Origin: Meiothermus sp. Pnk-1 | GTDB lineage: Bacteria > Deinococcota > Deinococci > Deinococcales > Thermaceae | Direction of reading: 5' to 3' | DNA: 64,000 bases | Assembly (NCBI RefSeq): GCF_003226535.1 | Contig: NZ_QKOB01000002.1 | Location: 310,001-374,000, forward strand | In this document: in pieces, positions 1-64,000 of the stretch | Position numbering within the stretch: position 1 is the first letter of the stretch | How the letters are laid out: every line of letters begins with the position of its first letter | Program-made: the position numbers and the translations under genes | Notes under the pieces: model-generated | What the model was told of the DNA's origin: nothing | Database searches by the model: none | What the model saw: only the letters and a program-made list of their open reading frames with translations

Positions 1-95
1 CGGCGCTCATGAACCAGAGCGTGTTCGCTGATGCCGCACCCGCAGTTTCCAGCATCGTAGACATAGTGACCGCAGTCAGGGCAGCGCATGGTCAT
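1..95 (-). CDS. Zinc-ribbon protein, 3' end outside the window
   Basis: Reading leftward from an ATG at 95, the frame opens M-T-M-R-C-P-D-C-G-H and continues through a C-G-C-G stretch to the window edge without a stop. The CxxC plus CxC pattern is that of a small zinc ribbon; the total length cannot be seen. Its ATG overlaps the TGA of the upstream gene in an ATGA arrangement, so the two are probably translationally coupled. A second ATG two codons in (89) could also be used. No specific function can be named. Confidence 0.6.
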   Translation of the reverse strand, partial: MTMRCPDCGHYVYDAGNCGCGISEHALVHER

Positions 96-556
96 CTCTG
101 GGCGTCGGGGCGGAAGGCCATCAGCGGGGGGGCGGTTACCACCCGAAGTGGCCCGGAGAACAGGTCGGGGCCGATGAGATGGCTGGGTAGGCCGAGCACC
201 ACCGGAACCCCTATGTCCATCAGGTAGAGGTTCCGGGCCAAAGCCTGCACCACCCGACCGCGCAACTCGTAGCGGCCCCGCTCCATGGGGTAGGCTCCGG
301 GACTGGCTTCTCCGCCGTAAGACAGGTGTTCAACCTCAGCGTGAAGAAGGAGCCGGGCCCGCCCGGTAGGGGCTGGAGGCAGACCCCGATCAAAAGCCAG
401 GAACACCCCTGCGGAGGTGACGACCTCGAGCACCGGGCTGCCCTGGGGCTCGGGGGCCAGATTGGCCTCCAGCGCATAGGCGGCGAAGCGCTCGAAGAAA
501 CCTTCGGGGGTGTCCTCGAGCACGGTGGGCCGTTGGCTTAGGGCTTCCACATCCAT
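92..556 (-). CDS. Hypothetical protein, 154 aa
   Basis: I do not recognise this protein. From the ATG at 556 it begins MDVEALSQRP and encodes a soluble mixed alpha/beta protein with no signal peptide, membrane segment or cysteine cluster. An in-frame start 24 codons upstream exists, but its extra residues come from an AT-rich, promoter-like tract, so the internal ATG is preferred. Its stop overlaps the start of the zinc-ribbon gene, and it lies downstream of the terminator that closes bamA, so it is probably the first gene of a separate leftward unit. Confidence 0.7.
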   Translation of the reverse strand: MDVEALSQRPTVLEDTPEGFFERFAAYALEANLAPEPQGSPVLEVVTSAGVFLAFDRGLPPAPTGRARLLLHAEVEHLSYGGEASPGAYPMERGRYELRGRVVQALARNLYLMDIGVPVVLGLPSHLIGPDLFSGPLRVVTAPPLMAFRPDAQR

Positions 557-612
557 AGCATTATGAAAAATCTTAAACAAAATATAAAAACGTAAATCAA
601 AGATACATCCTT
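557..612 (-). promoter_or_regulatory. AT-rich promoter region for the 92-556 gene
   Basis: This tract is mostly A and T inside a genome of about two-thirds GC. Read leftward it holds several TATATT, TAAGAT and CATAAT-like hexamers and a TTGATT that could act as a -35 box. No single pair has ideal spacing. It lies between the bamA terminator and the start of the hypothetical gene, so a promoter is the simplest reading. Confidence 0.45.
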
Positions 613-626
613 TGCCCTGGCGTGTC

Positions 627-658
627 AAAAAGCAGGGCTCGCTTTAGCGAGCCCTGCT
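627..658 (-). terminator. Intrinsic terminator of bamA
   Basis: A perfect 13-bp inverted repeat with arms at 631-643 and 646-658 is followed on the minus strand by a T run (627-631 region). It lies about 20 bases past the bamA stop codon. Confidence 0.85.
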
Positions 659-677
659 GGGTTTCGTGGGTGCTGGC

Positions 678-3197
678 TCAGAACAGCGGCCCCAGGCGGA
701 AGTGGAACTTCCCTTGGGCTTGCCCCTCTACGAACCCCACCCCGTAGTCGAAACGGATCGAGGGCAACAGGGCCCCGAAGAGGTTTAGGTCGAGCTGGAG
801 GCCTAGGCCAAACCCCATGTGGAGCTGGGGTTGGGGGTTGGCCGCGCTTCCCCAAGCGGTTCCCAGGTCGGTAAAGGCGATCCCGATGACGTTAGTACCG
901 CCGCTTTCCGAGAAGCGGAAGTCATAGCGGTACTCGAGCGAGCTGGTGAAAAAGTACCGACCTGTCTGGAACCGCGTATCGTAGCCGCGCAGGGTCAAGG
1001 CCTCGTCGAGGGTGCCGCCCACCCCGAAAAGGGCTTCGCTAGGGATGGTCCCCGCCACCCCCAGCATGGTCCCGGTAGAGACCCGCAGGGCCAGGGCTTG
1101 GCGCTTAGCCTGATCCAGGCTCCAGTAAGTTTTGCCGGTGAGGCTGAAGGGGATGTACTGCGAACTGCTTCCGTTGCGAGGGAGGGTCAGCACGTAGCTG
1201 GTTTGGGCGCTGGCCCCGAGACCCTGGGTGGGGAAGCTGGGGTTGTCGGCGTTGGAGTAGGTGGCGGAGAGGCTCAGGGAGAAGTTGTTGCTGGGAGAGG
1301 GAAGCAGGGCTCGAGCTTGATCTTCGGTGACGCCGGTGTAGCTGGGGTCGCTACACTGCGGTTTTTGGGTGTTGTTGGGGTCGTTGACACAGGGGCGGTT
1401 GGGGTCGTAGATCTCGAGGCTGGGCGATTTGTACTCATAGCGCAGGGAGGTGCCCAGGCGCAAGTTGGGTAAGCTTGCGGAGAGCGGGCGAGAAAGCCCA
1501 AACTCGAAGCCGGTGCTGCGCTGGGTGTACTGCCAGCCGGTTTTATTGCCGTTGGAGTCGTAAAGGTCGTAGTTGGGCACCGGGCGGCTGAAGACGCTGA
1601 AGCTGGCCGCGGTGCGAACTTCTTTGAAGTCGGCGAAGTCCAGGTAAACCCAGGGAATCTGGTAGGCCAGCGAAAGCGAGAGGTTATCGCCGGACTCGTT
1701 GAACCCGAAGGAAAGCTCGGCGCTCAGCTTGTGGTTGAGGCCCCACAGGTTCCCCTCATTGTACGTGACGGAACCGCTCCACCCCTCCAGGCTGCTCCAG
1801 CCGATGGAGGGCACGAAGGCCCCGGTGCGCCCCTCTTTGAGGCCTAGCACGATGATGATCTCGTCGGGTTTCTCCCCCGGCTCCACCGTGCGCGAAGGCG
1901 GCTCGGCCAAGACCCCGGTGCGCAGCACGTTGGAAAGCCCATTGAGGAAGGCCCGGACCGAGAAGAGGGTGCCCGGCTTGGGCAGCTCGCGCAGGATCAC
2001 CTCGTCTTGGGTACGGTGAGGCCCCGACCAGTTGAGCTTGTACCCCCCGATCTTGACCTCGCTGAGGGTTTGGGTATAGACCCCGTTCTCAAAGGTGATT
2101 TTGGGCTGGGCGACGATCTCGTAGCCCTCGCTGCGATAGAGGTTCAATAGTCGTCCGAAGTCCTCGTTGGCCAGAGCCGGGCTGAAGACATCGCCGGGTT
2201 TGAGGCGTAAGGCCGCCCTAAGCCTGGCTTCCGGGATAGCGGTGGCCCCCACGATGCGGACCTCACGGATGGGGCCATAGGTCTGCTCGCCCGGCTCGAG
2301 GATCAGCCGCACCCCGTCGTTTCCCACCGACTCCGCGCGGAAGCCCACCTGCCGCCCGGTGGCCTTGGTGAGGGCGTTGATCCCGTCCAGGAGGCGGTCG
2401 TAGTTGAAAGGGTCGCCCGGCTTGAGCCCCAGGTTGGCCACGTCCAGTCCGTTGCCCTGGATCTCCGCCACCTTGAGTTCACGCAGCCGCACCTTGAGGG
2501 TTCCCTCTTCCAGCACAGAGTTGGCCACGTCCACCCCGCTGCCGCGGAAGCCCGCCTGGGCGTAGATCTGGGCGATCTGCTCGAGGGCCGAACGGTAGCG
2601 CTCGAAGTCGAAGCGCCCTCCCTGCGCGATGGTCTGAACGATGGGCTCGAGCCGATCTTTGGGTACGAAAGTGGGGTTATCCAGCTCGACCTTCTTGACT
2701 TCGGGGGTCTCCTGGACCTTGAAGCTGAGATTGACCCCCTGGGTGACGGTGCTGGCTTCGAAGGTGACGACCGGGCTAAAGGGAAAGCCCTGTTGGCGGT
2801 AGTACTGGGAGAGCCCCTGGGCAGCTTCGTTGGCCCGCTTGGGGTTATAGGTCGCTCCCGGTCCCAGGGCGAACTCGTTGAGCAGGAATTGCTGCGCCAC
2901 GGTTGGCGGCAGCACTTTACTGTCGAAGGTAACGGTGTTGATGGGGGGGTTGGGGGTCAGCTCGACCACCAGCTTGTTGCCTTCTAGCCGCACCGCCACA
3001 TCTTGGAAAAATCCCGAGTCCAGTATGGCTTTGCGGGCCGCCTCGAGGTCGCCCGGCTCGTCACCTACACCAAACGGTAGGGCGATACGGGCTAGGGCCT
3101 GGAGCACCGGGTCGCCGCCGCGAATCTCGAGGTCTTGAATCGGTGCGGCCAGGGCCAGGCTCACCACCATGAAAACGAGAGCTAGAGCACGTTTCAT
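678..3197 (-). CDS. bamA: Outer membrane protein assembly factor BamA (Omp85)
   Basis: An Omp85-family protein of 839 aa that inserts beta-barrel proteins into the outer membrane. Residues 1-17 are a signal peptide ending AL-A. Residues of about 20-420 contain repeated POTRA-like units, with motifs such as the GDxF turns preceding paired strands. The C-terminal part, about 420-839, is rich in alternating barrel strands and ends in phenylalanine, as the beta-signal requires. The ATG at 3197 is chosen because it opens the signal peptide and sits 7 bases from a TATCCT box; an upstream frame extension has no signal character. The unusually large tamB lies about 5.5 kb away, so both outer-membrane assembly genes are in the same neighbourhood. 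Confidence 0.93.
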   Translation of the reverse strand: MKRALALVFMVVSLALAAPIQDLEIRGGDPVLQALARIALPFGVGDEPGDLEAARKAILDSGFFQDVAVRLEGNKLVVELTPNPPINTVTFDSKVLPPTVAQQFLLNEFALGPGATYNPKRANEAAQGLSQYYRQQGFPFSPVVTFEASTVTQGVNLSFKVQETPEVKKVELDNPTFVPKDRLEPIVQTIAQGGRFDFERYRSALEQIAQIYAQAGFRGSGVDVANSVLEEGTLKVRLRELKVAEIQGNGLDVANLGLKPGDPFNYDRLLDGINALTKATGRQVGFRAESVGNDGVRLILEPGEQTYGPIREVRIVGATAIPEARLRAALRLKPGDVFSPALANEDFGRLLNLYRSEGYEIVAQPKITFENGVYTQTLSEVKIGGYKLNWSGPHRTQDEVILRELPKPGTLFSVRAFLNGLSNVLRTGVLAEPPSRTVEPGEKPDEIIIVLGLKEGRTGAFVPSIGWSSLEGWSGSVTYNEGNLWGLNHKLSAELSFGFNESGDNLSLSLAYQIPWVYLDFADFKEVRTAASFSVFSRPVPNYDLYDSNGNKTGWQYTQRSTGFEFGLSRPLSASLPNLRLGTSLRYEYKSPSLEIYDPNRPCVNDPNNTQKPQCSDPSYTGVTEDQARALLPSPSNNFSLSLSATYSNADNPSFPTQGLGASAQTSYVLTLPRNGSSSQYIPFSLTGKTYWSLDQAKRQALALRVSTGTMLGVAGTIPSEALFGVGGTLDEALTLRGYDTRFQTGRYFFTSSLEYRYDFRFSESGGTNVIGIAFTDLGTAWGSAANPQPQLHMGFGLGLQLDLNLFGALLPSIRFDYGVGFVEGQAQGKFHFRLGPLF

Positions 3198-3204
3198 CCG
3201 CCAA

Positions 3205-3210
3205 AGGATA
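3205..3210 (-). promoter_or_regulatory. -10 box TATCCT, probable leaderless promoter of bamA
   Basis: On the minus strand TATCCT is followed by seven bases and then the bamA ATG. There is no Shine-Dalgarno sequence. The spacing places the transcription start at or next to the start codon. Confidence 0.55.
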
Positions 3211-3331
3211 ACGGAGCGGGGTGAACAAGGAGTGAGAAGCACCTAACAACGGGCAGGGGGTCGAGAGAGGCCGGGTTGGGCGACGGACCTAGGCCCGGGC
3301 CGGGATTCGACGCCGCCGGCTTTTGGTTTGG

Positions 3332-3337
3332 TATCGT
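3332..3337 (+). promoter_or_regulatory. -10 box TATCGT, probable leaderless promoter of the PNP gene
   Basis: TATCGT lies exactly seven bases before the ATG at 3345. This supports that start over the longer frame, which begins upstream of the box. Confidence 0.5.
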
Positions 3338-3344
3338 AGGGCTT

Positions 3345-4172
3345 ATGGATAGCCTGGGTATCTACGAAGCTATTCAGCAGACCGTCGCTTTTATTCGCCA
3401 GCAGACCGACTTCGTACCCGAGGTGGGCATCGTGCTGGGTTCGGGGCTGGGGCCGCTCGCAGACGAGATCGAGGCCGTGGCCAGCTTTCCCTATGCGGAC
3501 TTACCGCACTTCCCTCGTTCGACGGCCCCCGGTCACGAGGGAAGGTTGATTTTAGGGAAGCTCGAGGGCAAAAAGGTGCTGGCCTACAAGGGCCGGGTGC
3601 ATTATTACGAGTCCTACACCGCCGCCGAGGTGGTCTTTCCGGTGCGGGTCGGCTTTTACCTGGGCGCCAAGACCTTCTTCCTGACCTCCGCCGCCGGGGG
3701 GCTCAACCCTCACTGGAGGGCCGGAGACCTGATGCTCCACCTCGACTACCTCAACATGGCCGGGATCAACCCGCTCAAGGGTCCTAACGATGAGCGCATG
3801 GGGCCACGCTTCCCGGTTATGTTCGACGCTTATGACCCCGAACTCAATGCTTTGGCCCGCAAGGTGGCCCGCGCTCAGGACCTGAGCCTGCGCGAGGGGG
3901 TTTATGTCTGGTTTGCCGGGCCCGCCTTCGCCAGCCGAGCCGAGCTGCGCATGTTGCGCCTTCTGGGGGCCGACGCCATCGGCATGAGCATGGTTCCTGA
4001 GGTGATTGCCCTGCGCCACCTGGGGGCGAGGGTCTTGGGGTTGTCCACCATTACCGACATGGCCCTCCCCGACTCCACCCACCACGCCACCGAGCAGGAG
4101 GTGCTCGAGGTCGCAGCCCGCACCGGAGCTACCTTCCGCAGGTTTGTGCGGGGGATTTTGGCCGCTATGTAG
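3345..4172 (+). CDS. punA: Purine nucleoside phosphorylase (trimeric type)
   Basis: Catalyses phosphorolysis of purine nucleosides to the free base and ribose-1-phosphate in purine salvage. At 275 aa it has the length of the trimeric PNP family. Visible family motifs are the phosphate-binding GSGLGPLAD segment near residue 30, a GHEGRL histidine loop near 65, the AAGGLN segment near 115, and the base-recognition stretch FAGPAFASRAELRML near 195 with the following GMSMVPE. The start at 3345 follows a leaderless-type -10 box. Its TAG ends one base before the yggS ATG, so the two genes are probably co-transcribed. Confidence 0.93.
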   Translation: MDSLGIYEAIQQTVAFIRQQTDFVPEVGIVLGSGLGPLADEIEAVASFPYADLPHFPRSTAPGHEGRLILGKLEGKKVLAYKGRVHYYESYTAAEVVFPVRVGFYLGAKTFFLTSAAGGLNPHWRAGDLMLHLDYLNMAGINPLKGPNDERMGPRFPVMFDAYDPELNALARKVARAQDLSLREGVYVWFAGPAFASRAELRMLRLLGADAIGMSMVPEVIALRHLGARVLGLSTITDMALPDSTHHATEQEVLEVAARTGATFRRFVRGILAAM

Positions 4173-4173
4173 T

Positions 4174-4812
4174 ATGGCCTTACCCCAGGTTCTCGAGCGC
4201 ATCCAGGCCGCGGCGCGCCGCGCCGGGCGTGACCTTGGAGCCATACGGCTGGTGGCGGTAACCAAGGGACATAGCCCCCAGGAGATCCAGGACAAGGTGC
4301 TGCGATACGGGAATTTTCCCTTGGGCGAGTCCCGCGTGCAGGAAGCCCTGCCCAAGATGGCCGCACTTCCGGGGCTCGAGTGGCACCTGATCGGCCCCTT
4401 GCAGCGCAACAAGGTCAAGTTCTGCTCGGGTTTTGGCCTCATCCACTCCTTGGATTCGCTCAAGCTGGCCGAATACATGAGCAAGAAAGCCAGGGAGATG
4501 GGGCATGCTTTCCGGGTGCTGGTGGAGGTCAACCTGAGCCTCGAGCCGCAAAAACACGGCTTTTGGGAGGGCGAGCTGGCCGAGGTAGTGCCGCGCCTGC
4601 GCGAGATGGAAGGGCTCGAGGTGCAGGGGCTTATGACCGTCGCCCCCTATACCGAAGACCCCCGGACGGTGAGGCCCCTTTTCGCCCAGCTTTCCCGCCT
4701 GGCCGACCGCTTTGACCTGCCCGAGCGCAGCATGGGCATGTCCGGCGATTTCGAAGTGGCGGTGGAGGAGGGGGCCACCTTGGTACGGATCGGCCGCGCG
4801 TTGTTCGAGTAG
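4174..4812 (+). CDS. yggS: YggS/PROSC family pyridoxal-phosphate homeostasis protein
   Basis: A 212-aa single-domain protein of the alanine-racemase-fold family that carries PLP and buffers cellular vitamin B6; it is not a racemase. The PLP-binding lysine is in VAVTKGHSP near residue 28. HLIGPLQRNK near residue 70 and the C-terminal SMGMSGDFEVAVEEGATLVRIG contain the phosphate-binding family signature. It is slightly shorter than the usual 225-235 aa. It starts one base after the PNP stop and is followed by the DivIVA-like gene, an order seen in many bacteria where yggS lies near cell-division genes. Confidence 0.93.
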   Translation: MALPQVLERIQAAARRAGRDLGAIRLVAVTKGHSPQEIQDKVLRYGNFPLGESRVQEALPKMAALPGLEWHLIGPLQRNKVKFCSGFGLIHSLDSLKLAEYMSKKAREMGHAFRVLVEVNLSLEPQKHGFWEGELAEVVPRLREMEGLEVQGLMTVAPYTEDPRTVRPLFAQLSRLADRFDLPERSMGMSGDFEVAVEEGATLVRIGRALFE

Positions 4813-4849
4813 ATGGGGGCGCTTTACAGAAAGCCAAGCGCTTCGGGCG

Positions 4850-4855
4850 TATAAT
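4850..4855 (+). promoter_or_regulatory. -10 box TATAAT upstream of the DivIVA-like gene
   Basis: A perfect TATAAT lies 46 bases before the ATG at 4902. The best -35 candidate, TTTACA at 4823-4828, is 21 bases away, which is too far for an ordinary spacer, so the -35 assignment is open. Confidence 0.5.
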
Positions 4856-4901
4856 ACGCGTAGCGGTGTTTTTGTGGCTAGCCGGTGTGGTAGGTTGAAA
4901 T

Positions 4902-5408
4902 ATGCCGGATAAGGTGGACGACTCTATCGAAACGGTGATCGCGACCCTGCCGGGGGTACAGACCCAGCTTACTGCGCTCGACGTGCGCTACCAAGAATTC
5001 AAGCGGGGGATGCGGGGCTATGTGGTGGCGGACGTGCGGGAGTACCTGGGACGGGTCGCCGACCAGCTCGGAGCGCTCCTGGAGCAGAACGAGGCCCTGC
5101 GGACTAGGATCCGTACCCTCGAGGCCGAGCTTGCCGAGGCCAAGGAGGGCGAGGCCGAGCTGCGCCGTGCGGTGGTGGCCGCCGAGCGCATCGCCCGCGA
5201 GATCAAGGCCCAGGCCGAGCGGGACGCCGAGTTGATCAAAAAAGAGGCCGAGTCGGCCCGCGAGGTCTCGTTACAGGAAGTGGTAGCCGAGATGAAGCGG
5301 GTCCGGGTGGAGATCGAACAGCTCAAGAACGAGCGCGACCTGTTTGTCTCGCAGTTCAGGGCGCTGCTGGAGGGTTACCTAAGCTCGCTGGAGAAATACC
5401 GGCGCTAA
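4902..5408 (+). CDS. DivIVA-domain coiled-coil protein
   Basis: A 168-aa protein with the DivIVA-like N-terminal motif around residues 26-50 (YQEFKRGMRGYVVADVREYL, matching the membrane-curvature-sensing FxxxxRGYxxxEVxxFL pattern). A long heptad-rich coiled coil follows to the C-terminus. In the family this domain recruits partners to the pole or division site. The position after yggS fits a cell-division context. Proteins with this organisation are sometimes annotated only as DivIVA-domain proteins; whether this is the functional DivIVA cannot be told from sequence alone. Confidence 0.85.
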   Translation: MPDKVDDSIETVIATLPGVQTQLTALDVRYQEFKRGMRGYVVADVREYLGRVADQLGALLEQNEALRTRIRTLEAELAEAKEGEAELRRAVVAAERIAREIKAQAERDAELIKKEAESAREVSLQEVVAEMKRVRVEIEQLKNERDLFVSQFRALLEGYLSSLEKYRR

Positions 5409-5415
5409 CTTGCCC

Positions 5416-5949
5416 TCAGCGCACCACCCCCAGGCGGGCCAGCAGGCTCAGTAGGCCCTCGCGCCAGTAGTAGCTCGCGCTGAAGCTGCCGCGCACCGGG
5501 TAACCCTCGGCGTTGAGCCCCAGGCTTTGGGCTAGGTAGAGGGCCCGCGGTAAGTGGGGCTCGTCGGTCACCACGACGATGCCCTGCTTGCCCACCAGGC
5601 CTTTGATGTTGCTGAGGTTTTGCCAGGTGCTCTGGCTTTGGGTCTCGCAACGCAAAGCGGTGGGAGGAACCCCCCGGTCCCTCAGGTAACGGCAGCCTAC
5701 CTCGCCCTCGCTGTAGCGATCCCCCGGCCGCTTGCCCCCGGTCACGATGATGCCCGGGGCGAGGTGATGGCGGTACAGGCGCAGGGCCACCTCGAGGCGG
5801 CCTTTGAGGATGGGGCTGGGGCGACCGTTGTACTGGGCGGCCCCCAGCACCACGATCCAGCCGGGAGGGGCACCGTGTCCGTATTGAGGGGCCTGGGCCC
5901 ATCCCAGGGTCACGGCCAGGAGCAGGGCCAGGATGCGCAGACCAACCAC
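5416..5949 (-). CDS. YdcF/DUF218-family secreted protein
   Basis: A 177-aa protein with an N-terminal signal peptide (about residues 1-19, hydrophobic LRILALLLAVTLGWAQA) followed by one DUF218 domain. The family hallmarks are the VVLGAAQ opening strand, IIVTGG, the SQSTWQN loop (equivalent of the conserved S/N-T-xxN), and VVTDEPHLPRAL. DUF218 proteins include SanA and YdcF, which act at the envelope or bind S-adenosylmethionine; the activity here is unknown. The frame opens with GTG, preceded by a GAGGT ribosome-binding sequence. It lies 10 bases after the HAD gene and converges on the DivIVA gene. Confidence 0.82.
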   Translation of the reverse strand: MVGLRILALLLAVTLGWAQAPQYGHGAPPGWIVVLGAAQYNGRPSPILKGRLEVALRLYRHHLAPGIIVTGGKRPGDRYSEGEVGCRYLRDRGVPPTALRCETQSQSTWQNLSNIKGLVGKQGIVVVTDEPHLPRALYLAQSLGLNAEGYPVRGSFSASYYWREGLLSLLARLGVVR

Positions 5950-5959
5950 CGCTAACCTC

Positions 5960-6535
5960 TTACAACAGCTTAGCCTCTTTTAGGGCCAACAGCAGCTCAT
6001 TTGGGCTTCCAAACCGGGGCGAGAGATCGGCGTTGGTAGGGGTCGCCAGGAAAAAAGCCCGTATCCCGGCTTGCTGGGCAGCTTGTTGGTCGGCCCAGGA
6101 ATCCCCCACGAAAATCGCTTGGCGCCTGTCCAGGGCGAAGTGCTCGAGCGCTTTGAGCAGGAGATCGGGAGCAGGTTTGGGCGGCCCGTCCTCGCGGGTG
6201 AGGACCAGGTCAAAGCGCAGGCGGTGCTTGGCCAGGACGGTGGCGGTGCTCTCGCGGTGGTTGTTGGTGATGAGGGCGGTGTACACCTTGCCCTCGCGCA
6301 GCGCCGCCAGCAGCTCCTCCACCCCCGCTCGCAGCAGGGCCGATTGCGAAAGGGCCAGTTCCATGGCTTGGAACTCCTCGAGAATGGCCTGTCGTTCCGC
6401 CGCGGGGTAGTGGCGCACTCCCTCGATCACCAGCCGGTCTAGCGGGAGCCCCCACTTGCGCTTGAAGCCCAGGAGGGGAGAGGGGTGCCGGGGCTCGAGC
6501 AGGGTATCGTCCATGTCGAAGAAAACCGCGCGCAC
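5960..6535 (-). CDS. HAD-superfamily hydrolase
   Basis: A 191-aa haloacid-dehalogenase-type phosphatase. Motif I is FFDMDDTLL at residues 5-13, motif II is LITNNH near 95, and motifs III/IV are the lysine in PPKPAPDLL and VGDSWADQQAA near 150, where the acidic pair binds Mg2+. The small helical cap between motifs I and II places it in the HAD-IA group, close to phosphoglycolate phosphatase-like enzymes. The GTG at 6535 is preferred over a 51-codon longer frame because the HAD fold begins directly there and a TAGGAT box lies seven bases upstream. The substrate is unknown. Confidence 0.87.
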   Translation of the reverse strand: MRAVFFDMDDTLLEPRHPSPLLGFKRKWGLPLDRLVIEGVRHYPAAERQAILEEFQAMELALSQSALLRAGVEELLAALREGKVYTALITNNHRESTATVLAKHRLRFDLVLTREDGPPKPAPDLLLKALEHFALDRRQAIFVGDSWADQQAAQQAGIRAFFLATPTNADLSPRFGSPNELLLALKEAKLL

Positions 6536-6542
6536 GGAAGAT

Positions 6543-6548
6543 ATCCTA
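6543..6548 (-). promoter_or_regulatory. -10 box TAGGAT, probable leaderless promoter of the HAD gene
   Basis: Seven bases separate this minus-strand TAGGAT from the GTG at 6535. It is back to back with the hflX promoter region. Confidence 0.5.
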
Positions 6549-6609
6549 ACCGATGCGCGGCGTACAGGGCGAATGTGATCTTCCTCAAGGCCGGGCTGAA
6601 GGGGCGTGT

Positions 6610-6615
6610 TATCCT
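6610..6615 (+). promoter_or_regulatory. -10 box TATCCT upstream of hflX
   Basis: TATCCT ends 11 bases before the GTG at 6627, implying a very short 5' leader. The same TATCCT hexamer precedes bamA, lysC and the zinc-finger gene at 32373. Confidence 0.45.
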
Positions 6616-6626
6616 TGGAGAAGAGC

Positions 6627-8294
6627 GTGGACAGAATCCTCGGACGTACCAACGGACTCAAACCCAGCCAGCTCCGACAACTCGCCAACCTCTACCGCCG
6701 CCGGATTCCGGCGGGACGCTTGCTTAATGCCGAGCTGGCGCGGACGCTGGCCCACCTTTCCGCCGAGCTCCATAAGCCCATCGCCTTGCTGATGGACCGT
6801 CAGGGGCACGTGCTGCGGGTAGCGGTGGGCGACGCCAAAGAGATGCCCATGCCGCAGATGGCCTACGTAGAGACGCGCCTGAGCGGTTACCGGCTCCTGC
6901 ATACGCATCTCGGCGGTGGGGGGTTATCGCGCCCCGACCTCACCACCCTCTTTCTCAACCGCCTGGATGTGCTGGCGGCTTTGGATGTGGACGTGAAAAG
7001 TGGCCTTCCGGGGCAGTTGCATATCGCTCAGCTTTCCCCCCCCGGCGCCCTCGAGGAAGACTGGCAGATCCTCCCCTCGAAGCCTTACCACGACTACCTG
7101 GAGTGGGACCTGACCGGGGCCACGGCGGCGCTGGAGGAGGAGCTGGCCCGTCGCTCGCGCACCTACGAACTCCAGGATGGGGCCGGGGAGCGGGCCATCC
7201 TGGTGGGGGTAGACCGGGGCGAAGGGGTACAGGCCGAGGTGGACCTGTCGGAGCTGGCCGAGCTGGCCCGCACCGCCGGGGCTGTTGCCGTCCACAAGGA
7301 ACTGGTGTTCCGCCCTGGCCTGGACCCGCGTTACGCGGTGGGTCGGGGTAAGCTCGAGGAGCTGCAAAGCCGGGCCTACCACGAAAACGCGGGAACCTTG
7401 ATCTTTGGGATTGACCTCACCCCCGCCCAGGCCCGCGAGATCGAGGCGGTCACGGGCTTGAAGGTGTTGGACCGTACTCAGCTCATCCTCGACATCTTCG
7501 CCCAGCACGCCCGCAGCCCCGAGGCCAAGGCCCAGGTCGAGCTGGCCCAGCTCAAGTATCTTTTGCCGCGGCTGGTGGGCAAGGGCAAGGAGCTCTCTCG
7601 GTTGGGAGGTGGCATCGGTACGCGGGGGCCGGGCGAGACCAAGCTCGAGGTAGACCGCCGCCGCCTGCAAGAGCGCATCACCCTCCTCTCCGATAAACTG
7701 CGCGAGATTGCGGGCCGCCGCCAGGAGACCCGCCGCGCCCGCGAGCGGGCTGGGCTTCCGGTGGTGGCGGTAGTCGGCTACACCAACGCCGGGAAGACCA
7801 CCCTCATGCAGGCCTTGGCCAAGAACGGGGATGCCGGCGAAGACAAGCTCTTCGCCACCTTGCGCCCGCTGACCCGCCGGGGCTTTGTGCCGGGCGTCGG
7901 AGAGGTGCTCTACACCGACACCGTGGGCTTTATCCGGCACATGCCCGAAGAGCTGGTAGAAGCCTTCCGCTCTACGCTCGAGGAGCTGCGCGAGGCGGAT
8001 CTGCTCTTGCACGTGCTGGATGCCTCGAGCGAGGGAGCCCTGGAGCGGCACGCGGTGGTAGAAGAGCTGCTGGGGAGGTTGGAGGTTGAAGTCCCCCGGG
8101 TGTTGGTTCTCGCCAAGGCCGACAAGGTTGGGGGATATGACCTCGAGTTCGTTAGAGAGCGCCTGGGGGGGATTCCCGTCTCGGCGGTAAAGGGCACGGG
8201 CCTGCTCCAGCTCAAGGAGCAGATCGCCGCTCGGCTGCTCTCGAGCGGGGTGCGCCCGGCAGGGTGGGCCAGGGCCAATGCCTGGGTGTCCTGA
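6627..8294 (+). CDS. hflX: Ribosome-associated GTPase HflX
   Basis: A 555-aa GTPase that splits or rescues stalled ribosomes after stress. An N-terminal extension of about 180 residues, longer than in E. coli HflX, precedes the nucleotide-binding HflX domain, a glycine-rich GGGIGTRGPGETKLE linker and the G domain. The G domain has Walker A GYTNAGKTTL, G3 DTVGFI and G4 AKADK. The GTG at 6627 has a GGAG ribosome-binding sequence six bases upstream; the frame could begin seven codons earlier, but those codons overlap a TATCCT box. It converges on the acylphosphatase gene five bases away. Confidence 0.94.
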   Translation: MDRILGRTNGLKPSQLRQLANLYRRRIPAGRLLNAELARTLAHLSAELHKPIALLMDRQGHVLRVAVGDAKEMPMPQMAYVETRLSGYRLLHTHLGGGGLSRPDLTTLFLNRLDVLAALDVDVKSGLPGQLHIAQLSPPGALEEDWQILPSKPYHDYLEWDLTGATAALEEELARRSRTYELQDGAGERAILVGVDRGEGVQAEVDLSELAELARTAGAVAVHKELVFRPGLDPRYAVGRGKLEELQSRAYHENAGTLIFGIDLTPAQAREIEAVTGLKVLDRTQLILDIFAQHARSPEAKAQVELAQLKYLLPRLVGKGKELSRLGGGIGTRGPGETKLEVDRRRLQERITLLSDKLREIAGRRQETRRARERAGLPVVAVVGYTNAGKTTLMQALAKNGDAGEDKLFATLRPLTRRGFVPGVGEVLYTDTVGFIRHMPEELVEAFRSTLEELREADLLLHVLDASSEGALERHAVVEELLGRLEVEVPRVLVLAKADKVGGYDLEFVRERLGGIPVSAVKGTGLLQLKEQIAARLLSSGVRPAGWARANAWVS

Positions 8295-8299
8295 GCCCG

Positions 8300-8566
8300 C
8301 TAGCGGATGCTGAACCCCCTAAGCCCGGTGGATTTGCTCCACTGCACGTCCAGGCCGGTTACTCGGGAGAGCCTAGGGCCTTGGCGCAGAAATTCCAGGA
8401 ATTGTTCGAGCTCTTCCCTTGGCCCTTCGGCCACCACCTCCACCCGCCCGTCGCTCAGGTTCTCGGCGTAGCCACATAGGCCCAGTTCCATTGCCCGCTG
8501 GCGGGCGTAGGCCCGGTAGCCCACGCCCTGCACCGTTCCCGTCACCAGCACCACGATCCGCTCCAT
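8300..8566 (-). CDS. acyP: Acylphosphatase
   Basis: An 88-aa enzyme of the usual family length that hydrolyses acyl phosphates. It has the catalytic arginine and phosphate loop in [14 protein letters not shown] (residues 10-23) and the catalytic asparagine in [16 protein letters not shown]. The C-terminus GFSIR is typical. It lies tail to tail with hflX and head to head with tamB. Confidence 0.95.
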
Positions 8567-8574
8567 CGGAAATT

Positions 8575-8580
8575 AGCCTA
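8575..8580 (-). promoter_or_regulatory. -10 box TAGGCT upstream of acyP
   Basis: TAGGCT on the minus strand lies eight bases before the acyP ATG at 8566, with no ribosome-binding sequence between. This is the same layout as at other probable leaderless genes here. Confidence 0.4.
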
Positions 8581-8661
8581 TGGCATGTTGCCAATTTTTG
8601 GCTCCCCCCCCGGCTAGCGCCGCGGAAGAAACCCACCTAGGTTTCCCTCACGCTTTCCCAG

Positions 8662-8667
8662 TAAGCT
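8662..8667 (+). promoter_or_regulatory. -10 box TAAGCT, probable leaderless promoter of tamB
   Basis: TAAGCT is followed by seven bases and then the tamB ATG at 8675. The identical hexamer at the identical distance precedes the genes at 39366 and 61077. Confidence 0.5.
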
Positions 8668-8674
8668 ATACAGG

Positions 8675-11600
8675 ATGCGCTTTCGGCGCTTCTGGCCTCT
8701 GCTAATCCTTTTGGCGCTGGTGTCGCTTCCCGCAGCGCCGCCCCTGTTGGATTTACTGCTCAAACAGGGCCTGGCGGCGGCGGGGTTCCAGGGCCGGTGG
8801 ACAGGGATCTCCGGGTATGTGTTCACCGGCCTTCGCCTGAAGGAGGGAGAGCTCCAAGGGCCGGGGATTAGGGTAAGGGCCCAGGAAGTCACGATCAGCT
8901 ATCAGCTTTTCGGATTGCTGCGGCGTGAGCTGCCGTTGCGCATCCGGGTGAGGGGCGGGACCGTCAACCTGGAGTGGGATCGGCTGATTCCGGAGAAGCC
9001 CACCCAGCAACCGCCGCCCCCCTTTCGGCTGAGGGTAGAGCAGCTCGACCTCGAGCACGTGGAGGCCACCATCGCCCAGGGGCAGCGCCTTCCCATTCCC
9101 AAGCTGCGGCTTAGCCTCGGGGGCCGAGGCCCAGAATACGGCTTCCGCGCCCAGACCCCCGACGGGGCGATCAAAGGGACGGTCAAACGCACCGGCCTCG
9201 AGTTCGAGTCGTGGGAGATCCGCTTTGCTGGGGAGGTGCGGGCCGCCCGCTTCTGGTATCCGGGCCTCGAGGGGGGGAGGCTCGAGGGGACCTGGAAGCT
9301 CGGCCCCCAGGGCGTATTCGGCGACAACTACGTCCGTGGCGGGCGGATCAGGATCCCTGGGGTGCCCTTTCTCGCCGAGGGGGTAGAAGGGCCGATCGGT
9401 TTCGCGAAGGATCAGGTCACCGCCCGCCTCGAGGGGCGAACCCTGGACGGGCCGGTGTGGGCCACGGTGCGGGTGGACATCGCCGGGCGGCGCTATTCCT
9501 TCCACGTCGAGGGGACCCCCAGCCTCCCGGCCCTGGCCAAGAGCTACGGCTTGAGCCTGCCGGTGGAGGGCCGGGGGCCGCTTGTGCTCGACGGCGAAGG
9601 GTGGGAGAGGGTGCGGCTCAAGGGGCAGTTCCGCGGGGAGGGGGCGCTGACCGGCGAGCCCCTGGTGTACGCGGGGGATTTGGCCCTGGATAGGGCCTTC
9701 ACCCTGCAAACCCAGGTGCGGGGGCGGTTTTTCGACCGGGAGTACCGGGCTGGCGTGAGCCTCGAGGGCGCCCACTACCGGGTCAACCTGACCGATAACT
9801 TCGGCAGCCAGCTCGCCTTACAAGGTGCAGGCGACCGGGCCAGCGGTGAGGGCAGCCTGGTGTGGCCGGTGCCGCTCAAGGGTAGGGCCCAACTGGTGTT
9901 CGACCTCGGGCGAGGCCGCTGGAACCTGGGGGTCCGGTCGCCGGGCGTGGGGTTTCCCCTGGCCCAGCCCCTCGACCTCTCGGGCCGCCTGCAGGGGGAA
10001 GGGAACCGAGTCAGCGGTGCACTGGGGCCGGTGGGGTTAGCGGGAAGCTGGGAGAACCTGGCCTTGGTGGTGCGCAGGCTGCCGCTGGTGGTGGGGGAGG
10101 TGGAGGGGAGCGGAAGCCTGCGCGGGGGGCGCTTATCCGCCGACCTCGCGTACACCTCGCCCTACGCCTCGTTCCCCCTGGCGGTGCGCCAGCAGGGCAC
10201 GGCCTGGTTGCTCCGCTCGCCCCACGCCTGGGGGCGCTACGAGGGGGGTGTCTTCACCCTGGGCGTAGACGGCCAGCCGCTCACCCTGCTCGAGCCCCTC
10301 CAGCTTTTCGGGAAGGCGGTGTACCGCGACAACACCCTCTCCGGCGACTGGCGGCTGGTGGGGGAGCGGCTCGAGGTCCGCGGGGTGATCGAGGACCTGG
10401 CGACCCGCTTCGGCGGCGTGGTGCGCACCCCGGTGGGAACCCTGCCCCTCTCGGGCCGAGCCGATTCCGGCGGGGTGCAAGCACGGCTCTCGACCCTTAG
10501 CGTCACGGCGGGCGCCGGGGGGGTGCGGGTGCAGGGGCCGCTCGAGCTCAAGCTGGCCCCCGGCCTCGAGGTCTCCCTCCGCAGCGACCTCACCTACCAA
10601 AACGGGGAATTCTCCGGCACCGCCACCGCCGTCACCCCCTACCTGTCGGCGCGGCTGGAGGGCCGGGGCCAGGGCCTCTGGGTGACTACCCAGGGCTACG
10701 CCGAGCTTTCCGGGCCGGTTTTCCCCGACCCCCGGCTTTCCGGGCGGCTCACCCTGCCGAGCTTGGGGGCGGTGCAGATCCCCAACCTGCCCGCGCGCGT
10801 CACCCGCGACGGGGTCACCCTCGGCGAGAGCCGGGTGGACTTCAAACCTGGGCTTCCCTTCCGGGTGCTGTTACCGGCGCGGATCGGCGGCATCCCGGTC
10901 ACCCTGCGGGGGACGGGAAACCTGGAGGGGGGCGACCTCGCGCTCCGGCTTCCCTGGGGCGAGGTGCGGGGTAGCGGGGACTGGCGCGACCTAAAGGTGA
11001 CGGGCGAACTGGCCCACGCGCCGCTAGGGCAAGGTCAGCTGAGCGGTTCGGCGAACCTCTTCGAGGGGAGCTATGCCCTGCGCCTGACGGTGCCCAAGCT
11101 GGGCGGCGCCCTGCGGGTCTTCGGCAAGGGGGCCAGCCTGACCTACGCCGGAAGCTTCCAGGACGGGCGTTTGGAGGTCTCCGGAGCATACCGGGCGGGG
11201 GCCGGGCGGGAGGCGCTGGAGGGTCTCAGGCTGTGGGTCAAGGCGAGGGATGTTGACCTCACGCCCTTGGGCATCCCCTTCCGGCTCAGCGGGACCTGGG
11301 GGGATGGCGGCGGCCTGCTCCGCACCCAGACGGATTTCGGGGACTTCGAGGCGCGGGGGCAGGGCCTCCTGGGGCCGCTCGAGGTGCGCGGCGCGGGGGA
11401 GTGGGGCCGCCTCCGGGGTACCCTGGACGCCGAGCGGATCTCGGCCATAGCCCAGGTCACACTTCCCGCGCTCGAAGGGCAGGTGCGCCTGGCCGGACCT
11501 TGGAGCAACCTCGAGCTGCTGGGGCAGGGCCGCTATGACCTGCCCTACCTCGAGCAGGCCGGGTGGCGGCTCGAGGCCAACCTCAACCGGCAGACCTGGC

Positions 11601-14600
11601 GGCTTTCCGGGCCGCTGGAGCTTTCGGGGCAGGGGCTCGAATACCGTGGCCGGATCGTGCGCTGGGGCTACCGGGTAGCGGGCGAGGGGGGCGAGCTCAG
11701 CGGGCAGGTCGGCGGGGAAGGAACCAAAATCCGGGCCGAGCTCCAGACCACCTACCGGGGGGTTCCCCTGGCGGTTTCAGCCCGCACGGATCGCCTCGAG
11801 GTCCGGGCCGTGCAAGCCGACCTGCGGCTGCCCGAGGGGGAGGCGCACCTCGCCGAGGGGAAGGTAAGCTTCGACCTCGAGACCGCCCCTATCGCCAGGG
11901 CGTTCAGCCTTCCGGTCGTTGGGCGGCTCGCCGGATGGCTGGAGGTGGAAGGATTGCTGCGCGGCGACCGCCGCCCGCCGCCGGGTGAGGCCAAAGGCCG
12001 CCTCAAAGCCTGGGGCGAGAGCGTGGACCTCGCCTACCAGGGCCGCCAGCTGCGGGTCTTCCTGCCCGAGCGAAACGTAGGGGTTAACGCCGAGATCGGG
12101 GATCAGATCCGGCTGGAGGCGCTGGGCGACCTCTCCGGGGGGGTTCGGCTCGAGCCCGATCTACAGGGCGAGCTGCGCTACGCCGTCGGAGGCAATACCT
12201 TTACCGCCCATCTCGCCGGAACCCTGCAAACCCCACGGGTGCAGGCCGAGGCGGTAGGCGCTTGGGGGCAGGCGGTGGCCCAGATTGCAGCCGACCTGAA
12301 GGAGCAGACGGCCCGCGGCACGCTCGAGGTGCGCACCCCCTGGGCCGACGCCGGGGTGGTCTTTCACAGCGAGAAAACCCGCTACGCTGCGGCAGGGAAC
12401 CTAAGGAGCAAACAGTACCTCGAGCAGGCCGGGCCGCTGTACCTGGAGGGGGAGGGCCTGGCCTGGGAGCTCGACTGGAAGGCCCCCCTGGGCGTGCAGG
12501 CGGAGGGCCGGGGCCTGGACTTCGAGCAAGTCCGGCTCTTCGGGGCGAACTCGGTGAAGGTCGCAGTGCAGCCGCAACCGCGGCCCGGCGATACCGGGGC
12601 TCGAGAGCGCAACTTCGACCTCCGGGGCGACCTCACCTACCGCCGGGCGGGTGGGACCTTCACCGGGCAGATGGCGGTCTCGAGCCCGGGGATCCGGCTC
12701 GACCTGCGCGGGGAGGGGAGGCGGTTATGGGCCGAGGGCGAGGCTTTCGGGGTGCAGCTGGCGGTCAACGGCGACGACCAGGGGAACCTGGGGGGAAGCC
12801 TCAGCTACACGCGTGTCTTGGGCCCCAGCCGCCTCGAGGTCGGCGGAGAGCTCTCGGGAAACCTCCAGGCCCCTAAGCTGGAGGGCCGGGGCTTGGTGCG
12901 GGGCCAGGGGAAGGTGATCGCCCTGCGCTTCAGCCACGCCGGAAAATTCTTCGCCCGGGCCGAGGGGGAGGGGGTGGACATCCGGGTGCAGGGCCCGGAT
13001 TTGCTACAGGCCGGAGCCCTGGAAAACATCCGCTTGAGTGCGCACCTCGATGCTGACCTGGAGCCTTTCACCGGGGTCCCGGTACACCTGCGCACCCAGG
13101 CCGAGGGCCCCTGGCAGACCCTGGTCTTTCCCGTCGTGGTGAGCGGTTTCGATGCCCAGGCCACCGGCGAGGCCCGCCTTGACCCTCTTCAGGCCCGGCT
13201 CGAGGGCGTCTACCGGGGTCAGGGATTCCGGGTGATCTACCGGGACGGCCTCTCCGCAGAACTGACCGGGCCGTATCTGCGCGGGACCGTTCGCTGGGGC
13301 GAGGCGGGGCCGGCTGGGGAGGTGGCGGTGGAGTTTCCCTTGCCTGGTGGGGGTTTGCGCGGCCAGGCCGATCTAGCCCGCGCCGAGGCCGAGCTGAAGG
13401 GCTTTGGCGATTGGCGCGGCGCGCTCTCGGCGCGGCTGCCAGGAGGCTGGCGCGAGCCGGCACGGATCCGGCTCGAGGCCGACCTTGCGGGGCGGGTAGA
13501 GCTCCAGGGAGACCTCCAGGTCGAGCTTTCGCCCCGGGCGCTGGCGGGGCAGATGGTGGGGAGATACCCTGGGTGGGGCAGCGCACGGCTCGAGGGGAGG
13601 GGGACTCAGGTGCAGATCCGGGGGCAGGAGGAGCTAGCCCCCCTCACCGCGACCCTCGACCTAGCCTCGTTGCGCCTCAACTGGAGCTACGCTGGGGAGT
13701 TGCCCCAGGGGTTAGGTCGGCTCCGGGCCAGGGGGACCTACCCTGGGACTTGGCTCTCGGGTGAGTACCAAAACTTCGGCAAAACCTTGCTCCTGCGGGG
13801 CGAGGGAGAGCGGCTACAGGTCTCGGGCGGGGGGCTCCAGGGCCAGCTGGACCCCCAAGGGCCCTCCCTGCGGCTGCAAGACTTCACCCTGGGCCCGGCG
13901 GTGCTCAGCGGTACGGCAGCAGGGACGTGGTCGGCCCTCGACTTCAACCTCGCGTGGCAAGCGCTAGGCCGTGCAGGGGAGGTGCGTGGCCGTTATGGCG
14001 AGGGCCGTTTGCAGGCCAGTCTCCTTGGGGACGTAGCCGGTCAGGTGCTGCGGGGGCCGAGCTGGTCGGGGCGTCTTCGCATTCGTGAGGGAGAGCTACA
14101 GCTCTCGGGTTCGGAGGCGGTCCCTCGGGTGAGCGGGGAGTTCTTTGGGCTCCAGGCCAGGCTGGATTACCCCCTCCTGGAGCTGGCCACCCCCCGCGGG
14201 GAGAACCTGGGCGTGAACCTCCTGACCCGCCAGGCCCAGGGCCACCTGACCTATCAGGGCGTCGAGGTGGAGGGCTCGGAGGACAAGCTCACCGCCGGGT
14301 ATCCCCTGGCGGATGGGCGTTTGCAGGCCGAACTCGACCTCAATACCCTGGCCCTCACCCTGAGCGCCCCCGACCTGGGGCAGGGCAGCCTCCGCTACAC
14401 CGCTGGGGGGCTCGAGGGGGAACTCGGCGCCCGGCTGTATGGGGTGGACCTGACCCTGCGGGGGGCGGGCCAAAGGCTTTACTTAAGCGGGAGCCATCCG
14501 GCGAGCGACTGGATCTCCTGGGGCGCGGGCCGTTTCGAGGGGGAAGTAGGGCTTTCCGCCGATTGGAGCCTCAGCTACCAAGGGGAGGGGCAGACCTTCC

Positions 14601-16999
14601 AGGCCAAAGGGCGCGGGCTCGAGGGCCAGCTCCAGGCCCAGGGCCGCTGGGTCCAGGGCGAGCTGGCTTACCGCGGGGATTGGACGGGTGCGCTCGAGCT
14701 CGACATACCCCTCCAGCCGCTAGAATCCCGGCTCAAGGGTGAGCTTGCGGCCCGGAGCCCCTTGCAGGTGAGCGCGGTGCTCTCCGGAGCCATCGGCCAG
14801 ATCAACTTGAACGCCCGGCTCGATGGCGGTGTGCCGGTGGCCCGGGCCGAGATGGCCCGCGTGGCCCTAGAGGATCTGCCCTGGCTACACCCGGTGGTGC
14901 CCTACCTGAGCGGGCGGGTCAGCGGGGCGGTGGACTATCGTGAGGGAAGGCTATCCCTTTCCTTGCAAGCCCAGGCGTTGCGGGTGAAGGGGGATGAGAC
15001 CCCGCTCTCGATGCAGTTGGCGGCCACCTGGGGGGGCGCTCAGGCCAGGGGCGAGCTGCGCTTGGGCAAGAGCACCGCCCAGCTCGCGTTGGGCCAGGGT
15101 CAGCTTAAGGGGCGGGTACAGGCGGTGAATTTCCCGTTGCACTGGTTTCTTGCCGCCTGGGCGGGCGAACTCAAAGGACAAGCCTTCTGGACCGGCGAGG
15201 CCAGCTTCCGCTACAACTTCCTCGATCCCTGGGCTTCGCAGGGGTTGCTGGTAGGAGAGCGGCTGCGCTTTGAAGGCGGGGGCGATGCTTTGACCGGGCA
15301 GGCGGTGCTGCGCTACGAGAAGGAGCGCTTGGATATTGACAAACTGGACCTCTTTGGCAAAGGCACCTGGCGGGGAGAGGGCTACTGGAGCCGCAAAGGA
15401 GGAAGCCGCCTCCAGCTCGACCTACAAAACACCTCCTTCACCCCGGTGCTGCAGGTGATCCCCCCCTTAAAGCCCTTCTCTCCCGAGGGCAGCGGTACCC
15501 TGCGGCTGAGCTCGGATGGAAACCAATTCGCGCTCGAGCTGGAAAGGTTCCGATTCAAGCTGGGGCCGGTGGTGGGGGAGTTCCCCCAGGCCCGCCTGCG
15601 GCTAGGCGAGACCGCGACGGCGGAGGGAACCCTCAACCTCGAGGCGCCCTACCCGGCTCAGGCCCGGCTTTCCGGGGAGGGGAACCTCGAGAGCTTCGTG
15701 GTGCGGGCTCGAGGGAGCGCGCAGATTCCCCTTTTGGAACCCAACCAGCCCCTCAGCGTGGAGTTCCGTTACCCCGGTTATGTCACTACCGTCTCCACCG
15801 AGACTGCGACCCTCTCCGGTACGGTGTTCCCGCTGGCGATGGGCTTTTACGGGGAGATCCCGGTGAGCGCCCCTCGTTACTACTTGCAAGAAGGGCGGGT
15901 GCGGGTCAACGGATCGCTCAACCAAGAGGGGGGGCTCTTCAAGCTACGGGGGAACGTGGAGGTGCTGCGGGCCCGGCTGGCCCTACCCAGCGGGCAGCAG
16001 GAAGTCGCGGTGCCGGTGGGGGATTCTTCCAAGCCCGCCCCCCCAGGAAACCCCTCCGAGGCCGCCCCGCTGGAGTTCGTCAACCTGCGGATTACCGCGG
16101 AGCGCGGTATCCTTTTCCAGGAAGCCTTGGCCCAAGGAGAGTTGGCTGGAGACGTGTACCTCAACGGTACCCTCTCAGACCCCTTCCTGAGCGGGGAGGT
16201 GCGCCCCTTGCGGGGTGAGGTGCGGCTGTGGAATAACGTGTTTACCCTGCTTGAGAGCGTTCCCGACGAGGGCGGGGAGTTCCGTAGCGTGGCCGCCTTT
16301 AGCCCCGATCAGGGGGTTTTCCCCGTGGTGAGCGTGGTGGCCGGCGCTTCCCAGATCCGTGATCAGGCCAGTGGGGCAACTTACAATGTGCTGCTCAAGC
16401 TGCGGGGGCGCTTCGTGCGCGAGGGGGGTCAGGCCCGGTTTGCGGTAGACCAGGGGTATCCGCAGCTTGTCGCCACCGGGGTCTCGGGGCAGGCCGCAGC
16501 GCTTTCCCAGGCTCAGATCTATACCCTCCTCACCCTGGGGCGCAGCGATTTGGAGAACGTTCCGGCGAGCTTGGTGCAGTCCGGTTTGCAAGCCGCTTTG
16601 CAGAACTTCCTGTTCGGCCAGCTCGAGCGCGAACTGGCCAAGGCGCTGGGGCTCGAGCAGCTCCGCATCGATGTGCCGAACTTTAGCGGAGGCGATTTCC
16701 GCTTGGAGAACACCAGCTTGAGCTTTGGCATCCGCATCGCCCCCGAGGTGCTGCTGAGCACCACCTTCGCCTTTACCGGGGAGGGGATCATCACGGCGGA
16801 GTACCGGCTGGATGGTTTTACCTTTACCGTGGGCACCAAGTTCGTCTCCGAGACCACCGGCGTCAAGCTCAGGCCTGAGTTTTCGTTGGGCTACGCGATC
16901 TTGCCCAACCTGGACCTTAGCCTCTTTGTGCGGGACGATACCAAACCCGGCGGCGACTCGGACGTGCGCTTTGGCCTGGGGTTAAACCTGCGCTTTTGA
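8675..16999 (+). CDS. tamB: Giant TamB (DUF490) translocation/assembly protein
   Basis: A 2774-aa protein, more than twice the length of E. coli TamB (about 1260 aa). Residues of about 5-28 form a signal anchor. The very long middle is a monotonous series of short beta strands (repeated GxGxLxGxxxLE-like patterns), as expected for the hydrophobic-groove beta-taco that spans the periplasm. The C-terminal 400 residues, from about 2350, carry the conserved DUF490/TamB domain, and the protein ends GLGLNLRF with a terminal phenylalanine. In the family it works with an Omp85 partner and carries phospholipids or assists outer-membrane protein assembly; bamA is nearby. A leaderless-type -10 box precedes the ATG. 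The last 18 bases overlap the convergent antiporter gene. Confidence 0.9.
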   Translation: MRFRRFWPLLILLALVSLPAAPPLLDLLLKQGLAAAGFQGRWTGISGYVFTGLRLKEGELQGPGIRVRAQEVTISYQLFGLLRRELPLRIRVRGGTVNLEWDRLIPEKPTQQPPPPFRLRVEQLDLEHVEATIAQGQRLPIPKLRLSLGGRGPEYGFRAQTPDGAIKGTVKRTGLEFESWEIRFAGEVRAARFWYPGLEGGRLEGTWKLGPQGVFGDNYVRGGRIRIPGVPFLAEGVEGPIGFAKDQVTARLEGRTLDGPVWATVRVDIAGRRYSFHVEGTPSLPALAKSYGLSLPVEGRGPLVLDGEGWERVRLKGQFRGEGALTGEPLVYAGDLALDRAFTLQTQVRGRFFDREYRAGVSLEGAHYRVNLTDNFGSQLALQGAGDRASGEGSLVWPVPLKGRAQLVFDLGRGRWNLGVRSPGVGFPLAQPLDLSGRLQGEGNRVSGALGPVGLAGSWENLALVVRRLPLVVGEVEGSGSLRGGRLSADLAYTSPYASFPLAVRQQGTAWLLRSPHAWGRYEGGVFTLGVDGQPLTLLEPLQLFGKAVYRDNTLSGDWRLVGERLEVRGVIEDLATRFGGVVRTPVGTLPLSGRADSGGVQARLSTLSVTAGAGGVRVQGPLELKLAPGLEVSLRSDLTYQNGEFSGTATAVTPYLSARLEGRGQGLWVTTQGYAELSGPVFPDPRLSGRLTLPSLGAVQIPNLPARVTRDGVTLGESRVDFKPGLPFRVLLPARIGGIPVTLRGTGNLEGGDLALRLPWGEVRGSGDWRDLKVTGELAHAPLGQGQLSGSANLFEGSYALRLTVPKLGGALRVFGKGASLTYAGSFQDGRLEVSGAYRAGAGREALEGLRLWVKARDVDLTPLGIPFRLSGTWGDGGGLLRTQTDFGDFEARGQGLLGPLEVRGAGEWGRLRGTLDAERISAIAQVTLPALEGQVRLAGPWSNLELLGQGRYDLPYLEQAGWRLEANLNRQTWRLSGPLELSGQGLEYRGRIVRWGYRVAGEGGELSGQVGGEGTKIRAELQTTYRGVPLAVSARTDRLEVRAVQADLRLPEGEAHLAEGKVSFDLETAPIARAFSLPVVGRLAGWLEVEGLLRGDRRPPPGEAKGRLKAWGESVDLAYQGRQLRVFLPERNVGVNAEIGDQIRLEALGDLSGGVRLEPDLQGELRYAVGGNTFTAHLAGTLQTPRVQAEAVGAWGQAVAQIAADLKEQTARGTLEVRTPWADAGVVFHSEKTRYAAAGNLRSKQYLEQAGPLYLEGEGLAWELDWKAPLGVQAEGRGLDFEQVRLFGANSVKVAVQPQPRPGDTGARERNFDLRGDLTYRRAGGTFTGQMAVSSPGIRLDLRGEGRRLWAEGEAFGVQLAVNGDDQGNLGGSLSYTRVLGPSRLEVGGELSGNLQAPKLEGRGLVRGQGKVIALRFSHAGKFFARAEGEGVDIRVQGPDLLQAGALENIRLSAHLDADLEPFTGVPVHLRTQAEGPWQTLVFPVVVSGFDAQATGEARLDPLQARLEGVYRGQGFRVIYRDGLSAELTGPYLRGTVRWGEAGPAGEVAVEFPLPGGGLRGQADLARAEAELKGFGDWRGALSARLPGGWREPARIRLEADLAGRVELQGDLQVELSPRALAGQMVGRYPGWGSARLEGRGTQVQIRGQEELAPLTATLDLASLRLNWSYAGELPQGLGRLRARGTYPGTWLSGEYQNFGKTLLLRGEGERLQVSGGGLQGQLDPQGPSLRLQDFTLGPAVLSGTAAGTWSALDFNLAWQALGRAGEVRGRYGEGRLQASLLGDVAGQVLRGPSWSGRLRIREGELQLSGSEAVPRVSGEFFGLQARLDYPLLELATPRGENLGVNLLTRQAQGHLTYQGVEVEGSEDKLTAGYPLADGRLQAELDLNTLALTLSAPDLGQGSLRYTAGGLEGELGARLYGVDLTLRGAGQRLYLSGSHPASDWISWGAGRFEGEVGLSADWSLSYQGEGQTFQAKGRGLEGQLQAQGRWVQGELAYRGDWTGALELDIPLQPLESRLKGELAARSPLQVSAVLSGAIGQINLNARLDGGVPVARAEMARVALEDLPWLHPVVPYLSGRVSGAVDYREGRLSLSLQAQALRVKGDETPLSMQLAATWGGAQARGELRLGKSTAQLALGQGQLKGRVQAVNFPLHWFLAAWAGELKGQAFWTGEASFRYNFLDPWASQGLLVGERLRFEGGGDALTGQAVLRYEKERLDIDKLDLFGKGTWRGEGYWSRKGGSRLQLDLQNTSFTPVLQVIPPLKPFSPEGSGTLRLSSDGNQFALELERFRFKLGPVVGEFPQARLRLGETATAEGTLNLEAPYPAQARLSGEGNLESFVVRARGSAQIPLLEPNQPLSVEFRYPGYVTTVSTETATLSGTVFPLAMGFYGEIPVSAPRYYLQEGRVRVNGSLNQEGGLFKLRGNVEVLRARLALPSGQQEVAVPVGDSSKPAPPGNPSEAAPLEFVNLRITAERGILFQEALAQGELAGDVYLNGTLSDPFLSGEVRPLRGEVRLWNNVFTLLESVPDEGGEFRSVAAFSPDQGVFPVVSVVAGASQIRDQASGATYNVLLKLRGRFVREGGQARFAVDQGYPQLVATGVSGQAAALSQAQIYTLLTLGRSDLENVPASLVQSGLQAALQNFLFGQLERELAKALGLEQLRIDVPNFSGGDFRLENTSLSFGIRIAPEVLLSTTFAFTGEGIITAEYRLDGFTFTVGTKFVSETTGVKLRPEFSLGYAILPNLDLSLFVRDDTKPGGDSDVRFGLGLNLRF

Positions 17000-18553
17000 T
17001 GGCGGGGCTTCCGTCGAGGGAGCGGGCAGGCTTTCCTCGAGCACCCGCTCGGCTAAGCGTTCCCCGGCCTCGGCAAAGGGGTGGAAGATCAGGCGGGCTC
17101 CGGCGGCCTCGAGCACCGCATCCTCCTCCAGGTGGTAGCTGGTAGCGGCGATCTGCCCCGCAAACCTCCGGCGGCGCAGTCCCTCCAGGGCCCGCACCTT
17201 GGACTCGAGGTCGGGTAGGGTGAGGAGCACCCCTTTGAGCCCCTCGAGCTCCAACCGCTCCCACAGCTCGGGGTCCTCGGCGTCGCCGTAGAGTACCCGG
17301 CGGCCCTTGGCCCGGTGCCGCTCGAGCTTGTCGGGGTCGGAGTCGAGGCCCACCACCCGCTCACCCCGGCTCTCCAAGAGCTTGTAGGCGGCGCCCCCAG
17401 TACGGCCCATTCCCACCACCAGCCATCCGGCCTCGCCCAGCGAGGTTGGCTCCTCGTCGGGGTGGCGGCCTTTGCGCTCGAGGCGCGATAGCCAGGGCTC
17501 GAGGCGGGCGTAGATGCGGTGGGCTACTCGGTTGAGTGGGGCGGCCACGGCCAGGGAGGAGGCGACCGCCACCGCCAGTACCCGGCCCCAGCTCTCCTCC
17601 AGGCGGCCCGATTCGATGAGCGGGGCGGCGACGATCAAGGCGAACTCGCTGTAGCTGGAGAGGGCGATGGCGGTTACGAAAGCGGTTCGCGCCCGCAGGC
17701 CGAACGCCACGAACAGGGCGAAAAAGATCAAGCCTTGCAGCGGCAGCAGCAGCAAAAGCTCCAGCCCCACCAGCAGCTCGCGCAAGGTGGGTAGCCCGGC
17801 CAGCCCGATGTTGAGGAAGAAGGCCACCAAAAAAGCCTCCTTCAGCCCCCACAGGGTTCGCGAAAGCTCGGTGGTCTGGGGGTGCCCGGCCAGCACCGCC
17901 CCGAAGAGGAGCGCCCCCAGCTCCGGCGAGATGCCCACCCGCTGGGCTATGCTGCCCCCGGCCAGGGCCAGCCCCAGCCCGAACAGCAGCAAAAGCTCGT
18001 CGTGGCCGCTCTTGGCCAGGAGCCAGGATACCAGTGGGCGCAACAGGGGCAGCGCCAGCAGGGCCAGTGCCCAGGGGCTTGGGGTTTTCACCCCGGCGAA
18101 GGCCAGCAGGGCCACCGCCACCAGGTCTTGCAGGATCAGGATGCCGACGGCTACCCGCCCGTGATAGCTGCTGAGTTCGCGTTTGTCCTCGAGCACCTTG
18201 ATGGCCAGAACGGTGCTCGAGAAGGCCAGGCTCAACCCCAGATACACCGCTGCCTGACCGCCCAAGCTGAACGCCAGCGGAACCGCGATGAGGCTTCCCA
18301 CCAACAGCAGGTGGAGCCCACCTCCCCCTAACACTTCAAGCTGGACCAGGCTGACCGGTCGCAGCTTGAGCCCCACCGTGAACAAAAGCAGCAGCACCCC
18401 GATCTCGCCCAGGTAGTGCAGGACCTCCCCGCTATGGATATCGAACGCGGCGAGGGCGAACCCAGCGGCCAGGTAGCCCACCAAAGGAGGAAGCCCGAAT
18501 CGGCTTCCCAACAATCCCAAAGCAAACGCGGCGCCTACCCAAAGGGCTTCCAT
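16982..18553 (-). CDS. CPA2-family cation:proton antiporter with TrkA-N domain (KefB-like)
   Basis: A 523-aa membrane protein. Residues 1 to about 365 contain around twelve hydrophobic segments of the Na+/H+ exchanger fold, with the conserved ILQDLVAVALL segment containing the transport aspartate near residue 143. From about residue 385 a Rossmann RCK/TrkA-N domain follows (WLVVGMGRTGGAAY with GxGxxG, then an acidic VVGLDSD strand end), which binds nucleotide and gates K+ or Na+ export. It overlaps the end of tamB by 18 bases on the opposite strand and begins 48 bases after mnmE. The transported ion cannot be fixed from sequence. Confidence 0.9.
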   Translation of the reverse strand: MEALWVGAAFALGLLGSRFGLPPLVGYLAAGFALAAFDIHSGEVLHYLGEIGVLLLLFTVGLKLRPVSLVQLEVLGGGGLHLLLVGSLIAVPLAFSLGGQAAVYLGLSLAFSSTVLAIKVLEDKRELSSYHGRVAVGILILQDLVAVALLAFAGVKTPSPWALALLALPLLRPLVSWLLAKSGHDELLLLFGLGLALAGGSIAQRVGISPELGALLFGAVLAGHPQTTELSRTLWGLKEAFLVAFFLNIGLAGLPTLRELLVGLELLLLLPLQGLIFFALFVAFGLRARTAFVTAIALSSYSEFALIVAAPLIESGRLEESWGRVLAVAVASSLAVAAPLNRVAHRIYARLEPWLSRLERKGRHPDEEPTSLGEAGWLVVGMGRTGGAAYKLLESRGERVVGLDSDPDKLERHRAKGRRVLYGDAEDPELWERLELEGLKGVLLTLPDLESKVRALEGLRRRRFAGQIAATSYHLEEDAVLEAAGARLIFHPFAEAGERLAERVLEESLPAPSTEAPPSKAQV

Positions 18554-18601
18554 TCCGCCCAGTCTGGGGTTTACACGACGGGCGCGTCAAGGATTCTTCC
18601 C

Positions 18602-19912
18602 TCATTTTCCTACACAGAAGTTGCGAAACACCCGTGCGATCACCTCCTCGCTCACGTCCTTGCCCAGGATCTGGTTGAGCGCGTCCAAGGCCGCCTGCAC
18701 CGATAAGCCGGCCAGGTCTTGGGGGGCGCTGAGGGCTTCGAGCAGGTGTTGCCGGGCTTCGTAGAGCGCCTGGGTATGGCGTTCGTTGCTGATCCAGATC
18801 TCGCCCTCGGGGGCTTGCCCGATCAGCTTGTCGTGGATGGCTTTTCGCAGGGCCTCGAGGCCAAAGCCAGTTTGGCTCGAGACCCGGATGAACTCCGCGT
18901 CCTCCCACGCGGGTGGGAGGTCGGCCTTGGTCGCCACCTTGATGACCCGCTCCCAGGGCAGGTCGGGCGGGGTGGGTAGGGGCGCTGCGGCATCGACCAG
19001 GTAAAGCACCAGGTCGGCCTCCTGGGCGATCTTCAAAGCCCGCTCCACCCCGGAGCGCTCTACGGGGTCCTCGGTCTGGCGCACCCCGGCGGTATCCACG
19101 GCGGTGATGGGAACCCCGGCGATCTCGAGTGGGGCTTCCAGGTAATCCCGCGTGGTGCCGGGGATCGGCGTGACGATGGCCCGCTCGTAGCCCAGCAGGG
19201 CGTTCAGCAGGCTCGACTTTCCCGCGTTGGGAGCCCCGACCAGGGCCAGGCGCGCTCCCTTGTGTGCGATCCGTCCGGCGGGGGCGGTGGCCAGCAGGCG
19301 CTCGATCTCGGCCAACACCTCCGAGACGGCAGTTTGGATCTCCGCGGGCTCCACCCCTTCCTCGGGGTAGTCGAGCCAGGCCTGGATGTGAGCCAGCAGG
19401 TCGTACAGCCGCTCGGCCATAGCCTCGATCTGCCGGGAGAGGCTCCGCGCTAGCCCGCGCAGGGCCTGCCGCCGGGCGGCCTCCGACTCCGACTCGACCA
19501 AAGCCAGCACCGCCTCGGCCTGAGCCAGGTCCATCCGCCCGTTCAGGTACGCCCGTAGGGTGAACTCTCCCGGTTGGGCGAGGCGGGCCCCGGCCTCGAG
19601 CAGGGCCTGGAGCACCTGCCGCAGCACCGCGGGCGAGCCGTGGATTTGAAACTCCACCGCGTCTTGGCCGGTATAGGAGTGGGGGGCGCGGAAGACCAGC
19701 ATGAGCGCTTCGTCGAGCACCTCCCCACGGGCGTCGACGATTGTGCCATGGGTAAACCGCCCCCCCTCGAGCCTCCGGGGGTCTTTGCCGCGCCAGACCC
19801 TGGCGGCGACCTCGAGGGCGTTCAGACCGCTAAGGCGGATGATGCCCACCGCACCCTTACCGGGTGGGGTGGCGATGGCGGCGATGGGGTCGTGCAAAGA
19901 AGGTAGAGGCAT
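18602..19912 (-). CDS. mnmE: tRNA uridine-5-carboxymethylaminomethyl GTPase MnmE
   Basis: A 436-aa tRNA-modifying GTPase that acts with MnmG on wobble uridine 34. It has an N-terminal tetrahydrofolate-binding domain (starting DPIAAIATPPGKGAVGIIRL), a helical domain, the inserted G domain with Walker A GAPNAGKSSLLNALL, G2/G3 TTRDYLEAP and DTAG, G4 TKAD, and the invariant C-terminal C-x-GK signature (FCVGK), whose cysteine is essential in the family. A longer in-frame start exists, but the MPLPSLHDP start at 19912 aligns with the family start. It lies two bases after the helicase gene, suggesting co-transcription. Confidence 0.96.
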   Translation of the reverse strand: MPLPSLHDPIAAIATPPGKGAVGIIRLSGLNALEVAARVWRGKDPRRLEGGRFTHGTIVDARGEVLDEALMLVFRAPHSYTGQDAVEFQIHGSPAVLRQVLQALLEAGARLAQPGEFTLRAYLNGRMDLAQAEAVLALVESESEAARRQALRGLARSLSRQIEAMAERLYDLLAHIQAWLDYPEEGVEPAEIQTAVSEVLAEIERLLATAPAGRIAHKGARLALVGAPNAGKSSLLNALLGYERAIVTPIPGTTRDYLEAPLEIAGVPITAVDTAGVRQTEDPVERSGVERALKIAQEADLVLYLVDAAAPLPTPPDLPWERVIKVATKADLPPAWEDAEFIRVSSQTGFGLEALRKAIHDKLIGQAPEGEIWISNERHTQALYEARQHLLEALSAPQDLAGLSVQAALDALNQILGKDVSEEVIARVFRNFCVGK

Positions 19913-19914
19913 GG

Positions 19915-22140
19915 TCAATTTGGCTTCGCTGCCCGGGCATAGCGGTTGGTCAGGGCTTCGGCTAGGGCCAAAGCGGATTTCTTGTCGAGCGGTTGGTTGC
20001 CGTTGCCGCACTTGGGGCTCATGGTGCAGCGCGGGCAACCCCGCTCACCCTCGCAGGGGCAGCTACGGAGCAAATCCCGGGTGGCCTGAATCCAGCGGGG
20101 GAACTGCCGGGCCGCGGCCTTAGCGTAGCCTACTCCGCCTGGATAGCCGTCGTAGATGAAGATCGTCGCACCCCCCTCCGACGGCAGCGGCCTGGGGTAG
20201 AAGGGGTAGCTGACCCCGCCCACGTCGGCCCGCTCGGCCAGCACGAACAGCGGGAGCAGGCCGATCATGGCGTGCTCGAGCGCGTGGATTGCGCCAGGGA
20301 GCAGCACCTCCGCTAAACCTGGGGCCTCCCCGTTGGGGTGAAACCAGACGGCCTCCGTCTGAAAGCTCAGCTCGGGCATTACCAGCGCCACTTCCTCCAG
20401 CACGGTCTCGCTTACGAAGCGCTTTTTGACGTACCCCGTCACCCGCTCGCGCAGGTTCACCTTGCCCACCCAGACCCCGGGCAGCACCTCGTAGCCCTCC
20501 AGGGCATCCAAGTTGGTTTCGGCCCGGGGCTGGGTGTAGTACTCCTCCAGCCCCGGCAGCAGCACGATCTCGCGCCGCTCGAGGTCCAGGTTACGCACCA
20601 GGTAGCTCTCGCCGGCGTGCAGGTAAACTGCACCGGGATGGGCTTCCCAGTAGGCTTGGCGCTCGTCGAGGGTGCCCAGGACGCGGCCCTGGGCGTCTTT
20701 GAGGGTGAAGGTGTAGCCCATGCCGCGCAGGGTGAGTTCGCGGTGGGGGCTTCGCTTGGGGCTATAGAGCCGCTCGCCCTTTTGCACCAGCCCGGCGGAT
20801 AAGAGCGGGTGGTAGATGGCCTCGGTGGGGTGGATCGGGAGTTCCCTGGCTGCGCAGTGCAGGTGCAGCGGGTAGAGCACGGGGTTTTCCGGATCGGCCA
20901 CGGCGGACTCCGCTGAGCCGGCCAAGAGCAGTTCGGGACGCTCGAGGTAGTACTCGTCGAGGGGGTCTTCGCGGGGAATCCAGACCACCAAAGCCCGCCG
21001 GTTCCCCCGCCCGGCTCGCCCGGCGCGCTGCCAGAAGGCCGAGAGCGAGCCGGGATAGCCCAAGAGCACCACCATATCCAACTCCCCGATATCCACACCC
21101 AGCTCGAGGGCGCTGGTGCTCACCAACACCTTGGTCTCGCCCGCTCTGAGAGAGGCTTCAAGCCGCCTTCGCTCGGCGGCTGTATACCCGGCCCGGTAGG
21201 GGCGCACCTCGGGAACTCCCGCATAGCGGGCCACCAGTTCGGCGGTGCGGCGGGAGTTGGCGAAGACCAAGGCCCGTAGACCCGCTTCTGCCGCGTATCG
21301 GGCCAGCAAAGCCGCCTCCAGGTTCGCGCTTCGCCGCACCTGGCCCTTTTTGTCCAGGGCTTTGGGCACCCAAACCACAAACTCGCGTTCGGCCTTAGCC
21401 AGCGCCGCCGAGACCTGGGCAAAGCCTTCCCCGGTGAGATTTTCCCCGTGTTCGGCGGGGTTGGCGATGGTCGCGGAGGCCGCGATGATCTGGGGGCTCG
21501 CGCCATAGTGCCGCGCAAGGCGCAACAGCCGCCGCAGGATCAACGCCACGTGGGTGCCGAAGACGCCTCGGTAGGCGTGGAGCTCGTCGATGACCAAATA
21601 CCTGAGCTGCCCTAAAAACCCGGCCCACTCGGGGTGCAAGGGGAGTAACCCGAAGTGCAGCATGTCGGGGTTGGTGAGGATGACCCGGCCTTTTTCCCGG
21701 GCTAGCCGCCGTTGCTTGTCCGGCGTATCGCCATCGTAGGGGAAGATGGTACCCTCCAGCTCGAGCTTCGCCGCCATCTGCTGTAACCGCGCGAGCTGGT
21801 CGTGGGCCAGGGCCTTGGTGGGGTAGAGGAGGATCGCGCTTTTACCCTCGAGCGCAGCCTTGAGCACCGGTACCTGGAAGATCAGGCTCTTGCCCGAGGC
21901 GGTGGAGGTCGCCGCGACCAGGTTTCGGCCGGACTGGATATCCGCGAAGGCCTCGACCTGGTGTGCGTAGGGAGAAAAACCTAGCCTCTTCAGAACCTCC
22001 GCGAACTCTCCCCGGTAAGCGCTTTTTTGCGGGGGTTTGGCGGGCAAAGTTCGCGCGAAGCGGAGCTGGCCCGCGTAGCCCTCGAGGCTCCGGAGCCAGT
22101 CGGCATAGCTGGGGTGAGGCGAGATCTCCGGGGGCAGCAC
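19915..22140 (-). CDS. DEAD/DEAH-box helicase with DUF1998 zinc-binding C-terminus (MrfA/YprA-like)
   Basis: A superfamily 2 helicase of about 741 aa. Visible motifs are Walker A TSTASGKSLIFQVP, motif Ib TNPDML, motif II DELH (VIDELHAYRGVFG), motif III SATIAN, motif V STSALELGVDIGELD and motif VI QRAGRAGRG. The C-terminal 300 residues are the DUF1998 region, ending in a four-cysteine cluster CPC-x6-CPRC-x5-C near residue 715. Bacillus MrfA of this family takes part in DNA-damage repair; that role here is inference. The start is uncertain: the GTG at 22140 gives a family-like N-terminus, while upstream in-frame codons overlap the MFS gene. Confidence 0.87.
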   Translation of the reverse strand: MLPPEISPHPSYADWLRSLEGYAGQLRFARTLPAKPPQKSAYRGEFAEVLKRLGFSPYAHQVEAFADIQSGRNLVAATSTASGKSLIFQVPVLKAALEGKSAILLYPTKALAHDQLARLQQMAAKLELEGTIFPYDGDTPDKQRRLAREKGRVILTNPDMLHFGLLPLHPEWAGFLGQLRYLVIDELHAYRGVFGTHVALILRRLLRLARHYGASPQIIAASATIANPAEHGENLTGEGFAQVSAALAKAEREFVVWVPKALDKKGQVRRSANLEAALLARYAAEAGLRALVFANSRRTAELVARYAGVPEVRPYRAGYTAAERRRLEASLRAGETKVLVSTSALELGVDIGELDMVVLLGYPGSLSAFWQRAGRAGRGNRRALVVWIPREDPLDEYYLERPELLLAGSAESAVADPENPVLYPLHLHCAARELPIHPTEAIYHPLLSAGLVQKGERLYSPKRSPHRELTLRGMGYTFTLKDAQGRVLGTLDERQAYWEAHPGAVYLHAGESYLVRNLDLERREIVLLPGLEEYYTQPRAETNLDALEGYEVLPGVWVGKVNLRERVTGYVKKRFVSETVLEEVALVMPELSFQTEAVWFHPNGEAPGLAEVLLPGAIHALEHAMIGLLPLFVLAERADVGGVSYPFYPRPLPSEGGATIFIYDGYPGGVGYAKAAARQFPRWIQATRDLLRSCPCEGERGCPRCTMSPKCGNGNQPLDKKSALALAEALTNRYARAAKPN

Positions 22141-22202
22141 GGCCCCATCATAGAGGCTTGGAAAGGCCGAAGTGGAGACCAGCGAACTTTGCCCCCGCGC
22201 TC

Positions 22203-23465
22203 TCAGGATGAGTAGACGCCCGGTTGATCCTCGACCAGCCGAAGCGTCAGCCAAAGCGGGTAGAGCAGAATGGTCACGCCCGCCAGCCCGATGGCCCAGA
22301 TCCCTACGCCTTCCACCAAAAAACCGGCCAGGATGGGGAGGATGGCCCCGGCCCCATTCGACCACAGATCGAGCCTCCCCACCGCCTGGCCCCGTTCGTC
22401 CGGCGCGGTGACGTCGCTGACGACAGTGGTGGCCCCCACGTAAGCCCCCGACCAGCCCAGCCCGACGAGGAAGGTTCCCAGGGTGATGACCGCGTATTCG
22501 GCGCTCGTCGCCACCAGCACCGCGCCCAGCCCCGACAACACCAGGCCGCCGAGCATCACCGGTTTGCGCCCGTGGGTGTCGGCCAGCTTGCCCACGAACC
22601 AGGAGAGGCCGAACATCCCCATCACGTGGACCGCTACCGAGAGCGAGATCAACTCGAACGAACAGCCTTGGTGGCGCAAGGCCAGCGAGGTCATCGCCAT
22701 CAGCATCACCATCTGCCCTTGGGCGGCGACCCCGGTCCAGGTGGCGGCGTTGAGGGCGGGCCTCGAGCTCGCTTTACCCTTCCCAACGACCGAAGCCGCT
22801 GGGAGGGTGGGATAGTACAGATGCAGGTGTCGCGCGATCTGCTTGGGGTCGGGGCGCAGACGAGAGAGCAGCAGCAGCGCGGGCAGGATGAAGGGCGGAA
22901 CCAACAACCAAGCCAGGCTCAGCGGGCTTTGGCCGACCTCCGGCCCCAAGCGCTGGGCGAGCCAGACCAGGATGGGGGAGAGCCCCGCCCCCACTAGCGA
23001 GCCCATCAAGACCAGGCTGATCCCTTCGCTGCGCCGAGCTGGTGGGTACATGTCGGCGGCGGCCACCCGAAGCTGCTGGGTCGCGCCTACCCCGGCCCCG
23101 AACACCAGGATGCCCGCTACGAAAAGCCAGAAGCTCGAGGCCGCCACGGCCCACCCCGTGAGCCCTGCCCCTCCCATGGCGCCCACGAGCCCCAGGTAGA
23201 GCCCGGCCTTGCGCCCGCGGGCATCGCTCAGGCGGCCTACCGGATAGGCCGTGAGCATGCGGGCCAGCCCGGCCAAGGCGGTGGCGATTCCGGCCCAGGT
23301 GTTGTTGCCCAGAAGCTGCACTACGGTGATCGCCCCCAGCGCGGGGAGCAGCTGCATTCCCGCCCCCACCACGGCCTGGGTGAGCGCGAGCAGCCAGGTG
23401 TTGCGCCGGATCAAGGGGGGGATGAGGATGGCCTGGGGCGTGGAATCCGGGGTCTGAGTGGCCAT
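22203..23465 (-). CDS. MFS transporter
   Basis: A 420-aa major facilitator with about twelve transmembrane helices. The loop 2-3 signature appears as YPVGRLSDARGRKAGLYLG near residue 75 and again in the second half as WFVGKLADTHGRKPVMLGG near 290, showing the two-fold family repeat. It resembles drug/sugar efflux members, but the substrate is not evident. A TATACT box lies six bases before the ATG. The hydrolase gene runs in the same direction upstream. Confidence 0.88.
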   Translation of the reverse strand: MATQTPDSTPQAILIPPLIRRNTWLLALTQAVVGAGMQLLPALGAITVVQLLGNNTWAGIATALAGLARMLTAYPVGRLSDARGRKAGLYLGLVGAMGGAGLTGWAVAASSFWLFVAGILVFGAGVGATQQLRVAAADMYPPARRSEGISLVLMGSLVGAGLSPILVWLAQRLGPEVGQSPLSLAWLLVPPFILPALLLLSRLRPDPKQIARHLHLYYPTLPAASVVGKGKASSRPALNAATWTGVAAQGQMVMLMAMTSLALRHQGCSFELISLSVAVHVMGMFGLSWFVGKLADTHGRKPVMLGGLVLSGLGAVLVATSAEYAVITLGTFLVGLGWSGAYVGATTVVSDVTAPDERGQAVGRLDLWSNGAGAILPILAGFLVEGVGIWAIGLAGVTILLYPLWLTLRLVEDQPGVYSS

Positions 23466-23471
23466 GCCGAG

Positions 23472-23477
23472 AGTATA
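23472..23477 (-). promoter_or_regulatory. -10 box TATACT, probable leaderless promoter of the MFS gene
   Basis: A near-consensus TATACT on the minus strand is six bases from the MFS ATG and there is no ribosome-binding sequence between them. Confidence 0.5.
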
Positions 23478-23495
23478 TCCCTCGGTGGGGTGAGG

Positions 23496-24257
23496 TTAGG
23501 GCTTCAAGTGCTGATCGAGAAAAGCCACCACCGCTCTCGCGATGATCCGCCAGCCCTCGAGCTTCCCCACCGTCGCGGCTTGGTCGCCTGGCTGAGGGCC
23601 GTAGGCTCCATAGGAAGAGTGGTTGAAGCCCTCCAGAAAGCGCACTTCGGCTCCTTTGGGTAAGAGTCGAGCGCGCTGCCGAGCTTCTTCCGGCGGCAGC
23701 ACCCCGTCGTTTGAGCCGAAGAGGGCTAAGGTTGGGATAGTGCTGGCGCTTAGGTCCATCCGCGGGTATGCGGCGAACAGCACCAGCGCCCGGGCGCGGG
23801 AATCCTCCCCGGCAAAGGTGGAGGCGGCGACCCCGCCCACGCTGTGCCCACCCACCGCCCAGGCCAGCTCGGGGTGCGCGGCGATCGGCTCTTGGGCCTT
23901 GTTCTCGGCGGTGACGGCGAGGCCAAAGGGAACCCACATCAAAGCGACCCGGTAGCCGGACTCGGCGATCTGGCGCATCAAGGGGGCGTAAGCGGTGTAC
24001 TCGACCCGCCCGCCAGGATAAAAAGCCAAGCCCCCTTTGGGGGTGCCAGAGGGGATGAAGTCGTATCCGTAGCCGGTCTTCTGCACCCTCACCCGGGCGT
24101 CCGATTGCAGGGCCTGGGCCGCTTCGGGGGCAGCCGGGAGGGGGCGCAGGGCGAGCCATACGTATAGGGCCACCGCACCGGCCAGGAAGAACATCCCGCC
24201 AAAGAAGAACAGCCAGAAACGCTTGCCGACCACAGGAACGCGCTGAGGCTGGCTCAT
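23496..24257 (-). CDS. Membrane-anchored alpha/beta hydrolase
   Basis: A 253-aa protein with one N-terminal transmembrane segment (about residues 14-37, FWLFFFGGMFFLAGAVALYV) and an extracytoplasmic alpha/beta hydrolase domain. The nucleophile elbow is GGHSVGGVAA near residue 130, the acid is probably in ALFGSNDGVLPPEE near 182, and the histidine in EGFNHSSYGAYG near 213. The SSYGAYG ending resembles the dienelactone-hydrolase-like family of membrane-attached hydrolases. The ATG at 24257 gives a compact signal anchor; a frame 43 codons longer lacks protein-like character at its N-terminus. Substrate unknown. Confidence 0.8.
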   Translation of the reverse strand: MSQPQRVPVVGKRFWLFFFGGMFFLAGAVALYVWLALRPLPAAPEAAQALQSDARVRVQKTGYGYDFIPSGTPKGGLAFYPGGRVEYTAYAPLMRQIAESGYRVALMWVPFGLAVTAENKAQEPIAAHPELAWAVGGHSVGGVAASTFAGEDSRARALVLFAAYPRMDLSASTIPTLALFGSNDGVLPPEEARQRARLLPKGAEVRFLEGFNHSSYGAYGPQPGDQAATVGKLEGWRIIARAVVAFLDQHLKP

Positions 24258-24373
24258 CAAGCCCACCCCCGGAGACCCCCGCGCAAGCCACCCTCGAGTG
24301 TGTAACCTGTGGGTGCTCTGGGCCTGCGGACTGCTTCGCAATTGTAAACATCGCCGTTCGTGGCCGGGCCGCT

Positions 24374-24420
24374 GTAAACCGGCCATGCGCCGCGCCGTGG
24401 CGCGGGGTGGGGTGGTTTAC
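24374..24420. repeat. Composite inverted repeat between the hydrolase and RND genes
   Basis: Nested arms: GTAAACC at 24374-24380 pairs with GGTTTAC at 24414-24420; CCA at 24383-24385 pairs with TGG at 24408-24410; and CCGCGCC at 24390-24396 pairs with GGCGCGG at 24399-24405 across a two-base loop. No T run follows on either strand, so this is not a standard terminator. It may be a processing or regulatory hairpin at the end of the efflux operon, or a small element remnant. Confidence 0.55.
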
Positions 24421-24596
24421 AAAAGGGCACCCGCGTAGAAGACAAAGCCCCAGGTCTGTGGGAGCAGGTCCGAAAACTTACGAGCGCCGCGGGCAACGCG
24501 GGCTTGGATCTCGAGCTCGCCCGCCCGCAGCGCGCAGCGGAGGGTGAGGCGCAGCTTCCTCTGGTCGATGGGCTTGCAGGTGGCTGAGTCGCTTTC
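24417..24596 (-). pseudogene. Orphan coding frame after the RND gene, no visible start codon
   Basis: Directly after the RND stop, in another frame, 59 sense codons run to a TAA at 24417-24419. The reading has GC-rich third positions like its neighbours and includes RKLRLTLRCALRAGELEIQ and ends LPQTWGFVFYAGALL. No ATG, GTG or TTG opens this frame near the junction; the only ATG (24598) belongs to a different frame with poor protein character. It may be the surviving end of a frameshifted gene, or a small gene with an unusual start. Confidence 0.35.
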
Positions 24597-27500
24597 ATTC
24601 GCTTCCCATAGCGCCGGCCGGGGCCGGGGCGGGCCAGCGCTCCTGGCGCAGCTTCGCGTAGCGCCGCCGCTCGAATAGGTAAAATGCCGCCGGGACCACG
24701 AACAACGTCAGGAAAGTCGAGGTCGTCACCCCCCCCAGGATGATGATGCCCAAGGGCTTGCGGAACTCCGAGCCCTCCCCGCTGGACAGGATCAGTGGGA
24801 TGGAGATGATGAGCACGGTCAGGGTGGTCATCAGGATGGGGCGCAGCCGTAGCCGGGCGGCCTCCACCAGGGCGTCGAAGAGGGGCTTCTCCTGGGCTCG
24901 GCGCACCGCAAAGTCGAGCAGCAGGATGGCGTTTTTGGTGACCAGCCCGTTCAAGAGCACCAGCCCCAGCACGCTCACCACGTCCAGGCCGCTGCGAAAG
25001 ATGAATAGAGCCCAGAAAGCGCCCACCAAAGCCAGCGGGATCGGCACGAGCAGGTACAGCGGGTAGCGGAAGGTGTTGAACTGGCTAGCGATCACCAGGT
25101 AGTTGAGCAGCACCGAGAGCCCAAAAGCGATGGGCAAAGCCCCGAAGAGGTCCCCGGCGAAGGCGGTGCCACCGGTGCTCTCGAGCCGTACCCCGTCTTT
25201 GAGCACCCCTTGGCGCTCGAGCTCGCGCTGGATCTGCTGGCTGTACTGGAGCACCCCGCCGCTGGCCCCGGGGGCCAGGTTGGCGGTGATCCCGGCGGAG
25301 AAAGCTTGGTTGTTGCGGGCCAGGGTGGCGGGGCTCTGGCGGCTCTCGAAGCGGCTCAAGAGCGAAAGCGGGAGGGATTGTCGCAGGGCCTGAGAGAACA
25401 CCGGCAGCGATTGGAGCGCGCTTTGGTCAGGGATCAGGGCTGGGTCGGCCCTGACCACGATGGGAGTTTCCTCGCCCCCGGCGCGCAGCTTACCCGCCTC
25501 TACGCCGGCGTTGTAGATCCTCAGGGTCTGCGCCAGGTCGCTGGGGGTCAGGCCGGTGCCCACCAAGGCGGCTTGGTTGGGGACCAGCACCCGCTCGGCG
25601 GTCTTCTCGGACAGCGAGCTGCTGATGTTGGTGAGGGCGGGGATGCCCTTGAGGATCTCCAGCGCCCGGTCGTTGCGCTCCTCCAACAAGGCCTGGGTGG
25701 GAGCCGAGAGGGTAAACTGGAAGTCATCGCCGGCGGGCCCTCCCTCTAACGCTTTGACCTTGAGTTCGGCCTCGGGGTGCTTGGCCAGCAGGCCCTGCAA
25801 CGCGGCCTCGAGCTTGGGCACGATGGCGTAGATGTTCTCGCGCCGATGCCTCTCCACCAGGTTCACGGTCAGGTCGGAGCGCTCGGGGTTGCCGGTGCCG
25901 ATGCCGATGCTGGAGGCCCCCACCTCGGTCAGCACCTCCTTGACGTAAGGCTGGGCCAGCAAGTAATCCTCGAGGCGGCGGGTAAGCCGATCGGTCTCCG
26001 AGAGCGCGGTGCCTTTGGGCAGCTTGAGCTGGATGTTGATGATGCCGCCATCCGATTTGGGCGTAAAGTTGAAGGGAATCTGCGGGGCCACTACAGCTAT
26101 CGAAAGGAAGAAGAGGATCCCCGCCGCGAGCACCAGCGGGCTGCGCGGCAAAAGCCAGGCTAGACTCCGAGAGTAGCCGTTGCGTAGCCGGTCAAAGCCC
26201 CCCTCGGAGGCGCGGTGAAGGCTGAGGGCGATGGCCCCTAAGACGCTGCCCACCAAAGCCCCCAGCCAGCGCAAAGGGGCCAGCAGCAACCGCAGGGGGG
26301 TCAAGACGGCGTTGAGCAGCTTGGCCGAAGGCGGGTAGCGGGGGTCGCGGTAAACCTCCGCTCGGATCGCCCAGGCGAGGTCTTTCCCAAACTCCCGCGC
26401 CCGCTTTCCTACCTGTGACCACGAGGGCGGGATGGGGTCGGGCAGGTAAGCCAGGCGAACCGTGAGGAAGAAGAGGGCCTCGAGCCAGCTGAAGAAGATC
26501 GCCGCCGCCAGCACCAACCCGAACTCGCGGAAAAACTGCCCCACCACGCCCGGTAGGAAGCTGATGGGCAGGAAAACCGCCAACAGCGAGAGGGTGGCCG
26601 CCGATACCGCCGAGAGCACCTCGGTGCTGCCTTTGAGCACCGCGTCCTTGAGGCTATAGGGTTGGCTGAGGTAGGCCTCAATGCCTTCGGTAACGGTTCT
26701 TACGTCGTCAGCGGAGAGCAGATCGCCGCTCCCTTTGCTCACCGCCTCGTGCAGCGAATACCCCTGGCCCTGGTAGCGGGCGATGTGCTCGGTCAGGACG
26801 GCGGCGTCTTCGCGGGACAGGAATCCCTGGGTGGCCTTCATTACCGCATCGGGGAGGCTATAGTTCTGGTGGCGGTAGCGGTCGATGTTTTCCGCCACCA
26901 CAATGGAGTCGTCCACCACGATGCCCACCGCTACGATGATGGCGAGCAGGCTGATGATGTTGAAGGTGAAGCCCAACAGCCCAAAGATCAGCAAAGCCCC
27001 GGCCAGGGTAATGGGGATGGCCAGCACCACCGAGAACACCGAGTTGAGCTTGCCTAAAAAGATCAGCACGATGAACGAGACCACTGCGACCACCAAAAAA
27101 ACCTCTTTCCAGGTGTCGTTGACGGTGGCTTCGATGAAGGTGGTGGTGTCGTTGGTGACGCTTACCCGGTAGCCCGGAGGCAGGCTGGTATTGGCGAGGG
27201 TTTTCTTGATCCCTTGGGCCACCGCCACCGCGTTGGCGTCGGGGGTTTTGCGGACGTTCAGGAGTACGATGGGCTGCCCGGAGAGCCGGGTATAGCGAGT
27301 GGCTTCAGCCTGGCTATCGCGCACGCTGGCGACATCGGAGACTTTGAGCCCGCGCCCCGGATCCACCAGGATCTGGGCTACGTCCACGGCGCTCTGGGGC
27401 TGGTTGCGCAGGCTGTAGAGCAAGCGCTGCCCGCTTTGTTCTTGGCTTCCTGCTGGAACTGCTAGGGCCGAGGCCTGTAGCGCGGCCACCACCTGGTTAG

Positions 27501-28107
27501 CCGAGAGGCCGTAGTCGGCGAGTTTCCAGGGGTCCACCAGCACTTGGATCTGGCGTTTGGGGTTGCCCTCCACCTGGAGATCGGCCACCCCGTTTACCAG
27601 TTGCAAGCGGGGCTTGAGTTGGTTCTCTACCCAATCCGCCACGCTTCTGAGGTCGCGCCCCTCCGCCGAAACCGCCACGCTCAGGATGGGCTGTGAAGCC
27701 GGGTCGAACTTCTGCACCACCGGGGCCTCCGCGTCGCGGGGGAGCTGCCCGCGCACCGCCGCGATCCGCTGGGAAACGTCGGTGGCGGCTTGGTTTACGG
27801 AGGTGCCGTACTTGAACTGGGCGATCACCAAGGAGAACCCCTCGCTGGATTCCGAGGCGATCTGGTCAATGCCCGAGAGGGTCGAGAGGGCTTCTTCGAT
27901 AGGCTTGGAGATCTGGCTTTCCACCTCTTCCGGACCCGCGCCCGGGTAGGTGGTGCTGATAGCGACCACGGGAAACTCGAACTTAGGCAGCAGGTCTACC
28001 CCCAAGCTTCTGGCCGCCAGCAACCCAAACAGCACCAGCGCCAAAAACGCCGCGGTAGAGAAGACGAAGCGCTCGACGAAGAACTTGACGATGGGGCTTT
28101 CACGCAC
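24595..28107 (-). CDS. RND multidrug efflux permease (HAE1/AcrB-like) with triplicated loop
   Basis: A 1170-aa proton-driven inner-membrane pump, about 130 residues longer than AcrB. TM1 is at residues 11-32; periplasmic porter domains follow; TM2-TM6 begin at about 335. The proton-relay aspartate pair is in VGIVVDDSIVVAEN (residues 394-407). Immediately after it, residues 406-507 consist of three consecutive 34-residue units where the family has one. A second enlargement lies in the cytoplasmic loop before TM7 (about 555-650). The second half repeats the porter/TM plan and ends with a TM10-like GLVTKNAILLLDFAVR segment. It is the last gene of the efflux operon, 21 bases after the adaptor gene. 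Confidence 0.93.
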   Translation of the reverse strand: MRESPIVKFFVERFVFSTAAFLALVLFGLLAARSLGVDLLPKFEFPVVAISTTYPGAGPEEVESQISKPIEEALSTLSGIDQIASESSEGFSLVIAQFKYGTSVNQAATDVSQRIAAVRGQLPRDAEAPVVQKFDPASQPILSVAVSAEGRDLRSVADWVENQLKPRLQLVNGVADLQVEGNPKRQIQVLVDPWKLADYGLSANQVVAALQASALAVPAGSQEQSGQRLLYSLRNQPQSAVDVAQILVDPGRGLKVSDVASVRDSQAEATRYTRLSGQPIVLLNVRKTPDANAVAVAQGIKKTLANTSLPPGYRVSVTNDTTTFIEATVNDTWKEVFLVVAVVSFIVLIFLGKLNSVFSVVLAIPITLAGALLIFGLLGFTFNIISLLAIIVAVGIVVDDSIVVAENIDRYRHQNYSLPDAVMKATQGFLSREDAAVLTEHIARYQGQGYSLHEAVSKGSGDLLSADDVRTVTEGIEAYLSQPYSLKDAVLKGSTEVLSAVSAATLSLLAVFLPISFLPGVVGQFFREFGLVLAAAIFFSWLEALFFLTVRLAYLPDPIPPSWSQVGKRAREFGKDLAWAIRAEVYRDPRYPPSAKLLNAVLTPLRLLLAPLRWLGALVGSVLGAIALSLHRASEGGFDRLRNGYSRSLAWLLPRSPLVLAAGILFFLSIAVVAPQIPFNFTPKSDGGIINIQLKLPKGTALSETDRLTRRLEDYLLAQPYVKEVLTEVGASSIGIGTGNPERSDLTVNLVERHRRENIYAIVPKLEAALQGLLAKHPEAELKVKALEGGPAGDDFQFTLSAPTQALLEERNDRALEILKGIPALTNISSSLSEKTAERVLVPNQAALVGTGLTPSDLAQTLRIYNAGVEAGKLRAGGEETPIVVRADPALIPDQSALQSLPVFSQALRQSLPLSLLSRFESRQSPATLARNNQAFSAGITANLAPGASGGVLQYSQQIQRELERQGVLKDGVRLESTGGTAFAGDLFGALPIAFGLSVLLNYLVIASQFNTFRYPLYLLVPIPLALVGAFWALFIFRSGLDVVSVLGLVLLNGLVTKNAILLLDFAVRRAQEKPLFDALVEAARLRLRPILMTTLTVLIISIPLILSSGEGSEFRKPLGIIILGGVTTSTFLTLFVVPAAFYLFERRRYAKLRQERWPAPAPAGAMGSE
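26587..26892 (-). repeat. Three tandem 34-codon repeats inside the RND permease
   Basis: Units of residues 406-439, 440-473 and 474-507 share the pattern E-x-I-x-x-Y-x4-YSL-x-[DE]-AV-x-K-x5-LS, each exactly 34 residues. Only the third continues into the hydrophobic TM5 stretch; units 1 and 2 carry hydrophilic SREDAAVLT and SADDVRTVT at the equivalent place. Confidence 0.9.
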
Positions 28108-28128
28108 GGCTTGACCTCCTATCCCCGT

Positions 28129-29358
28129 TCATCGGACCACCTCGAGCGCATCCCCCTCGCGCAGGCTAGCGGGGATGGGGAAGACCACCTGGCGGCCCGC
28201 CTCTAGACCGCGCAGCGCCACCTGATTGCCGTTATCGCCGAGGATCTGAACCTCCACTGCCTTGGCTCGACCGCCTTCTGCCAGCATCACCGCTGGCTTT
28301 TCTCCCGGCAGCAAAGCCCCGCTGGGCACGACCACCCCTTTGGCCAGCTCGAGGGTATAGCGCACGCTGGCGCTGGCCCCGGGCGGCAGGGGGGCTTGGA
28401 GGGTAGCTACCGCTTCCACCAGGCGGTCGGTGCCGGGGACTTGGCTGGTGCGGCTGAGGCGGGCGTAATAGGTCTGACCGCCGTAGTCGAGGTTCAACCC
28501 GCTTCCCAAGGCCAGCTTGGCCGCTTCCGAGGGAGGGAGGCGGAACTTGGCCTCGAGCCGGCGGACATCGGCCAGCCGGAACACCCGCGAGCCCGCCGCC
28601 ACGAACTCCCCGGGGTTGACGTACACCTCGGCTACCACCCCGGCGAAAGGGGCCCTGACCTCGGTGTCGGCTAAAGCGCGCCGGGCCTGGGCCAGTTGGG
28701 CTTCGGCCTGCTGGACCTGCACCCGCAACAAAGCCAAATCTTCACGGTTGGCCCGCTGGGCCCGCTCGAGCGCCTCGCGGGCGTTATCGGCATTGGACTT
28801 GGCCTGGCCCAGCGCGGCCTCCAGGCTGGTGAGGTCGACCTGGGCTATGGCCCCCGCCCGGAAGAGCTCCTGGCCTTCGCTATAGCGGCGCTGGGCCACC
28901 CGCAGGTTGGCCTCCGCCGCCTCGAGGGCGGCTTGCAGCGAAGCCAGGCTGCCCTGGTTGGAACGCTGCGCCCGCTCGAGGTTGATCTTGGCCTGTTCCA
29001 GCCCCAGCTCGGCGTTTTGTACCGCGGTGCGGGCGGTCGCGTCGTCGAGGCGCAGCACGATCTGGCCCGCCGCGACCCGGCTGCCCGCCTCGACCAGCAC
29101 CGCCAGCACCTTGCCGCTGGCGCTCGAGGCCACGTTGCTCTCTCGCGCCGGAGCCAGGGTGGCCCCCACGGTCCGGCTGGCCCTAAGGACGCCTTCCTTG
29201 GCCACTATCACCCGCACTTTGGTGACCCGGGGAGCGCTTTCGGCGCTCGCCGGGGTGGACTCGGCGTTTCCCCGACGGTTGTTACACCCCGCCAGCAACA
29301 CAGCGGCCACCGCGAGCAGAACCAGCGCCTTTAGCCGTTTGCGTTTGCTGCTTTGCAT
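28129..29358 (-). CDS. RND periplasmic adaptor (membrane fusion) lipoprotein
   Basis: A 409-aa HlyD/AcrA-family protein that bridges the inner-membrane pump and the outer-membrane channel. The signal peptide ends in the lipobox LLAGC at about residues 20-25, so the mature protein is probably lipid-anchored. It has the lipoyl halves (SASGKVLAVLVEAGSRVAAGQIVLRLD near 75, and VRAPFAGVVAEVYVNPGEFV near 235) flanking a long alpha-helical hairpin with many alanine/glutamine heptads, then beta-barrel and membrane-proximal domains. It starts two bases after tolC-2 and lies 21 bases before the pump gene. Confidence 0.93.
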   Translation of the reverse strand: MQSSKRKRLKALVLLAVAAVLLAGCNNRRGNAESTPASAESAPRVTKVRVIVAKEGVLRASRTVGATLAPARESNVASSASGKVLAVLVEAGSRVAAGQIVLRLDDATARTAVQNAELGLEQAKINLERAQRSNQGSLASLQAALEAAEANLRVAQRRYSEGQELFRAGAIAQVDLTSLEAALGQAKSNADNAREALERAQRANREDLALLRVQVQQAEAQLAQARRALADTEVRAPFAGVVAEVYVNPGEFVAAGSRVFRLADVRRLEAKFRLPPSEAAKLALGSGLNLDYGGQTYYARLSRTSQVPGTDRLVEAVATLQAPLPPGASASVRYTLELAKGVVVPSGALLPGEKPAVMLAEGGRAKAVEVQILGDNGNQVALRGLEAGRQVVFPIPASLREGDALEVVR

Positions 29359-29360
29359 GG

Positions 29361-30419
29361 CTAGCGCCCCCCAGCATACAACCCGTACAGGGCGCGCAAG
29401 TAACTCCCCTGGGCTTGCAGGGCCGCCAGCTCCGCTTGCAGGGCGGCCAGCTCGGACTGGGCATAGGCCAGCGGGGAGATCAACCCCGAGTCGAGCCGGC
29501 GCTTATCGGCGGCCAGCTGCTCCCGGGCGTTTTGCAGCAGGGATTGCTGGATTCCCAGGGCCCGAAAGGCGTTTTGGGCCTGGGTATACAGGTTCTCATA
29601 CTGCAAGCTTAGCCCCCGGCGGATCTCGCGCAGGGCGGCCTCAGCCTGCTCGGCGCGGGCTTTGGCGGCTTCGATCTCGGCTTGGGCGGCGTAGCTGGGG
29701 TCGAGCAGCTCGAGCTGTAGCTTGGCCAGCTCGAGCCGTTGCTGGGCCTGCACCAGGTCCGGGGTTTGCTCGAGCAGGCTCTGTAGCAGGCTCCGCTCGG
29801 GCAGGGCTGGGGCTGGGGGAAGCGGGGCCAGCTCCGCGAACTCCCCTACCAAGCTGCGCAGGTTGCTGCGGGCGTTGGCCAGCCCCTGCTCGGCGAAGGC
29901 TTGGTTGCGCTGGGCGTCCTCCAGGCGGGCTTGGGCGTTTTTGCTCTCGAGCGCGGTGCCGGAACCGTTTTTCTGACGGATCTGGGCTACTTCGAGGTTA
30001 CGCTGGGCCAGCTCGGTGGACTTCTTGGCGAGCGCTACCTGTTGGAGGGCCTCGAGGACCTGGGTATAGGCCTGCACAATGCCGCTTTCGGCTTGGGCTT
30101 TGGCCCGGTTCAGGCTGGCCTGAGCCAGCGCCAGGCGCTGCTCGGCCTGGAGCCGCGCTGGGCGGGTCAGCAGGGGGTCGGCCAGGGTGCGTTGAAGATT
30201 GGCCTGGGCGTCGGCGAGTTCAGCTTGGGCGCTTTGCACCGGGGCTTGCTCGGCGGCCTTAGCCAGGGCGGCTTGGAGGGTGAGGGGCTGGGTCTGCTGC
30301 GCCAGGCCGGCGGCCAGCAGGGGGAAGCAGAAAACCAGCACGAGCTGACGGGGCGCGAACCGCACGGCTGGCGTTGGCTGCCGGTGTTCGATCTGGGCCG
30401 TTGGGCGTCGAGTATGCAT
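29361..30419 (-). CDS. TolC-family outer membrane efflux protein, second copy
   Basis: A 352-aa outer-membrane-factor homologue. An extended signal peptide (hydrophobic core LVLVFCFPLLAAGLAQ around residues 26-41) precedes alanine/glutamine/leucine-rich coiled-coil helices, arranged as two similar halves (the pattern AxxxxxAQAxLxxAxA recurs). It is shorter than TolC (about 470 aa) and shorter than its neighbour. The ATG at 30419 shares a base with the TGA of the upstream tolC (TGATG), indicating coupled translation. It may form mixed trimers with the neighbour or provide an alternative exit duct; this is inference. Confidence 0.85.
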   Translation of the reverse strand: MHTRRPTAQIEHRQPTPAVRFAPRQLVLVFCFPLLAAGLAQQTQPLTLQAALAKAAEQAPVQSAQAELADAQANLQRTLADPLLTRPARLQAEQRLALAQASLNRAKAQAESGIVQAYTQVLEALQQVALAKKSTELAQRNLEVAQIRQKNGSGTALESKNAQARLEDAQRNQAFAEQGLANARSNLRSLVGEFAELAPLPPAPALPERSLLQSLLEQTPDLVQAQQRLELAKLQLELLDPSYAAQAEIEAAKARAEQAEAALREIRRGLSLQYENLYTQAQNAFRALGIQQSLLQNAREQLAADKRRLDSGLISPLAYAQSELAALQAELAALQAQGSYLRALYGLYAGGR

Positions 30420-31759
30420 CACTTCACCTCGCTAAGGGGCAGGGCATAAAAGCGGTAGAGGTCGAGAAGGCGGGAGAGCCGGTTGAGGCTGGCTTGCTCG
30501 AGCGCAAGCCGGGCTTGGGCCAGCCCCAGTTCGGCCTGGAGGGTGGCCAGGGGGCTGGCGAGCCCCAGCCGTTCGCGTTCGCGGGCTTCGGCCAGGGTGC
30601 GCTCGGCATCTTGCAGGGCGGTTTGCGCCAGCCCTACCTGGGCCTCAGCCCCCTGTAAGGCCGATCGTAGCGAAGCTTCTTGCAAAGCGGCGGCGCGCTT
30701 GGCCGCCTCCAGGGCGGCCTGGGCCGCTTCGATCTGCTTGCGTCCAGCCTCCAGAGCGTCGAAGATGGCCGGGCTGAGGTTCACCGAAAGCCCGATCTGG
30801 AACTGGCTTTCCGGCTTTACCTGCCCGGTGGTGGTCGTAGGGGGGTTTTGATAGCTGTAGCCGACTTGGGGTTGCAGGGTGCGGCTGTTGAGGCTCAGGC
30901 TGAAGCTGTCGCGGGGCGAGGTGTTGTAGGTGTAGCTGGCCTGGGCCACCGGCCAGATGCCTCGCTCGGCGCGGGCGTAGTTGAGCTGGGCCTGCGCCAC
31001 TTGCAGCTCGGCCTGACGGACGCTAGGGGGGGTGACGGCTAGGGGAGGAGGGGGCTCGGGCAGCGCCCCCAGGGCTGCCGTTCCCAGCAAGTCGCTGAGG
31101 TTGCGCTGGGCTAGCTCGAGGTTGCGCTCCGCGTCTTCCACCTGGAGTTGGGCCTGGCGCAGCTGGGCCTGGGCCTGGCGCACTTCGGCGGGGCTGGCGG
31201 CCTCGCGCTGGGCGCGCAGCCGCACCGCCTCCAAGCTGGCTTGAGCCAACCGGGCTCCGCTTTGGGCGACTTCCAGCCCCACCTGGGCCAGCCGCACCCG
31301 GTAGGCCGCCTCCAGGGCCTGGGCCTCGAGGCTGGCCTGGGTTTGGCGCAGCCCCAAGGCGGCCTGCTCGACCCCCAGCCGGGCCTGGGCGATGGCGTCG
31401 GCGGTATCGCCGAAAGGAAAAGGGGTGAAGGCCAGCCCCACCGAGGCGCTTACCGCCTGGGTGTCGGGGATGGGGTCTTTAAAATGGAGCCAGGCGTTAC
31501 CTCCTTGGGCTTGCAGGCTCACCGGACTCTGCTGCGCCCGCAGCTGGGCTTGGGCAGCCTCGAGCGCCAGCCGGGCCTGGACGAGCGAGGGATGGTTTTG
31601 CAGCGGGGCGTAGAAGCTCTGCCCCAGGCCGCAGGCCAAAAGCTGGATGCCGAAAGCCAGGACAAAGGAAGGCGTACGTCGTACCCTATAGGCTCGTTGC
31701 TTTTCGACGCAAGACCTAGGACGTACGACGTATGGCGCGAATGCCCTGATCGCCCTCAC
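30419..31759 (-). CDS. TolC-family outer membrane efflux protein, first copy
   Basis: An outer-membrane channel protein of about 446 aa. A hydrophobic signal core (SFVLAFGIQLLACGLGQ) is followed by two repeats of helical hairpins, with short barrel segments around QASYTYNTSPRDSFSLSLN and QIGLSVNLSPAIFDAL. The probable start is the GTG at 31759, which overlaps the marR stop as GTGA. That makes the first 26 or so residues an arginine-rich extension encoded by a copy of the dispersed repeat at 31671-31740. No ATG, GTG or TTG start closer to the signal core is visible. It is translationally linked to marR upstream and to tolC-2 downstream. Confidence 0.83.
   Translation of the reverse strand: MRAIRAFAPYVVRPRSCVEKQRAYRVRRTPSFVLAFGIQLLACGLGQSFYAPLQNHPSLVQARLALEAAQAQLRAQQSPVSLQAQGGNAWLHFKDPIPDTQAVSASVGLAFTPFPFGDTADAIAQARLGVEQAALGLRQTQASLEAQALEAAYRVRLAQVGLEVAQSGARLAQASLEAVRLRAQREAASPAEVRQAQAQLRQAQLQVEDAERNLELAQRNLSDLLGTAALGALPEPPPPLAVTPPSVRQAELQVAQAQLNYARAERGIWPVAQASYTYNTSPRDSFSLSLNSRTLQPQVGYSYQNPPTTTTGQVKPESQFQIGLSVNLSPAIFDALEAGRKQIEAAQAALEAAKRAAALQEASLRSALQGAEAQVGLAQTALQDAERTLAEARERERLGLASPLATLQAELGLAQARLALEQASLNRLSRLLDLYRFYALPLSEVK
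31671..31740. repeat. Fragment of heptad repeat element inside the tolC N-terminus
   Basis: It contains GGCGTACGTCGTAC at 31671-31684 and 7-bp units ACGCAAG, ACCTAGG, ACGTACG, ACGTATG from about 31707 to 31734. These match units in the intergenic elements at 37.4 and 39.2 kb. Unlike those copies it is read through as codons. Confidence 0.65.
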
Positions 31760-32202
31760 TCCTTCACCGCCTGGGGTTCCAACAATTTCCGATAGCTCTT
31801 GCACAGCATCTCGATCTCCTTTGAACTGAGGCGGGAATACCGCTCCCGCCAGACTTCCCGCCAGCTCTTGCGCAGCCGCTCGAGGAAAGCCCGGCCTTCC
31901 TCGGTGAGCAGTATGCGTACCTGCCTTCGGTCTTTGCTGTCCAGCTCGCGGCGTACCCAGCCCCGTTCCTCCAGCCCGGCCAACAGCTGAGAGACCCCCG
32001 AGGGCGAAACGTCCAGCACGAAGGCCAGGCTCGAGGGCTGCTCGATTCCCTCCCGCACCGACATCAAGGCGAAGGCCTGCATTGGCGAAATGCCTAAGGG
32101 CTCAAACGCCCGCTGCTGGTCAATCCGGAACTGCCACACCAGCCGCAGGGTGAGCCGTTCCAGGGCGTCCAAGGCAGCGTCGCTGAGATACTTCATACGC
32201 AT
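31756..32202 (-). CDS. MarR-family transcriptional regulator
   Basis: A 148-aa winged-helix DNA-binding protein, heading the efflux operon and therefore its probable local repressor. The helix-turn-helix is at about residues 54-82 (QPSSLAFVLDVSPSGVSQLLAGLEERG), the wing has the family signature DSKDRRQVRILLTEEGRAFLERL at 88-110, and N- and C-terminal helices provide the dimer interface. Two in-frame ATGs (32202 and 32196) are possible; a TAATAT box nine bases before 32196 favours the second. The start region is covered by a 22-bp palindrome suited to autoregulation. Confidence 0.9.
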   Translation of the reverse strand: MRMKYLSDAALDALERLTLRLVWQFRIDQQRAFEPLGISPMQAFALMSVREGIEQPSSLAFVLDVSPSGVSQLLAGLEERGWVRRELDSKDRRQVRILLTEEGRAFLERLRKSWREVWRERYSRLSSKEIEMLCKSYRKLLEPQAVKE

Positions 32203-32209
32203 GAAATAT
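32188..32209. promoter_or_regulatory. Candidate MarR operator overlapping the operon promoter
   Basis: ATACTTCAT at 32188-32196 and ATGAAATAT at 32201-32209 form 9-bp arms with one mismatch around a four-base centre. The right arm covers the downstream part of the TAATAT -10 box (32206-32211) and both arms cover the start codons, a typical position for a MarR dimer to block transcription. Confidence 0.6.
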
Positions 32210-32300
32210 TAGGGTGACTAACAGGTTTGGACTGGACGGCTCGCTACATTCTTCACGAGAAAGACCTCCAACCCTCAACCCACGCCCGCCCTTTGGCCGG

Positions 32301-32336
32301 GGTAACGCAGCGTCGCAGGCAACGCTTTGGGTTACC
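32301..32336. promoter_or_regulatory. Inverted repeat upstream of the 32373 gene
   Basis: Outer arms GGTAAC (32301-32306) and GTTACC (32331-32336) enclose inner arms AGCGT (32309-32313) and ACGCT (32322-32326). It sits 20 bases upstream of the TATCCT box, between divergent genes, so it could be an operator for either. Confidence 0.4.
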
Positions 32337-32357
32337 ACGCCGGGGTCAAGACAGTGT

Positions 32358-32363
32358 TATCCT
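32358..32363 (+). promoter_or_regulatory. -10 box TATCCT upstream of the zinc-finger gene
   Basis: Nine bases separate TATCCT from the ATG at 32373, with no ribosome-binding sequence, consistent with a leaderless or nearly leaderless transcript. Confidence 0.45.
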
Positions 32364-32372
32364 GGGTCAACT

Positions 32373-32759
32373 ATGGGGAAGCAAAGCTTTGATGAACGGG
32401 AGTTGATCCTCGAGCTGTTTCCCGGAACCTCTCCAGAACTCTTGCCGCTTGGGGAGGTGCTCTACTACCGAGACGTGGAGGGGCGGGTACACATCTCCGA
32501 AGAGCCCTTCCACCTGGTCTTGGAGCCGCTCGAGGATACCGCATCGCTGGCGCCAGTGCTTTGCGAGGCTTGTCTGTGCCAACTCTCTCGCTCGGCGGCC
32601 CAGTTCGTGCGGCATCCGGTGGGCCAGGGAGGGCGGCACTTTCGCTACCTGGCCCTCTGCGCCGATACCGACGCTTGCCGCGAGCGAGCCAGACCCGGGC
32701 GGCTGCGTGAGATCCTGTTGCGGGCGGGAATTTCCTCACGCGGTGAATCGGCGGACTGA
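32373..32759 (+). CDS. Hypothetical protein with treble-clef-like cysteines
   Basis: A 128-aa protein. The C-terminal half carries CEACLC near residue 64 and CADTDAC near residue 97, about thirty residues apart. This resembles the FBP C-terminal treble-clef zinc finger, a domain found in elongation-factor-G-binding proteins, where the second pair is in a Y-x-x-C-x-D-x-x-C context. The N-terminal half is acidic and unrecognised. The start at 32373 is supported by the TATCCT box. A translation-related role is possible but only by family resemblance; it lies upstream of gfh1 on the same strand. Confidence 0.68.
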   Translation: MGKQSFDERELILELFPGTSPELLPLGEVLYYRDVEGRVHISEEPFHLVLEPLEDTASLAPVLCEACLCQLSRSAAQFVRHPVGQGGRHFRYLALCADTDACRERARPGRLREILLRAGISSRGESAD

Positions 32760-32856
32760 GCAGGCTTGACGCGTGGCTGTTTGGCCTACGACGTCAGTAA
32801 AGCCCGATGCCCCCCAAGTTATCGGTGCACTAGGAATTCTTAGCCTGAAGATGTAC

Positions 32857-32862
32857 TATACT
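32857..32862 (+). promoter_or_regulatory. -10 box TATACT of gfh1
   Basis: A near-consensus -10 hexamer about 100 bases before the gfh1 start; no clear -35 box stands out at the expected distance. It implies an untranslated leader of roughly 90 bases containing the hairpin at 32913-32947. Confidence 0.45.
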
Positions 32863-32912
32863 GCCTTAGGATTGCTTTGTTGGTTTGGACTGTCTTTCGC
32901 TAACACAGCGAC

Positions 32913-32947
32913 AGAAGCCGTATCAGGCCCCAGCGGATGGGGCTTCT
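32913..32947 (+). promoter_or_regulatory. Hairpin with alternative pairings in the gfh1 leader
   Basis: GCCCCA (32927-32932) pairs with TGGGGC (32938-32943). AGAAGCC (32913-32919) could instead pair with GGCTTCT (32941-32947), sharing three bases, so the two full stems exclude each other. It ends just before the GGAGGG ribosome-binding sequence at 32953-32958. Confidence 0.4.
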
Positions 32948-32961
32948 TAGTTGGAGGGACG

Positions 32962-33438
32962 ATGGCACGTGAAGTCAGGCTAACCCGCGACGGGTACGAG
33001 CGGCTCAAGCGGGAACTCGAGCAAGAGCGCGCTCGCTTACAAGACGCAACCCGCATCCTACAGGAGCTGATGGAGTCCTCCGACGACTACGACGACTCGG
33101 GGTTGGAGGATGCCAAACGGGAGAAAGCCCGTATCGAAGCCCGGATTGATTCCCTCGAGGACACCCTCTCGCGGGCGGTGGTGATCGAAGGGGCCCAGGA
33201 AAAAGGGGTGGTGACGCTAGGGGCCATCGTCACCCTCAAGGCCCGGGAGGGCAAGGGGGAGCAGATGGAGGTCCAGGTAGTTTCCCCCGCCGAAGCCAGC
33301 GTGTTGGAGCACCCGATGAAGATCTCCGACGAGTCGCCCATGGGTAAAGCCCTCCTGGGCCGGAAATTGGGGGAGACGGTGCACCTGGAAAGCCCCAAAG
33401 GACACCGCGAGTTCGAGGTGATCTCGGTCAGGAACTAG
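32962..33438 (+). CDS. gfh1: Gfh1, Gre-factor homologue and RNA polymerase inhibitor
   Basis: A 158-aa protein with the GreA two-domain plan: an N-terminal coiled coil (residues 1-75) and a C-terminal globular domain. In Thermus, Gfh1 inserts its coiled-coil tip into the polymerase secondary channel and inhibits all catalytic activities instead of stimulating cleavage. The diagnostic tip is [13 protein letters not shown] near residues 37-49, with four aspartates; GreA has DLRENAGYDEA there (see 36010). The C-terminal [15 protein letters not shown] is shared with GreA. GGAGGG lies upstream of the ATG at 32962. It is known only from the Thermus lineage, which supports the taxonomic reading. Confidence 0.93.
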
Positions 33439-33453
33439 CCAAACGTCGAAGGC

Positions 33454-33496
33454 TAAACGCCGAACGCCCGAAGACTTCCAGAGCGTTTGGCGTTTA
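33454..33496 (+). terminator. Hairpin after gfh1 (terminator-like, heptad-repeat sequence)
   Basis: TAAACGCCGAACGC (33454-33467) and GCGTTTGGCGTTTA (33483-33496) pair at 13 of 14 positions; TTCTT follows. The arms are made of the same 7-bp units (GCGTTTG, GCGTTTA) as the dispersed repeats, so it may be a repeat fragment used as a terminator. It sits right before the lysS ribosome-binding sequence. Confidence 0.55.
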
Positions 33497-33510
33497 TTCT
33501 TGGGAGACAT

Positions 33511-35001
33511 ATGCTCGAGCACAGTGAACAGACCCGGCAGCGACTGGCGAACCTCAAAGCCTTGGTAGAAGCTGGTTTTGAGCCCTTCCCATACCGCTAT
33601 GACAAGACCCATAGCGCCGCAGAGATCCTGTCGGCACACCCCGAGCCTCAACCGGGGCAGGAGTTTCCCGAAGAGCAGGTGCGGGTGGCGGGCCGCCTGA
33701 TGACCTTTCGCCACATGGGTAAAGCCAGCTTCGCCCACCTCCAAGACGAATCCGGGCGTATCCAGATCTATCTGGCCCGCGATCTCACCGAGCATTACGA
33801 CCTGTTGAAAAAGCTCGATATCGGGGACATCGTGGGGGTGGAGGGGACGGTCTTCGTTACCAAGACCGGCGAGGTCACCGTTAAGGTGCGGCGCTGGCTG
33901 CCCTTGGTCAAAGCGCTCCACCCCTTGCCCGACAAGTGGCACGGGGTCCGGGAGCTCGAGACCCGCTACCGCCAGCGCTATCTGGATCTAATCCAAAATC
34001 CCGAGGTGCGGGAGGTGTTTCGTGTTCGCTCCCGCATCACCCGCTACATCCGCGATTACCTCACCGACCGCGGTTTCTTGGAGGTGGAAGGACCCACCTT
34101 GCAAGTAGTGGCCGGAGGCACCGAAGCCAGGCCGTTCAAGACCTACCACAACGCCCTGAACCACGAGTTTTACCTCCGCATCGCCCTCGAGCTGCACCTC
34201 AAGCGGCTGTTGGTGGGTGGCTTTGAAAAGGTTTTCGAGATCGGACGCAACTACCGCAACGAGGGCATCTCGCCCAAGCACAACCCCGAGTTCACCATGC
34301 TCGAGGCCTACTGGGCCTACGCCGACTACACCGACATGATGGCCCTGGTCGAGGACATGCTCTCGGGGCTGGTGCAGAGTATCCATGGCCGTACCGAGAT
34401 CCGCTACGGTGAGCACCAGATCGACTTCGCCAAACCTTTTCGCCGCATCGACTTCGTGAGCTCGCTCAAGGAGAAGGCCGGGCTGGACTTCGATCCTACC
34501 GACCTAGAGCGGCTGCGCCAATTCGCCGATAGCAAGCACCCCGAGATGCGGAGCGTACCCAGCTATAAGCTCTTGGATAAGCTCTTTGGCGAGTATGTAG
34601 AGCCTACCCTGATCCAGCCCACCTATGTGATGGACGTTCCGCTGGCCATCAGCCCCCTGGTCAAGCGCCACCGCGACCCCGCCAAGGCCAACCTCACCGA
34701 GCGGGCCGATTTGTATGTGGCGGGTTTTGAGATCGCCCCAATCTACTCCGAACTCAACGACGCCCTCGACCAGCGCGCCCGTTTCGAGGAACAAAGCGCC
34801 CGCCGTGAGGCAGGAGACGAGGAAGAACCCGAGCAGGATGAAGACTTCCTGCTGGCCCTGGAGTACGGGATGCCCCCCGCCGCCGGGATGGGCCTAGGCA
34901 TCGATCGTCTGACCATGCTCCTCACCGACCAGCACAGCATACGTGACGTGATCCTGTTTCCCCTTCTCCGACCGCGCAGGCCAGGCGAAGGCATAGACTG
35001 A
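33511..35001 (+). CDS. lysS: Lysyl-tRNA synthetase, class II
   Basis: A 496-aa class IIb synthetase that charges tRNA-Lys. The N-terminal OB-fold anticodon domain includes [18 protein letters not shown] near residue 75. The catalytic domain has motif 1 near 190, motif 2 [13 protein letters not shown] near 245 and motif 3 [13 protein letters not shown] near 465. GGGAG precedes the ATG at 33511; an earlier in-frame start eight codons upstream overlaps the hairpin and is less likely. A CDF transporter follows on the same strand. Confidence 0.96.
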
Positions 35002-35055
35002 AGGGGTGAGGTTGCTTTACTACTGGAGAGAGGCTGGTATGGGTGGGGCACAGCA

Positions 35056-35976
35056 ATGGGGGCTATCGTGACCCCCCTGGTCGCCGCCCGGCTTAGCCTT
35101 GGAGCGGGCGTGGGGGTTTTTGGGCTGAAGTGGTTGGCCTTCAAGCTTACCGGCTCGGTGGCGTTATACTCTGACGCCCTCGAGTCCATCGTAAACATCG
35201 TGGCGGCGGGAGCCGCCCTCATCGCGGTGGGGGTCTCTAAGCGCCCCCCTGACGCCAATCATCCCTACGGCCACACCAAGGCGGAATACTTTTCCGCGGT
35301 GCTCGAGGGTATCCTGATCGCCCTGGCGGCCCTGGCTATCGTGATCGAGGCCTGGCACAGGTTGTTCGCCCCAACCCCACCCCAGAGCGTCGGCCTGGGG
35401 CTGTCGCTCTCGGTAGGGGCCTCCGCCCTTAATGGTTTGCTGGCTTGGTTCTTGATCCGTAGCGGCCGAGCCCACCGCTCTCCGGCGCTGGTAGCGGACG
35501 GCCAGCACCTTTTCGCCGATGTGCTCACCTCGCTAGGGGTGCTAGCGGGGGTGGGTCTGGCCTGGCTCACCGGTTGGTGGGTGTTGGATCCCCTCCTGGC
35601 GATGGCGGTAGCGGTTAACATTCTTTGGATCGGGTGGCGACTGGTGCGGGATTCGGTGGGTGGGCTGATGGACGAAGCCCTGCCGGAGGCCCAGATGGGC
35701 CGGCTACAGGAGGTGATTCGCGGCCACCTCAAGGATTGGCAAGCAGATGGCAAAGTGCTCGAGGTGCACGATCTCAGGAGCCGGCGCGCAGGGCCGCGCA
35801 CCTTTGTGGAGTTTCACCTGGTGGTGCCGGGCTCGCTCACCGTGGAGGAGGCCCACCGCATCTGCGACCGGCTCGAGGAAGGCTTGCGCGAACGGGTCCC
35901 CGGGGTACAAGTGACCATCCACGTGGAGCCGGAGTGGAAGGCCAAACACAGCGGGTTTGTGGTTCGCTCGAGGTGA
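35056..35976 (+). CDS. Cation diffusion facilitator metal transporter
   Basis: A 306-aa CDF protein that exports divalent metal ions (Zn, Fe or Mn type) in exchange for protons. Six transmembrane helices lie within residues 1-205. The metal-site residues are visible in TM2 (ALYSDALESIVN, near 36) and TM5 (DGQHLFADVLTSLG, near 148), with the HPYGHTKAEY loop near 76. Residues 210-306 form the cytoplasmic dimerisation domain ending in a histidine-containing VTIHVEPEWKAKHSG. The TM5 site reads HxxxD after a Q, unlike the DxxxD of FieF-type iron/zinc exporters, so specificity is open. Confidence 0.92.
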   Translation: MGAIVTPLVAARLSLGAGVGVFGLKWLAFKLTGSVALYSDALESIVNIVAAGAALIAVGVSKRPPDANHPYGHTKAEYFSAVLEGILIALAALAIVIEAWHRLFAPTPPQSVGLGLSLSVGASALNGLLAWFLIRSGRAHRSPALVADGQHLFADVLTSLGVLAGVGLAWLTGWWVLDPLLAMAVAVNILWIGWRLVRDSVGGLMDEALPEAQMGRLQEVIRGHLKDWQADGKVLEVHDLRSRRAGPRTFVEFHLVVPGSLTVEEAHRICDRLEEGLRERVPGVQVTIHVEPEWKAKHSGFVVRSR

Positions 35977-36009
35977 ACGAGCGAACGCCTTGGGGCGCAG
36001 CGGAGACGC

Positions 36010-36489
36010 TTATTTGTACGTCAACTCTACGATGGTGTAGCTCTGTACGCCCTTGGGGCTGGGGTACTCCACCCGGTCCCCTACCTTCTTGCCCATCAGG
36101 CGTTGGCCCATGGGGGATTCGTTGGAGATCTTGCCGTTGAACACATCTGCCTCGTGGCTTCCCACGATGGTCAGACTCATGCGTTGGCCTGAGTCGGTCT
36201 CGAGCTCCACGCTCACCCCTAAGCCCACCTCTAGCGGGGTACCGTTGCCGGCCTCTACCACCACGGCCCGGGCCAAGATGCTCTCGAGTTCGCTGATTCG
36301 CCGGTCGTTGTCCCACTGTGCCCGCCGAGCCTCGTCGTAACCAGCGTTCTCGCGCAGATCGCCCTCCTCGATAGCCTGTTCGAAAGCAGCGGCAATCTCT
36401 TGGCGCTTGACCGTCTTGAGGGTGGTCAACTCATCCTGCAAACGCTTCAAGCCTTCAGCGGTCAGGTAGACCGGTTTATTCTGCGACAT
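36010..36489 (-). CDS. greA: Transcription elongation factor GreA
   Basis: A 159-aa GreA that rescues backtracked RNA polymerase by stimulating RNA cleavage. The coiled-coil tip carries the catalytic acidic pair in the classical DLRENAGYDEARRAQ segment (near residue 44). The C-terminal domain has FNGKISNESPMGQRLMGKKVGD, the FKBP-like fold signature. It and Gfh1 at 32962 compete for the same polymerase channel, so both the activator and the inhibitor are encoded within 4 kb. A GGAG sequence lies upstream of the start. Confidence 0.95.
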   Translation of the reverse strand: MSQNKPVYLTAEGLKRLQDELTTLKTVKRQEIAAAFEQAIEEGDLRENAGYDEARRAQWDNDRRISELESILARAVVVEAGNGTPLEVGLGVSVELETDSGQRMSLTIVGSHEADVFNGKISNESPMGQRLMGKKVGDRVEYPSPKGVQSYTIVELTYK

Positions 36490-36615
36490 CCCTGCTTCTC
36501 CTTACCGGGCGAGATCCCCTTTGGGGAGCCTATCCCTGCCAGCGCAAAAACAAACACCAGCCTAAAGGCCAGCACCCGTAATTATACCCTGCTCTTGGCG
36601 GTTAGAGGAGAAGAC

Positions 36616-37200
36616 TTATCCTGCCCTGCCGCTACTGGCAGGTTTGGCCTCGAGGAGTTCGTAAAACCCCCGGGCGTTGTGCAGATAGTGGGCTAAAATG
36701 CCCGGGATCAGGCTTCCGCTCAGAAGATAGCTGAACCCAAACAGCAGTCCAGCGAAGAGGGTATACAGCGGATAAGCCCAGGCCTTGCGGTCAGGGACCG
36801 GATGAAATGCGGCAAAGATCACGGCTTGGGCCAGGACCCCTAAAGGGCCCAGCCGCTGTAGCAGAAAACTTTGCAACGCTCCACGAAAAAAGCACTCCTC
36901 ACCCAGCCCCGAGGCCACCGCCAAGCCCAGCGCCACAGGGTGGGTCAACCCGCCTTGCTGCAAGACGGTCCCCAGTTGGCGATGCAAAGCCTCGGCGTGG
37001 CGGAAGGAATTGGGGAAAAGGCGGGAGAAAGCGAGCTCGAGCCCCCACAGCCCTCCAAACAGGAAAAAAAACACCAGGGTATCTCGCAAGGCGTCAAGGG
37101 AGCGCACGAAGGGGTAACCGGCCAGGTCCATCCACAGTAGACCAAGGGCGAAAAGCCCGCCTTGGATGGCGAAGAGTATGCGAATCACGCGGGCGAACAC
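36616..37200 (-). CDS. CPBP-family intramembrane glutamic protease
   Basis: A 194-aa membrane protein of the CAAX protease/bacteriocin-processing (Abi) family. The catalytic glutamate pair is in GEECFFRGALQSFLLQRLG (residues 99-117), followed by the second motif FAAFHP and the third HYLHN; about six hydrophobic segments surround them. Members cleave membrane peptides, including in bacteriocin self-immunity, but the substrate here is unknown. It runs into the greA gene on the same strand with 126 bases between. Confidence 0.88.
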   Translation of the reverse strand: MFARVIRILFAIQGGLFALGLLWMDLAGYPFVRSLDALRDTLVFFFLFGGLWGLELAFSRLFPNSFRHAEALHRQLGTVLQQGGLTHPVALGLAVASGLGEECFFRGALQSFLLQRLGPLGVLAQAVIFAAFHPVPDRKAWAYPLYTLFAGLLFGFSYLLSGSLIPGILAHYLHNARGFYELLEAKPASSGRAG

Positions 37201-37303
37201 AGGGATTTATTATTCCGCATCGAAGCGCCGGGCTTGGGAGTTGGGAGACATTTACACGTTTCGCCGCACAGCGGTGCCCGGGCGCGCGGATGCCAGGAGT
37301 GCG

Positions 37304-37517
37304 TCCTACGTTGAACGTCATACGTCGTACGAAGGGGATCGTCCCCTAGGTGTACAGCCATAGGCTGTCCCGAGACGCCACCCCACGGCTTACGCCGAAA
37401 CAAGCGTCTCACTTCGCTCGGCGAAAGAAGCGTCAAAAAACCCCCGCGTTTAGCGTCTGGCGTTTTGCGTATGGCGTACGACGTACGACGCAAGTTGCGT
37501 TTCGCGTACGACGAGAG
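37304..37517. repeat. Heptad/stem-loop repeat element B
   Basis: The left arm has four phased 7-bp units (TCCTACG, TTGAACG, TCATACG, TCGTACG; 37304-37331). One stem-loop unit follows, whose ACAGCC (37354-37359) and GGCTGT (37363-37368) enclose a three-base loop. The right arm has seven phased units from GCGTTTA at 37446 to ACGCAAG at 37494 and three more after a two-base slip. The 37374-37445 middle has a TTCGC/GCGAA hairpin and two AAGCGTC copies. It fills most of the gene-free stretch 37201-37550; I see no gene there. Confidence 0.75.
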
Positions 37518-37550
37518 TAAAGCCCACTGCCCCAAAAAACGCCTACGTCC

Positions 37551-37838
37551 TTACTCGATGCTTTCCGAGCCTAATCCGAAGCCTTGCTCGAGCAACTTTT
37601 TGGGGTAGGCACGGAAGGCCAAAAAGGTCTGGGTACGCTCCACCCCGGGCATCTTTCGTAGACCCATCGTAACCACGTCGTCGAGCTGCTCGAAATCCGT
37701 AAGGCGCAGTAGGGCGATCAGGTCCCACTCTCCGGTGACCGAGTAGACCTCGGCTACACCGGGCAACTCGGCGATGGCCTCTCCGGTCTCCGGGATGAGC
37801 TCTCGGCGGGCTTGGATCATCACAAAAGCGGTAATCAT
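37551..37838 (-). CDS. Stand-alone RAM (Lrp/AsnC effector-binding) domain protein
   Basis: A 95-aa protein consisting only of the alpha/beta RAM domain of Lrp/AsnC regulators, lacking the helix-turn-helix. The typical pattern is visible: ITAFVMIQA first strand, the PGVAEVYSVTGEWDLIALLRL central strands with the conserved GxxD, and the PGVERTQTFLAF last strand. Such proteins bind amino acids as oligomers and may modulate full-length Lrp relatives. The start at 37838 is six bases after a TATCAT box. Confidence 0.87.
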   Translation of the reverse strand: MITAFVMIQARRELIPETGEAIAELPGVAEVYSVTGEWDLIALLRLTDFEQLDDVVTMGLRKMPGVERTQTFLAFRAYPKKLLEQGFGLGSESIE

Positions 37839-37844
37839 ACCCCC

Positions 37845-37850
37845 ATGATA
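37845..37850 (-). promoter_or_regulatory. -10 box TATCAT, probable leaderless promoter of the RAM-domain gene
   Basis: TATCAT on the minus strand lies six bases before the ATG; the six bases are GGGGGT and could not form a spaced ribosome-binding sequence. Confidence 0.45.
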
Positions 37851-37882
37851 AGGCGAGGTGCAGGCTATATCCGGGCGCTTTA

Positions 37883-38575
37883 CTACACCGCAAAGATAAG
37901 TTTGGGTTTGAACTGTAGATAATCCGCCGCGACGAAGTGCAGTGGGATGCCCTTCCAGTCTTGGGGTAGCCGTCGCCCGTCGGCGCCGTGGAGGTGCCCG
38001 TAGAGCACTGCGTCAGGGCGGTATTGCTCGATCATGTCGGTGAAGGCGCTTTTCTCTCCGCCGGGGCCGAAGGGGGGATAGTGCAGGGCCAGCACCAAAT
38101 GTCGGTAGGATTTGCCTTTTAGGCTCTCGAGGGAAAGGCGCAGCCGCTCCGCTTCGCGCCGGTAGATCTTCTCGTCCTCTGGGCTGAGCTCGCGGCTTCC
38201 TGGGACATCCCAACCCCGAGTCCCGGCGATGGCCACCTCTCCGATCACCAACGAGTCGTTTTGCAAGGCGTACATACCGGGGGGAAGGGCCGAGCGCACC
38301 CGTCCGATAGAGCTCCACCAGTAGTCGTGGTTGCCGCGCAGCAGCACTTTGGCCCCGGGCAACTCGGCGATATCCCTTAGATCGAGCAAGGCGTCCTCGA
38401 GCCGCATCGCCCAGGAGATGTCTCCGGCGATGACCACCAGATCCTCGGGCCGTACCACCTCGCACCAGCGGCTAAAGAACGCCTCGGGGTGCCCCTCCCA
38501 GTTGCCTCCGAAAATGTTCATGGGCTTTGGGGAGGCTCGCGAGAGGTGAGGGTCAGCGATGGCAAAGACGCGCAC
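37883..38575 (-). CDS. Calcineurin-like metallophosphoesterase
   Basis: A 230-aa phosphoesterase with the five metal-binding blocks in order: FAIADPHL (DxH, residues 4-11), VIAGDISWAM (GD), LLRGNHDYWW (GNHD), ALHYPP (H), and YGHLHG (GHxH) near residue 193. It resembles the YkuE-like/metallophosphatase group with a cytosolic location, having no signal peptide. The start codon is a GTG at 38575, six bases after TAGACT. It is divergent from recX. Confidence 0.9.
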   Translation of the reverse strand: MRVFAIADPHLSRASPKPMNIFGGNWEGHPEAFFSRWCEVVRPEDLVVIAGDISWAMRLEDALLDLRDIAELPGAKVLLRGNHDYWWSSIGRVRSALPPGMYALQNDSLVIGEVAIAGTRGWDVPGSRELSPEDEKIYRREAERLRLSLESLKGKSYRHLVLALHYPPFGPGGEKSAFTDMIEQYRPDAVLYGHLHGADGRRLPQDWKGIPLHFVAADYLQFKPKLIFAV

Positions 38576-38581
38576 GCAACC

Positions 38582-38587
38582 AGTCTA
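38582..38587 (-). promoter_or_regulatory. -10 box TAGACT, probable leaderless promoter of the phosphoesterase gene
   Basis: Six bases separate it from the GTG start at 38575. It is 27 bases from the opposing recX -10 box, so the two promoters are packed back to back. Confidence 0.45.
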
Positions 38588-38614
38588 GCCGAGACCGCGG
38601 TGCCGGGCTCGAGC

Positions 38615-38620
38615 TAAACT
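38615..38620 (+). promoter_or_regulatory. -10 box TAAACT, probable leaderless promoter of recX
   Basis: TAAACT is followed by six G residues and then the ATG at 38627. The G run abuts the start codon, too close to act as a normal ribosome-binding sequence. Confidence 0.45.
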
Positions 38621-38626
38621 GGGGGG

Positions 38627-39076
38627 ATGGGGGACGAGCTGTTACACCAGGCCCTGCGGCTGCTGGCGGCGAAGGACTATACCGAAGCGGGGCTGCGGCG
38701 CAAGCTCGCCCGTCGGGGTTCGCCCGAAGAGGTGGAGGCGGCGGTTCGCCGGGTCAAGGAACTCGGTTACCTGGACGACCGCAGATACGCCGAGAGCTAC
38801 CTCCGGCTCAACCAAGGTCGCTGGGGGATGAACAAATTGCGCCAGGCGTTGCGGTCCAGAGGAGTTTCCGTAGAGGTGATCCGGGGGGTGCTGGCTGACC
38901 TCGAGTCCGAAGCCGATCCGGTAGCCGAGGCCCTCCGGTTGCTCGAGCGTTACCCCAGCCGCTATAAGGGTGAAAAGGCCAAGGCCATCCGCTTCTTGCT
39001 CAACCGGGGATTCCCGCTTTCGGCGGCTTTGGCGGCTTGGGAGAGGTATAGCCAAACGCCGAACCCCGAACGCTAG
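38627..39076 (+). CDS. recX: Regulatory protein RecX
   Basis: A 149-aa protein built from three-helix repeats that binds RecA filaments and limits recombinase activity. The family signature is the first repeat ALRLLAAKDYTEAGLRRKLARRG (residues 7-29) and VKELGYLDDRRYAESYL near 46-62, then SRGVSVEVIRGVL. It is slightly short but complete. It is not next to recA in this window. Confidence 0.9.
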   Translation: MGDELLHQALRLLAAKDYTEAGLRRKLARRGSPEEVEAAVRRVKELGYLDDRRYAESYLRLNQGRWGMNKLRQALRSRGVSVEVIRGVLADLESEADPVAEALRLLERYPSRYKGEKAKAIRFLLNRGFPLSAALAAWERYSQTPNPER

Positions 39077-39110
39077 AGGTCTGGTAACTTGATTTGTGCT
39101 GACTCAGACG

Positions 39111-39355
39111 TCGTACGTCGAACGTCATACGTCATACGAAGGGGATCGGTCCCTCGGGTGTACGGGCGTAGCCCGTCCCGATAGGGGATCGTCCTCAGCG
39201 TTTAGCGTCTGGCGTTTTGCGTATTGCGTATGACGTACGACGTAGGACGTATACCAACCCCACCCTAGCCCTCCCCTGCTAGGGGAGGGAGCACCCCGCG
39301 TTTGGCGTAAGACGTACAACGTACGACGTATGACCTAAGTCGCGTCTTGCGTTAA
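39111..39355. repeat. Heptad/stem-loop repeat element C
   Basis: The left arm has four phased 7-bp units (TCGTACG, TCGAACG, TCATACG, TCATACG; 39111-39138). A stem-loop unit follows with ACGGGC (39162-39167) and GCCCGT (39171-39176). Eight phased units run from 39198 to 39253, then a perfect 9-bp hairpin with arms CCCTCCCCT (39269-39277) and AGGGGAGGG (39281-39289), then at least six more phased units from 39298. The array runs straight into the promoter of the next gene. The whole 39077-39365 gap is occupied by it. Confidence 0.8.
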
Positions 39356-39358
39356 GCT
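39330..39358 (+). promoter_or_regulatory. Promoter of the SRPBCC gene at the edge of repeat C
   Basis: ATGACC (39330-39335) and TAAGCT (39353-39358) are 17 bases apart, and TAAGCT is seven bases before the ATG at 39366. The -35 half lies within the heptad array. Confidence 0.5.
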
Positions 39359-39365
39359 ATAACCT

Positions 39366-39803
39366 ATGCCGCACGTTCGTGCAGAGATCTTCATTCCTAA
39401 ACCGCCGGCCCAAGTGTACGCTTATGCCAAGGATTTGGTCGGGCTCAAACCCTACCTGAAGGATGTGGAGAGCCTGCGGGTGCTCGAGGACGCGGGGGCT
39501 CACTCCAAATCGGAGTGGGTGGCGGTAGCCATGGGCAAGAAGGTGCGTTGGATCGAGGAAGAAGAATGGTTTGATGCCGAGCTGCGTAACCGCTTTCATA
39601 GCCCCGAGGGGGATTTTGACGTGTACCAAGGAAGCTGGACCTTTCTACCGGAGGGGGAGGGTACGCGGGTGGTGCTGGAACTCGAGTACGAGCTTAATAT
39701 CCCCATCTTTGGCGGACTTTTGCAAAAGCTGGTGCTGAAGCTTATGAAGGAAAACTGTGACGGGCTGCTGCAGGGCCTCAAAGACCGCTCGCTCGCCGCG
39801 TGA
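39366..39803 (+). CDS. SRPBCC (START-like) family protein
   Basis: A 145-aa protein with the ligand-binding helix-grip fold of the polyketide cyclase/Coq10-like SRPBCC family. The opening HVRAEIFIPKPPAQVYAYAKD (residues 3-23) is the typical first strand plus helix, followed by paired beta strands (EGDFDVYQGSWTFLPEGEGTRVVLELEYEL) and a long C-terminal helix. Members bind hydrophobic ligands or help assemble respiratory quinone pathways; no ligand can be assigned. It is followed by cysS, whose promoter overlaps its stop codon. Confidence 0.82.
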   Translation: MPHVRAEIFIPKPPAQVYAYAKDLVGLKPYLKDVESLRVLEDAGAHSKSEWVAVAMGKKVRWIEEEEWFDAELRNRFHSPEGDFDVYQGSWTFLPEGEGTRVVLELEYELNIPIFGGLLQKLVLKLMKENCDGLLQGLKDRSLAA

Positions 39804-39809
39804 TACAAT
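39801..39809 (+). promoter_or_regulatory. Extended -10 promoter (TGATACAAT) of cysS
   Basis: TG-A-TACAAT at 39801-39809 has the extended -10 form, and its TGA is the stop codon of the upstream gene. No convincing -35 box is present, as is common with extended -10 promoters. It implies a leader of about 130 bases. Confidence 0.55.
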
Positions 39810-39849
39810 CGGTTTATGTGGCGTGCCCAGCGATGTTAGGCTGAACTTT

Positions 39850-39895
39850 CCGCCGGGGTCGTGGCGGGCCTTTGTGCCTCCGGCCCGGCGTTTTT
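39850..39895 (+). terminator. Candidate attenuator in the cysS leader
   Basis: CGGGCC (39865-39870) pairs with GGCCCG (39882-39887), followed after three bases by five T residues (39891-39895). An earlier CCGCC (39850-39854) can pair with GGCGG (39863-39867), which would break the terminator stem. This is a terminator/antiterminator layout, but the specifier loop and T-box sequence of a classical T-box were not found. Confidence 0.45.
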
Positions 39896-39944
39896 CATAT
39901 CGTTTGACCCTAGGCTTTCGACCGCAAAAGATCCGGAGATTCCC

Positions 39945-41390
<1,446 letters not shown>

Positions 41391-41393
<3 letters not shown>

Positions 41394-41417
41394 AAAGTAG
41401 GGGGATAGCCCCCCTAC
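41391..41417 (-). terminator. Terminator between cysS and the zinc protease gene
   Basis: Arms GTAGGGGG (41397-41404) and CCCCCTAC (41410-41417) form an 8-bp stem. On the minus strand a TTTTTA run follows, so it terminates the zinc protease gene; it may also serve cysS from the other side, but without a T run. Confidence 0.75.
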
Positions 41418-41432
41418 CTGCGCCAACTCAGC

Positions 41433-42116
41433 TTACTCTTCCCGCGAGCGCGCCCCTTGGAGGATGGTGAGGTAGTAGAAGATAGTCGAGAGGGTGCTGG
41501 CCAGGGCGGCCACATAGGTGAGGGCCGCTGCGGTGAGCACCCGCTGAGCCCCCGCCATCTCGGGGCCGCTGCTTAGAAAGCCCTGGCGCAAGATGCGCAG
41601 GGCCCGGCTCGAGGCGTCAAACTCCACCGGTAGGGTCACCAATTGGAAAAGGGCCACCGCCGCAAAAAGCCATAGCCCGAGCTCTGCCAGGCCCAACGAA
41701 CCAACGACCAAGCCGACCAGCACCAGGATTGGTCCCAGCGCGCTACCGATATTCGCGGCGGGTAAGATCGCCGCACGAACGCGCAGGGCTGCGTAACCTT
41801 TGGCGTCTTGCAGGGCGTGTCCTACCTCGTGGGCGGCCACGGCGAGCGCGGCCACCGAGGGCGAGTTGTAGTTAGGCTCGGAGAGCCGCACCACCTTTTG
41901 GCTGGGGTCGTAGTGGTCGGTGAGGGCGCCGGGAACCATCTCTACCCGTACGTCTCTCAGTCCGTTGGCGTCTAGGATGGCCCTAGCGGTCTGGGCTCCG
42001 GTAAGACCCCTGGAGTTGGCGATGCGGCTATAGCGAGCGTAGGTAGACTGTAACCAGAACTGGATCACCAGGGTAGCTACAAAAACTACCCCCATCAACA
42101 GCCAAGCTAGGATCAT
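41433..42116 (-). CDS. YugP-like membrane zinc metallopeptidase
   Basis: A 227-aa membrane protein of the zinc-dependent neutral metallopeptidase family (YugP, DUF2268-unrelated). The catalytic HExxH is in AAHEVGHALQD near residue 94, with the conserved upstream VPGALTDHYDPSQKVVRLSEPNY. TM helices are at 4-24, about 118-155 (pair), and about 195-215. The third zinc ligand is probably in LPVEFDASSRAL near 164. GGGAGG lies before the ATG. It is separated from spoVS by a terminator. Confidence 0.88.
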   Translation of the reverse strand: MILAWLLMGVVFVATLVIQFWLQSTYARYSRIANSRGLTGAQTARAILDANGLRDVRVEMVPGALTDHYDPSQKVVRLSEPNYNSPSVAALAVAAHEVGHALQDAKGYAALRVRAAILPAANIGSALGPILVLVGLVVGSLGLAELGLWLFAAVALFQLVTLPVEFDASSRALRILRQGFLSSGPEMAGAQRVLTAAALTYVAALASTLSTIFYYLTILQGARSREE

Positions 42117-42143
42117 TTCTTAACCTCCCTCTATGAACATAGC

Positions 42144-42173
42144 AAAAACCAAACCCCTGATGCTGAGGTTTGG
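42144..42173 (-). terminator. Intrinsic terminator of spoVS
   Basis: CCAAACC (42149-42155) and GGTTTGG (42167-42173) form a 7-bp stem, followed on the minus strand by five T residues (42144-42148). Confidence 0.75.
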
Positions 42174-42268
42174 ATTACGACTGGAAGATCGGCACTCTAC
42201 CGTAGAGACGGTCACACGCTCGCCAGGGTGGTCATCGGCATATGGCCGCCAGGCCGCGCAGCGTGTTA

Positions 42269-42541
42269 TCAGCCCGCCAGAGGCTGGCTCTTGATGGTGA
42301 AGCGCAAAGCCGTACGCTCTTCGTGCTCGAGGTCCAGCTTGACAAAGGCCGGTTTGACCAACAAGTCCAGGTTGTCCGGGGCGATGTAGCCCCGTGCGAT
42401 GGCGATGGCCTTGACCGCCTGGTTTACTGCTGCCGGGCCGATGGCCTGCACCTCCACCTCCCCTTGGGAGCGAAGGAGGGCCGCAATAGCACCGGCTACA
42501 GAATTTGGGCGAGACTTCCCAGAGACGCGCAACGTTTCCAC
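42269..42541 (-). CDS. spoVS: SpoVS-family protein
   Basis: A 90-aa Alba-like fold protein, nearly the whole of which matches the family: VETLRVSGKSRPNSVAGAIA at the start, QAIGPAAVNQAVKAIAIARG in the middle and VKLDLEHEERTALRF near the end. In Bacillus SpoVS affects sporulation, but it is conserved in Thermus, which does not sporulate, so its role here is probably nucleic-acid or gene-expression related. The GTG at 42541 is chosen over the ATG one codon upstream because GGAGG lies five bases before it and only two before the ATG. A full promoter is present upstream. Confidence 0.92.
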   Translation of the reverse strand: METLRVSGKSRPNSVAGAIAALLRSQGEVEVQAIGPAAVNQAVKAIAIARGYIAPDNLDLLVKPAFVKLDLEHEERTALRFTIKSQPLAG

Positions 42542-42575
42542 CATGACCTCCGCACGTAGGATCGCTCCGAGAGTC

Positions 42576-42605
42576 ATGTTAGGGTGAGCTGGGCTATAAT
42601 GTCAA
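42576..42605 (-). promoter_or_regulatory. Promoter of spoVS (TTGACA, 18 bases, TAACAT)
   Basis: Minus strand: -35 TTGACA at 42605-42600 and -10 TAACAT at 42581-42576, leaving 18 bases between. The expected start gives a short leader with a GGAGGT ribosome-binding sequence. The perfect -35 hexamer suggests strong expression. Confidence 0.7.
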
Positions 42606-42846
42606 TAAAATAGCGTCCTGGCAAGGAATCCTAATAAATGAAAGGGGGCTTTCCTCTTTGCGCAACGCGATGGGTGAGCCTTGTTTAACCTAACATTTAG
42701 CAAACTCTCATCGGCGGTTGTGGGTATCTTCCCCAAGGCAGGGGGGTTGTATCTACCGGGGCGCTTTGCTAACCGGTTATTACGCTAAGCGCGGTGGGCC
42801 ATCCTCCGCCGGGCCATTCCGGAAAGGGGTAAATCTGATCCCCAGG
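42606..42846. other. Gene-free stretch between the spoVS and gltB promoters
   Basis: No convincing coding frame on either strand. It contains the perfect palindrome TAACCGGTTA (42770-42779), flanked by GCGCTT (42762-42767) and AAGCGC (42786-42791), which pair across it. This could be a binding site acting on gltB, but nothing here names the protein. Confidence 0.45.
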
Positions 42847-42875
42847 TTGACGGTATACCAAAGCCTCCGTATAAT
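42847..42875 (+). promoter_or_regulatory. Strong promoter of gltB (TTGACG, 17 bases, TATAAT)
   Basis: -35 TTGACG at 42847-42852 and a perfect -10 TATAAT at 42870-42875 with the ideal 17-base spacer. It is the best consensus promoter in the window. It places the transcription start near 42882 and leaves a leader of about 156 bases. Confidence 0.8.
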
Positions 42876-42881
42876 ACCGCA

Positions 42882-42909
42882 AATGCCGCGTAAAGATATG
42901 CGCGGCATT
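42882..42909 (+). promoter_or_regulatory. 5'-terminal hairpin of the gltB leader
   Basis: AATGCCGCG (42882-42890) and CGCGGCATT (42901-42909) form a perfect 9-bp stem with a ten-base loop at the predicted 5' end of the mRNA. A hairpin at the very start of a transcript usually protects against 5' decay; a ligand-binding role cannot be excluded. Confidence 0.55.
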
Positions 42910-43037
42910 GCATCCCCAGGCAGAGCGTGGTGCGGATTTTGGAAGCGAGTCTCTATCCCTCGTTCGCCTGTGCCTTATTCCTAGAGCTGCCCTCGTCGTG
43001 ATCGATAAGCACCGACCCCTCGTAGGAGGCCCAAGAG

Positions 43038-46000
43038 ATGGAGTTTAGAAAAGCGTACCCGGAAATTCCGATCGGCAACGATGCCTGCGGAATCATCGCC
43101 ATCGTCGAGAAGAGCGGGCGGCCCAGCCATGCCAATGTACAGCGGGTGCTAGAGAGCTTATACCGCATGGCTCACCGCGCCGGGTTGATCCGCGGGGAAG
43201 GCGACGGAACCGGTATCCAGACCGACCTCCCCCGCGAGCTATGGGCGGCCTATCTGGAAGAGGCCGGGATAGATGGATCCATAGCACAGAATCCGCGCTT
43301 TTTCGTGGGCCACCTGTTTGTGCCGAAAAGTGAAGGGGCTCGAGTGCAAGAGCTCCTCGACCTGTTCCGGGTGGAGGGGGCGCGGCGGGGCATCAAGCTT
43401 TTGCACGACCGCCGTGGTGATGTGACTTCCGGCGTGTTGGGGCCGGTAGGCAAACGCACGGAGCCCCTGTTCCTACAGGTTGCCGGTCTTTCTACCGATG
43501 GTGACGGCCCCTTGTGGGAGTTAGGGCTGGTGCTCGAGGAGCGCTTTCCCGTTCATGTGGTCTCGCTCTCCACCGCTTCGGTGGTGTACAAAGTGCGCGG
43601 TTCGGCGGAGATCCTCAAGCGCTACTACCCCGAACTCTCCCGGGCGGAGTTCAAGTCGGCCATCACCCTGGGGCATAACCGCTACTCCACCAACACCCTT
43701 TCCACCTTCGAGCAGGTGCAGCCCTTTGGGGTCTTGGGCCACAACGGCGAGATCAACACCATCGAGCGGCTGCGCCGTGAGAGCCGCTTTCTAGGTATCC
43801 CGCTCACGGGGGGCTCCGACTCCCAAGACTTGAACCGCCTCCTCGAGGGCCTTCTGTACCGCTTTGGCCTCTCCCTTCCGGAAGCCCTCGACCTGGTGTT
43901 TCCTCCCATCTTGGGCGAGATCAAAAACTACTCCCCGGCTCTGCAGGACCTCTACATGGCGCTGCGGCAGCGTTTTGGCCCCCTGGCCCAAGGGCCTGCC
44001 GCGCTCGTGACGCGCCATCGCGAGGAAGCGGTGTTTTGCACCGATGCGATGGGCCTGCGCCCTTTGTGGTTTATCGAGACTGAAGGGGAGCTGATCTTCT
44101 CCTCCGAGCGAGGGGTCTTCACCGCCGAGGAGTTCGTCCACGACCCGCGCCCGTTGGCCCCCGGGGAGAAGATGTACTTGCGCCTGACCATCGAGGGGGC
44201 TCGGCTTTTCCCCTTCGAGCGTCACCAGCGTTTTGTGCTCGAGGGCAACCTGGCGAAAAGCGGGGCCCTGGAGGGTTTTCGAGTGCACCTGACCGGGCCG
44301 CGCTACGACGCACCCGCACCGCTTGCGGGGGGCTCGGAGCCCCAGGTGGAAGAGCGGCCAGCTCCTCCTTCATTGGGCCTCGAGCGGGCTTTTGGCTGGG
44401 ATCGCTGGGACACTGCCTACCTCGAGGCTTTGGCCGAAACTGGCAACGAACCCATCGGCTCCTTGGGCTACGACGGGCCCTTGGCGGCTTTGAACCCGGA
44501 GAAGCCCAATCTTTCCGAGTTCTTCAAGGAGACCGTGGCCGTGGTGACTAACCCGGCCATTGACCGCGAGCGCGAGATCGAGCACTTCTCCACCCGCTCC
44601 ATCCTGGGCCGCCGGGCCTTGCCCGATGGACGCGGGGTCGGGCATGTCGAGGAGCTGCTGGTTCCCGTGCTCATCGAGGAACTGGTGGCGGCCCCCGCCG
44701 CGAAGACTGCTCCCAACCTTCGCGCGATCGCCCAAGGGCAGGGCACGTTGACCCTCGAGGAAGCCCTCTCCCGTTTCAAGCACGCGCTTTTGGTGCCTCA
44801 GTTCACCGTGGAGGAAGGCTTGCTGGCCGGGCTCAGGCGTCTGCAAGAGGCCGCCGTTCAAGCCGTGCGGGACGGAGCCGAACTGCTGGTGCTCTCCGAC
44901 CGCCACGCCTATGAGGGGGGGGTCTGGATCGACATCTACCTGGCCCTGGCTGCGGTAGGGCGTTCCCTGGAAGAGGCCCGCGACCTCGAAGGGATCAGCC
45001 TGCGCCGCCGGACCTCGATCGTGGTGCACTCCGGTGGGGTGCGCAACCTCCACGACCTAGCGGTGTGTCTGGGCCTAGGGGCCGACGCGGTGGCCCCCTG
45101 GTTGATGCAGCAAAAAGCCCTGGCCTCCGGGGGTAGCGAGGCCCTACAGAAGCTGGTGGAAGGGCTCAGAAAGGGCCTCGAGAAGGTCATCAGCACCATG
45201 GGCATTCACGAGCTACGCGGCTACGGGCGCATCTTCAGCGCGGTGGGGCTCAAGCCCGAGTTGGCGGGGTACTTCGGCATCCGGAGCTTCCTGGCCTCCG
45301 AACAGGCGGGCTATGGCTTCTCCGAGCTCGAGCGCACCCTCTTGGAGCGGGTGAGCTTCCTCACTGCCCCCAAGGTGCTGCCGGCCAAGGATTTCCGTTT
45401 CAACCCGCGCATTTACAAGACCGCCCTGGATGTGGCCGCGGGGGAAGCCCCTTACGAGCACTACCAAGAGAAAGTGCGGGGGCTCGAGCACGAATCCCCC
45501 ATCGCGGCCCGGCAGCTTTTGGCGGTGCGCTTTCCCGAGAAGAGCGCCGTAACCCCCGAGGAGGTGGACATCGGGGTAGGTGGGCACTCGTTGCCCTTTG
45601 TCATCACCGCGATGAGCTTCGGTTCCCAGGGCGAGACCGCCTTCCGCGCCTATGTAGAGGCGGCGAAGAAGCTCAACATGCTGTGCATCAACGGCGAGGG
45701 GGGCGAGATCCCCGACATGCTGGGAAAGTACACCCACTGGCGCGGCCAGCAGGTAGCCTCCGGGCGCTTCGGGGCGCACGCCTACATGCTCAACTCGGCT
45801 TCGGTGATCGAGATCAAGATCGGGCAGGGGGCCAAGCCTGGTGAGGGTGGTCACCTCCCCGGCAAGAAAGTCACCCCCAAGGTGGCTGCGGCCCGCAACG
45901 CGGTGCCCGGCGTGGACCTTATCTCGCCCTCCAACAACCACGACCTGTACTCCATCGAAGACCTGGCCCAGCTCGTCGAGGAACTCAAAACGGTGAACCC

Positions 46001-47558
46001 CAAGGCCAAGGTCTCGGTGAAGGTCCCGGTGATTCCCGGGATCGGCACCATCGCGGTGGGAATCGCCAAGGCCGGAGCCGACATCATTGCCCTCTCCGGC
46101 TTTGAAGGAGGGACCGGGGCGGCCCGTTGGCACGCCCTCAAGTACGCGGGGTTACCCGTGGAAATCGGGGTGCGCCGGGCCCACCGGGCCTTGGTTCGGG
46201 CGGGGATGCGCGACAAGGTGGAGATCTGGGCGGATGGCGGTCTGAAGACGGCCTATGACGTGCTGCGCATGGTTTTGCTGGGCGCAGACCGGGTGGGTAT
46301 GGCCACGCTGGCGATGGTCGCCATCGGCTGTACCATCTGCCGGGGGTGCCAGACCGATACCTGCCACGTGGGCATCGCCACCCAGATCGAGACGCTCGAG
46401 CAGGCCCAGGCCCACGGCCTCAAGCGCTTCGTACCGCAGGAGCCCGAGCGGGCTGTAGACCAGCTGGTGCGGTTCTTCTCGCTGAAGGGAGAGGAGCTGC
46501 GCAAGCTCGTGGCGGCGCTGGGCTTCCCGTCGCTCAAAGAGGTTCGTGGTCGGAGCGATCTGCTCTACCAGGAAGCCCATGGCGAGTCCTTAGACCTTCG
46601 CTACTTTTTCGAACCCATCAGCGAGCCGGAATGGCTGCGGGAGCGCTCGGCGCACGTGCTGCGCAAACCCCTCAACCAGCTCACCCGCACCATCACCGAG
46701 GTCGTCTCGGAAGCTTACGCCGAGGGCGGGCGGGAACTGCTGTTCCAGGAGGGTCCGGTAGGCTCCACCGATCGCGCCTTGGGGACCCACCTGGCCGGAG
46801 AGATCGCCCGTCGCAGGCTTTACGGTAAAGGCTTTGACGCTCAGGTCGAGTTGCGCTTCGACGCGGGATCGGTGGCGGGGAACGGGCTGGCCGCTTTTAG
46901 CGTGGAAGGGCTCGAGGTTCTCGTCGAAGGTGGGGCTCAGGACGGGGTGGCCAAAGGGGCTTACGGTGGCAAGGTCGTGGTGCTTAAAGGACGCAACCCC
47001 TACGGGCAGTATGTAGACGGCAGCGTGGGTAAGAGCTTCGCCTACGGGGCCATCGGCGGTACCCTGATCGTGGAGGGCATGGCCGACAGCCGCTTCTGCA
47101 TTCGGCTCTCCGGGGCTGACGTCGTGTTGGGCGGCGAGCCGGAGCGCCCGGTGCAAGACGAGTTGGGCAACCTCGCTTCTCGCGCTCAGGCCAAGGGATT
47201 CGCCTTTGAATACATGACCCGGGGCCGCGCGCTGGTGCTAGGCGATCCCGGTCCCTGGATCTGCTCGGGGATGACCGGCGGGCGGGTTTACTTGCGTTAT
47301 TGGCCGGAGATGGGCCTGAACGAGGAGGCCATGCGCCGCCGCTTGGCCAAGGGGGCTAAAGTGGTGATCCAAAAGCTCGACGAGCGAGGGGTAGCCGATG
47401 TGCGCGAGCTGATGGGGGTTTACCTATCCGTCCTCACCCAGGCCGAGCGGCACGACAAGGCGGAGCGACTCGAGCGCCTTCTCCTCGATCCTGGCTCCCA
47501 TTTCCGCATGGTGCTTCCCGCCAACCAGCAGGTTGCCCAGGAAGTGAGCACCGAGTAG
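43038..47558 (+). CDS. gltB: Glutamate synthase large subunit
   Basis: A 1506-aa enzyme that converts glutamine and 2-oxoglutarate to glutamate. A 16-residue propeptide precedes Cys17 (NDACGIIAIV), which becomes the N-terminal nucleophile of the glutamine amidotransferase domain (to about residue 400). The central and FMN-binding synthase domains follow, with PGEGGHLPGKKV near 935 and the [3Fe-4S] cysteines in CTICRGCQTDTCHVG near 1098-1112. The C-terminal domain has the GxxGG helix repeats, such as YGAIGGTLIVEG. TAGGAGG precedes the ATG. No gltD small subunit is in this window. Confidence 0.96.
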   Translation: MEFRKAYPEIPIGNDACGIIAIVEKSGRPSHANVQRVLESLYRMAHRAGLIRGEGDGTGIQTDLPRELWAAYLEEAGIDGSIAQNPRFFVGHLFVPKSEGARVQELLDLFRVEGARRGIKLLHDRRGDVTSGVLGPVGKRTEPLFLQVAGLSTDGDGPLWELGLVLEERFPVHVVSLSTASVVYKVRGSAEILKRYYPELSRAEFKSAITLGHNRYSTNTLSTFEQVQPFGVLGHNGEINTIERLRRESRFLGIPLTGGSDSQDLNRLLEGLLYRFGLSLPEALDLVFPPILGEIKNYSPALQDLYMALRQRFGPLAQGPAALVTRHREEAVFCTDAMGLRPLWFIETEGELIFSSERGVFTAEEFVHDPRPLAPGEKMYLRLTIEGARLFPFERHQRFVLEGNLAKSGALEGFRVHLTGPRYDAPAPLAGGSEPQVEERPAPPSLGLERAFGWDRWDTAYLEALAETGNEPIGSLGYDGPLAALNPEKPNLSEFFKETVAVVTNPAIDREREIEHFSTRSILGRRALPDGRGVGHVEELLVPVLIEELVAAPAAKTAPNLRAIAQGQGTLTLEEALSRFKHALLVPQFTVEEGLLAGLRRLQEAAVQAVRDGAELLVLSDRHAYEGGVWIDIYLALAAVGRSLEEARDLEGISLRRRTSIVVHSGGVRNLHDLAVCLGLGADAVAPWLMQQKALASGGSEALQKLVEGLRKGLEKVISTMGIHELRGYGRIFSAVGLKPELAGYFGIRSFLASEQAGYGFSELERTLLERVSFLTAPKVLPAKDFRFNPRIYKTALDVAAGEAPYEHYQEKVRGLEHESPIAARQLLAVRFPEKSAVTPEEVDIGVGGHSLPFVITAMSFGSQGETAFRAYVEAAKKLNMLCINGEGGEIPDMLGKYTHWRGQQVASGRFGAHAYMLNSASVIEIKIGQGAKPGEGGHLPGKKVTPKVAAARNAVPGVDLISPSNNHDLYSIEDLAQLVEELKTVNPKAKVSVKVPVIPGIGTIAVGIAKAGADIIALSGFEGGTGAARWHALKYAGLPVEIGVRRAHRALVRAGMRDKVEIWADGGLKTAYDVLRMVLLGADRVGMATLAMVAIGCTICRGCQTDTCHVGIATQIETLEQAQAHGLKRFVPQEPERAVDQLVRFFSLKGEELRKLVAALGFPSLKEVRGRSDLLYQEAHGESLDLRYFFEPISEPEWLRERSAHVLRKPLNQLTRTITEVVSEAYAEGGRELLFQEGPVGSTDRALGTHLAGEIARRRLYGKGFDAQVELRFDAGSVAGNGLAAFSVEGLEVLVEGGAQDGVAKGAYGGKVVVLKGRNPYGQYVDGSVGKSFAYGAIGGTLIVEGMADSRFCIRLSGADVVLGGEPERPVQDELGNLASRAQAKGFAFEYMTRGRALVLGDPGPWICSGMTGGRVYLRYWPEMGLNEEAMRRRLAKGAKVVIQKLDERGVADVRELMGVYLSVLTQAERHDKAERLERLLLDPGSHFRMVLPANQQVAQEVSTE

Positions 47559-47664
47559 GGAAGATGCCGACTCCCGTTCTTTTGGGGCTGCGCCGGAGAA
47601 GGGTTTGGCAGGGTTTGCTGCTGGGCAGCGGATTCCCTCACCCCAGGCCACCGGAGGGTCTTGG

Positions 47665-47880
47665 GGTAGATTCCCTTCGGGACAGCCTACGGCTGTACAC
47701 CCAGAGGTAGATTCCCCGGCGGGACGGCCTACACCCGTACGACCCCACCCCAACCCTCCCCTGCTAGGGGAGGGGGTATTAGCTTTCCTGGCTCCCGGCC
47801 TGGTCGGCTACGGTCAAGGCGAAGGGTACAGCATAAAGGGGTATGATCCCCTGCGTTTAGCGTACGACGTGCGTCATTCC
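47665..47880. repeat. Heptad/stem-loop repeat element D
   Basis: Two tandem stem-loop units: the first with ACAGCC (47682-47687) and GGCTGT (47691-47696); the second, around 47722-47737, with a decayed stem. Then the 9-bp hairpin CCCTCCCCT/AGGGGAGGG (47754-47774), a non-repeat spacer, and phased 7-bp units GCGTTTA, GCGTACG, ACGTGCG, TCATTCC (47853-47880). It occupies most of the gene-free stretch 47559-47903 and ends 10 bases before the globin promoter box. Confidence 0.75.
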
Positions 47881-47890
47881 GCATTTTTGG

Positions 47891-47896
47891 TACGAT
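47891..47896 (+). promoter_or_regulatory. -10 box TACGAT, probable leaderless promoter of the globin gene
   Basis: TACGAT is followed by seven bases and the ATG at 47904, immediately downstream of repeat D. Confidence 0.5.
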
Positions 47897-47903
47897 TGTC
47901 CCG

Positions 47904-48464
47904 ATGGACCCCTGTATTTTGCTAGAGACCCTCAAACGCCGGACGGGCTTCAATGAGGGGCACGTTCGGGTGCTGGCCGGACTAGGGCATTATATGACCC
48001 CTCTCGCCGCTGAGGTGGCTCTGGCGTTTTATGACTATTTGGGCCGCGATCCTGAGATGCGGGATATCCTCTGGGCTTCTCCAGGGAGGGTAGAGCGGCT
48101 TTACGGAAGCTTTGCGGCTTGGTATCGCGAGCTTTTTTCTGGCGTTTACGACGCCGCTTACGCTCACCGTCGTTACCGCATCGGCCTGATCCATGCCCGC
48201 CTCGGCATTACCCCTGGCTATATGGTTCCAGCGATGGGGATTGTACAGGAAATCTCCCTCGAGCACATGCGCACCGCCCTTCGTGTTGGCGAGATTTTCC
48301 CTGCGGTAGAGGCTTTCGAGAAGATCATCGCCATTGAGATTGCCCTGATTGACGAGAGCTACCTGGCGGCGCTCGAGGTCGGGTTCAAGTTGGGGGTCAG
48401 CAGCCGCGACGCACTGGTGCAAGGGGCAAGCACCTTGCTCAAGGAGGCTAGCGTGTGGTCCTAG
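47904..48464 (+). CDS. Stand-alone globin-sensor / protoglobin domain protein
   Basis: A 186-aa single-domain heme globin of the globin-coupled-sensor/protoglobin class. The signature is WYRELFSGVYDAAYAHRRYRIGLIHARLGITPGYMVPAMG, spanning residues of about 72-112, with the proximal heme histidine in IGLIHARLGI. The remaining helices agree with the Pre-A to H plan. There is no attached methyl-accepting, GGDEF or kinase domain. In the family it senses or binds O2, NO or CO. It has no ribosome-binding sequence and starts seven bases from a -10 box. The next gene is an unrelated phosphatase. Confidence 0.85.
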   Translation: MDPCILLETLKRRTGFNEGHVRVLAGLGHYMTPLAAEVALAFYDYLGRDPEMRDILWASPGRVERLYGSFAAWYRELFSGVYDAAYAHRRYRIGLIHARLGITPGYMVPAMGIVQEISLEHMRTALRVGEIFPAVEAFEKIIAIEIALIDESYLAALEVGFKLGVSSRDALVQGASTLLKEASVWS

Positions 48465-48517
48465 GGGCGGCCATAACGGTAGAAGCCCCCATTATTTTTG
48501 CTATAGGCTAGCCCGGT

Positions 48518-49306
48518 ATGATCCGCGCCATCCTTTTTGACCTGGATGAGACCCTGATCCTCGATGAGGCTGTCTGTGAGCATGCTTTTCGTGAGGCGGC
48601 CTTTGTCGCGGCGCAGCGCTACAGCCTCGACCTAGAGCGCCTTGTGCGCACCGCTAAAACCTCTGCTCAGCGGTTGTGGGCCCAAGGCCCTTACCACTCC
48701 TACGCTCTTTGCATTGGGCACAGTGCCTTGGAGGGGCTGTGGGCGGGCTACACGCAGCCCGAGGTGCAAGGGTTGCGTGAGTGGGCTCCCGGCTACCGCC
48801 TGGCCGTATGGCGCGAGGCTCTGGCCGAACAGAACGTCTCAGATGAAAACCTCCTTTTTGAACTGGTGGACACCTGGCGCACGGCTCGAGCCCTTTACCC
48901 TCGCTATCCCGAGGTGGATGCCCTGCTTTCGGCCCTATCTCCTAGGTATCGGCTTGGCCTCGTCACCAACGGGGTGCCCGACCTTCAGCGGGCGAAGATT
49001 TATGGGAGTAATCTGGCTTCCCACTTTCAGGCGGTGGCGGTCTCGGGGGAGCTGAACGTGGGCAAGCCCGATCCGAAGATCTTCGAGTGGATCTGCGCGA
49101 GGCTCGAGGTCGCCCCCGCGGAGTGCGTGATGGTTGGGGACAACCCCGAGCGCGACGTGGCTGGGGCCATCCAGGCCGGGATGAGATCGGTTTGGGTGGA
49201 TCGCGGCTTCAAGCCTCGGGACCAGCGTTACCCGGCGGATCTGGAAGTAAAAAACCTGCTCGCGATGCTGCCCTGGCTCGAGGAACTAGCTAGGCAGCAG
49301 GGCTAA
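48518..49306 (+). CDS. HAD-IA family hydrolase (YjjG-like)
   Basis: A 262-aa phosphatase. Motif I is ILFDLDETLIL (residues 5-15), motif II is LVTNGVPDLQR near 148, and motifs III/IV are GKPDPKIFEW with VMVGDNPERDVAGA near 200. The long cap between motifs I and II is helical, as in YjjG-type nucleotidases. TAGGCT lies eight bases before the ATG. The substrate is unassigned. Confidence 0.87.
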   Translation: MIRAILFDLDETLILDEAVCEHAFREAAFVAAQRYSLDLERLVRTAKTSAQRLWAQGPYHSYALCIGHSALEGLWAGYTQPEVQGLREWAPGYRLAVWREALAEQNVSDENLLFELVDTWRTARALYPRYPEVDALLSALSPRYRLGLVTNGVPDLQRAKIYGSNLASHFQAVAVSGELNVGKPDPKIFEWICARLEVAPAECVMVGDNPERDVAGAIQAGMRSVWVDRGFKPRDQRYPADLEVKNLLAMLPWLEELARQQG

Positions 49307-49354
49307 GCGATCTCAAAGGGCTCGAGCCGGTCTGTGCGGTTGACCAGCAAGTGG

Positions 49355-49451
49355 TATACGCTGTACGTCGTACGCTAAACGCAAGACGCAAAACGCTGGG
49401 GACGAGCAAAGCTCGTACACCTATTCGTATTCGTATGACGTACGACATGGG
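49355..49451. repeat. Heptad/stem-loop repeat element E
   Basis: Six phased 7-bp units (TATACGC, TGTACGT, CGTACGC, TAAACGC, AAGACGC, AAAACGC; 49355-49396), one stem-loop unit with ACGAGC (49402-49407) and GCTCGT (49411-49416) around AAA, then units TTCGTAT, TCGTATG, ACGTACG. It is the smallest complete copy and separates convergent genes. Confidence 0.75.
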
Positions 49452-49456
49452 ACAGC

Positions 49457-50038
49457 TCAGCGCAGCGCTTTGAGGGCCAGCCGGATGATCTCTTGGGTGC
49501 TGGCCTCGGGGTTTTGCTGGATGATCTGGGTCACGGCGGCGCGCACCTGGTTTTCGCGGAAGCCCAGCGTGACCAGGGCCAGCTCGGCTTCTTCGCTCTG
49601 GGGGCGGCGGAGGATGGGGCCGCCCTCGCCCATCAGGTGGGGCGGGACTTTTCCGCGGAGCTCGAGGGCGATCCGCTCAGCCAGCTTTCGCCCCACCCCC
49701 TGGGCTCCGGTAAGCAGGCGAATATCGCCGTCGGCGAGTGCGCGTGCCAGCAGGGCTGGCGATAGCGAGGAGAGCAGGTTGAGCCCCACCTTGGGTCCCA
49801 CCCCGCTCACCCCCAGCAGCATCTCAAAGAGCTCCAGCGAGCGTTCGTCGGCGAAGCCGTACAGTGAGAGGTCGTCCTCGCGCACAACGAGCTTGGTGTG
49901 TAAGGCGATCTCGCCCGCTTCGGGCAGGTTGGCAAGGGTGGTGGTGGGGCAGAAGACCTCGAGCCCGAATCCCCCCACCAGCAGAATCACGCTGGTTTCG
50001 GTTTTGCGTAGGGCGGTGCCTTTAAGATAGCGGACCAT
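49457..50038 (-). CDS. ruvA: Holliday junction branch migration protein RuvA
   Basis: A 193-aa protein that tetramerises on four-way DNA junctions and loads RuvB. It has an N-terminal OB fold (MVRYLKGTALRKTETSVIL), tandem helix-hairpin-helix motifs (LLGVSGVGPKVGLNLLSSL near 76 and LTGAQGVGRKLAERIALELRG near 108), a flexible linker and the C-terminal RuvB-binding helices near 145-193. It lies 11 bases after the hydratase gene. RuvB is not in this window. Confidence 0.95.
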   Translation of the reverse strand: MVRYLKGTALRKTETSVILLVGGFGLEVFCPTTTLANLPEAGEIALHTKLVVREDDLSLYGFADERSLELFEMLLGVSGVGPKVGLNLLSSLSPALLARALADGDIRLLTGAQGVGRKLAERIALELRGKVPPHLMGEGGPILRRPQSEEAELALVTLGFRENQVRAAVTQIIQQNPEASTQEIIRLALKALR

Positions 50039-50049
50039 AGAGGTGTATC

Positions 50050-50820
50050 CTACCTACCGCTGAATTTAGCCGCTCGCTTCTCGTAGAAGGCTTGCACCCC
50101 CTCTTTGTGATCCAGGGTACGGCCTGCGACCTCTTGCAGCAGGGCTTCATACTCGAGCATCTCCTCGAGCGTAGCCCCTGCACTCCGCCTGAGGGCCCGC
50201 TTGATGAGGCCGTAGGTCTTGGTGGGGCCGCTGGCGAGTTCGGCGGCGAGTTTACCCACCTCCTCGGCCAGTTGCTCGGCGGGCACGACCCGGTTCACCA
50301 GGCCTAGGGCCAAGGCTTGCTCGGCGGTGAGGCGAGGGGAAAGGGCCTCGAGCTCGAAGGCCTTGGCGTACCCGACGATGCGGGGCAGGTGGTAGTTCAT
50401 CCCGGCGTCGGGGATCAGGCCGATCTTGCTGAAGCCGGTGGTGAAGACCGCATCCGAGGCGGCAATACGCAGATCGCAGGCCAGCGCCAGCGACATTCCC
50501 GCCCCGGCGGCAGCCCCGTGTATGGCTGCGATGACCGGTTTTTCCAAGGCGGTGATGTTTTCCACCACTGCGGTGTAGTTTCGCAAATGGGCTTTGTAGG
50601 AGACAGTTTGGCCAGCAAACTCGCGTAAATCTTGACCCGAGCAGAACCCCCGCCCTGCCCCCCGCAGCACCACTACCCGCACCTCGGGGGCGCTGGCTTC
50701 TTTGTGGAAGGCTTTAGCCAGAGCTTGCAGCATCTCGGTGGTGAAGGCGTTGATGGCCTCAGGGCGGTTTAGGGTTAGGGTGAGAACGCCCTCTTGTAGT
50801 TGTGAAAGCAGTACGCTCAT
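50050..50820 (-). CDS. Enoyl-CoA hydratase/isomerase family, PaaG-like
   Basis: A 256-aa crotonase-fold enzyme. Oxyanion-hole segments are GRGFCSGQDLREFA near 58 and IHGAAAGAGMSLALACD near 104. In the second catalytic position it has an aspartate, IGLIPDAGMNYHLPR near 132, instead of the glutamate pair of hydratases. That pattern matches PaaG, which isomerises 1,2-epoxyphenylacetyl-CoA, but a general isomerase role is also possible. It follows the PaaF-like gene by six bases, so the two act together. Confidence 0.87.
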   Translation of the reverse strand: MSVLLSQLQEGVLTLTLNRPEAINAFTTEMLQALAKAFHKEASAPEVRVVVLRGAGRGFCSGQDLREFAGQTVSYKAHLRNYTAVVENITALEKPVIAAIHGAAAGAGMSLALACDLRIAASDAVFTTGFSKIGLIPDAGMNYHLPRIVGYAKAFELEALSPRLTAEQALALGLVNRVVPAEQLAEEVGKLAAELASGPTKTYGLIKRALRRSAGATLEEMLEYEALLQEVAGRTLDHKEGVQAFYEKRAAKFSGR

Positions 50821-50826
50821 GGCTTT

Positions 50827-51597
50827 TCACTTTCCTTTCCAAACCGGCTTGCGCTTCTCGACAAAGGCAGTGGTTCCCTCCTGCTTGTCTTCGCTGCCAA
50901 AGGCGATCAGGAACTGGCTGCGCTCGTAGGCCAGGCCGTGTTCAAGCGGGAGATCCTGTGCGCGGTTGACGGCGTCTTTAGCGAGCTGGGCGGCCAAAGG
51001 AGCGCGGGAGGCTACCAGGTTGCCCAGCTCGAGGGCTTCCTCGAGGTATAACTCGACGGGAACCACCTTGTTCACCAACCCCATCCGGTAGGCTTCCCAG
51101 GCGCTTAAGACCCGCCCGGCCAGCACGGTCTCCATGGCCCAATATTTGCCGATCTGGCGGGTCAGGCGCTGGGTTCCGCCGGCGCCGGGGATGATGCCTA
51201 GGTTGATCTCGGGCTGGGCAAAGCGGGCCGTCTCCGAGGCCACGATCAGGTCGCAGAGCATGGCCAGCTCGCAGCCACCGCCATAAGCAAACCCCGATAC
51301 TGCTGCGATTAGGGGTTTCTTAGCCCGCCGCAGTATCTCGTACTGGTCGGCCCGCAGGCCCCGCATTAGCTCGGGGAGCGAGGTCTGCTGGAACTCGGCG
51401 ATGTCCGCTCCGGCGGCGAAGGCCCGCTCGTTGCCGGTGAGGACCATGGCCCTGATCTCGCTGTCCTGCTCGAACGCACTCACGGCCTGACCGATCTCGC
51501 CGAGGGTTGCGGTATTGATCGCGTTGAGCTGCTGAGGTCGGTTGAGGCGGATCAGCCCAACTTTTCCATGGGTTTCGACGAGGATGTTTTCGTACAT
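50827..51597 (-). CDS. Enoyl-CoA hydratase, PaaF-like
   Basis: A 256-aa crotonase with both catalytic glutamates visible: GGGCELAMLCD near 110 and PEINLGIIPGAGGTQRL near 130. The oxyanion segment is ERAFAAGADIAEFQQ near 58. It hydrates trans-2-enoyl-CoA in beta-oxidation or phenylacetate breakdown; pairing with the PaaG-like gene favours the latter or a lipid/aromatic acid route, but no other phenylacetate genes lie here. GGGAG precedes the ATG. Confidence 0.9.
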   Translation of the reverse strand: MYENILVETHGKVGLIRLNRPQQLNAINTATLGEIGQAVSAFEQDSEIRAMVLTGNERAFAAGADIAEFQQTSLPELMRGLRADQYEILRRAKKPLIAAVSGFAYGGGCELAMLCDLIVASETARFAQPEINLGIIPGAGGTQRLTRQIGKYWAMETVLAGRVLSAWEAYRMGLVNKVVPVELYLEEALELGNLVASRAPLAAQLAKDAVNRAQDLPLEHGLAYERSQFLIAFGSEDKQEGTTAFVEKRKPVWKGK

Positions 51598-51635
51598 GGA
51601 ATGCTCCCGCGTTCGTCCTACGCCTCAATGCAGGG

Positions 51636-51968
51636 CTACTTCATCCGCTCTTCGCTGAAGCGCTGGCCCTCCCACACGTCAATGAAAGCCGTTCCGGCGT
51701 GGAGCTTGGCCTTGTGGGGGACTCCCGCAGGGATATGGTAGTAATCACCCTTTTTGAAGGTTTGGTGCTGGCCGTCAATCCAAAACTCCACCACGCCCTC
51801 GAGCACCACCCCCCACTGTCCCTCATGGGCGTGCTCGGGTACCTCGGTCTCCTGGGGTACGTAGCCGAAGCCGATCTGCCCCCCCTGTCCCGAGATCACC
51901 GGTATATCCATCCCTGGCCACAGGGTTACCTGTTTGAACTTCGCGAACCACTCCGGGAATACCTGCAT
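51636..51968 (-). CDS. Cupin-domain protein
   Basis: A 110-aa single-cupin protein. The two metal motifs are PEHAHEGQWGVVLEGVVEF (HxH...E, near residues 44-62) and HIPAGVPHKAKLHAG (near 77). No second domain is present. Small cupins of this kind may be sugar/aminoacid dioxygenases or ligand-binding proteins; the reaction is unknown. GAGGTG lies six bases before the ATG at 51968, so that start is preferred to a GTG three codons upstream. Confidence 0.85.
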   Translation of the reverse strand: MQVFPEWFAKFKQVTLWPGMDIPVISGQGGQIGFGYVPQETEVPEHAHEGQWGVVLEGVVEFWIDGQHQTFKKGDYYHIPAGVPHKAKLHAGTAFIDVWEGQRFSEERMK

Positions 51969-52009
51969 GGCTCTCACCTCGCCCCTAGCTTATCAACCGG
52001 AGCTTGGCT

Positions 52010-52039
52010 TTGCGTTGGGAGAATCTTTCGTGTTATCCT
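52010..52039 (+). promoter_or_regulatory. Promoter of lysC (TTGCGT, 18 bases, TATCCT)
   Basis: -35 TTGCGT at 52010-52015 and -10 TATCCT at 52034-52039 with 18 bases between. The ATG at 52051 is 11 bases past the -10, so the leader is only a few bases and carries no ribosome-binding sequence. Confidence 0.55.
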
Positions 52040-52050
52040 TCACAGCTAAT

Positions 52051-53274
52051 ATGGCTTTGGTCGTGCAGAAATACGGCGGCACCAGCGTGGGCGACCTCGA
52101 GCGTATTCACAAGGTCGCCCAGCGCATCCAGCACTACCGTGAGCGGGGTCATCAGCTGGCGGTGGTGGTCTCGGCGATGGGCCATACCACCGATGAGCTG
52201 ATCGCCCTGGCGAAACGGGTCAATAAGCGCCCACCGCAACGGGAGCTGGATATGCTCACTACCATCGGGGAGCAGCAGTCGGTGGCGCTGCTCTCGATGC
52301 AGCTCAACGCGATGGGCATCCCGGCGCGGGGGTTCACGCAACACCAGATCGGCATCACCACCGACGGGCGCTATGGCGATGCTCGCATTTTGCGGGTGGA
52401 GCCTCGGCTTATCAAAGAGGCCTTGGACCGCGGCGAGGTGGCGGTGGTGGCGGGTTTCATGGGCACCACCCCCGAAGGTGAGCTGACCACCTTGGGGCGC
52501 GGGGGTTCCGATACCACCGCAGTGGCCCTTGCGGCGGCCTTGGGAGCTCGCGAGTGCGAAATCTTCACCGACACCGAGGGGGTCTACACCACCGACCCTC
52601 ACACCATTCCCGAGGCGCAGAAACTCTCCCGCATCGGTTATGACCAGATGCTCGAGCTAGCCGCCCTGGGAGCACGGGTGTTGCACCCCCGTGCGGTCTA
52701 TTACGGTAAGCGCTACGGCGTAAAGATTCACGTGCGCAGCAGCTTTTCCTACAACCCCGGAACCCTAGTGGAGGAAGGTATGGAACTCGATCGCCCAGTG
52801 ACGGGAGTGGCTCTAGATGATGAGATTGCGCAGATTGGTCTAATAGGTATCCCTGACCGCCCCGGTATTGCTAGCCGAGTATTTGAGGCCCTTGCCCGCC
52901 GAGGAGTAGCGGTAGACATGATCATTCAGGGCGTGCCCGGCCACGATGCCTCGCGCCAGCAGATGGCCTTCACAGTCAACAAAGACTTTGCCGAGGACGC
53001 GATGGAAGCCTTGGAGCCGGTGTTGGCCGAGATCGGTGGGGAGGCCGTGCTCCGCCGCGACGTGGCCAAGGTTTCCATCGTGGGGGTAGCCCTGGCTTCG
53101 ACCCCGGGTATTCCCGCGCGTATGTTCGCGGCGGTTGCAGGCGTGGGAGCTAACATCGAGATGATCGCCACCAGCGAGGTGCGCATCTCGGTGATCATCC
53201 CCGCCCATTATGCTGAAGCCGCGCTTCGCGCCGTGCACAGCGCCTTCGAACTGGACAAGCCGGTGGCCTCATGA
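52051..53274 (+). CDS. lysC: Aspartate kinase
   Basis: A 407-aa aspartokinase, first enzyme of the aspartate-family pathway. The kinase domain starts with VVQKYGGTSVGDLERI (residues 4-19) and has GRGGSDTTAVALAAALGA near 150 and EIFTDTEGVYTTDP near 172. Two ACT domains (about 265-330 and 340-405) allow feedback control by lysine/threonine. Single-polypeptide organisation with an internal ORF for a separate beta subunit, as in Thermus, is possible: a GTG/ATG in the ACT region could serve as an internal start. The final codons overlap the next gene as ATGA. Confidence 0.94.
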   Translation: MALVVQKYGGTSVGDLERIHKVAQRIQHYRERGHQLAVVVSAMGHTTDELIALAKRVNKRPPQRELDMLTTIGEQQSVALLSMQLNAMGIPARGFTQHQIGITTDGRYGDARILRVEPRLIKEALDRGEVAVVAGFMGTTPEGELTTLGRGGSDTTAVALAAALGARECEIFTDTEGVYTTDPHTIPEAQKLSRIGYDQMLELAALGARVLHPRAVYYGKRYGVKIHVRSSFSYNPGTLVEEGMELDRPVTGVALDDEIAQIGLIGIPDRPGIASRVFEALARRGVAVDMIIQGVPGHDASRQQMAFTVNKDFAEDAMEALEPVLAEIGGEAVLRRDVAKVSIVGVALASTPGIPARMFAAVAGVGANIEMIATSEVRISVIIPAHYAEAALRAVHSAFELDKPVAS

Positions 53275-53777
53275 GCGCCTATTCCGGCAAATGCTTTCTC
53301 GGCTGGCAGGAGATTACCGCCCTGGTCTCGAGCCTCCTACGTCGGCTCGACCCTCACCGCTACGACTGCATCCTGGCGGTGACCCGCGGCGGCATGATCC
53401 CGGCCTGCCTCATCAGCGAGGCCACTGACGTGCGTAATATCCTCACCGCGGCGGTGATGTTCTACACCGGCGCGGGTCAGACCTTGCAAGAGCCCCACTT
53501 CCTTCAGTTTCCCGGCGATGCGCTGCTCTTGGGAAAGCGCGTCCTGATTGTGGATGATGTCTGGGATTCGGGCAAGACCGCGGTGGCGGTGCGCGAGCGG
53601 GTCAAGTTGGCGGGGGGTGAGCCTACCTTGGCTGTGCTTCACTACAAGCCCACGATGAACCAGTTCCCAGGGGATGGTCCCGATCTTTACGCTGCGGAGA
53701 CCGACGCCTGGATTGTGTATCCCTGGGATCCAGCGCAGGGATGGACAAATTTGGGACAGCCTCCCCGCCAGGCTTAG
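53271..53777 (+). CDS. Phosphoribosyltransferase
   Basis: A 168-aa type I PRTase. The PRPP loop is VLIVDDVWDSGKTAVAVRER (residues 87-106), with the conserved DD acidic pair; an upstream ILAVTRGGMIPACL is the pyrophosphate loop. It resembles Gpt/hypoxanthine-type enzymes more than orotate PRTase, and short PRTases of this class can act on xanthine or guanine; the base is unassigned. It overlaps lysC by four bases. Confidence 0.87.
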   Translation: MSAYSGKCFLGWQEITALVSSLLRRLDPHRYDCILAVTRGGMIPACLISEATDVRNILTAAVMFYTGAGQTLQEPHFLQFPGDALLLGKRVLIVDDVWDSGKTAVAVRERVKLAGGEPTLAVLHYKPTMNQFPGDGPDLYAAETDAWIVYPWDPAQGWTNLGQPPRQA

Positions 53778-53803
53778 CAGCCAAATATCCGCTCTCGAGA
53801 AGG

Positions 53804-53830
53804 AGGGCTCTCCCGGCTTGGGAGAGCCCT
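53804..53830 (+). terminator. Hairpin after the phosphoribosyltransferase gene
   Basis: AGGGCTCTCCC (53804-53814) and GGGAGAGCCCT (53820-53830) form a perfect 11-bp stem with a GGCTT loop. No T run follows, so it is a terminator-like stem rather than a classical intrinsic terminator. Confidence 0.55.
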
Positions 53831-53871
53831 GGGAACATCTTGGGCGTAGCCGACCAGGGAAGCTAAATACC

Positions 53872-54111
53872 CCCCAGCAGGGGAGGGGGTATACGTCGTA
53901 CGCAATACGCAAAACGCCAGACGCAAAAAAGGGACGATCCCCTACGGGACGGGCTACGCCCGTACACCCGGGGTAGATTCCCTATCGGGACCGGCGGAGC
54001 CGGTACACCTAGGGGACGATCCCCTATCGGGACGGAGCAAGCTCCGTACACCTAGGGGACCGATCCCCTTCGTATGACGTATGACGCACGACGTTTGCCA
54101 TAAGACGTACT
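53872..54111. repeat. Heptad/stem-loop repeat element F with three tandem units
   Basis: A degenerate half of the GGGGAGGG hairpin, then phased 7-bp units (ATACGTC, GTACGCA, ATACGCA, AAACGCC, AGACGCA; 53891-53925). Three stem-loop units with a period of 41-42 bases follow: stems ACGGGC/GCCCGT (53949-53963), ACCGGC/GCCGGT (53990-54004) and ACGGAGC/GCTCCGT (54032-54047). A half unit and six phased units (54070-54111) close it. Each of the three stems differs, yet every one is fully complementary. It occupies most of the gene-free stretch 53778-54159. Confidence 0.82.
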
Positions 54112-54159
54112 GCTCGCAGGGAAGGGTTGGGGTAGGGGCCCGTTTCGCATGAAAGGGTA

Positions 54160-55149
54160 TCACTTGATCAGGCCAAGCTGCTTTACCGCGTCCCGTTCGT
54201 CGGCTAGCTCCTTGGCGCTGGCGTCCATCCTCTGGCGGCTAAATTCATTGACCTCGAGGCCCTGTACGATGCTAAACTCTCCACCCTGGCATACACAGGG
54301 GTAGCTATAGACCAGCCCCTCAGGGATGCCGTAAGAACCATCGGAGGGGATTGCCATGCTCACCCAGTCACCCTCGGGGGTTCCCAGGGCCCAGTCGCGC
54401 ATATGGTCAATGGCCGCGCTGGCTGCGCTAGCGGCTGAGGAGGCCCCACGGGCTTCGATGATGGCGGCTCCGCGCTTGGCGACAGTAGGGATGTAGGTGT
54501 TGGCGTACCACTCGTGGTCGCCCACCAGCTCGTAGGCGTTTTGGCCATCCACCTCACAGTGGAAAAGGTCTGGGTACTGGGTGAGCGAGTGGTTGCCCCA
54601 GATGGTCATCTTCTTGATGCTGCTCACCGGGCGCTTGACCTTAGCGGCGAGCTGGCTGATGGCCCGGTTGTGGTCGAGGCGGGTCATGGCGTGAAACTGG
54701 CGGGGAGAAAGGCCGGGCGCGTTATGGTAAGCGATGAGGGCGTTGGTGTTGGCGGGGTTGCCCACCACCAGTACCTTTACGTTTTTCTTGGCGTTGTCCG
54801 AGAGGGCCCTGCCCTGGGCGGTGAAGATGGCCCCGTTGGCTTGCAGCAAATCGGCGCGCTCCATGCCGGCTTTGCGCGGCATCGCTCCCACCAGCAAGGC
54901 GTAATCGGCATCGGCGAAGGCCACGTTCGGGTCATCGGTCTGCACCACCCCGGCCAAGGTGGGGAAGGCGCAGTCTTCGAGCTCCATCACCACCCCCTGT
55001 AGAGCTTTCATGGCAGGGGTGATTTCCAGAAGTTGCAGGATGACCGGTTGGTCTTTACCCAGCATCTCGCCCGCTGCGATCCTAAAAAGTAGGCTATAGC
55101 CAATCTGACCGGCGGGTCCGGTGACCGCCACACGAACCGGGGATTTCAT
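54160..55149 (-). CDS. mdh: Malate dehydrogenase
   Basis: A 329-aa NAD(P)-dependent dehydrogenase that interconverts malate and oxaloacetate. The Rossmann loop is [13 protein letters not shown] (residues 9-21), the substrate arginines are in [13 protein letters not shown] near 90, catalytic aspartate in [12 protein letters not shown] near 156, and catalytic histidine in IWGNHSLTQ near 186. The length and sequence match the Thermus-type cytosolic-like MDH. AGGAG precedes the ATG. It ends the methylmalonyl-CoA block that feeds the TCA cycle. Confidence 0.95.
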
Positions 55150-55227
55150 CTGCGATTCTCCTTTCCATTCGGTGCTGCCCTTGCAGCACCGAAACCGTTC
55201 AGAATCATACCGCGAACCACCCTCGGC

Positions 55228-55833
55228 CTAGCGGTGCAGGTGGTAATACTCCTCGTTGGGTTTCCAGCCGAGCGCGTTGGCCAGGCGGTTGGTGAAGTTG
55301 AACATCGCCGCGACCTGGGCCGCTTCGAAGATGGCCTCGTCTGAGAGCCCCACCGCCCGCAGCGGCGTGAGGTCCTCCGGGCTCATGGTAGGAGAGTCTT
55401 GGGTCATCTTTACCGCAAAGTCCAGCAGGGCCCGCTCCCGGGGCGTCAGCTCGGCGCGGCGGTAGTTGGCGGCCAGCACCTCCGGAAGCACCAGGTCACC
55501 GCTGATCTGGCGTAAGTAGGCGGAGTGGCTGGCCAAGCAGTACTCGCACCTGTTCTCTGAAGAGACCACCACCGCGATCATCTCCCGCTCTTTGCGCGAG
55601 AGTTGGCTGTGCTCCTCGTTTCGCATCAGGAAGTCGTAGTAGCGGAACCAGCGCAGGAAATGCTCGGGTAGCAGGGCGAAGTTGCGGGCTACATTGGGGA
55701 GTAGGCCGGTTTTCTCGAGAAACTTGGCGAAGAGCGCCTGTACGTCGGAGGGGGCCTCGCTGGGCTCGGGTACTTTGATCCAAGCGGTGGGCTCGAGGGA
55801 AGCCGCTTGCGAGTTGGATTGGGTTTGGCTCAT
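55228..55833 (-). CDS. AhpD-like peroxidase-related / carboxymuconolactone decarboxylase family protein
   Basis: A 201-aa helical protein of the AhpD/CMD family. The redox motif CEYCLASHSAYLRQ (CxxC with the following histidine) is near residue 91. In the family it reduces peroxiredoxins or hydroperoxides. The start at 55833 gives a polar N-terminus (MSQTQSNSQAAS); four codons upstream is an alternative. It sits between the mutase small subunit and mdh on the same strand; a function in CoA metabolism is not evident. Confidence 0.86.
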   Translation of the reverse strand: MSQTQSNSQAASLEPTAWIKVPEPSEAPSDVQALFAKFLEKTGLLPNVARNFALLPEHFLRWFRYYDFLMRNEEHSQLSRKEREMIAVVVSSENRCEYCLASHSAYLRQISGDLVLPEVLAANYRRAELTPRERALLDFAVKMTQDSPTMSPEDLTPLRAVGLSDEAIFEAAQVAAMFNFTNRLANALGWKPNEEYYHLHR

Positions 55834-55865
55834 AGAGCTTTGCACCTCGGTCTAGAGAACGCCGT

Positions 55866-56288
55866 TCAGCCTTGCTGTGCTTCCCAGCGGGCGGGAGCGG
55901 CCTGTTTGAGAAACTCCACGATATCCTGCGTCGAAGTGCCAGGGCCAAATACCGCCGACACCCCCATCTCTTTTAGGTGCGGTACGTCCTCATCCGGGAT
56001 GATACCTCCTCCAAAGAGCAGGATGTCGCCCGCATTTTGTTCCTCGAGCAGGCGGCGGACCTCGCTGAAGTAATGCATGTGGGCCCCAGAAAGGATCGAG
56101 AGTCCGATGGCATCCACATCTTCTTGCAAAGCCGCCGAGACGATCATCTCTGGGGTTTGCCGCAAGCCGGTGTAGATCACTTCCATTCCCGCATCGCGCA
56201 GGGCGCGGGCCACCACCTTGGCCCCTCGGTCGTGGCCGTCAAGGCCGGGTTTGGCGATCAGCACTCGGATTCGTCTATCCATACTCAC
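55866..56288 (-). CDS. Methylmalonyl-CoA mutase, B12-binding subunit
   Basis: A 140-aa stand-alone cobalamin-binding domain (or 138 aa from the ATG at 56282). The cobalt-ligating motif is [15 protein letters not shown] with DxHxxG (residues 13-27), the [11 protein letters not shown] segment contacts the nucleotide loop, and [12 protein letters not shown] is near 90. With the large subunit at 57106 it forms the split (two-gene) mutase. The GTG start overlaps the esterase stop as GTGA. Confidence 0.93.
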
Positions 56289-56962
56289 ATTCTACCCAAA
56301 GGGGGCCCTGACCCCCTTGTCTGCGAGAAGAGCCAGCGGATAAACTCCCGCTCGCGGTAGGCGCGGTCCCAGCTATTATGTTCCACCCCGGCGTACTCGG
56401 TGAAGCGGTGGTTCTTATTCCCAGCGCGCTCAAGGGCCCGCTGCAAAACCCGGCTAAACTCCACCGGAACCACCGTATCGGCGTCACCGTGGAAGTTCCA
56501 CACCGGCAGATGCCCCAACCTAGACATCACCGCGAAGGGGTCGGCAGCCCCGCAAATGGGAGCCAAGGCGGCGAATTTGTCGGGGTAGCGAATGGCCATA
56601 TTCCAAGCCCCATGCCCTCCCATCGAGAGCCCGGTCAGGTAAATACGTCGGGAGTCGATCTGGGCTTTACGCTCGAGCTCGCAAAGCAAAGCGTAAACAG
56701 CCTCGAGCACCGTTCCCTGCCATAGCAATCCCTGTGGGCACTGTGGCATCAGCACTAAGGCGGGCCAGTCTTCAGGATTTTCCCGGATAGCTGGGCCAAG
56801 GCCCACGGTGGTCTGCTTCTTGCCATCGCAGCCCCGCTCGCCCGAGCCGTGCAAGAAGACCACCAGCGGCCAGCCCTCCTTGGGCGGAGGGCCATCGGGG
56901 ACGTACAGCGCGTAGGGCAGGGTGTCGAAAGCGGCCTTGCGGTAGCGGAAGCGCACGCTCAT
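56285..56962 (-). CDS. Alpha/beta hydrolase, carboxylesterase/phospholipase-like
   Basis: A 225-aa cytosolic hydrolase. The catalytic serine is in [15 protein letters not shown] near residue 121 (GxSxG), the aspartate in [14 protein letters not shown] near 171, and the histidine in [12 protein letters not shown] near 205. The early [12 protein letters not shown] forms the oxyanion loop. It resembles predicted peptidases/phospholipases fused to DUF4098-free domains. It is inserted between the two mutase subunit genes, with overlap into the small subunit. A role in CoA-ester clearance is possible but unproven. Confidence 0.86.
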
Positions 56963-57105
56963 GGCCCTAAGTCTAGAGTGCCGATCAACATTTGTGTGTA
57001 TAGTCCCGGCGGGGATGGTCTTTGGTCACACGTCCACCACACGCCTCAAGCCGCTACCCCGCGTCCTGCGTTTCGCGTTTGGTGTACGCCTCCGCAACGC
57101 TGCAC
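56963..57105. other. Intergenic stretch with a short heptad-repeat fragment
   Basis: Between the mutase large subunit and the hydrolase. A run at about 57066-57088 reads GCGTTTC, GCGTTTG, GTGTACG in 7-bp phase, matching the dispersed repeat. The rest shows no gene or clear signal. Confidence 0.45.
56970..56975 (-). promoter_or_regulatory. -10 box TAGACT, possible leaderless promoter of the hydrolase and mutase small subunit genes
   Basis: Minus-strand TAGACT is seven bases from the ATG at 56962, suggesting independent expression inside the mutase block. Confidence 0.45.
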
Positions 57106-58761
<1,656 letters not shown>

Positions 58762-58923
58762 GCTCTGATTTTATAACGCTTTTGCTGATTTGAAACGCTA
58801 AACCGTTAGATAGTCGCGGTTTCTCCGGGCCAGCGCCGAATCTGGCCGGGACAATCGTCATAGGTACAAACGCCTCTGTGGCATTTGGTTGGATCCGTCT
58901 AGGCTAGGGCTGAGGAGGATAAC

Positions 58924-59496
58924 ATGACAACCGCCAAAATCACTGCTCCCACGCAAATACCAGAACCCGCTGTCGCCCGCTTTCTCTTTTCCGACACCCG
59001 GCTGGCCCCCTTATGGCTGATCCTGAGGGTCTACTTGGGATGGCAATGGCTCGAGGCCGGTTGGGGCAAGCTCACCAACCCAGCCGGGGTATGGGTGGGT
59101 GAAAAGGCAGGTGTGGCCCTCGCCGCTTTTCTCAAGGGAGCGCTGACCAAGACCACTGGCGAACACCCCGACGTGACCGGCTGGTACGCTTGGTTTATCT
59201 CCCATGTGGCCTTACCCAACGCCAAGGCCTTTAGCTACTTGGTGGTCTTCGGAGAAATCCTAGTGGGGTTGGCTCTGATCCTGGGTCTTTTCACCGGCTT
59301 AGCGGCTTTCTTTGGAGGCTTCATGAATGCAGCCTTCCTGCTGGCGGGAACGGTGAGCGCCAACCCCTGGATGTTCATCGTGGCGACTTGGCTGGTGCTG
59401 GCCTGGCGGAGTGCAGGTTACTGGGGCCTGGATGGCTGGGTGCTGCCTCGCTTGGGAGCGTTCTTTGGGAGAGGCGATCGTTCGCCTGCTGGCTAA
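58924..59496 (+). CDS. DoxX-family membrane protein
   Basis: A 190-aa protein with four transmembrane helices (about 32-52, 100-120, 122-142 and 150-168), matching the DoxX/DoxD family. The family appears in terminal-oxidase- or thiosulfate:quinone-oxidoreductase-related settings. YLGWQWLEAGWGKLTNPAG (residues 38-56) is the family opening. Four TM helices is the canonical number. GGAGG lies before the ATG. No partner gene is adjacent. Confidence 0.87.
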   Translation: MTTAKITAPTQIPEPAVARFLFSDTRLAPLWLILRVYLGWQWLEAGWGKLTNPAGVWVGEKAGVALAAFLKGALTKTTGEHPDVTGWYAWFISHVALPNAKAFSYLVVFGEILVGLALILGLFTGLAAFFGGFMNAAFLLAGTVSANPWMFIVATWLVLAWRSAGYWGLDGWVLPRLGAFFGRGDRSPAG

Positions 59497-59506
59497 GCGC
59501 CCTCTC

Positions 59507-59552
59507 AGACCCCACGGGAGAGAACACCTCTAGGCCTTCCGTGGGGTCTTTA
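59507..59552 (+). terminator. Terminator of doxX
   Basis: AGACCCCACGG (59507-59517) and CCGTGGGGTCT (59539-59549) form a perfect 11-bp stem, followed by TTTAC. Confidence 0.7.
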
Positions 59553-59641
59553 CACAATGCCTTGACGAGACAAAGCCATTGTGCGACCATTGAACCCGGA
59601 CAGGCCTGGAGCAGGTGTCGGTAGTGGGGCTGTCCTAGACA

Positions 59642-59718
59642 CGGGGAGTAGCGCAGTCTGGTAGCGCATCTGCTTTGGGAGCAGAGGGTCGGAGGTTCGA
59701 ATCCTCTCTCCCCGACCA
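59642..59718 (+). tRNA. tRNA-Pro (anticodon TGG)
   Basis: Complete cloverleaf. The acceptor arms are CGGGGAG and CTCCCCG, the anticodon loop TTTGGGA has TGG at positions 34-36, the T arm has GGTTCGAATCC, and CCA is encoded at the 3' end. Confidence 0.95.
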
Positions 59719-59745
59719 AGCGACCGGCAGTGTGTAAAGCCACGC

Positions 59746-59821
59746 GCGGGAGTAGCTCAGTTGGTAGAGCATTAGCCTTCCAAGCTAAGGGTCGCGGGTT
59801 CGAGTCCCGTCTCCCGCTCCA
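59746..59821 (+). tRNA. tRNA-Gly (anticodon TCC)
   Basis: Complete cloverleaf with acceptor GCGGGAG/CTCCCGC, anticodon loop CTTCCAA (TCC at 34-36), D arm with AGTTGGTAGAGC, T arm GGGTTCGAGTCCC, and an encoded CCA. It follows tRNA-Pro by 27 bases, so both are probably cut from one transcript. Confidence 0.95.
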
Positions 59822-59828
59822 AGTTTTT

Positions 59829-59865
59829 GGCGTCCAGAAGTTGTGGTCTTCCGGACGCCCTTTTT
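59829..59865 (+). terminator. Terminator of the tRNA-Pro/Gly unit
   Basis: GGCGTCC (59829-59835) and GGACGCC (59853-59859) with GAAG/CTTC continuing across one A-C mismatch; five T residues (59861-59865) follow. Confidence 0.85.
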
Positions 59866-59996
59866 CTATTTGAAGGTAGCCTTGATCCGCTCGCGCGTCT
59901 CTCGCCTGCGGGTGTGCCCGGCATGCAGGCGCTCACCCTGCCAGTCTTCCCGACGTAGCGCCAGCGCAAGCCGGTGGTGAGCATCAGGTAAAACAT
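59866..59996 (-). pseudogene. GIY-YIG nuclease-like remnant (frameshifted)
   Basis: One frame opens at 59996 and reads FYLMLTTG, then RWRYVGKTG (residues 12-20), matching the GIY-YIG core pattern (Y-x-L-x-T..YVGKTG). In a second frame the DNA continues as GERLHAGHTRRRETRERIK to a stop at 59866, which is the expected RLxxH half of the same domain. A frameshift near 59935 separates the two halves. The full domain would need about 90 aa. The nearest downstream gene is the PIN toxin. Confidence 0.55.
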
Positions 59997-60058
59997 CGGG
60001 TACGATGCGGCCTGGGCCGGGTGGGAGCTGTGGCGGGCCTACCAAGCGTGATAGGGGC

Positions 60059-60238
60059 ATGAAGCGTGTGGGCCCTAAAGCGCCCAAACCGAAAACCATC
60101 GGCCCAAACCCAAATTCATGGGCAGATGACTTCGTTGTCATCGAACCTGCTAACCCCAACCAAAGACCCCTACCCCCACAAGTCAAACTCAAAGGCAAAA
60201 AAAGCTCATTTGAATATGTCAAAGAACAGCGAAGATGA
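60059..60238 (+). CDS. Small basic protein, putative antitoxin of the PIN protein
   Basis: A 59-aa lysine- and proline-rich protein from the ATG at 60059; an earlier in-frame ATG at 60005 would add 18 residues. It overlaps the PIN gene by 23 bases in another frame, the tight arrangement usual for toxin-antitoxin pairs. The sequence has no obvious DNA-binding fold and I do not recognise a family, so the antitoxin call rests on position. The stretch is less GC-rich than the surrounding genome. Confidence 0.5.
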   Translation: MKRVGPKAPKPKTIGPNPNSWADDFVVIEPANPNQRPLPPQVKLKGKKSSFEYVKEQRR

Positions 60239-60680
60239 ACTTGTTGTCTTTGATACCAACGCGCTGATCCAAATACATACCCAAGAGCGCTTCAGTCAGT
60301 TGGCCTTATCGGTTTACCAAAAAGCCGGGTACATCGGGGTTTGCAATCGGGTTGTGCCTGAAATGGCTGGGGCAACCGGGGCTATGGTGCGAAGCAAAAG
60401 CCTTAGCAAAGCCGATAGAAACAAGATTCAATCCTTCTTGCTGGACAACCTGGAAAACTGGCCGGTACTTCCAGTTTCAAAAACGGTTTGCCGCAAAGCC
60501 TTTGACCTATGCCGAAAACACCCCCTCAAAGGGGCCGATGCCGTACACCTGGCCGCTGCGCTGGATATGCAACTATTTCGTGAGCTAAGGTTTTTCACCC
60601 TGGACAAAACCCTGTACCAGGCCGCCCTAAAAGAAAAAGTTCCGGTTGTAGCGGTCTCGGAGTTCGAAGGTGGCCGGTAG
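60216..60680 (+). CDS. PIN-domain ribonuclease, VapC-like toxin
   Basis: A 154-aa PIN-domain protein. The acidic metal-site residues are visible in order: VVFDTNALIQ (residues 10-19), VVPEMAGATG near 46, KGADAVHLAAALD near 107-119 and FFTLDKTLYQAA near 128. The family cleaves RNA, often tRNA or rRNA, and is held in check by a cognate antitoxin. The start at 60216 is supported by the position of the first motif; a 50-codon longer frame overlaps the upstream protein. Base composition is lower in GC than neighbours, consistent with horizontal transfer. Confidence 0.8.
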   Translation: MSKNSEDELVVFDTNALIQIHTQERFSQLALSVYQKAGYIGVCNRVVPEMAGATGAMVRSKSLSKADRNKIQSFLLDNLENWPVLPVSKTVCRKAFDLCRKHPLKGADAVHLAAALDMQLFRELRFFTLDKTLYQAALKEKVPVVAVSEFEGGR

Positions 60681-60865
60681 ACAGACCTTCCGCATCCTCA
60701 TCGTGGGCAAGTCGGGCTCGGGGAATCCGGCGCATGGAGGAGCGCTACACCGTGGGCGAAGACGGCGACCCCACCCCCACAGCCTTCCGCCAAGGCAAAC
60801 GGAATACGGGTTATGCCTGCTACATTATTGCCCGGGCCAATTTCTGCACAGAGCTGAAGGGGTAG
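60670..60865 (+). pseudogene. Decayed gene fragment with P-loop
   Basis: A short frame from 60670 reads TFRILIVGKSGSGN, a P-loop-like GxSGSG segment with N in place of the usual K, and then loses sense. A second frame from the ATG at 60734 encodes 43 residues (MEERYTVGEDGDPTPTAFRQ at its start) to a stop at 60865. Together they look like a frameshifted ATPase or phage-type gene remnant. The family is not identified. Confidence 0.4.
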
Positions 60866-60930
60866 GTGTCTTTTAGGCGCCAAAAAGGAAAAGCCCGGGT
60901 ACAGCAACCCGAACTTTTCGCCTTCTGGAC

Positions 60931-61006
60931 TGGCGGGCCTGGAGCGATTCGAACGCCCGACCTACGGCTTAGAAGGCCGCTGCTCTATCCGCTGAGCTAC
61001 AGGCCC
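60931..61006 (-). tRNA. tRNA-Arg (anticodon TCT)
   Basis: Complete cloverleaf on the minus strand. The acceptor is GGGCCTG/CAGGCCC, the anticodon loop CTTCTAA has TCT at positions 34-36, the T arm contains GCGTTCGAATCGC, and CCA is encoded at 60931-60933. It closes the small accessory stretch between tRNA-Gly and itself. Confidence 0.93.
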
Positions 61007-61063
61007 ACATCGAGCTAGTATAGCCTGAGCAGGAGGAGGGCTCAACACCAGAGAGGGTCGTGC

Positions 61064-61069
61064 TAAGCT
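61064..61069 (+). promoter_or_regulatory. -10 box TAAGCT, probable leaderless promoter of uraD
   Basis: TAAGCT is seven bases before the ATG at 61077; identical box and spacing to tamB. Confidence 0.5.
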
Positions 61070-61076
61070 TCGGGTT

Positions 61077-61580
61077 ATGGGGCCCATTTTTCTGAGCGCC
61101 ATCAACCAGATGGATCGGGCAGCGTTCGTTGAAGCAGTGGGTTGGGTGTTTGAGGGTTCCCCCTGGGTAGCCGAACGGGCTTGGGCCACCCGTCCTTGGG
61201 CGAGTGTGGAGGGGCTGCACCAGGCCATGTGCCAGATGGTCGAGATGGCCCCCATCGCCCTCAAGCTGGATCTGATCCGAGCTCACCCCGACCTGGGTAG
61301 CCGAGCCCGGATGGCTGAGGCTTCCGCTCGAGAACAAAAGGGGGCTGGGCTGGACACCCTGGCCCCTGAGGAATTCGATCGTCTTCAGCGGCTCAACCGC
61401 TCTTATAGAGAAAAGTTTGGCTTTCCCTTTATCCTGGCGGTGCGAGGCAAGACCAAAGGCGAGGTTTTGCAGGCGCTAGAAGAGCGGCTGGAGCACGATA
61501 AACAAACCGAGCTGGAAGCTGCCCTCGAGCAGATCTACCGCATCGCTTGGTGGCGCCTGAGCGAGGTGGTAAATCCTTAG
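61077..61580 (+). CDS. uraD: OHCU decarboxylase
   Basis: A 167-aa helical enzyme that converts 2-oxo-4-hydroxy-4-carboxy-5-ureidoimidazoline to (S)-allantoin, the third step of urate breakdown. The conserved active-site signature is LIRAHPDLGSRARMAEAS (residues 66-83) with the catalytic histidine in AHPDL, followed by LNRSYREKFGFPFILAVRGK near 108-127. It directly precedes puuD by nine bases. The gene order uraD-puuD-...-uraH gives all steps from urate to allantoin. Confidence 0.95.
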   Translation: MGPIFLSAINQMDRAAFVEAVGWVFEGSPWVAERAWATRPWASVEGLHQAMCQMVEMAPIALKLDLIRAHPDLGSRARMAEASAREQKGAGLDTLAPEEFDRLQRLNRSYREKFGFPFILAVRGKTKGEVLQALEERLEHDKQTELEAALEQIYRIAWWRLSEVVNP

Positions 61581-61589
61581 GAGGCCCGT

Positions 61590-62909
61590 GTGATTGATCC
61601 GCTTCATCAAGACCGCCTGAGGGTGGTACGTTGGCCTTGGATAGTGGCCTTGCTGGCGATCTTTGGCATCGGCGTGGCCCTAACCGTGGCCAACGGGTGG
61701 CAGGCCCATGCCAAGGAGTTTTTAAACCTGCTGGTGCGCTGGTTACACATCACCTACGGCATCGCCTGGATCGGGGCTAGCTTCTACTTCATCTTTCTGG
61801 AGAACGCCCTCGAGCGCCATAACGTACGCCCGGAGCTTTCCGGGAACATCTGGGCCATTCACGGCGGAGGGGTATACTACCTCGAGAAGTACAAAACTGC
61901 TCCCCCTAAGCTCCCGCCGTACTTGCACTGGTTCAAGTGGGACGCCTACTTGACCTGGGTGACGGGCTTCTTGCTGCTGGTCATCGTCTACTACTCCGAC
62001 CCTCGAGCCAACCTGCTGGCGCCGGGAAGCTCGCTCTCGAGCGCTGTGGCGATCCTCATCGCGGTGGGGAGCCTGGTGGGGGCCTGGCTGATTTACGTAG
62101 GGCTTTCGCGCACGGCGTTGCTGTACCGGCCTGCGCTCTTCCTAGCGGTGGGAGGGGTGTTGGTGGCGGGAGCGGCTTGGGCGCTGTCGCAGATCTACAG
62201 CGGGCGCGGGGCTTTCATGCACGTGGGGGCCATGCTCGGCACGATCATGGCGGCCAATGTCTTCTTCGTGATCATCCCCTCGCAAAAGGCCCTGGTTCGC
62301 GCCGCGCAGAAGGGGGAAGCCCTAGACCCGGCCTTCGTCAACTGGGTGCAGCTGAGATCGCGCCACAACAATTACCTGACCCTGCCGGTCCTCTTCACCA
62401 TGATCGCCCACCACTTTCCCTTTACCTACACCTACGGGGCCAACTGGCTAATCTTGGTGTTGCTCTTTGCGGCGGGGGTGGCGGTACGACACTTCATCAA
62501 CGTGACCGAGCAACAGCACCACACGACCCTAAAGACCGGCGGGGCCATGCCCTATTTGCTGGTAGTTGCGGCAGTGCTGGTGTTGGGGGTCTTTTATCTC
62601 ACCGCGCCCAAGGGCGGCAAGACCGCCCTTAGCGGGGAACCGGTAACCTTCGAAGAGGTTCAGGCCATCATCAACACCCACTGCCATGTCTGCCACGCGG
62701 CTCATCCTACCCAGCCCGGTTTTGCTTCGGCTCCGGCGGGGGTGATGTTCGACACCCCCCAGGAGATCCTAGCCCAGGCGGGGCGGATCAAGCAGGTGGC
62801 GGTGGACTCCGAGTATATGCCGCTGGGAAACATTACCCACATGACCCAGGAAGAACGCTCCAGGCTCGGGGCTTGGGTCAGCCAAGGGGCCAAGGGTCCG
62901 GTAAAGTAG
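61590..62909 (+). CDS. puuD: Membrane urate hydroxylase PuuD with cytochrome c domain
   Basis: A 439-aa membrane protein that oxidises urate to 5-hydroxyisourate, replacing soluble uricase. The N-terminal part (residues 20-340) has about eight TM helices and the WLHITYGIAWIGASFYF and GRGAFMHVGAMLGTIMAANVFF histidine-containing segments. The C-terminal cytochrome c domain has CHVCH near residue 367 and the axial methionine probably in YMPLGNITHM near 407. The start is a GTG with AGGAGG upstream. It links purine breakdown to the respiratory chain. Confidence 0.93.
   Translation: MIDPLHQDRLRVVRWPWIVALLAIFGIGVALTVANGWQAHAKEFLNLLVRWLHITYGIAWIGASFYFIFLENALERHNVRPELSGNIWAIHGGGVYYLEKYKTAPPKLPPYLHWFKWDAYLTWVTGFLLLVIVYYSDPRANLLAPGSSLSSAVAILIAVGSLVGAWLIYVGLSRTALLYRPALFLAVGGVLVAGAAWALSQIYSGRGAFMHVGAMLGTIMAANVFFVIIPSQKALVRAAQKGEALDPAFVNWVQLRSRHNNYLTLPVLFTMIAHHFPFTYTYGANWLILVLLFAAGVAVRHFINVTEQQHHTTLKTGGAMPYLLVVAAVLVLGVFYLTAPKGGKTALSGEPVTFEEVQAIINTHCHVCHAAHPTQPGFASAPAGVMFDTPQEILAQAGRIKQVAVDSEYMPLGNITHMTQEERSRLGAWVSQGAKGPVK
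62902..62907 (+). promoter_or_regulatory. -10 box TAAAGT, probable leaderless promoter of the phosphoesterase gene
   Basis: It lies inside the last codons of puuD and seven bases before the ATG at 62915, so a second transcript may begin within the cluster. Confidence 0.45.
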
Positions 62910-62914
62910 AAAGT

Positions 62915-63619
62915 ATGCGCATCGCGGTGTTTTCGGACGTCCATGGCAATCGGTTCGCGCTCGAGGCAGTGCTGGAGGATATCCAGTCGCACCACCCCGA
63001 CGCGCTGGTCAACCTGGGCGACCAGGTCTGGGGCGCGGCTGACCCGGCGGGGGCCTGGCGGCTCCAGCAAAGCCTAGGGGCTATCACCGTGCGGGGCAAC
63101 ACCGACGAGTTTTTGAGCAAAACAGGCCCCTACGCTGAACTGGCCGATTGGCTCAAAGGACAGCTCGAACCCGAGGCCCCCCAGCGGCTCAGGGGATTCC
63201 CCGTCACCGCCGAGGTGGCCGAAGGCGAGGTGGTGGTGGCCCACGGCTCGCTGCACAACCCCTCGGAGGCGTTGTTTTTGCGTTTTGAGGGTGGCCAGAG
63301 TTATAACGCCTCACCCCGGGAGATGCTGGAGCAGGCCCGGGCTTTCCCCAAAGCCCGGGTGATCGTGGTGGGGCACACCCACCGGGAGATGCTGCAGGTG
63401 CTCGAGGGGATCACCTTCGTCAACGCGGGGCCGGTTTCGCGTCAGTTCGACGGGCTCCCCTTGGCCCGCTGGGTGCTGCTGGAAAAGCGCGGCTCGGGCT
63501 GGACGGTCGCTTTCCGGCGGGTCGAGTACGATGTGGAAGCCGCCGCCCGGTGGGCCCTGGAACACGCCCCCATCGGCGAGGCCGAGGCCGCCCATCTGCG
63601 CAGTGGAATCCCGAGGTAA
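62915..63619 (+). CDS. Metallophosphoesterase, YfcE-like
   Basis: A 234-aa calcineurin-like phosphoesterase. The blocks are IAVFSDVHGNRFAL (residues 2-15), LVNLGDQVWG near 33, TVRGNTDEFL near 55 (the GNHD block with T replacing H), VVVAHGSLHNP near 109, and VVGHTHREML near 152. YfcE-type enzymes act on phosphodiesters. The gene sits between puuD and uraH and stays in frame with the operon but may have its own promoter. Its role in purine breakdown is unclear. Confidence 0.88.
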   Translation: MRIAVFSDVHGNRFALEAVLEDIQSHHPDALVNLGDQVWGAADPAGAWRLQQSLGAITVRGNTDEFLSKTGPYAELADWLKGQLEPEAPQRLRGFPVTAEVAEGEVVVAHGSLHNPSEALFLRFEGGQSYNASPREMLEQARAFPKARVIVVGHTHREMLQVLEGITFVNAGPVSRQFDGLPLARWVLLEKRGSGWTVAFRRVEYDVEAAARWALEHAPIGEAEAAHLRSGIPR

Positions 63620-63622
63620 AGC

Positions 63623-63961
63623 ATGCCCCGCCTTTCTACCCATGTGCTCGACACCTATCACGGCGCTCCGGCTGCTGGGATGACCTACGCCCTCTATAAG
63701 TTGCCTGATCCTGGTGAGCCCTACCTGGCCGCCAGCGGGGTTACCGACGCCGACGGGCGAGCCCTCTTAGGAGAGGACCTCGAGGCTGGGGTCTACGAGT
63801 TGGTCTTTTGGGTAGGGGAGTACTTCGCCAAGCGGGGGGTGGTCACCTCTGAGCCGCCTTTTCTCGATACCGTACCCCTTCGCTTTGGCCTGGGCGAAGG
63901 AAGGTATCACGTTCCTCTGTTGTGCTCGCCCTGGAGCTACACTACCTACCGGGGGTCTTGA
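63623..63961 (+). CDS. uraH: 5-hydroxyisourate hydrolase
   Basis: A 112-aa transthyretin-related enzyme that hydrolyses 5-hydroxyisourate, the product of PuuD, to OHCU. Family features are LSTHVLDTYHGAPAAGM (residues 4-20) with the active-site histidine, and the invariant C-terminal tetrapeptide YRGS. The length is typical. It starts three bases after the phosphoesterase gene. Confidence 0.96.
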   Translation: MPRLSTHVLDTYHGAPAAGMTYALYKLPDPGEPYLAASGVTDADGRALLGEDLEAGVYELVFWVGEYFAKRGVVTSEPPFLDTVPLRFGLGEGRYHVPLLCSPWSYTTYRGS

Positions 63962-63967
63962 GCCGCC

Positions 63968-64000
63968 ATGCTCCGCCGCCTGGCCCAGACCGTCCTCGAG
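63968..64000 (+). CDS. Partial gene cut by the window end
   Basis: An ATG at 63968, six bases after the uraH stop, opens a frame beginning M-L-R-R-L-A-Q-T-V-L-E that runs to the edge. It probably continues the purine degradation operon, but eleven codons do not identify it. Confidence 0.4.
   Translation, partial: MLRRLAQTVLE

Follow-up and report, generated by a model that had tools for sequence, protein, structure and literature searches.

The loop between TM4 and TM5 is nearly constant in length in RND drug pumps, and TM4 bears the proton relay. The window (the whole stretch of 64,000 nucleotides of Meiothermus sp. Pnk-1 DNA analysed here) encodes a pump in which this loop has been described as triplicated; this is a correct observation of an uncommon arrangement. 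It raises the questions of where the additional residues come from and why they are kept. A lineage that retains a folded insert of 68 residues at this site could provide a natural test of the freedom that exists at the cytoplasmic mouth of the proton path, and would be a clear example of how a membrane protein can give rise to a small soluble domain by duplicating, internally, a segment of its own. We consider it probable (roughly 0.6) that this is an ordinary tripartite RND drug pump carrying a cytoplasmic helical domain made from its own sequence, and that this domain is a structurally constrained, tolerated extension.

The RND permease and its three-unit array

The permease gene (24595..28107, minus strand) encodes a protein of 1170 aa of the AcrB/HAE1 type (PF00873). 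The Pfam model ACR_tran revealed similarity along the whole length of the ORF (E 1.4e-208, above the curated cut-off), and the AF2 model of the pump has the overall AcrB fold, matching the structures of AcrD, AcrB and MdtB (Foldseek E ~1e-62; target TM-score 0.82-0.90). The 14 NCBIfam matches, mostly RND models, were all below their curated cut-offs, and the pump was therefore not placed in any named subfamily of that library (AcrB, MdtB, MdtC, AcrD, OqxB or CusA; e.g. NF033617, 667 against a cut-off of 1250). The protein contains Asp399 and Asp400 in TM4 (26908..26913, minus strand), which are invariant in 35 pumps, as well as the Lys of the motif TKNAILLLDF and the Arg of LRPILM. We take the two aspartates to be the counterparts of Asp407/408 of AcrB, and the Lys and Arg to be the relay residues of TM10 and TM11, respectively. 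With the relay residues and all other parts present, the pump would be expected to perform proton-driven transport as in AcrB.

The pump resembles permeases of the AcrB/MdtB/CmeB-type HAE1 group (PF00873, TIGR00915, NF033617) in its full-length fold, the Asp-Asp pair of TM4, the Lys and Arg of TM10 and TM11, and an operon with MFP and OEP genes. It differs from them in the TM4-TM5 loop, which is 68 residues longer, and between TM6 and TM7, where ~60 more residues are present; the latter are common to other Thermales pumps. Normal length of the TM4-TM5 loop is a usual trait of the family and no formal criterion of PF00873; the long loop makes this pump a variant, without excluding its membership of the RND family.

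The stretch between TM6 and TM7 (aa 557-635; 26203-26439, minus strand) is partly hydrophobic and ~60-70 residues longer than in two proteobacterial pumps. The measured stretch comprises 90-118 residues in nearly all Deinococcota pumps (67-68 in two order-level relatives) compared with 39-42 in the two proteobacterial ones. It is the least conserved part of the pump and might contain an additional membrane-associated hairpin.

Three gapless units of 34 residues (aa 399-432, 433-466 and 467-500; 26608-26913) are located between the Asp-Asp pair of TM4 and TM5, and read DDSIVVAENIDRYRHQNYSLPDAVMKATQGFLSR, EDAAVLTEHIARYQGQGYSLHEAVSKGSGDLLSA and DDVRTVTEGIEAYLSQPYSLKDAVLKGSTEVLSA before TM5 follows. 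The original prediction had placed them at 26587-26892, a position that describes the same array but is displaced by 21 bp from the phase of the Asp-Asp pair. Its description of an AcrB-type pump with three segments of exactly 34 residues agrees with the Pfam and AF2/Foldseek results and with the scores of the units against shuffled sequences. Each pair of units shares 15-17 of 34 residues, with BLOSUM62 scores of 67-76, which none of 100,000 shuffles reached for any pair. Moreover, in a self-alignment of the region an offset of 34 scored 69, and all other offsets from 20 to 59 at most 10. At the DNA level the units are identical at only 57-61 of 102 positions (56-60%), with third positions being least similar, and for this reason repeat finders operating on DNA detected nothing in the array, which is visible at the protein level only. 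This low identity also indicates that the duplication is old, and that slippage can no longer change the copy number by simple means.

Unit 1 (26812..26913, minus strand) comprises the native end of TM4 followed by a copy of the loop and the start of TM5 that has lost its membrane character. Unit 2 (26710..26811, minus strand) is entirely an extra copy, of soluble character, and unit 3 (26608..26709, minus strand) consists of an extra copy of the TM4 end and the native loop leading into TM5. Native TM4 accounts for the opening half of unit 1 and native TM5 for the closing half of unit 3, so that the net gain is 68 residues, corresponding, according to PDB alignments and the AF2 model, to aa 413-480 (26668..26871, minus strand). 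The best Kyte-Doolittle 19-mer of this insert scores 0.34, as against 2.5 in TM4 and 2.2 in TM5, which is too low for a membrane helix. Units 1 and 2 lack the hydrophobic end, as had been claimed, and only unit 3 leads on to the hydrophobic TM5. Echoes of the Asp-Asp pair are seen in unit 2 (ED) and unit 3 (DD), whereas the hydrophobic residues have been replaced.

Distribution of the array and its operon context

In searches of 50 Thermaceae genomes and of 111 Deinococcota genomes, full-length matches with the triple array were found in five: that of the window, G001 (same genus), G002 (a second genus), and G005 and G011 (a third genus). It had been proposed to check whether the repeat number varies. 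The copy number is fixed, as all five pumps have three 34-residue units, with one more residue in unit 2 of G011, so that the insert is 68-69 residues long. A second RND pump encoded in the window's own genome has a single unit, and so do the other Meiothermus and Thermus pumps that occupy the same place in the operon. In a careful tree, constructed with the loop region left out of the alignment, the five triple pumps form one clade (support 99/99; 98% of bootstraps), with the single-unit Meiothermus pumps as its sister group; an earlier quick tree gave the same result. The comparison with pumps of other Thermales, suggested as a means of dating the duplication, points to a single origin at the base of this five-pump clade. 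One old origin, in the ancestor shared by a lineage of Thermaceae pumps, is the simplest account of the sequence data; the assignment of the lineage to the Thermaceae follows from a Meiothermus record in that tree, L036. G001 is presumably Allomeiothermus (Meiothermus) silvanus, and from the genus names that we infer for the numbered genomes, the triple lineage would comprise Allomeiothermus, Calidithermus and part of Meiothermus.

The single-unit orthologues of Meiothermus (e.g. L046, L047 and L053; ~65% identical to the window's pump) and Thermus (L048 and L054; ~55%) share its operon order (MarR-OEP-OEP-MFP-RND-hydrolase), but differ in having one TM4-TM5 unit instead of three. The orthologues of G001, G002, G005 and G011 have the three units at the same site, and differ from the window's pump in their inserts, which are 37-88% identical to its own.

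In the window, the HlyD and OEP genes adjoin the RND gene on the same (minus) strand, forming a tripartite operon. At its head, in a conserved order, is a probable MarR-type regulator (31756..32202), followed by the first OEP (461 aa; 30419..31804), a second, short OEP (353 aa; 29361..30422), and a membrane-fusion protein of the HlyD/CusB type, also supported by synteny (28129..29358). We presume the regulator to be of the MarR type from its sequence. The make-up of the operon is the same in G001 and in single-unit Meiothermus and Thermus, and mostly the same in the remaining triple genomes. The MFP and OEP genes of G002 match in pieces only, and the contig of G011 begins inside the operon. 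As the single-unit pumps have the same operon, no additional partner gene arrived with the insert.

Several features of this neighbourhood deserve mention. An alpha/beta hydrolase gene (Abhydrolase_5; 23496-24386, minus strand) comes after the RND gene, a position that it retains in nearly all of the Thermaceae operons examined, and it may therefore belong to the pump operon. The pair of adjacent OEP genes (29361-31804, minus strand) is conserved in Meiothermus and Thermus, and possibly provides a mixed or divided outer-membrane channel. Further away, two ORFs that, judging from the ORF list, look like transcription factors of the GreA/GreB type (32773-33438, plus strand, and 36010-36489, minus strand) flank a lysyl-tRNA synthetase-like ORF.

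Predicted fold of the insert and selection acting upon it

A structure prediction of this region had been recommended, and it yielded a confident soluble four-helix unit, both within the pump and alone. In the AF2 model of the full pump, based on 35 aligned pumps of which only five sequences carry the insert, TM4 (384-413) and TM5 (486-515) are separated by helices at 418-425, 432-447, 452-459 and 466-481, with pLDDT of ~82-88 across the insert. The same four helices were predicted for an isolated fragment of 78 aa with five aligned sequences (pLDDT 85, pTM 0.70). The two extra units are thus predicted to form a four-helix soluble unit, short-long-short-long, which is made up of two helix-turn-helix hairpins and lies between TM4 and TM5 on the cytoplasmic side. 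Foldseek detected no significant similarity of the insert to folds in the PDB (best E 0.88), and comparisons with Pfam, NCBIfam and PDB sequences gave chance-level matches only. We accordingly do not claim a known binding domain (e.g. MerR or EF-hand) in this region.

The rate of evolution of the insert is about twice that of the remainder of the pump, yet it is under purifying selection. Its mean pairwise identity is 0.53, compared with 0.73 for the rest, and 7% of 68-residue windows are lower. For the closest pair of triple pumps dN/dS is 0.07 in the insert and 0.09 in the rest, for G005-G011 it is 0.20 and 0.09, and for deeper pairs 0.4-0.7 and 0.2-0.3, all of these values being rough because dS is high. 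The invariant positions of the insert mostly correspond to the ancestral motif E-x-I-x-R-Y...G/Y-S...A-V, which is expected if the packing of the hairpin is what is conserved. Faster evolution combined with conserved positions of the ancestral type fits structural constraint at least as well as it fits regulation or the binding of a partner.

The original prediction had suggested that the insertion might regulate the pump or bind a partner. On such an explanation, a cytoplasmic partner or ligand would bind the helical knob and tune proton coupling or assembly. Small proteins such as AcrZ tune AcrB in this manner, although their binding sites are within the membrane. The modulation of RND pumps by small proteins provides a precedent (PMC10710835), and a regulatory or docking role might also account for the autonomous and confidently predicted fold, the conserved length, the purifying selection and the location of the insert directly beneath the proton-relay helix. 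Moreover, a length of 68-69 residues kept across several genera, and a constraint in the closest pair similar to that of the rest of the protein, are more than a merely tolerated extension needs. However, the insert is less conserved than ~93% of windows of equal size (37-43% identity between the two sub-lineages), it contains no recognisable ligand or partner fold, and the operon has no extra gene compared with those of single-unit pumps. We therefore regard a regulatory or docking domain as possible but doubtful. Its fuller version, in which intragenic triplication of the relay-helix end and loop created a domain that senses or transmits something where the proton path opens to the cytosol, seems to us somewhat less likely still.

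The evidence agrees somewhat better with a tolerated, structurally constrained extension than with a domain for regulation or docking. It is most likely as such an extension that the added unit has been retained; it would be held by its own packing against the ends of TM4 and TM5, and its effect on the stability or coupling of the pump would be at most modest.

Other possible sources of the extra residues

A long TM4-TM5 loop could instead be a common feature of RND families, the finding that had been named as decisive against the original prediction. We found no point in support of this, and consider it very unlikely. With the best PDB relatives, alignment extends to aa 413-427 of the pump and, in the alignments examined, resumes at 485-489. 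The gap, from aa 413-416 to 485-489, skips 68-72 residues, which also bears out the placement of a 68-residue insertion in the cytoplasmic loop after the relay aspartates. Searches with the insert gave no match in the phylum of Komagataeibacter (398 genomes) or in that of Mesohalobacter (296 genomes; 694 in both). We also surveyed loop length with AcrB-like TM4-TM6 queries in 40 and 41 genomes of these phyla (81 in all), a sample of the RND families outside the Deinococcota, with ~150 matches listed for each. None of the ~300 listed matches contained a large insert: nearly all begin at the first residue of the query, with 88-96 residues covered over 261-300 bp, and had an insert of tens of residues been present, these matches would have been interrupted or longer. 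One match that ends earlier is a truncated ORF. The distance from the Asp pair to the proline motif of TM5 is 47-48 residues in 54 fetched loci and 52 in two, as against ~115 in the window's pump, the remaining distances reflecting a motif missed by the search pattern. A segment common to many RND families was looked for in the PDB, the 694 genomes and the ~300 pumps, and not found. The literature on RND loops or Meiothermus pumps yielded nothing on this insert, and a tblastn search of plasmids gave no match.

The extra residues derive from the native segment of the pump, as had been claimed. A profile HMM of this segment was built from 37 distinct single-unit RND sequences, and each unit of the five triple pumps was scored separately. 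It gave 40-57 bits for unit 1, 26-33 for unit 3 (E 1e-9 to 1e-7) and 14-31 for unit 2 (E 3e-9 to 8e-4), and in the window's pump E values of 6e-8 for unit 2 and 1e-9 for unit 3; the best score among 266 reported shuffles was 5.5 bits. As every unit is recognised on its own, the extra 68 residues are tandem self-copies. This largely refutes the highly improbable explanation that a foreign domain was inserted and resembles the native segment by chance, which might be suggested by the folding of the insert as a unit and its difference in character from the flanking membrane helices. The exact period of 34 residues and a GC content equal to that of the gene also speak against it, and the insert of a close relative, taken alone, matches the MdtB model precisely at the TM4-TM5 junction (positions 404-440), albeit weakly (E 0.14). 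An artefact of assembly or reading frame, for which no supporting point was found, can be dismissed, since the same array is present in five independent assemblies of differing divergence and its units have diverged. In the course of events that we favour, a segment of 102 bp (34 codons), comprising the end of TM4, the cytoplasmic turn and the start of TM5, underwent two in-frame tandem duplications, on a single occasion in the ancestor of the lineage.

Follow-up and report, generated by a model that had tools for sequence, protein, structure and literature searches.

Palindromic repeats inside genes are a known phenomenon, and the closest described cases are the intragenic REPs and the RPEs of Rickettsia. 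In the REP study (Di Nocera et al. 2013, PMC3733652), which describes intragenic REPs from several bacteria, GTAG- and CGTC-tagged units are 20–40 bp long, with stems of 5–13 bp (GTAG) or 8–9 bp (CGTC) and one tagged end, and the CGTC REPs have no dedicated transposase. In some genes dimers or grouped repeats encode 20 to 30 residues, and amino acids that a repeat encodes at the end of a protein may have no effect on its function (PMC3733652). The names Meiothermus, Thermus and Deinococcus do not occur in the text of that article. The RPEs, elements of about 100–150 bp, are inserted in protein genes with the frame kept (PMC10969869, PMC3767692); in R. conorii, genes harbour almost half of the copies (PMC10969869). 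A REP survey reports 3,149 REPs and 482 RITs in Calidithermus roseus; the available part of that survey (PMC12306157) contains no description of the heptad repeat family with which we are concerned, and none was found in the open-access PMC literature searched. The tolC case reported below is an instance of the known phenomenon, in a heptad family that we did not find described.

All coordinates are positions in the window, by which we mean the whole 64,000-nt stretch of DNA analysed (contig NZ_QKOB01000002.1, 310,001 to 374,000); G000 denotes the source genome. The features on which the analysis is based are the following.

24595–28107, minus strand: AcrB-type RND pump gene (Pfam)
28129–29358, minus strand: HlyD-type membrane fusion protein gene (Pfam)
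29361–30422, minus strand: second outer membrane efflux protein gene (OEP; Pfam), called oep2 below
30419–31759, minus strand: tolC, a 446-aa outer membrane efflux protein with a partly repeat-derived leader (Pfam OEP, E 4.1e-35)
31673–31734, minus strand: 62-nt imperfect palindrome with heptad (ACGTACG-type) arms, a dispersed-repeat copy forming tolC codons 9–29 in frame
31675–31684: left arm TACGTCGTAC, 100% complementary to 31723–31732
31723–31732: right arm GTACGACGTA, complement of the left arm
31756–31759, minus strand: GTGA, in which the start codon of tolC and the stop codon of marR overlap; the arrangement is identical in G001
31756–32202, minus strand: marR-family regulator gene, upstream of tolC (Pfam)
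37301–37494: composite copy of the heptad family, outside called genes
39105–39339: composite copy of the heptad family, outside called genes
53890–54094: composite copy of the heptad family, outside called genes

Along the minus strand the gene order is marR, tolC, second OEP gene, hlyD-type and acrB-type, and all five genes are supported by Pfam. TolC is a member of the OEP domain family (PF02321, 121.7 bits against a cut-off of 22, in two stretches). The locus has the same Pfam OEP domain and MarR/HlyD/AcrB order as TolC/OEP proteins of RND operons, and differs from them in that the leader is partly repeat-encoded. The two OEP genes form a tandem pair at 29361–31759 within one RND cluster and belong to a block that is collinear between the source genome and M. 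silvanus. The tolC protein translated from GTG 31759 begins (M)RAIRAFAPYVVRPRSCVEKQRAYRVRRTPSFVLAFGIQLLACGLGQSFYAPL..., and the peptide VRAIRAFAPYVVR... is a stretch of its predicted leader. Two in-frame start codons lie 5' of the signal core, GTG 31759 and GTG 31804, the latter within marR. The first ATG, GTG or TTG that follows GTG 31759 in the tolC frame is the TTG of codon 41, within the hydrophobic core, which was identified by eye and belongs to a putative export signal. The 18 bases before GTG 31759 gave a predicted pairing of −11.7 kcal/mol with an assumed 16S tail sequence, and the G001 start gave −10.8 kcal/mol.

Between this start codon and the signal core lies the palindrome, whose arms (31675–31684 and 31723–31732) are perfectly complementary across 10 nt. 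An 86-nt piece containing it has a predicted fold of −31 kcal/mol (z −3.4), which none of 200 shuffles equalled. Counted from GTG 31759, the element extends from the second base of codon 9 to the third base of codon 29, and in the tolC frame it yields about 20 residues, YVVRPRSCVEKQRAYRVRRT, with six Arg, one Lys and one Glu. A pure heptad array in the same orientation as the tolC copy translates as YVVRRTS. Pure heptads lack stop codons in all six frames; the tolC element is stop-free in two of the three frames on the tolC strand and in one frame on the other. With respect to a possible MITE, the arms are the complementary pair given above, and inspection by eye of the inexact borders showed no target-site duplication. 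The initial annotation had described the sequence at 31671–31759 as a dispersed repeat that is translated as the N-terminus of a TolC protein, with no other start codon before the signal core and with about 25 arginine-rich residues encoded by the repeat. The sequence matches that description, and the palindrome, the frame and the excess of arm matches given below bear out the in-frame reading, as TTG41 inside the core does for the start codon. The repeat proper is confined to 31673–31734, and the arginine-rich stretch comprises about 20 residues, not 25.

The tolC element belongs to a dispersed repeat family. Across the whole source genome, the arm 12-mer GTACGACGTACG gave 138 + 102 matches at no more than one mismatch, compared with 6 + 4 for a reversed control; these 240 matches were counted strand-wise, and because the arm is near-palindromic some sites were counted on both strands. 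Counts of the orientation of heptad tracts are likewise ambiguous, pure heptads being near-palindromic. The best other match to the tolC right arm in the same genome had an E value of 5.9e-4 (106-base query, mainly via the heptad arms). Within the window, the 12-mers listed at two or fewer mismatches all fell inside repeat clusters except for one (51610), and the other clusters, at about 37.3, 39.1–39.3, 47.86, 49.4 and 53.9–54.1 kb, overlap no called gene. The three composite copies consist of heptad tracts around GGGGACGATCCCC-type palindromic cores, and the copy at 53890–54094 includes 3.3 tandem units, each of 41–42 nt, at 53931–54069. The heptad repeat has the general properties of REPs, being short, palindromic, multicopy and mostly extragenic, and like the intragenic REPs it is sometimes read as protein. 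It differs from them in its unit, which measures 62 nt and has heptad-periodic arms, whereas REP units measure 20–40 bp and have one tagged end. By eye, no one-ended GTAG or CGTC tag was found on the tolC element, and CGTC occurs inside the heptads.

For the comparison with relatives, we take, as a guess, group g3 to be Meiothermus in the narrow sense, g4 to be Thermus and g2 to be Calidithermus. The closest relative compared (G001), taken as Meiothermus (Allomeiothermus) silvanus, is the only other species of the genus included. The exact 12-mer ACGTACGACGTA is present in 5 of the 50 family genomes, with 52 occurrences in G000, 11 in G001, 136 in G002, 42 in G003 and a single isolated match in G011; this last match is the only exact arm 12-mer in the 46 genomes of g3, g4 and g5. 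All 50 family genomes contain a match to the TolC protein, and 30 of the best-matching loci were compared. A search for related loci in genome contigs returned one distant Gallionellaceae locus, which was uninformative.

In M. silvanus, tolC has the same start with the same 4-nt marR overlap, and its repeat-free leader MSTATRSALLVALGLQLGLAQG reaches the conserved F(Y/F)xPL anchor after 22 codons, compared with 48 in the source genome. Synteny extends over both flanks, and the interval between the aligned blocks is 171 nt in the source genome and 102 nt in M. silvanus, a difference of 69 nt. Because marR extends three codons further at its 3' end in M. silvanus, the tolC leader itself is 26 codons longer in the source genome; about 21 of these are accounted for by the palindrome, and about five lie outside it. 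When the 106-base tolC piece was searched against the M. silvanus genome, the matches were confined to arm-like sequence and short stretches of flank (best E 0.00116). The element is thus in frame inside a gene and missing at the same site of the orthologue, as is described for RPE-like insertions.

The leaders of the more distant orthologues vary widely in length. At 10 of the 15 g3 loci, the tolC start overlaps the stop codon that ends a 152–160-codon frame upstream, taken as marR, and the corresponding leaders have 20, 21, 25, 26, 32, 35, 36, 36, 42 and 51 codons; L018 and L021 have no start overlap, and L020, L025 and L026 are interrupted by contig ends. One of the 13 g4 loci has the overlap (29 codons), and the other 12 start 18–19 codons before the anchor. 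Within 200 bases upstream of the anchor, arm 12-mers at two or fewer mismatches numbered five in the source genome and zero in each of the 26 other orthologues with the full 200 bases, L020 being represented by only 69 bases (no match) and L025 and L026 being without leader DNA. Since repeat-free leaders of relatives range from 20 to 51 codons, a length of 48 codons is not extraordinary. The refuting observation named in the initial annotation, an equivalent N-terminal extension in relatives without the repeat, is thus half borne out: two repeat-free g3 leaders (42 and 51 codons) come near the 48 codons of the source genome, and M. silvanus has 22. Judged from these leader sequences, a long n-region appears to be ordinary among tolC orthologues, and the repeat origin is what is unusual.

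We consider it likely that the repeat was inserted into tolC after the split from M. silvanus, with the frame kept, the n-region enlarged and little effect on fitness. A copy of the heptad-armed palindrome would have entered the gene between the start codon and the signal core in the source lineage. The frame would have been kept because the net length change is divisible by three and the element contains no stop in that frame. Translation initiation would have remained unchanged at the GTG overlapping the marR stop, and the nascent chain would have gained about 20 mostly positively charged residues, which would form a larger n-region before a similar hydrophobic core. If this n-region is removed with the signal peptide, the mature efflux protein would be unaltered and the insertion close to neutral. 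Points against this reading are the five or so extra codons outside the palindrome, the inexact borders and the lack of a visible target-site duplication. We infer gain rather than loss of the repeat, continued export and cleavage, and neutrality; the repeat-derived leader is probably tolerated, not useful.

The opposite history, in which the extension is ancestral to the genus and the repeat was lost in M. silvanus, seems improbable to us. The polarity rests on outgroups, with one other species of the genus in the comparison, and the two repeat-free g3 leaders of 42 and 51 codons count against a gain in that the short leader of M. silvanus could be the derived one; that all three of the other compact palindromes compared are common to both species also fits a loss. 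On the other hand, a loss is difficult to reconcile with the single occurrence of the exact arm 12-mer in the g3, g4 and g5 genomes, with leaders in which, among the g3 and g4 loci examined, the arm is never found, and with flanks and start geometry that are intact in M. silvanus.

The initial annotation had proposed a recent insertion that lengthened a signal peptide. Insertion is retained as the best reading; the word recent is not, as what was observed is the absence of the copy from M. silvanus and the other orthologues compared, and other copies can be old. The three other compact palindromes that were compared all stand at the same sites in the source genome and in M. silvanus, and repeat copies can therefore predate the split of the two species. 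One of them, a compact heptad palindrome of 47 nt that overlaps no called gene (L099:1474–1520 / L138), has identical arms and three core changes in M. silvanus; the surrounding 1.6 kb is 92% identical, and the sharing of this site is suggestive only. The L052 palindrome is clearly at the same site in M. silvanus, and the L070 palindrome is degraded there. As for the mover, Y1 transposases were present in 5 of 11 genomes searched (G000–G003 and G053); G000–G003 are the four genomes rich in heptads (g1, g2), and G053 is the single positive among the seven others. The sole Y1 match of the source genome is not flanked by the heptad repeat, there being no arm 12-mer in the 3.4-kb locus around it (L135). 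Arm 12-mers lay beside Y1 at one of the five loci checked (L134), which leaves a Y1 transposase unsupported as the mover of the repeat.

We assign a low probability to the idea that the element is functional at tolC, its hairpin tuning translation or transcript processing or its heptads binding a protein. A stable hairpin is indeed predicted, beginning some 25 nt downstream of the first nucleotide of the start codon, and the fact that the two species share the positions of three further compact palindromes would be compatible with a function. However, the shared copies may reflect slow decay, one of them being degraded in M. silvanus, and the tolC site itself is not common to both species. Moreover, the GTG is predicted to be no less open than that of M. 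silvanus: the openness was 0.70, 0.72 and 0.69 in the source genome and 0.39, 0.44 and 0.49 in M. silvanus at 37, 55 and 65 °C, respectively. The stretch from −15 to +12 is predicted to be slightly less open than in M. silvanus at 37 °C (0.37 and 0.43), which counts against the insertion reading favoured above, and about equally open at 55 and 65 °C.

It is also unlikely that the insertion disabled the secretion or expression of TolC, leaving the second OEP to serve the pump and tolC as a young pseudogene. Such a loss would accord with the second OEP gene directly 3' of tolC and with a leader that is far longer and more charged than that of M. silvanus. The two-OEP block is collinear with M. 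silvanus, hence the second OEP is no new replacement, and the 446-codon frame of tolC is intact. The dN/dS ratio relative to M. silvanus was 0.148 for tolC (413 codons, from residue 31), compared with 0.128 for oep2, 0.177 for hlyD, 0.086 for acrB and 0.114 for marR. With 13 g3 outgroups, tolC changes at outgroup-invariant sites numbered 5 in the source genome only, 6 in M. silvanus only and 22 in both, and changes at sites with a majority of at least 70% numbered 10 and 11, respectively; these relative-rate counts average across the whole branch, and a late loss of function would escape them, as a very recent one would escape dN/dS. For oep2 the invariant-site changes were 1 (source genome), 2 (M. 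silvanus) and 21 (both), and the 70% majority changes were 6 and 8. The branch counts for tolC are thus similar in the two species, and by these measures the remainder of the gene appears to be under normal constraint, with no sign of decay.

Translation from a non-standard or late codon 3' of the repeat, with the element as a transcribed, untranslated hairpin between marR and tolC, also seems unlikely. It is true that most N-terminal intragenic repeats may be extragenic via misannotated starts, as the REP study cautions (PMC3733652), and that CTG34 and TTG41 are in frame downstream of the repeat. But tolC, in contrast to the cases of that warning, has no later common start before the core and shares its start with a relative, and Shine-Dalgarno-like pairing is missing before CTG34 and TTG41 (predicted 0.5 and −1.7 kcal/mol, against −11.7 at the GTG). 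A protein begun at codon 41 would reach the conserved FYAPL after about eight residues, and one begun at codon 34 would lack a charged n-region. The overlap-type start is common to M. silvanus and ten g3 orthologues.

A separate observation concerns the signal core. Codons 40–43 (31631–31642) read LLAC, where the M. silvanus orthologue has GLAQG instead. We take LLAC to be a lipobox-like motif, and TolC might be lipid-anchored in the source species.

To place the tolC copy within the family, repeat clusters, defined as at least two arm-like 12-mer matches, were surveyed in the window and in 60 stretches around 100 of the 240 arm matches, around all exact 12-mer places of the source genome and around some further matches. 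Of the 71 clusters in the source-genome DNA read, 67 are clear of called genes, though 85% of that DNA is called coding. The tolC copy is counted among the 67 because the codon-usage gene finder trimmed the repeat-derived leader off tolC. Of the 71 clusters we count 2 as protein-coding. Each lies at one end of its gene, the first in tolC and the second in a GNAT acetyltransferase (L064:3086–3730, G000:C16; family assigned by eye). In the latter, residues 170–214, the last 45, are repeat-encoded (L064:3593–3730), and the repeat copy in L110 reads 74–84% alike to this tail in that frame. Five GNAT homologues (G002, G003, G005, G011) end at most about nine residues from the matching (F/M)YK, close to the point at which the repeat begins; the G002 match extends to residue 196 only when read through a TGA, and no homologue was found in M. 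silvanus at E 1e-10. The likeness to RPEs is that a palindromic element lies within a protein gene, in tolC too with an intact frame; the difference is that heptad copies are coding in only these two clusters, both at gene ends.

The other clusters in contact with genes or open frames were set aside individually. Those touching called genes in L067 and L082 were, by eye, ordinary coding sequence resembling the arm, and that in L070 is followed by an ATG with a good ribosome site 3' of the repeat. L054 and L066 were not counted, as a start codon lies 3' of the repeat; another lies 5', so an N-terminal reading is possible. These two open frames across the repeat (L054:1474–1493 and L066:1474–1486), with starts on both sides, are possible repeat-derived protein starts. 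The open frames of L065 and L079 looked antisense to a real gene, and that of L095 has no start 5' of the repeat. The open-frame clusters at window position 47861 and in L047 (both), L069, L086 and L089 likewise have no start before the repeat, and the cluster at L064:5778 has one; in all of these a start lies further on after the repeat. In G002, 1 of 26 clusters touches a called gene (L123), with L120 and L111 among the others that have open frames; L123 was rejected as a coding repeat, since it precedes the ATG of what by eye is likely rapZ.

These findings call for caution in annotation, since a simple codon-usage gene finder lost the repeat-derived leader. A more far-reaching proposal, which is speculative and in our view unlikely to be correct, is that the heptad family, abundant in this genus and in a second one (g2), is raw material for new protein ends. 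Pure heptads being free of stop codons in all six frames, a copy that lands at the edge of a gene could come to be translated as a leader, as in tolC, or as a tail, as in the GNAT acetyltransferase, and the copy in tolC would now change how the pump is exported or expressed. The tolC leader is a clean case of a mostly non-coding palindromic repeat that has become part of a protein: the repeat is absent from the nearest relative compared, and no later common start codon precedes the core. It suggests where such insertions may survive, as the signal n-region is probably cleaved off and its length already varies between 20 and 51 codons among relatives.

Follow-up and report, generated by a model that had tools for sequence, protein, structure and literature searches.

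Ordered heptamer arrays beside hairpin modules between the genes of Meiothermus sp. Pnk-1

Degenerate heptamer arrays lying between genes have been described in the hundreds in Xanthomonas, with the unit GGGANTN, and in Nostoc, with the unit GGGGAYT (PMC4692102). As that paper reports for Xanthomonas, 89-93% of the arrays are intergenic, they lie nearer the end of the upstream gene, and convergent inverted pairs occur in 70 and 75 cases. The excess of heptamers in bacteria was reported in 2007; it has no settled cause, and the same paper passes on the suggestion that it reflects the DNA segment held by the polymerase (PMC4692102). Direct repeats of TAACTGA, known from Beggiatoaceae, some cyanobacteria and Bacteroidetes, are described as one fixed heptamer, found for the most part immediately in front of start codons, and heptamers related to it are rare (PMC4679880). 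The REP and BIME sequences of the GTAG and CGTC superfamilies are a third relative, treated in a paper whose main text does not mention Meiothermus, Thermus or Deinococcus (PMC3733652).

The window analysed here is a stretch of 64,000 nucleotides from Meiothermus sp. Pnk-1, and the units of its arrays read RCGTNNN. Like the arrays of Xanthomonas and Nostoc, they keep a period of 7 with the leading positions conserved and the rest variable, and like those of Xanthomonas they mostly lie between genes, closer to the end of the upstream one, and are present as inverted pairs (PMC4692102). Unlike either, the units in the window have no GGG tract and hence no quadruplex-type G-tracts, a conserved hairpin core separates the arms, copies agree in unit order, and in Calidithermus the unit classes stand in ordered succession. 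They resemble the TAACTGA repeats in being intergenic heptamer arrays dispersed both within one genome and among distant phyla (PMC4679880), but have degenerate units and a position closer to the ends of genes. The likeness to REP/BIME consists of dispersed intergenic hairpins, stem variants, mosaics and a position mostly downstream of genes (PMC3733652), whereas the tandem 42-bp modules and the heptad arms are peculiar to the present elements and no REP-type transposase was found in the genome. REP sequences have a GTAG or CGTC tag at the foot of a palindrome of 20-40 bp. By eye and without statistics, the stem of the present modules is seen to have ATCGTCC or ATCTACC (GTAG when read from the opposite strand) beside it; between 53931 and 54069 of the window these two forms alternate and recall the two REP tags. 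Miniature inverted-repeat transposable elements (MITEs) are short, palindromic and non-coding. The present elements are likewise short, palindromic, non-coding and apparently recently gained, but unlike MITEs they have no constant inverted ends or target duplications that could be seen by eye. A survey of titles and abstract openings returned no description of heptamer repeats in Thermaceae. We file the elements as degenerate heptamer arrays with a REP- or MITE-like carrier; membership in either of these two classes is not proven.

Anatomy and folding of the elements

The eight successive heptamers from which the original prediction started, GCGTTTA, GCGTCTG, GCGTTTT, GCGTATT, GCGTATG, ACGTACG, ACGTAGG and ACGTATA, stand exactly where it had placed them. 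Allowing at most one mismatch, the three-unit RCGTNNN pattern RCGTNNNRCGTNNNRCGT matches the window 55 times; 100 dinucleotide shuffles gave 1.44 matches on average and never more than 7. Exact four-unit RCGTNNN matches in the genome number 322 (194 + 128) and those of a reversed-pattern control 1 + 0. For the 150-bp stretch 39104-39253, BLAST lists 97 matches in this genome of 3.51 Mb. Beyond what had been predicted, the array has an opposite arm, an intervening hairpin core and a second array behind it (Table 1), so that the element runs from 39076 to 39332 as outer sequence, left arm, one-module core, right arm, second hairpin and second array. The outer left sequence occurs 13 times in the genome at no more than 3 mismatches, and 11 of these copies have heptad arms within ~25 bp. 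Rfam returned three tRNAs only in the window, phage records gave no match, plasmid matches were confined to the two plasmids of Allomeiothermus silvanus, and a first scan of genome contigs with a RecX-like protein (named by eye) gave no match.

Table 1. Heptad arrays, cores and adjoining sequences in the window (positions of the 64,000-nucleotide stretch)
Feature	Position	Strand	Remarks
First element, outer left sequence	39076..39104	+	ends TAACTTGATTTGTGCTGAC
First element, left heptad arm	39105..39138	-	ACGTNNN on minus strand; complementary to right arm
First element, core between arms	39139..39197	+	one hairpin module, stem GGGC/GCCC
First element, right heptad arm	39198..39253	+	8 units
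Second hairpin	39254..39297	+	CTCCCCTGCTAGGGGAG; between first and second array
Second heptad array	39298..39332	+	5 units: GCGTTTG, GCGTAAG, ACGTACA, ACGTACG, ACGTATG
Second element, left arm	37301..37328	+	
Second element, core	37329..37445	+	with further hairpin-like insert
Second element, right arm	37446..37487	+	6 units, ATT unit missing
Third (inverted) element, right arm	53890..53924	-	5 units, first unit missing
Third element, core	53925..54069	-	about three 42-bp hairpin modules in tandem
Third element, left arm	54070..54111	-	decayed
Heptad array	49355..49396	-	6 units; adjoins remnant hairpin module
Three-unit array	47853..47873	+	within insertion relative to A. silvanus; decayed core modules there
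Old array	33440..33467	-	in stretch common to A. silvanus

The core is built of modules of ~42 bp, 90 of which were found in 628 kb of this genome. Its hairpin has several stem sequences: eight stem-loop sequences occur at least 5 times, account for 69 of the 90 modules and each keep 5-6 bp, and among the 23 distinct stem-loop sequences listed a simple count has 3 that lose the stem and one with 2 bp. Runs of five or six A or T were noticed at joints between modules (C2:83356, C6:371213, C3:335704 and C2:106363, C2 being the window's contig). The RNA of the first element is predicted to fold at -84.2 kcal/mol (z -7.75), both arms forming one long stem, and its DNA at z -7.63, with 0 of 200 shuffles as good in either case; for the third element the predicted fold has z -6.33. 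Are the two arms of an element fitted to each other? When arms were exchanged between elements (28 rows, including two from one site that have a common left arm), own arms paired at -35.97 and swapped arms at -35.78 kcal/mol, and 0.397 of 5000 permutations reached the own value. Given that own arms pair no better than swapped ones, no arm co-evolution is shown, and the long stem may be a by-product of interchangeable units.

Unit order and the matching sites of A. silvanus

Core-anchored right arms were collected by pattern from contig C2, which was sampled completely, and from other stretches of the genome picked for element or array hits. They numbered 39; 3 were dropped on inspection as non-arms and 2 had fewer than 3 units, which left 34. 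At the same index the variable triplets are identical in 0.407 of comparisons, against a mean of 0.116 (sd 0.006, maximum 0.15) in 2000 within-arm permutations, so that unit order is indeed conserved between copies beyond expectation, as the original prediction had proposed. The first unit is GCGTTTA in 27 of the 34 arms, the second GCGTCTG in 20, the third GCGTTTT in 20 and the fourth GCGTATT in 18; the fifth and later units are varied. A second arm type opens with GCGTTTA GCGTAAG (5/34, counted at index 2), several arms are without single units, and some have insertions of 1 bp or of A/T runs. The arrays are also polar, running mostly from GCGT to ACGT: among 58 arrays of at least 4 units with both letters, the G-to-A direction is found in 47, the opposite one in 1 and a mixture in 10. 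Copies share unit order, presumably because the array travels inside a larger element.

The right arms of the second and third elements had been described beforehand as recurrences of the same ordered units. Their order is the same; the arrays themselves are not identical, the second reading TTA, CTG, TTT, ATG, ACG, ACG without ATT, and the inverted third CTG, TTT, ATT, ACG, ATA without TTA. It would be conceivable that each array grew locally as a plain microsatellite, by slippage, the shared order being coincidence or composition. Adjacent units do resemble each other most, the multiplicity of unit classes varies widely in Calidithermus chliarophilus, and heptamer arrays are reported to be over-represented in bacteria (PMC4692102); yet order is conserved far above within-arm permutation and the arms have fixed places beside homologous cores, and we regard this explanation as very improbable. 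As the sole cause in this genome slippage is already refuted by the conserved order, and it stays as a contributing process. The choice between copying and local slippage, which the original prediction had put as an either/or, is not supported as such, since whole units are lost or gained between copies and neighbouring units of C. chliarophilus are the most alike.

We compared the 66 heptad clusters in 628 kb of this genome with 1.2 Mb of A. silvanus. Fifteen have syntenic flanks, 3 lie inside continuous alignment, and 48 are without a comparable place in A. silvanus. Nine of the 15 with syntenic flanks are core elements, among them all three of the window (~37.3, ~39.1 and ~53.9 kb), and at 9/9 the A. 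silvanus site is without the element. Judged by this alignment of sequences, the comparison shows elements that are recent gains relative to A. silvanus. The short array at 33440-33467 is common to both species at the same place. The A. silvanus site that matches window positions 39079-39342 (C2:349k) holds another insertion, apparently an IS, with ends like CAGACTTGACCG, GCTAAAGG repeated on both sides. A lone GCGTTTR near the joint in A. silvanus was seen, without statistics, in three comparisons (C2:285k, 349k and 357k).

Given the shared order together with the nine empty sites out of nine, whole elements appear to have been gained and copied, and to this extent the earlier idea of whole-array copying stands. 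Our main reading, to which we assign a probability of about 0.6, is that these are mosaic, non-coding, palindromic intergenic elements that spread as wholes and whose arms are edited by slippage of 7 nt. An element consists of inverted arrays of 7-bp units with a single ~42-bp hairpin module or several between them, and in some cases a further hairpin and array come behind. New copies would come from copying or transposing the whole element, in the manner of a MITE or BIME, and the arrays would grow and shrink beside the hairpins in 7-nt steps, the period being kept while the letters drift; whole-unit changes and the similarity of neighbours point to such slippage. Compared by eye, the empty A. 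silvanus sites revealed no constant ends, terminal inverted repeats or target duplications, and therefore make no case for transposition. Likewise, the single Y1_Tnp match in the genome is a 138-aa ORF adjoining a TnpB-like ORF, IS200/IS605-like by eye, so that no obvious mobiliser is at hand.

Separable modules and a constant period of seven

By strict pattern, 67/68 core modules in the sample of this genome (28/29 on C2) lie within 300 bp of an RCGT array, and in the A. silvanus sample 0/13 do. Heptad-free core hairpin modules were seen there in apparently coding stretches (L197 13900-14200 and L190 8750-9100). Across the order, BLAST finds the core family in 20/111 genomes, all within three genera, and four-unit RCGT arrays are found in 28/111; in one genus (g3) many genomes have the core without arrays. 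The C. chliarophilus stretches contain no core module by strict pattern, and BLAST lists 8 matches in the whole genome of that species. Of its 45 oriented arrays, 25 are immediately preceded by a hairpin whose stem has 7 bp or more and 4 are followed by one; such a hairpin is present in 5.8% of random stretches. The RCGT count of 2216 for C. chliarophilus was discarded, the assembly having long N runs and the reversed-pattern control reaching 70 and 166. Because A. silvanus has the core without heptads and the heptads of Calidithermus adjoin other hairpins, the core and the arms can be separated as modules.

The period of seven, and not the RCGT motif, persists from genus to genus and, in the loci sampled, in other phyla. 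A motif-free scan of 324 kb of C. chliarophilus gave 61 self-similar tracts at lag 7, with 30 and 19 at lags 14 and 21; the remaining lags between 4 and 24 gave 0-3 tracts each, except 8 at lag 12, and 16/61 of the lag-7 tracts have no RCGT pair. Contig C2 has 15 tracts at lag 7 (15/15 RCGT) and at most 4 at any other lag, and 1.2 Mb of A. silvanus has 7 at lag 7 and up to 5 at others. In G011 and G053 no lag-7 tracts were found in 100 and 48 kb; G011 is nonetheless among the RCGT-matching genomes. Six-unit RCGT arrays occur in at least 119 stretches of a public genome collection, from many phyla, a good part of them plain repeats of a single heptamer. Once these arrays are masked, 785 kb remain, and tracts in them number 70 for lag 7, 13 for lag 6, 11 for lag 8 and no more than 8 for any other lag, a spectrum that speaks for motif independence and not for overall frequency, the loci having been picked for heptads. 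Among the matches listed, 38/119 public loci have lag-7 tracts after masking. For 51/209 lag-7 tracts in these loci an inverted counterpart lies no more than 150 bp away; trials at five random places gave 16. Very long degenerate arrays of GTGAT-type heptamers, ~41 units at most and several per contig, were noticed in Desulfococcaceae HSG8 (L108, L113 and L148).

The unit classes of C. chliarophilus have a preferred succession and variable multiplicity. In 53 arrays, oriented beforehand by motif, GCGTY precedes GCTAT in 22:5 cases, GCTAT precedes ACTAT/ACCAT in 13:1, and GCGTA precedes ACGT in 12:3. Identity between units is 0.808 for direct neighbours and declines as they lie further apart, reaching 0.42 at 12 units, which indicates that local, unit-wise change acts too.

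The omega protein of plasmid pSM19035 binds heptads. The arrays might similarly serve as operators, or as partition-like sites, recognised by a protein whose register is 7 bp, and the unspaced heptads, the four fixed positions, the direct and inverted arrays and the precedent of heptad parS sites (PMC9499535) would suit such a role. Omega/parS sites are marked by one fixed heptad motif and a cognate ribbon-helix-helix protein. A motif that changes here from genus to genus and from phylum to phylum, under an unchanged period of 7, disfavours a motif-specific binder. The sites here are moreover scattered genome-wide, and by inspection NNN is about as constant as RCGT in order-matched arms. We hold this role to be highly doubtful.

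The step of 7 nt could also be set by a mechanism and not by the sequence. A polymerase or repair process would slip by 7 nt behind a DNA or RNA hairpin and would so build polar, one-sided arrays beside unrelated hairpins in many phyla, GCGT-type units adjoining the hairpin and AC-type units lying distal, and pieces of hairpin plus array would then be copied. This proposal is quite unlikely to be correct in our estimate; if true, the sevens of intergenic DNA would record a constant of the replication machinery.

A reverse transcriptase as array maker was rejected: RVT_1 is found in 13/111 genomes, and in none of the present genome, A. silvanus and G025, all of which bear heptads. A DinB-type polymerase was likewise rejected, with no match in C. 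chliarophilus, G025 and G033, a weak one in the present genome and no consistent link either way. A strong DinB match is mostly missing from heptad-bearing genomes of this family, yet A. silvanus has one and several heptad-free g4 genomes are without.

Placement behind gene ends

Gene positions were taken from our own simple gene caller. In the sample of this genome 36 clusters lie between tandem genes, 16 between convergent and 8 between divergent ones, with 3 inside a gene and 3 at an edge, so that 60/63 non-edge clusters are outside genes. Convergent gaps are favoured over divergent ones when set against other gaps of at least 60 bp (odds ratio 3.6, Fisher p 0.0098). Between tandem genes 25/36 clusters are nearer the upstream gene's end (p 0.050, Wilcoxon), the median distances being 39 bp to that end and 79.5 to the following start. 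These signals are modest in this genome. In C. chliarophilus the median distance is 9 bp from the end of the upstream gene and 182 from the start of the next, with 20/25 nearer the end. The arrays thus lie mostly behind gene ends. In the tandem cases of C. chliarophilus the arrays point against the genes in 19/25 (p 0.015), an orientation that a simple hairpin-plus-tail terminator would not predict.

Is this placement a sign of function? The heptads between stop codon and hairpin may be transcript-end modules under selection, serving termination or mRNA stability. Proximity to the upstream gene's end, the adjoining hairpins, core stems that interchange yet keep pairing, and the like placement of Xanthomonas arrays (PMC4692102) are all consistent with it. 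Any insertion tolerated only between genes, however, would show equal placement, and the orthologous sites of the sister species are without the elements. On balance we think such selection unlikely. For the mosaic elements spread as wholes, which we prefer, function, if any, would lie at the transcript 3' end, in hairpin, termination or stability, and the elements would otherwise be neutral or selfish.

The transcription termination factor Rho makes contacts spaced ~7-8 nt apart. Rho sites were rejected as a candidate: by eye, AAGACGC and AAAACGC, the gene-strand units most frequent in Calidithermus, have no YC dinucleotide.

The arrays belong to a family with an anatomy: hairpin and heptad modules that can be separated, a polarity, and a series of empty sites relative to a sequenced sister species. 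In this one case order conservation and slippage can be distinguished. In the sampled stretches of C. chliarophilus there is about one array per 5 kb, and the question of why seven becomes directly testable in culturable thermophiles.
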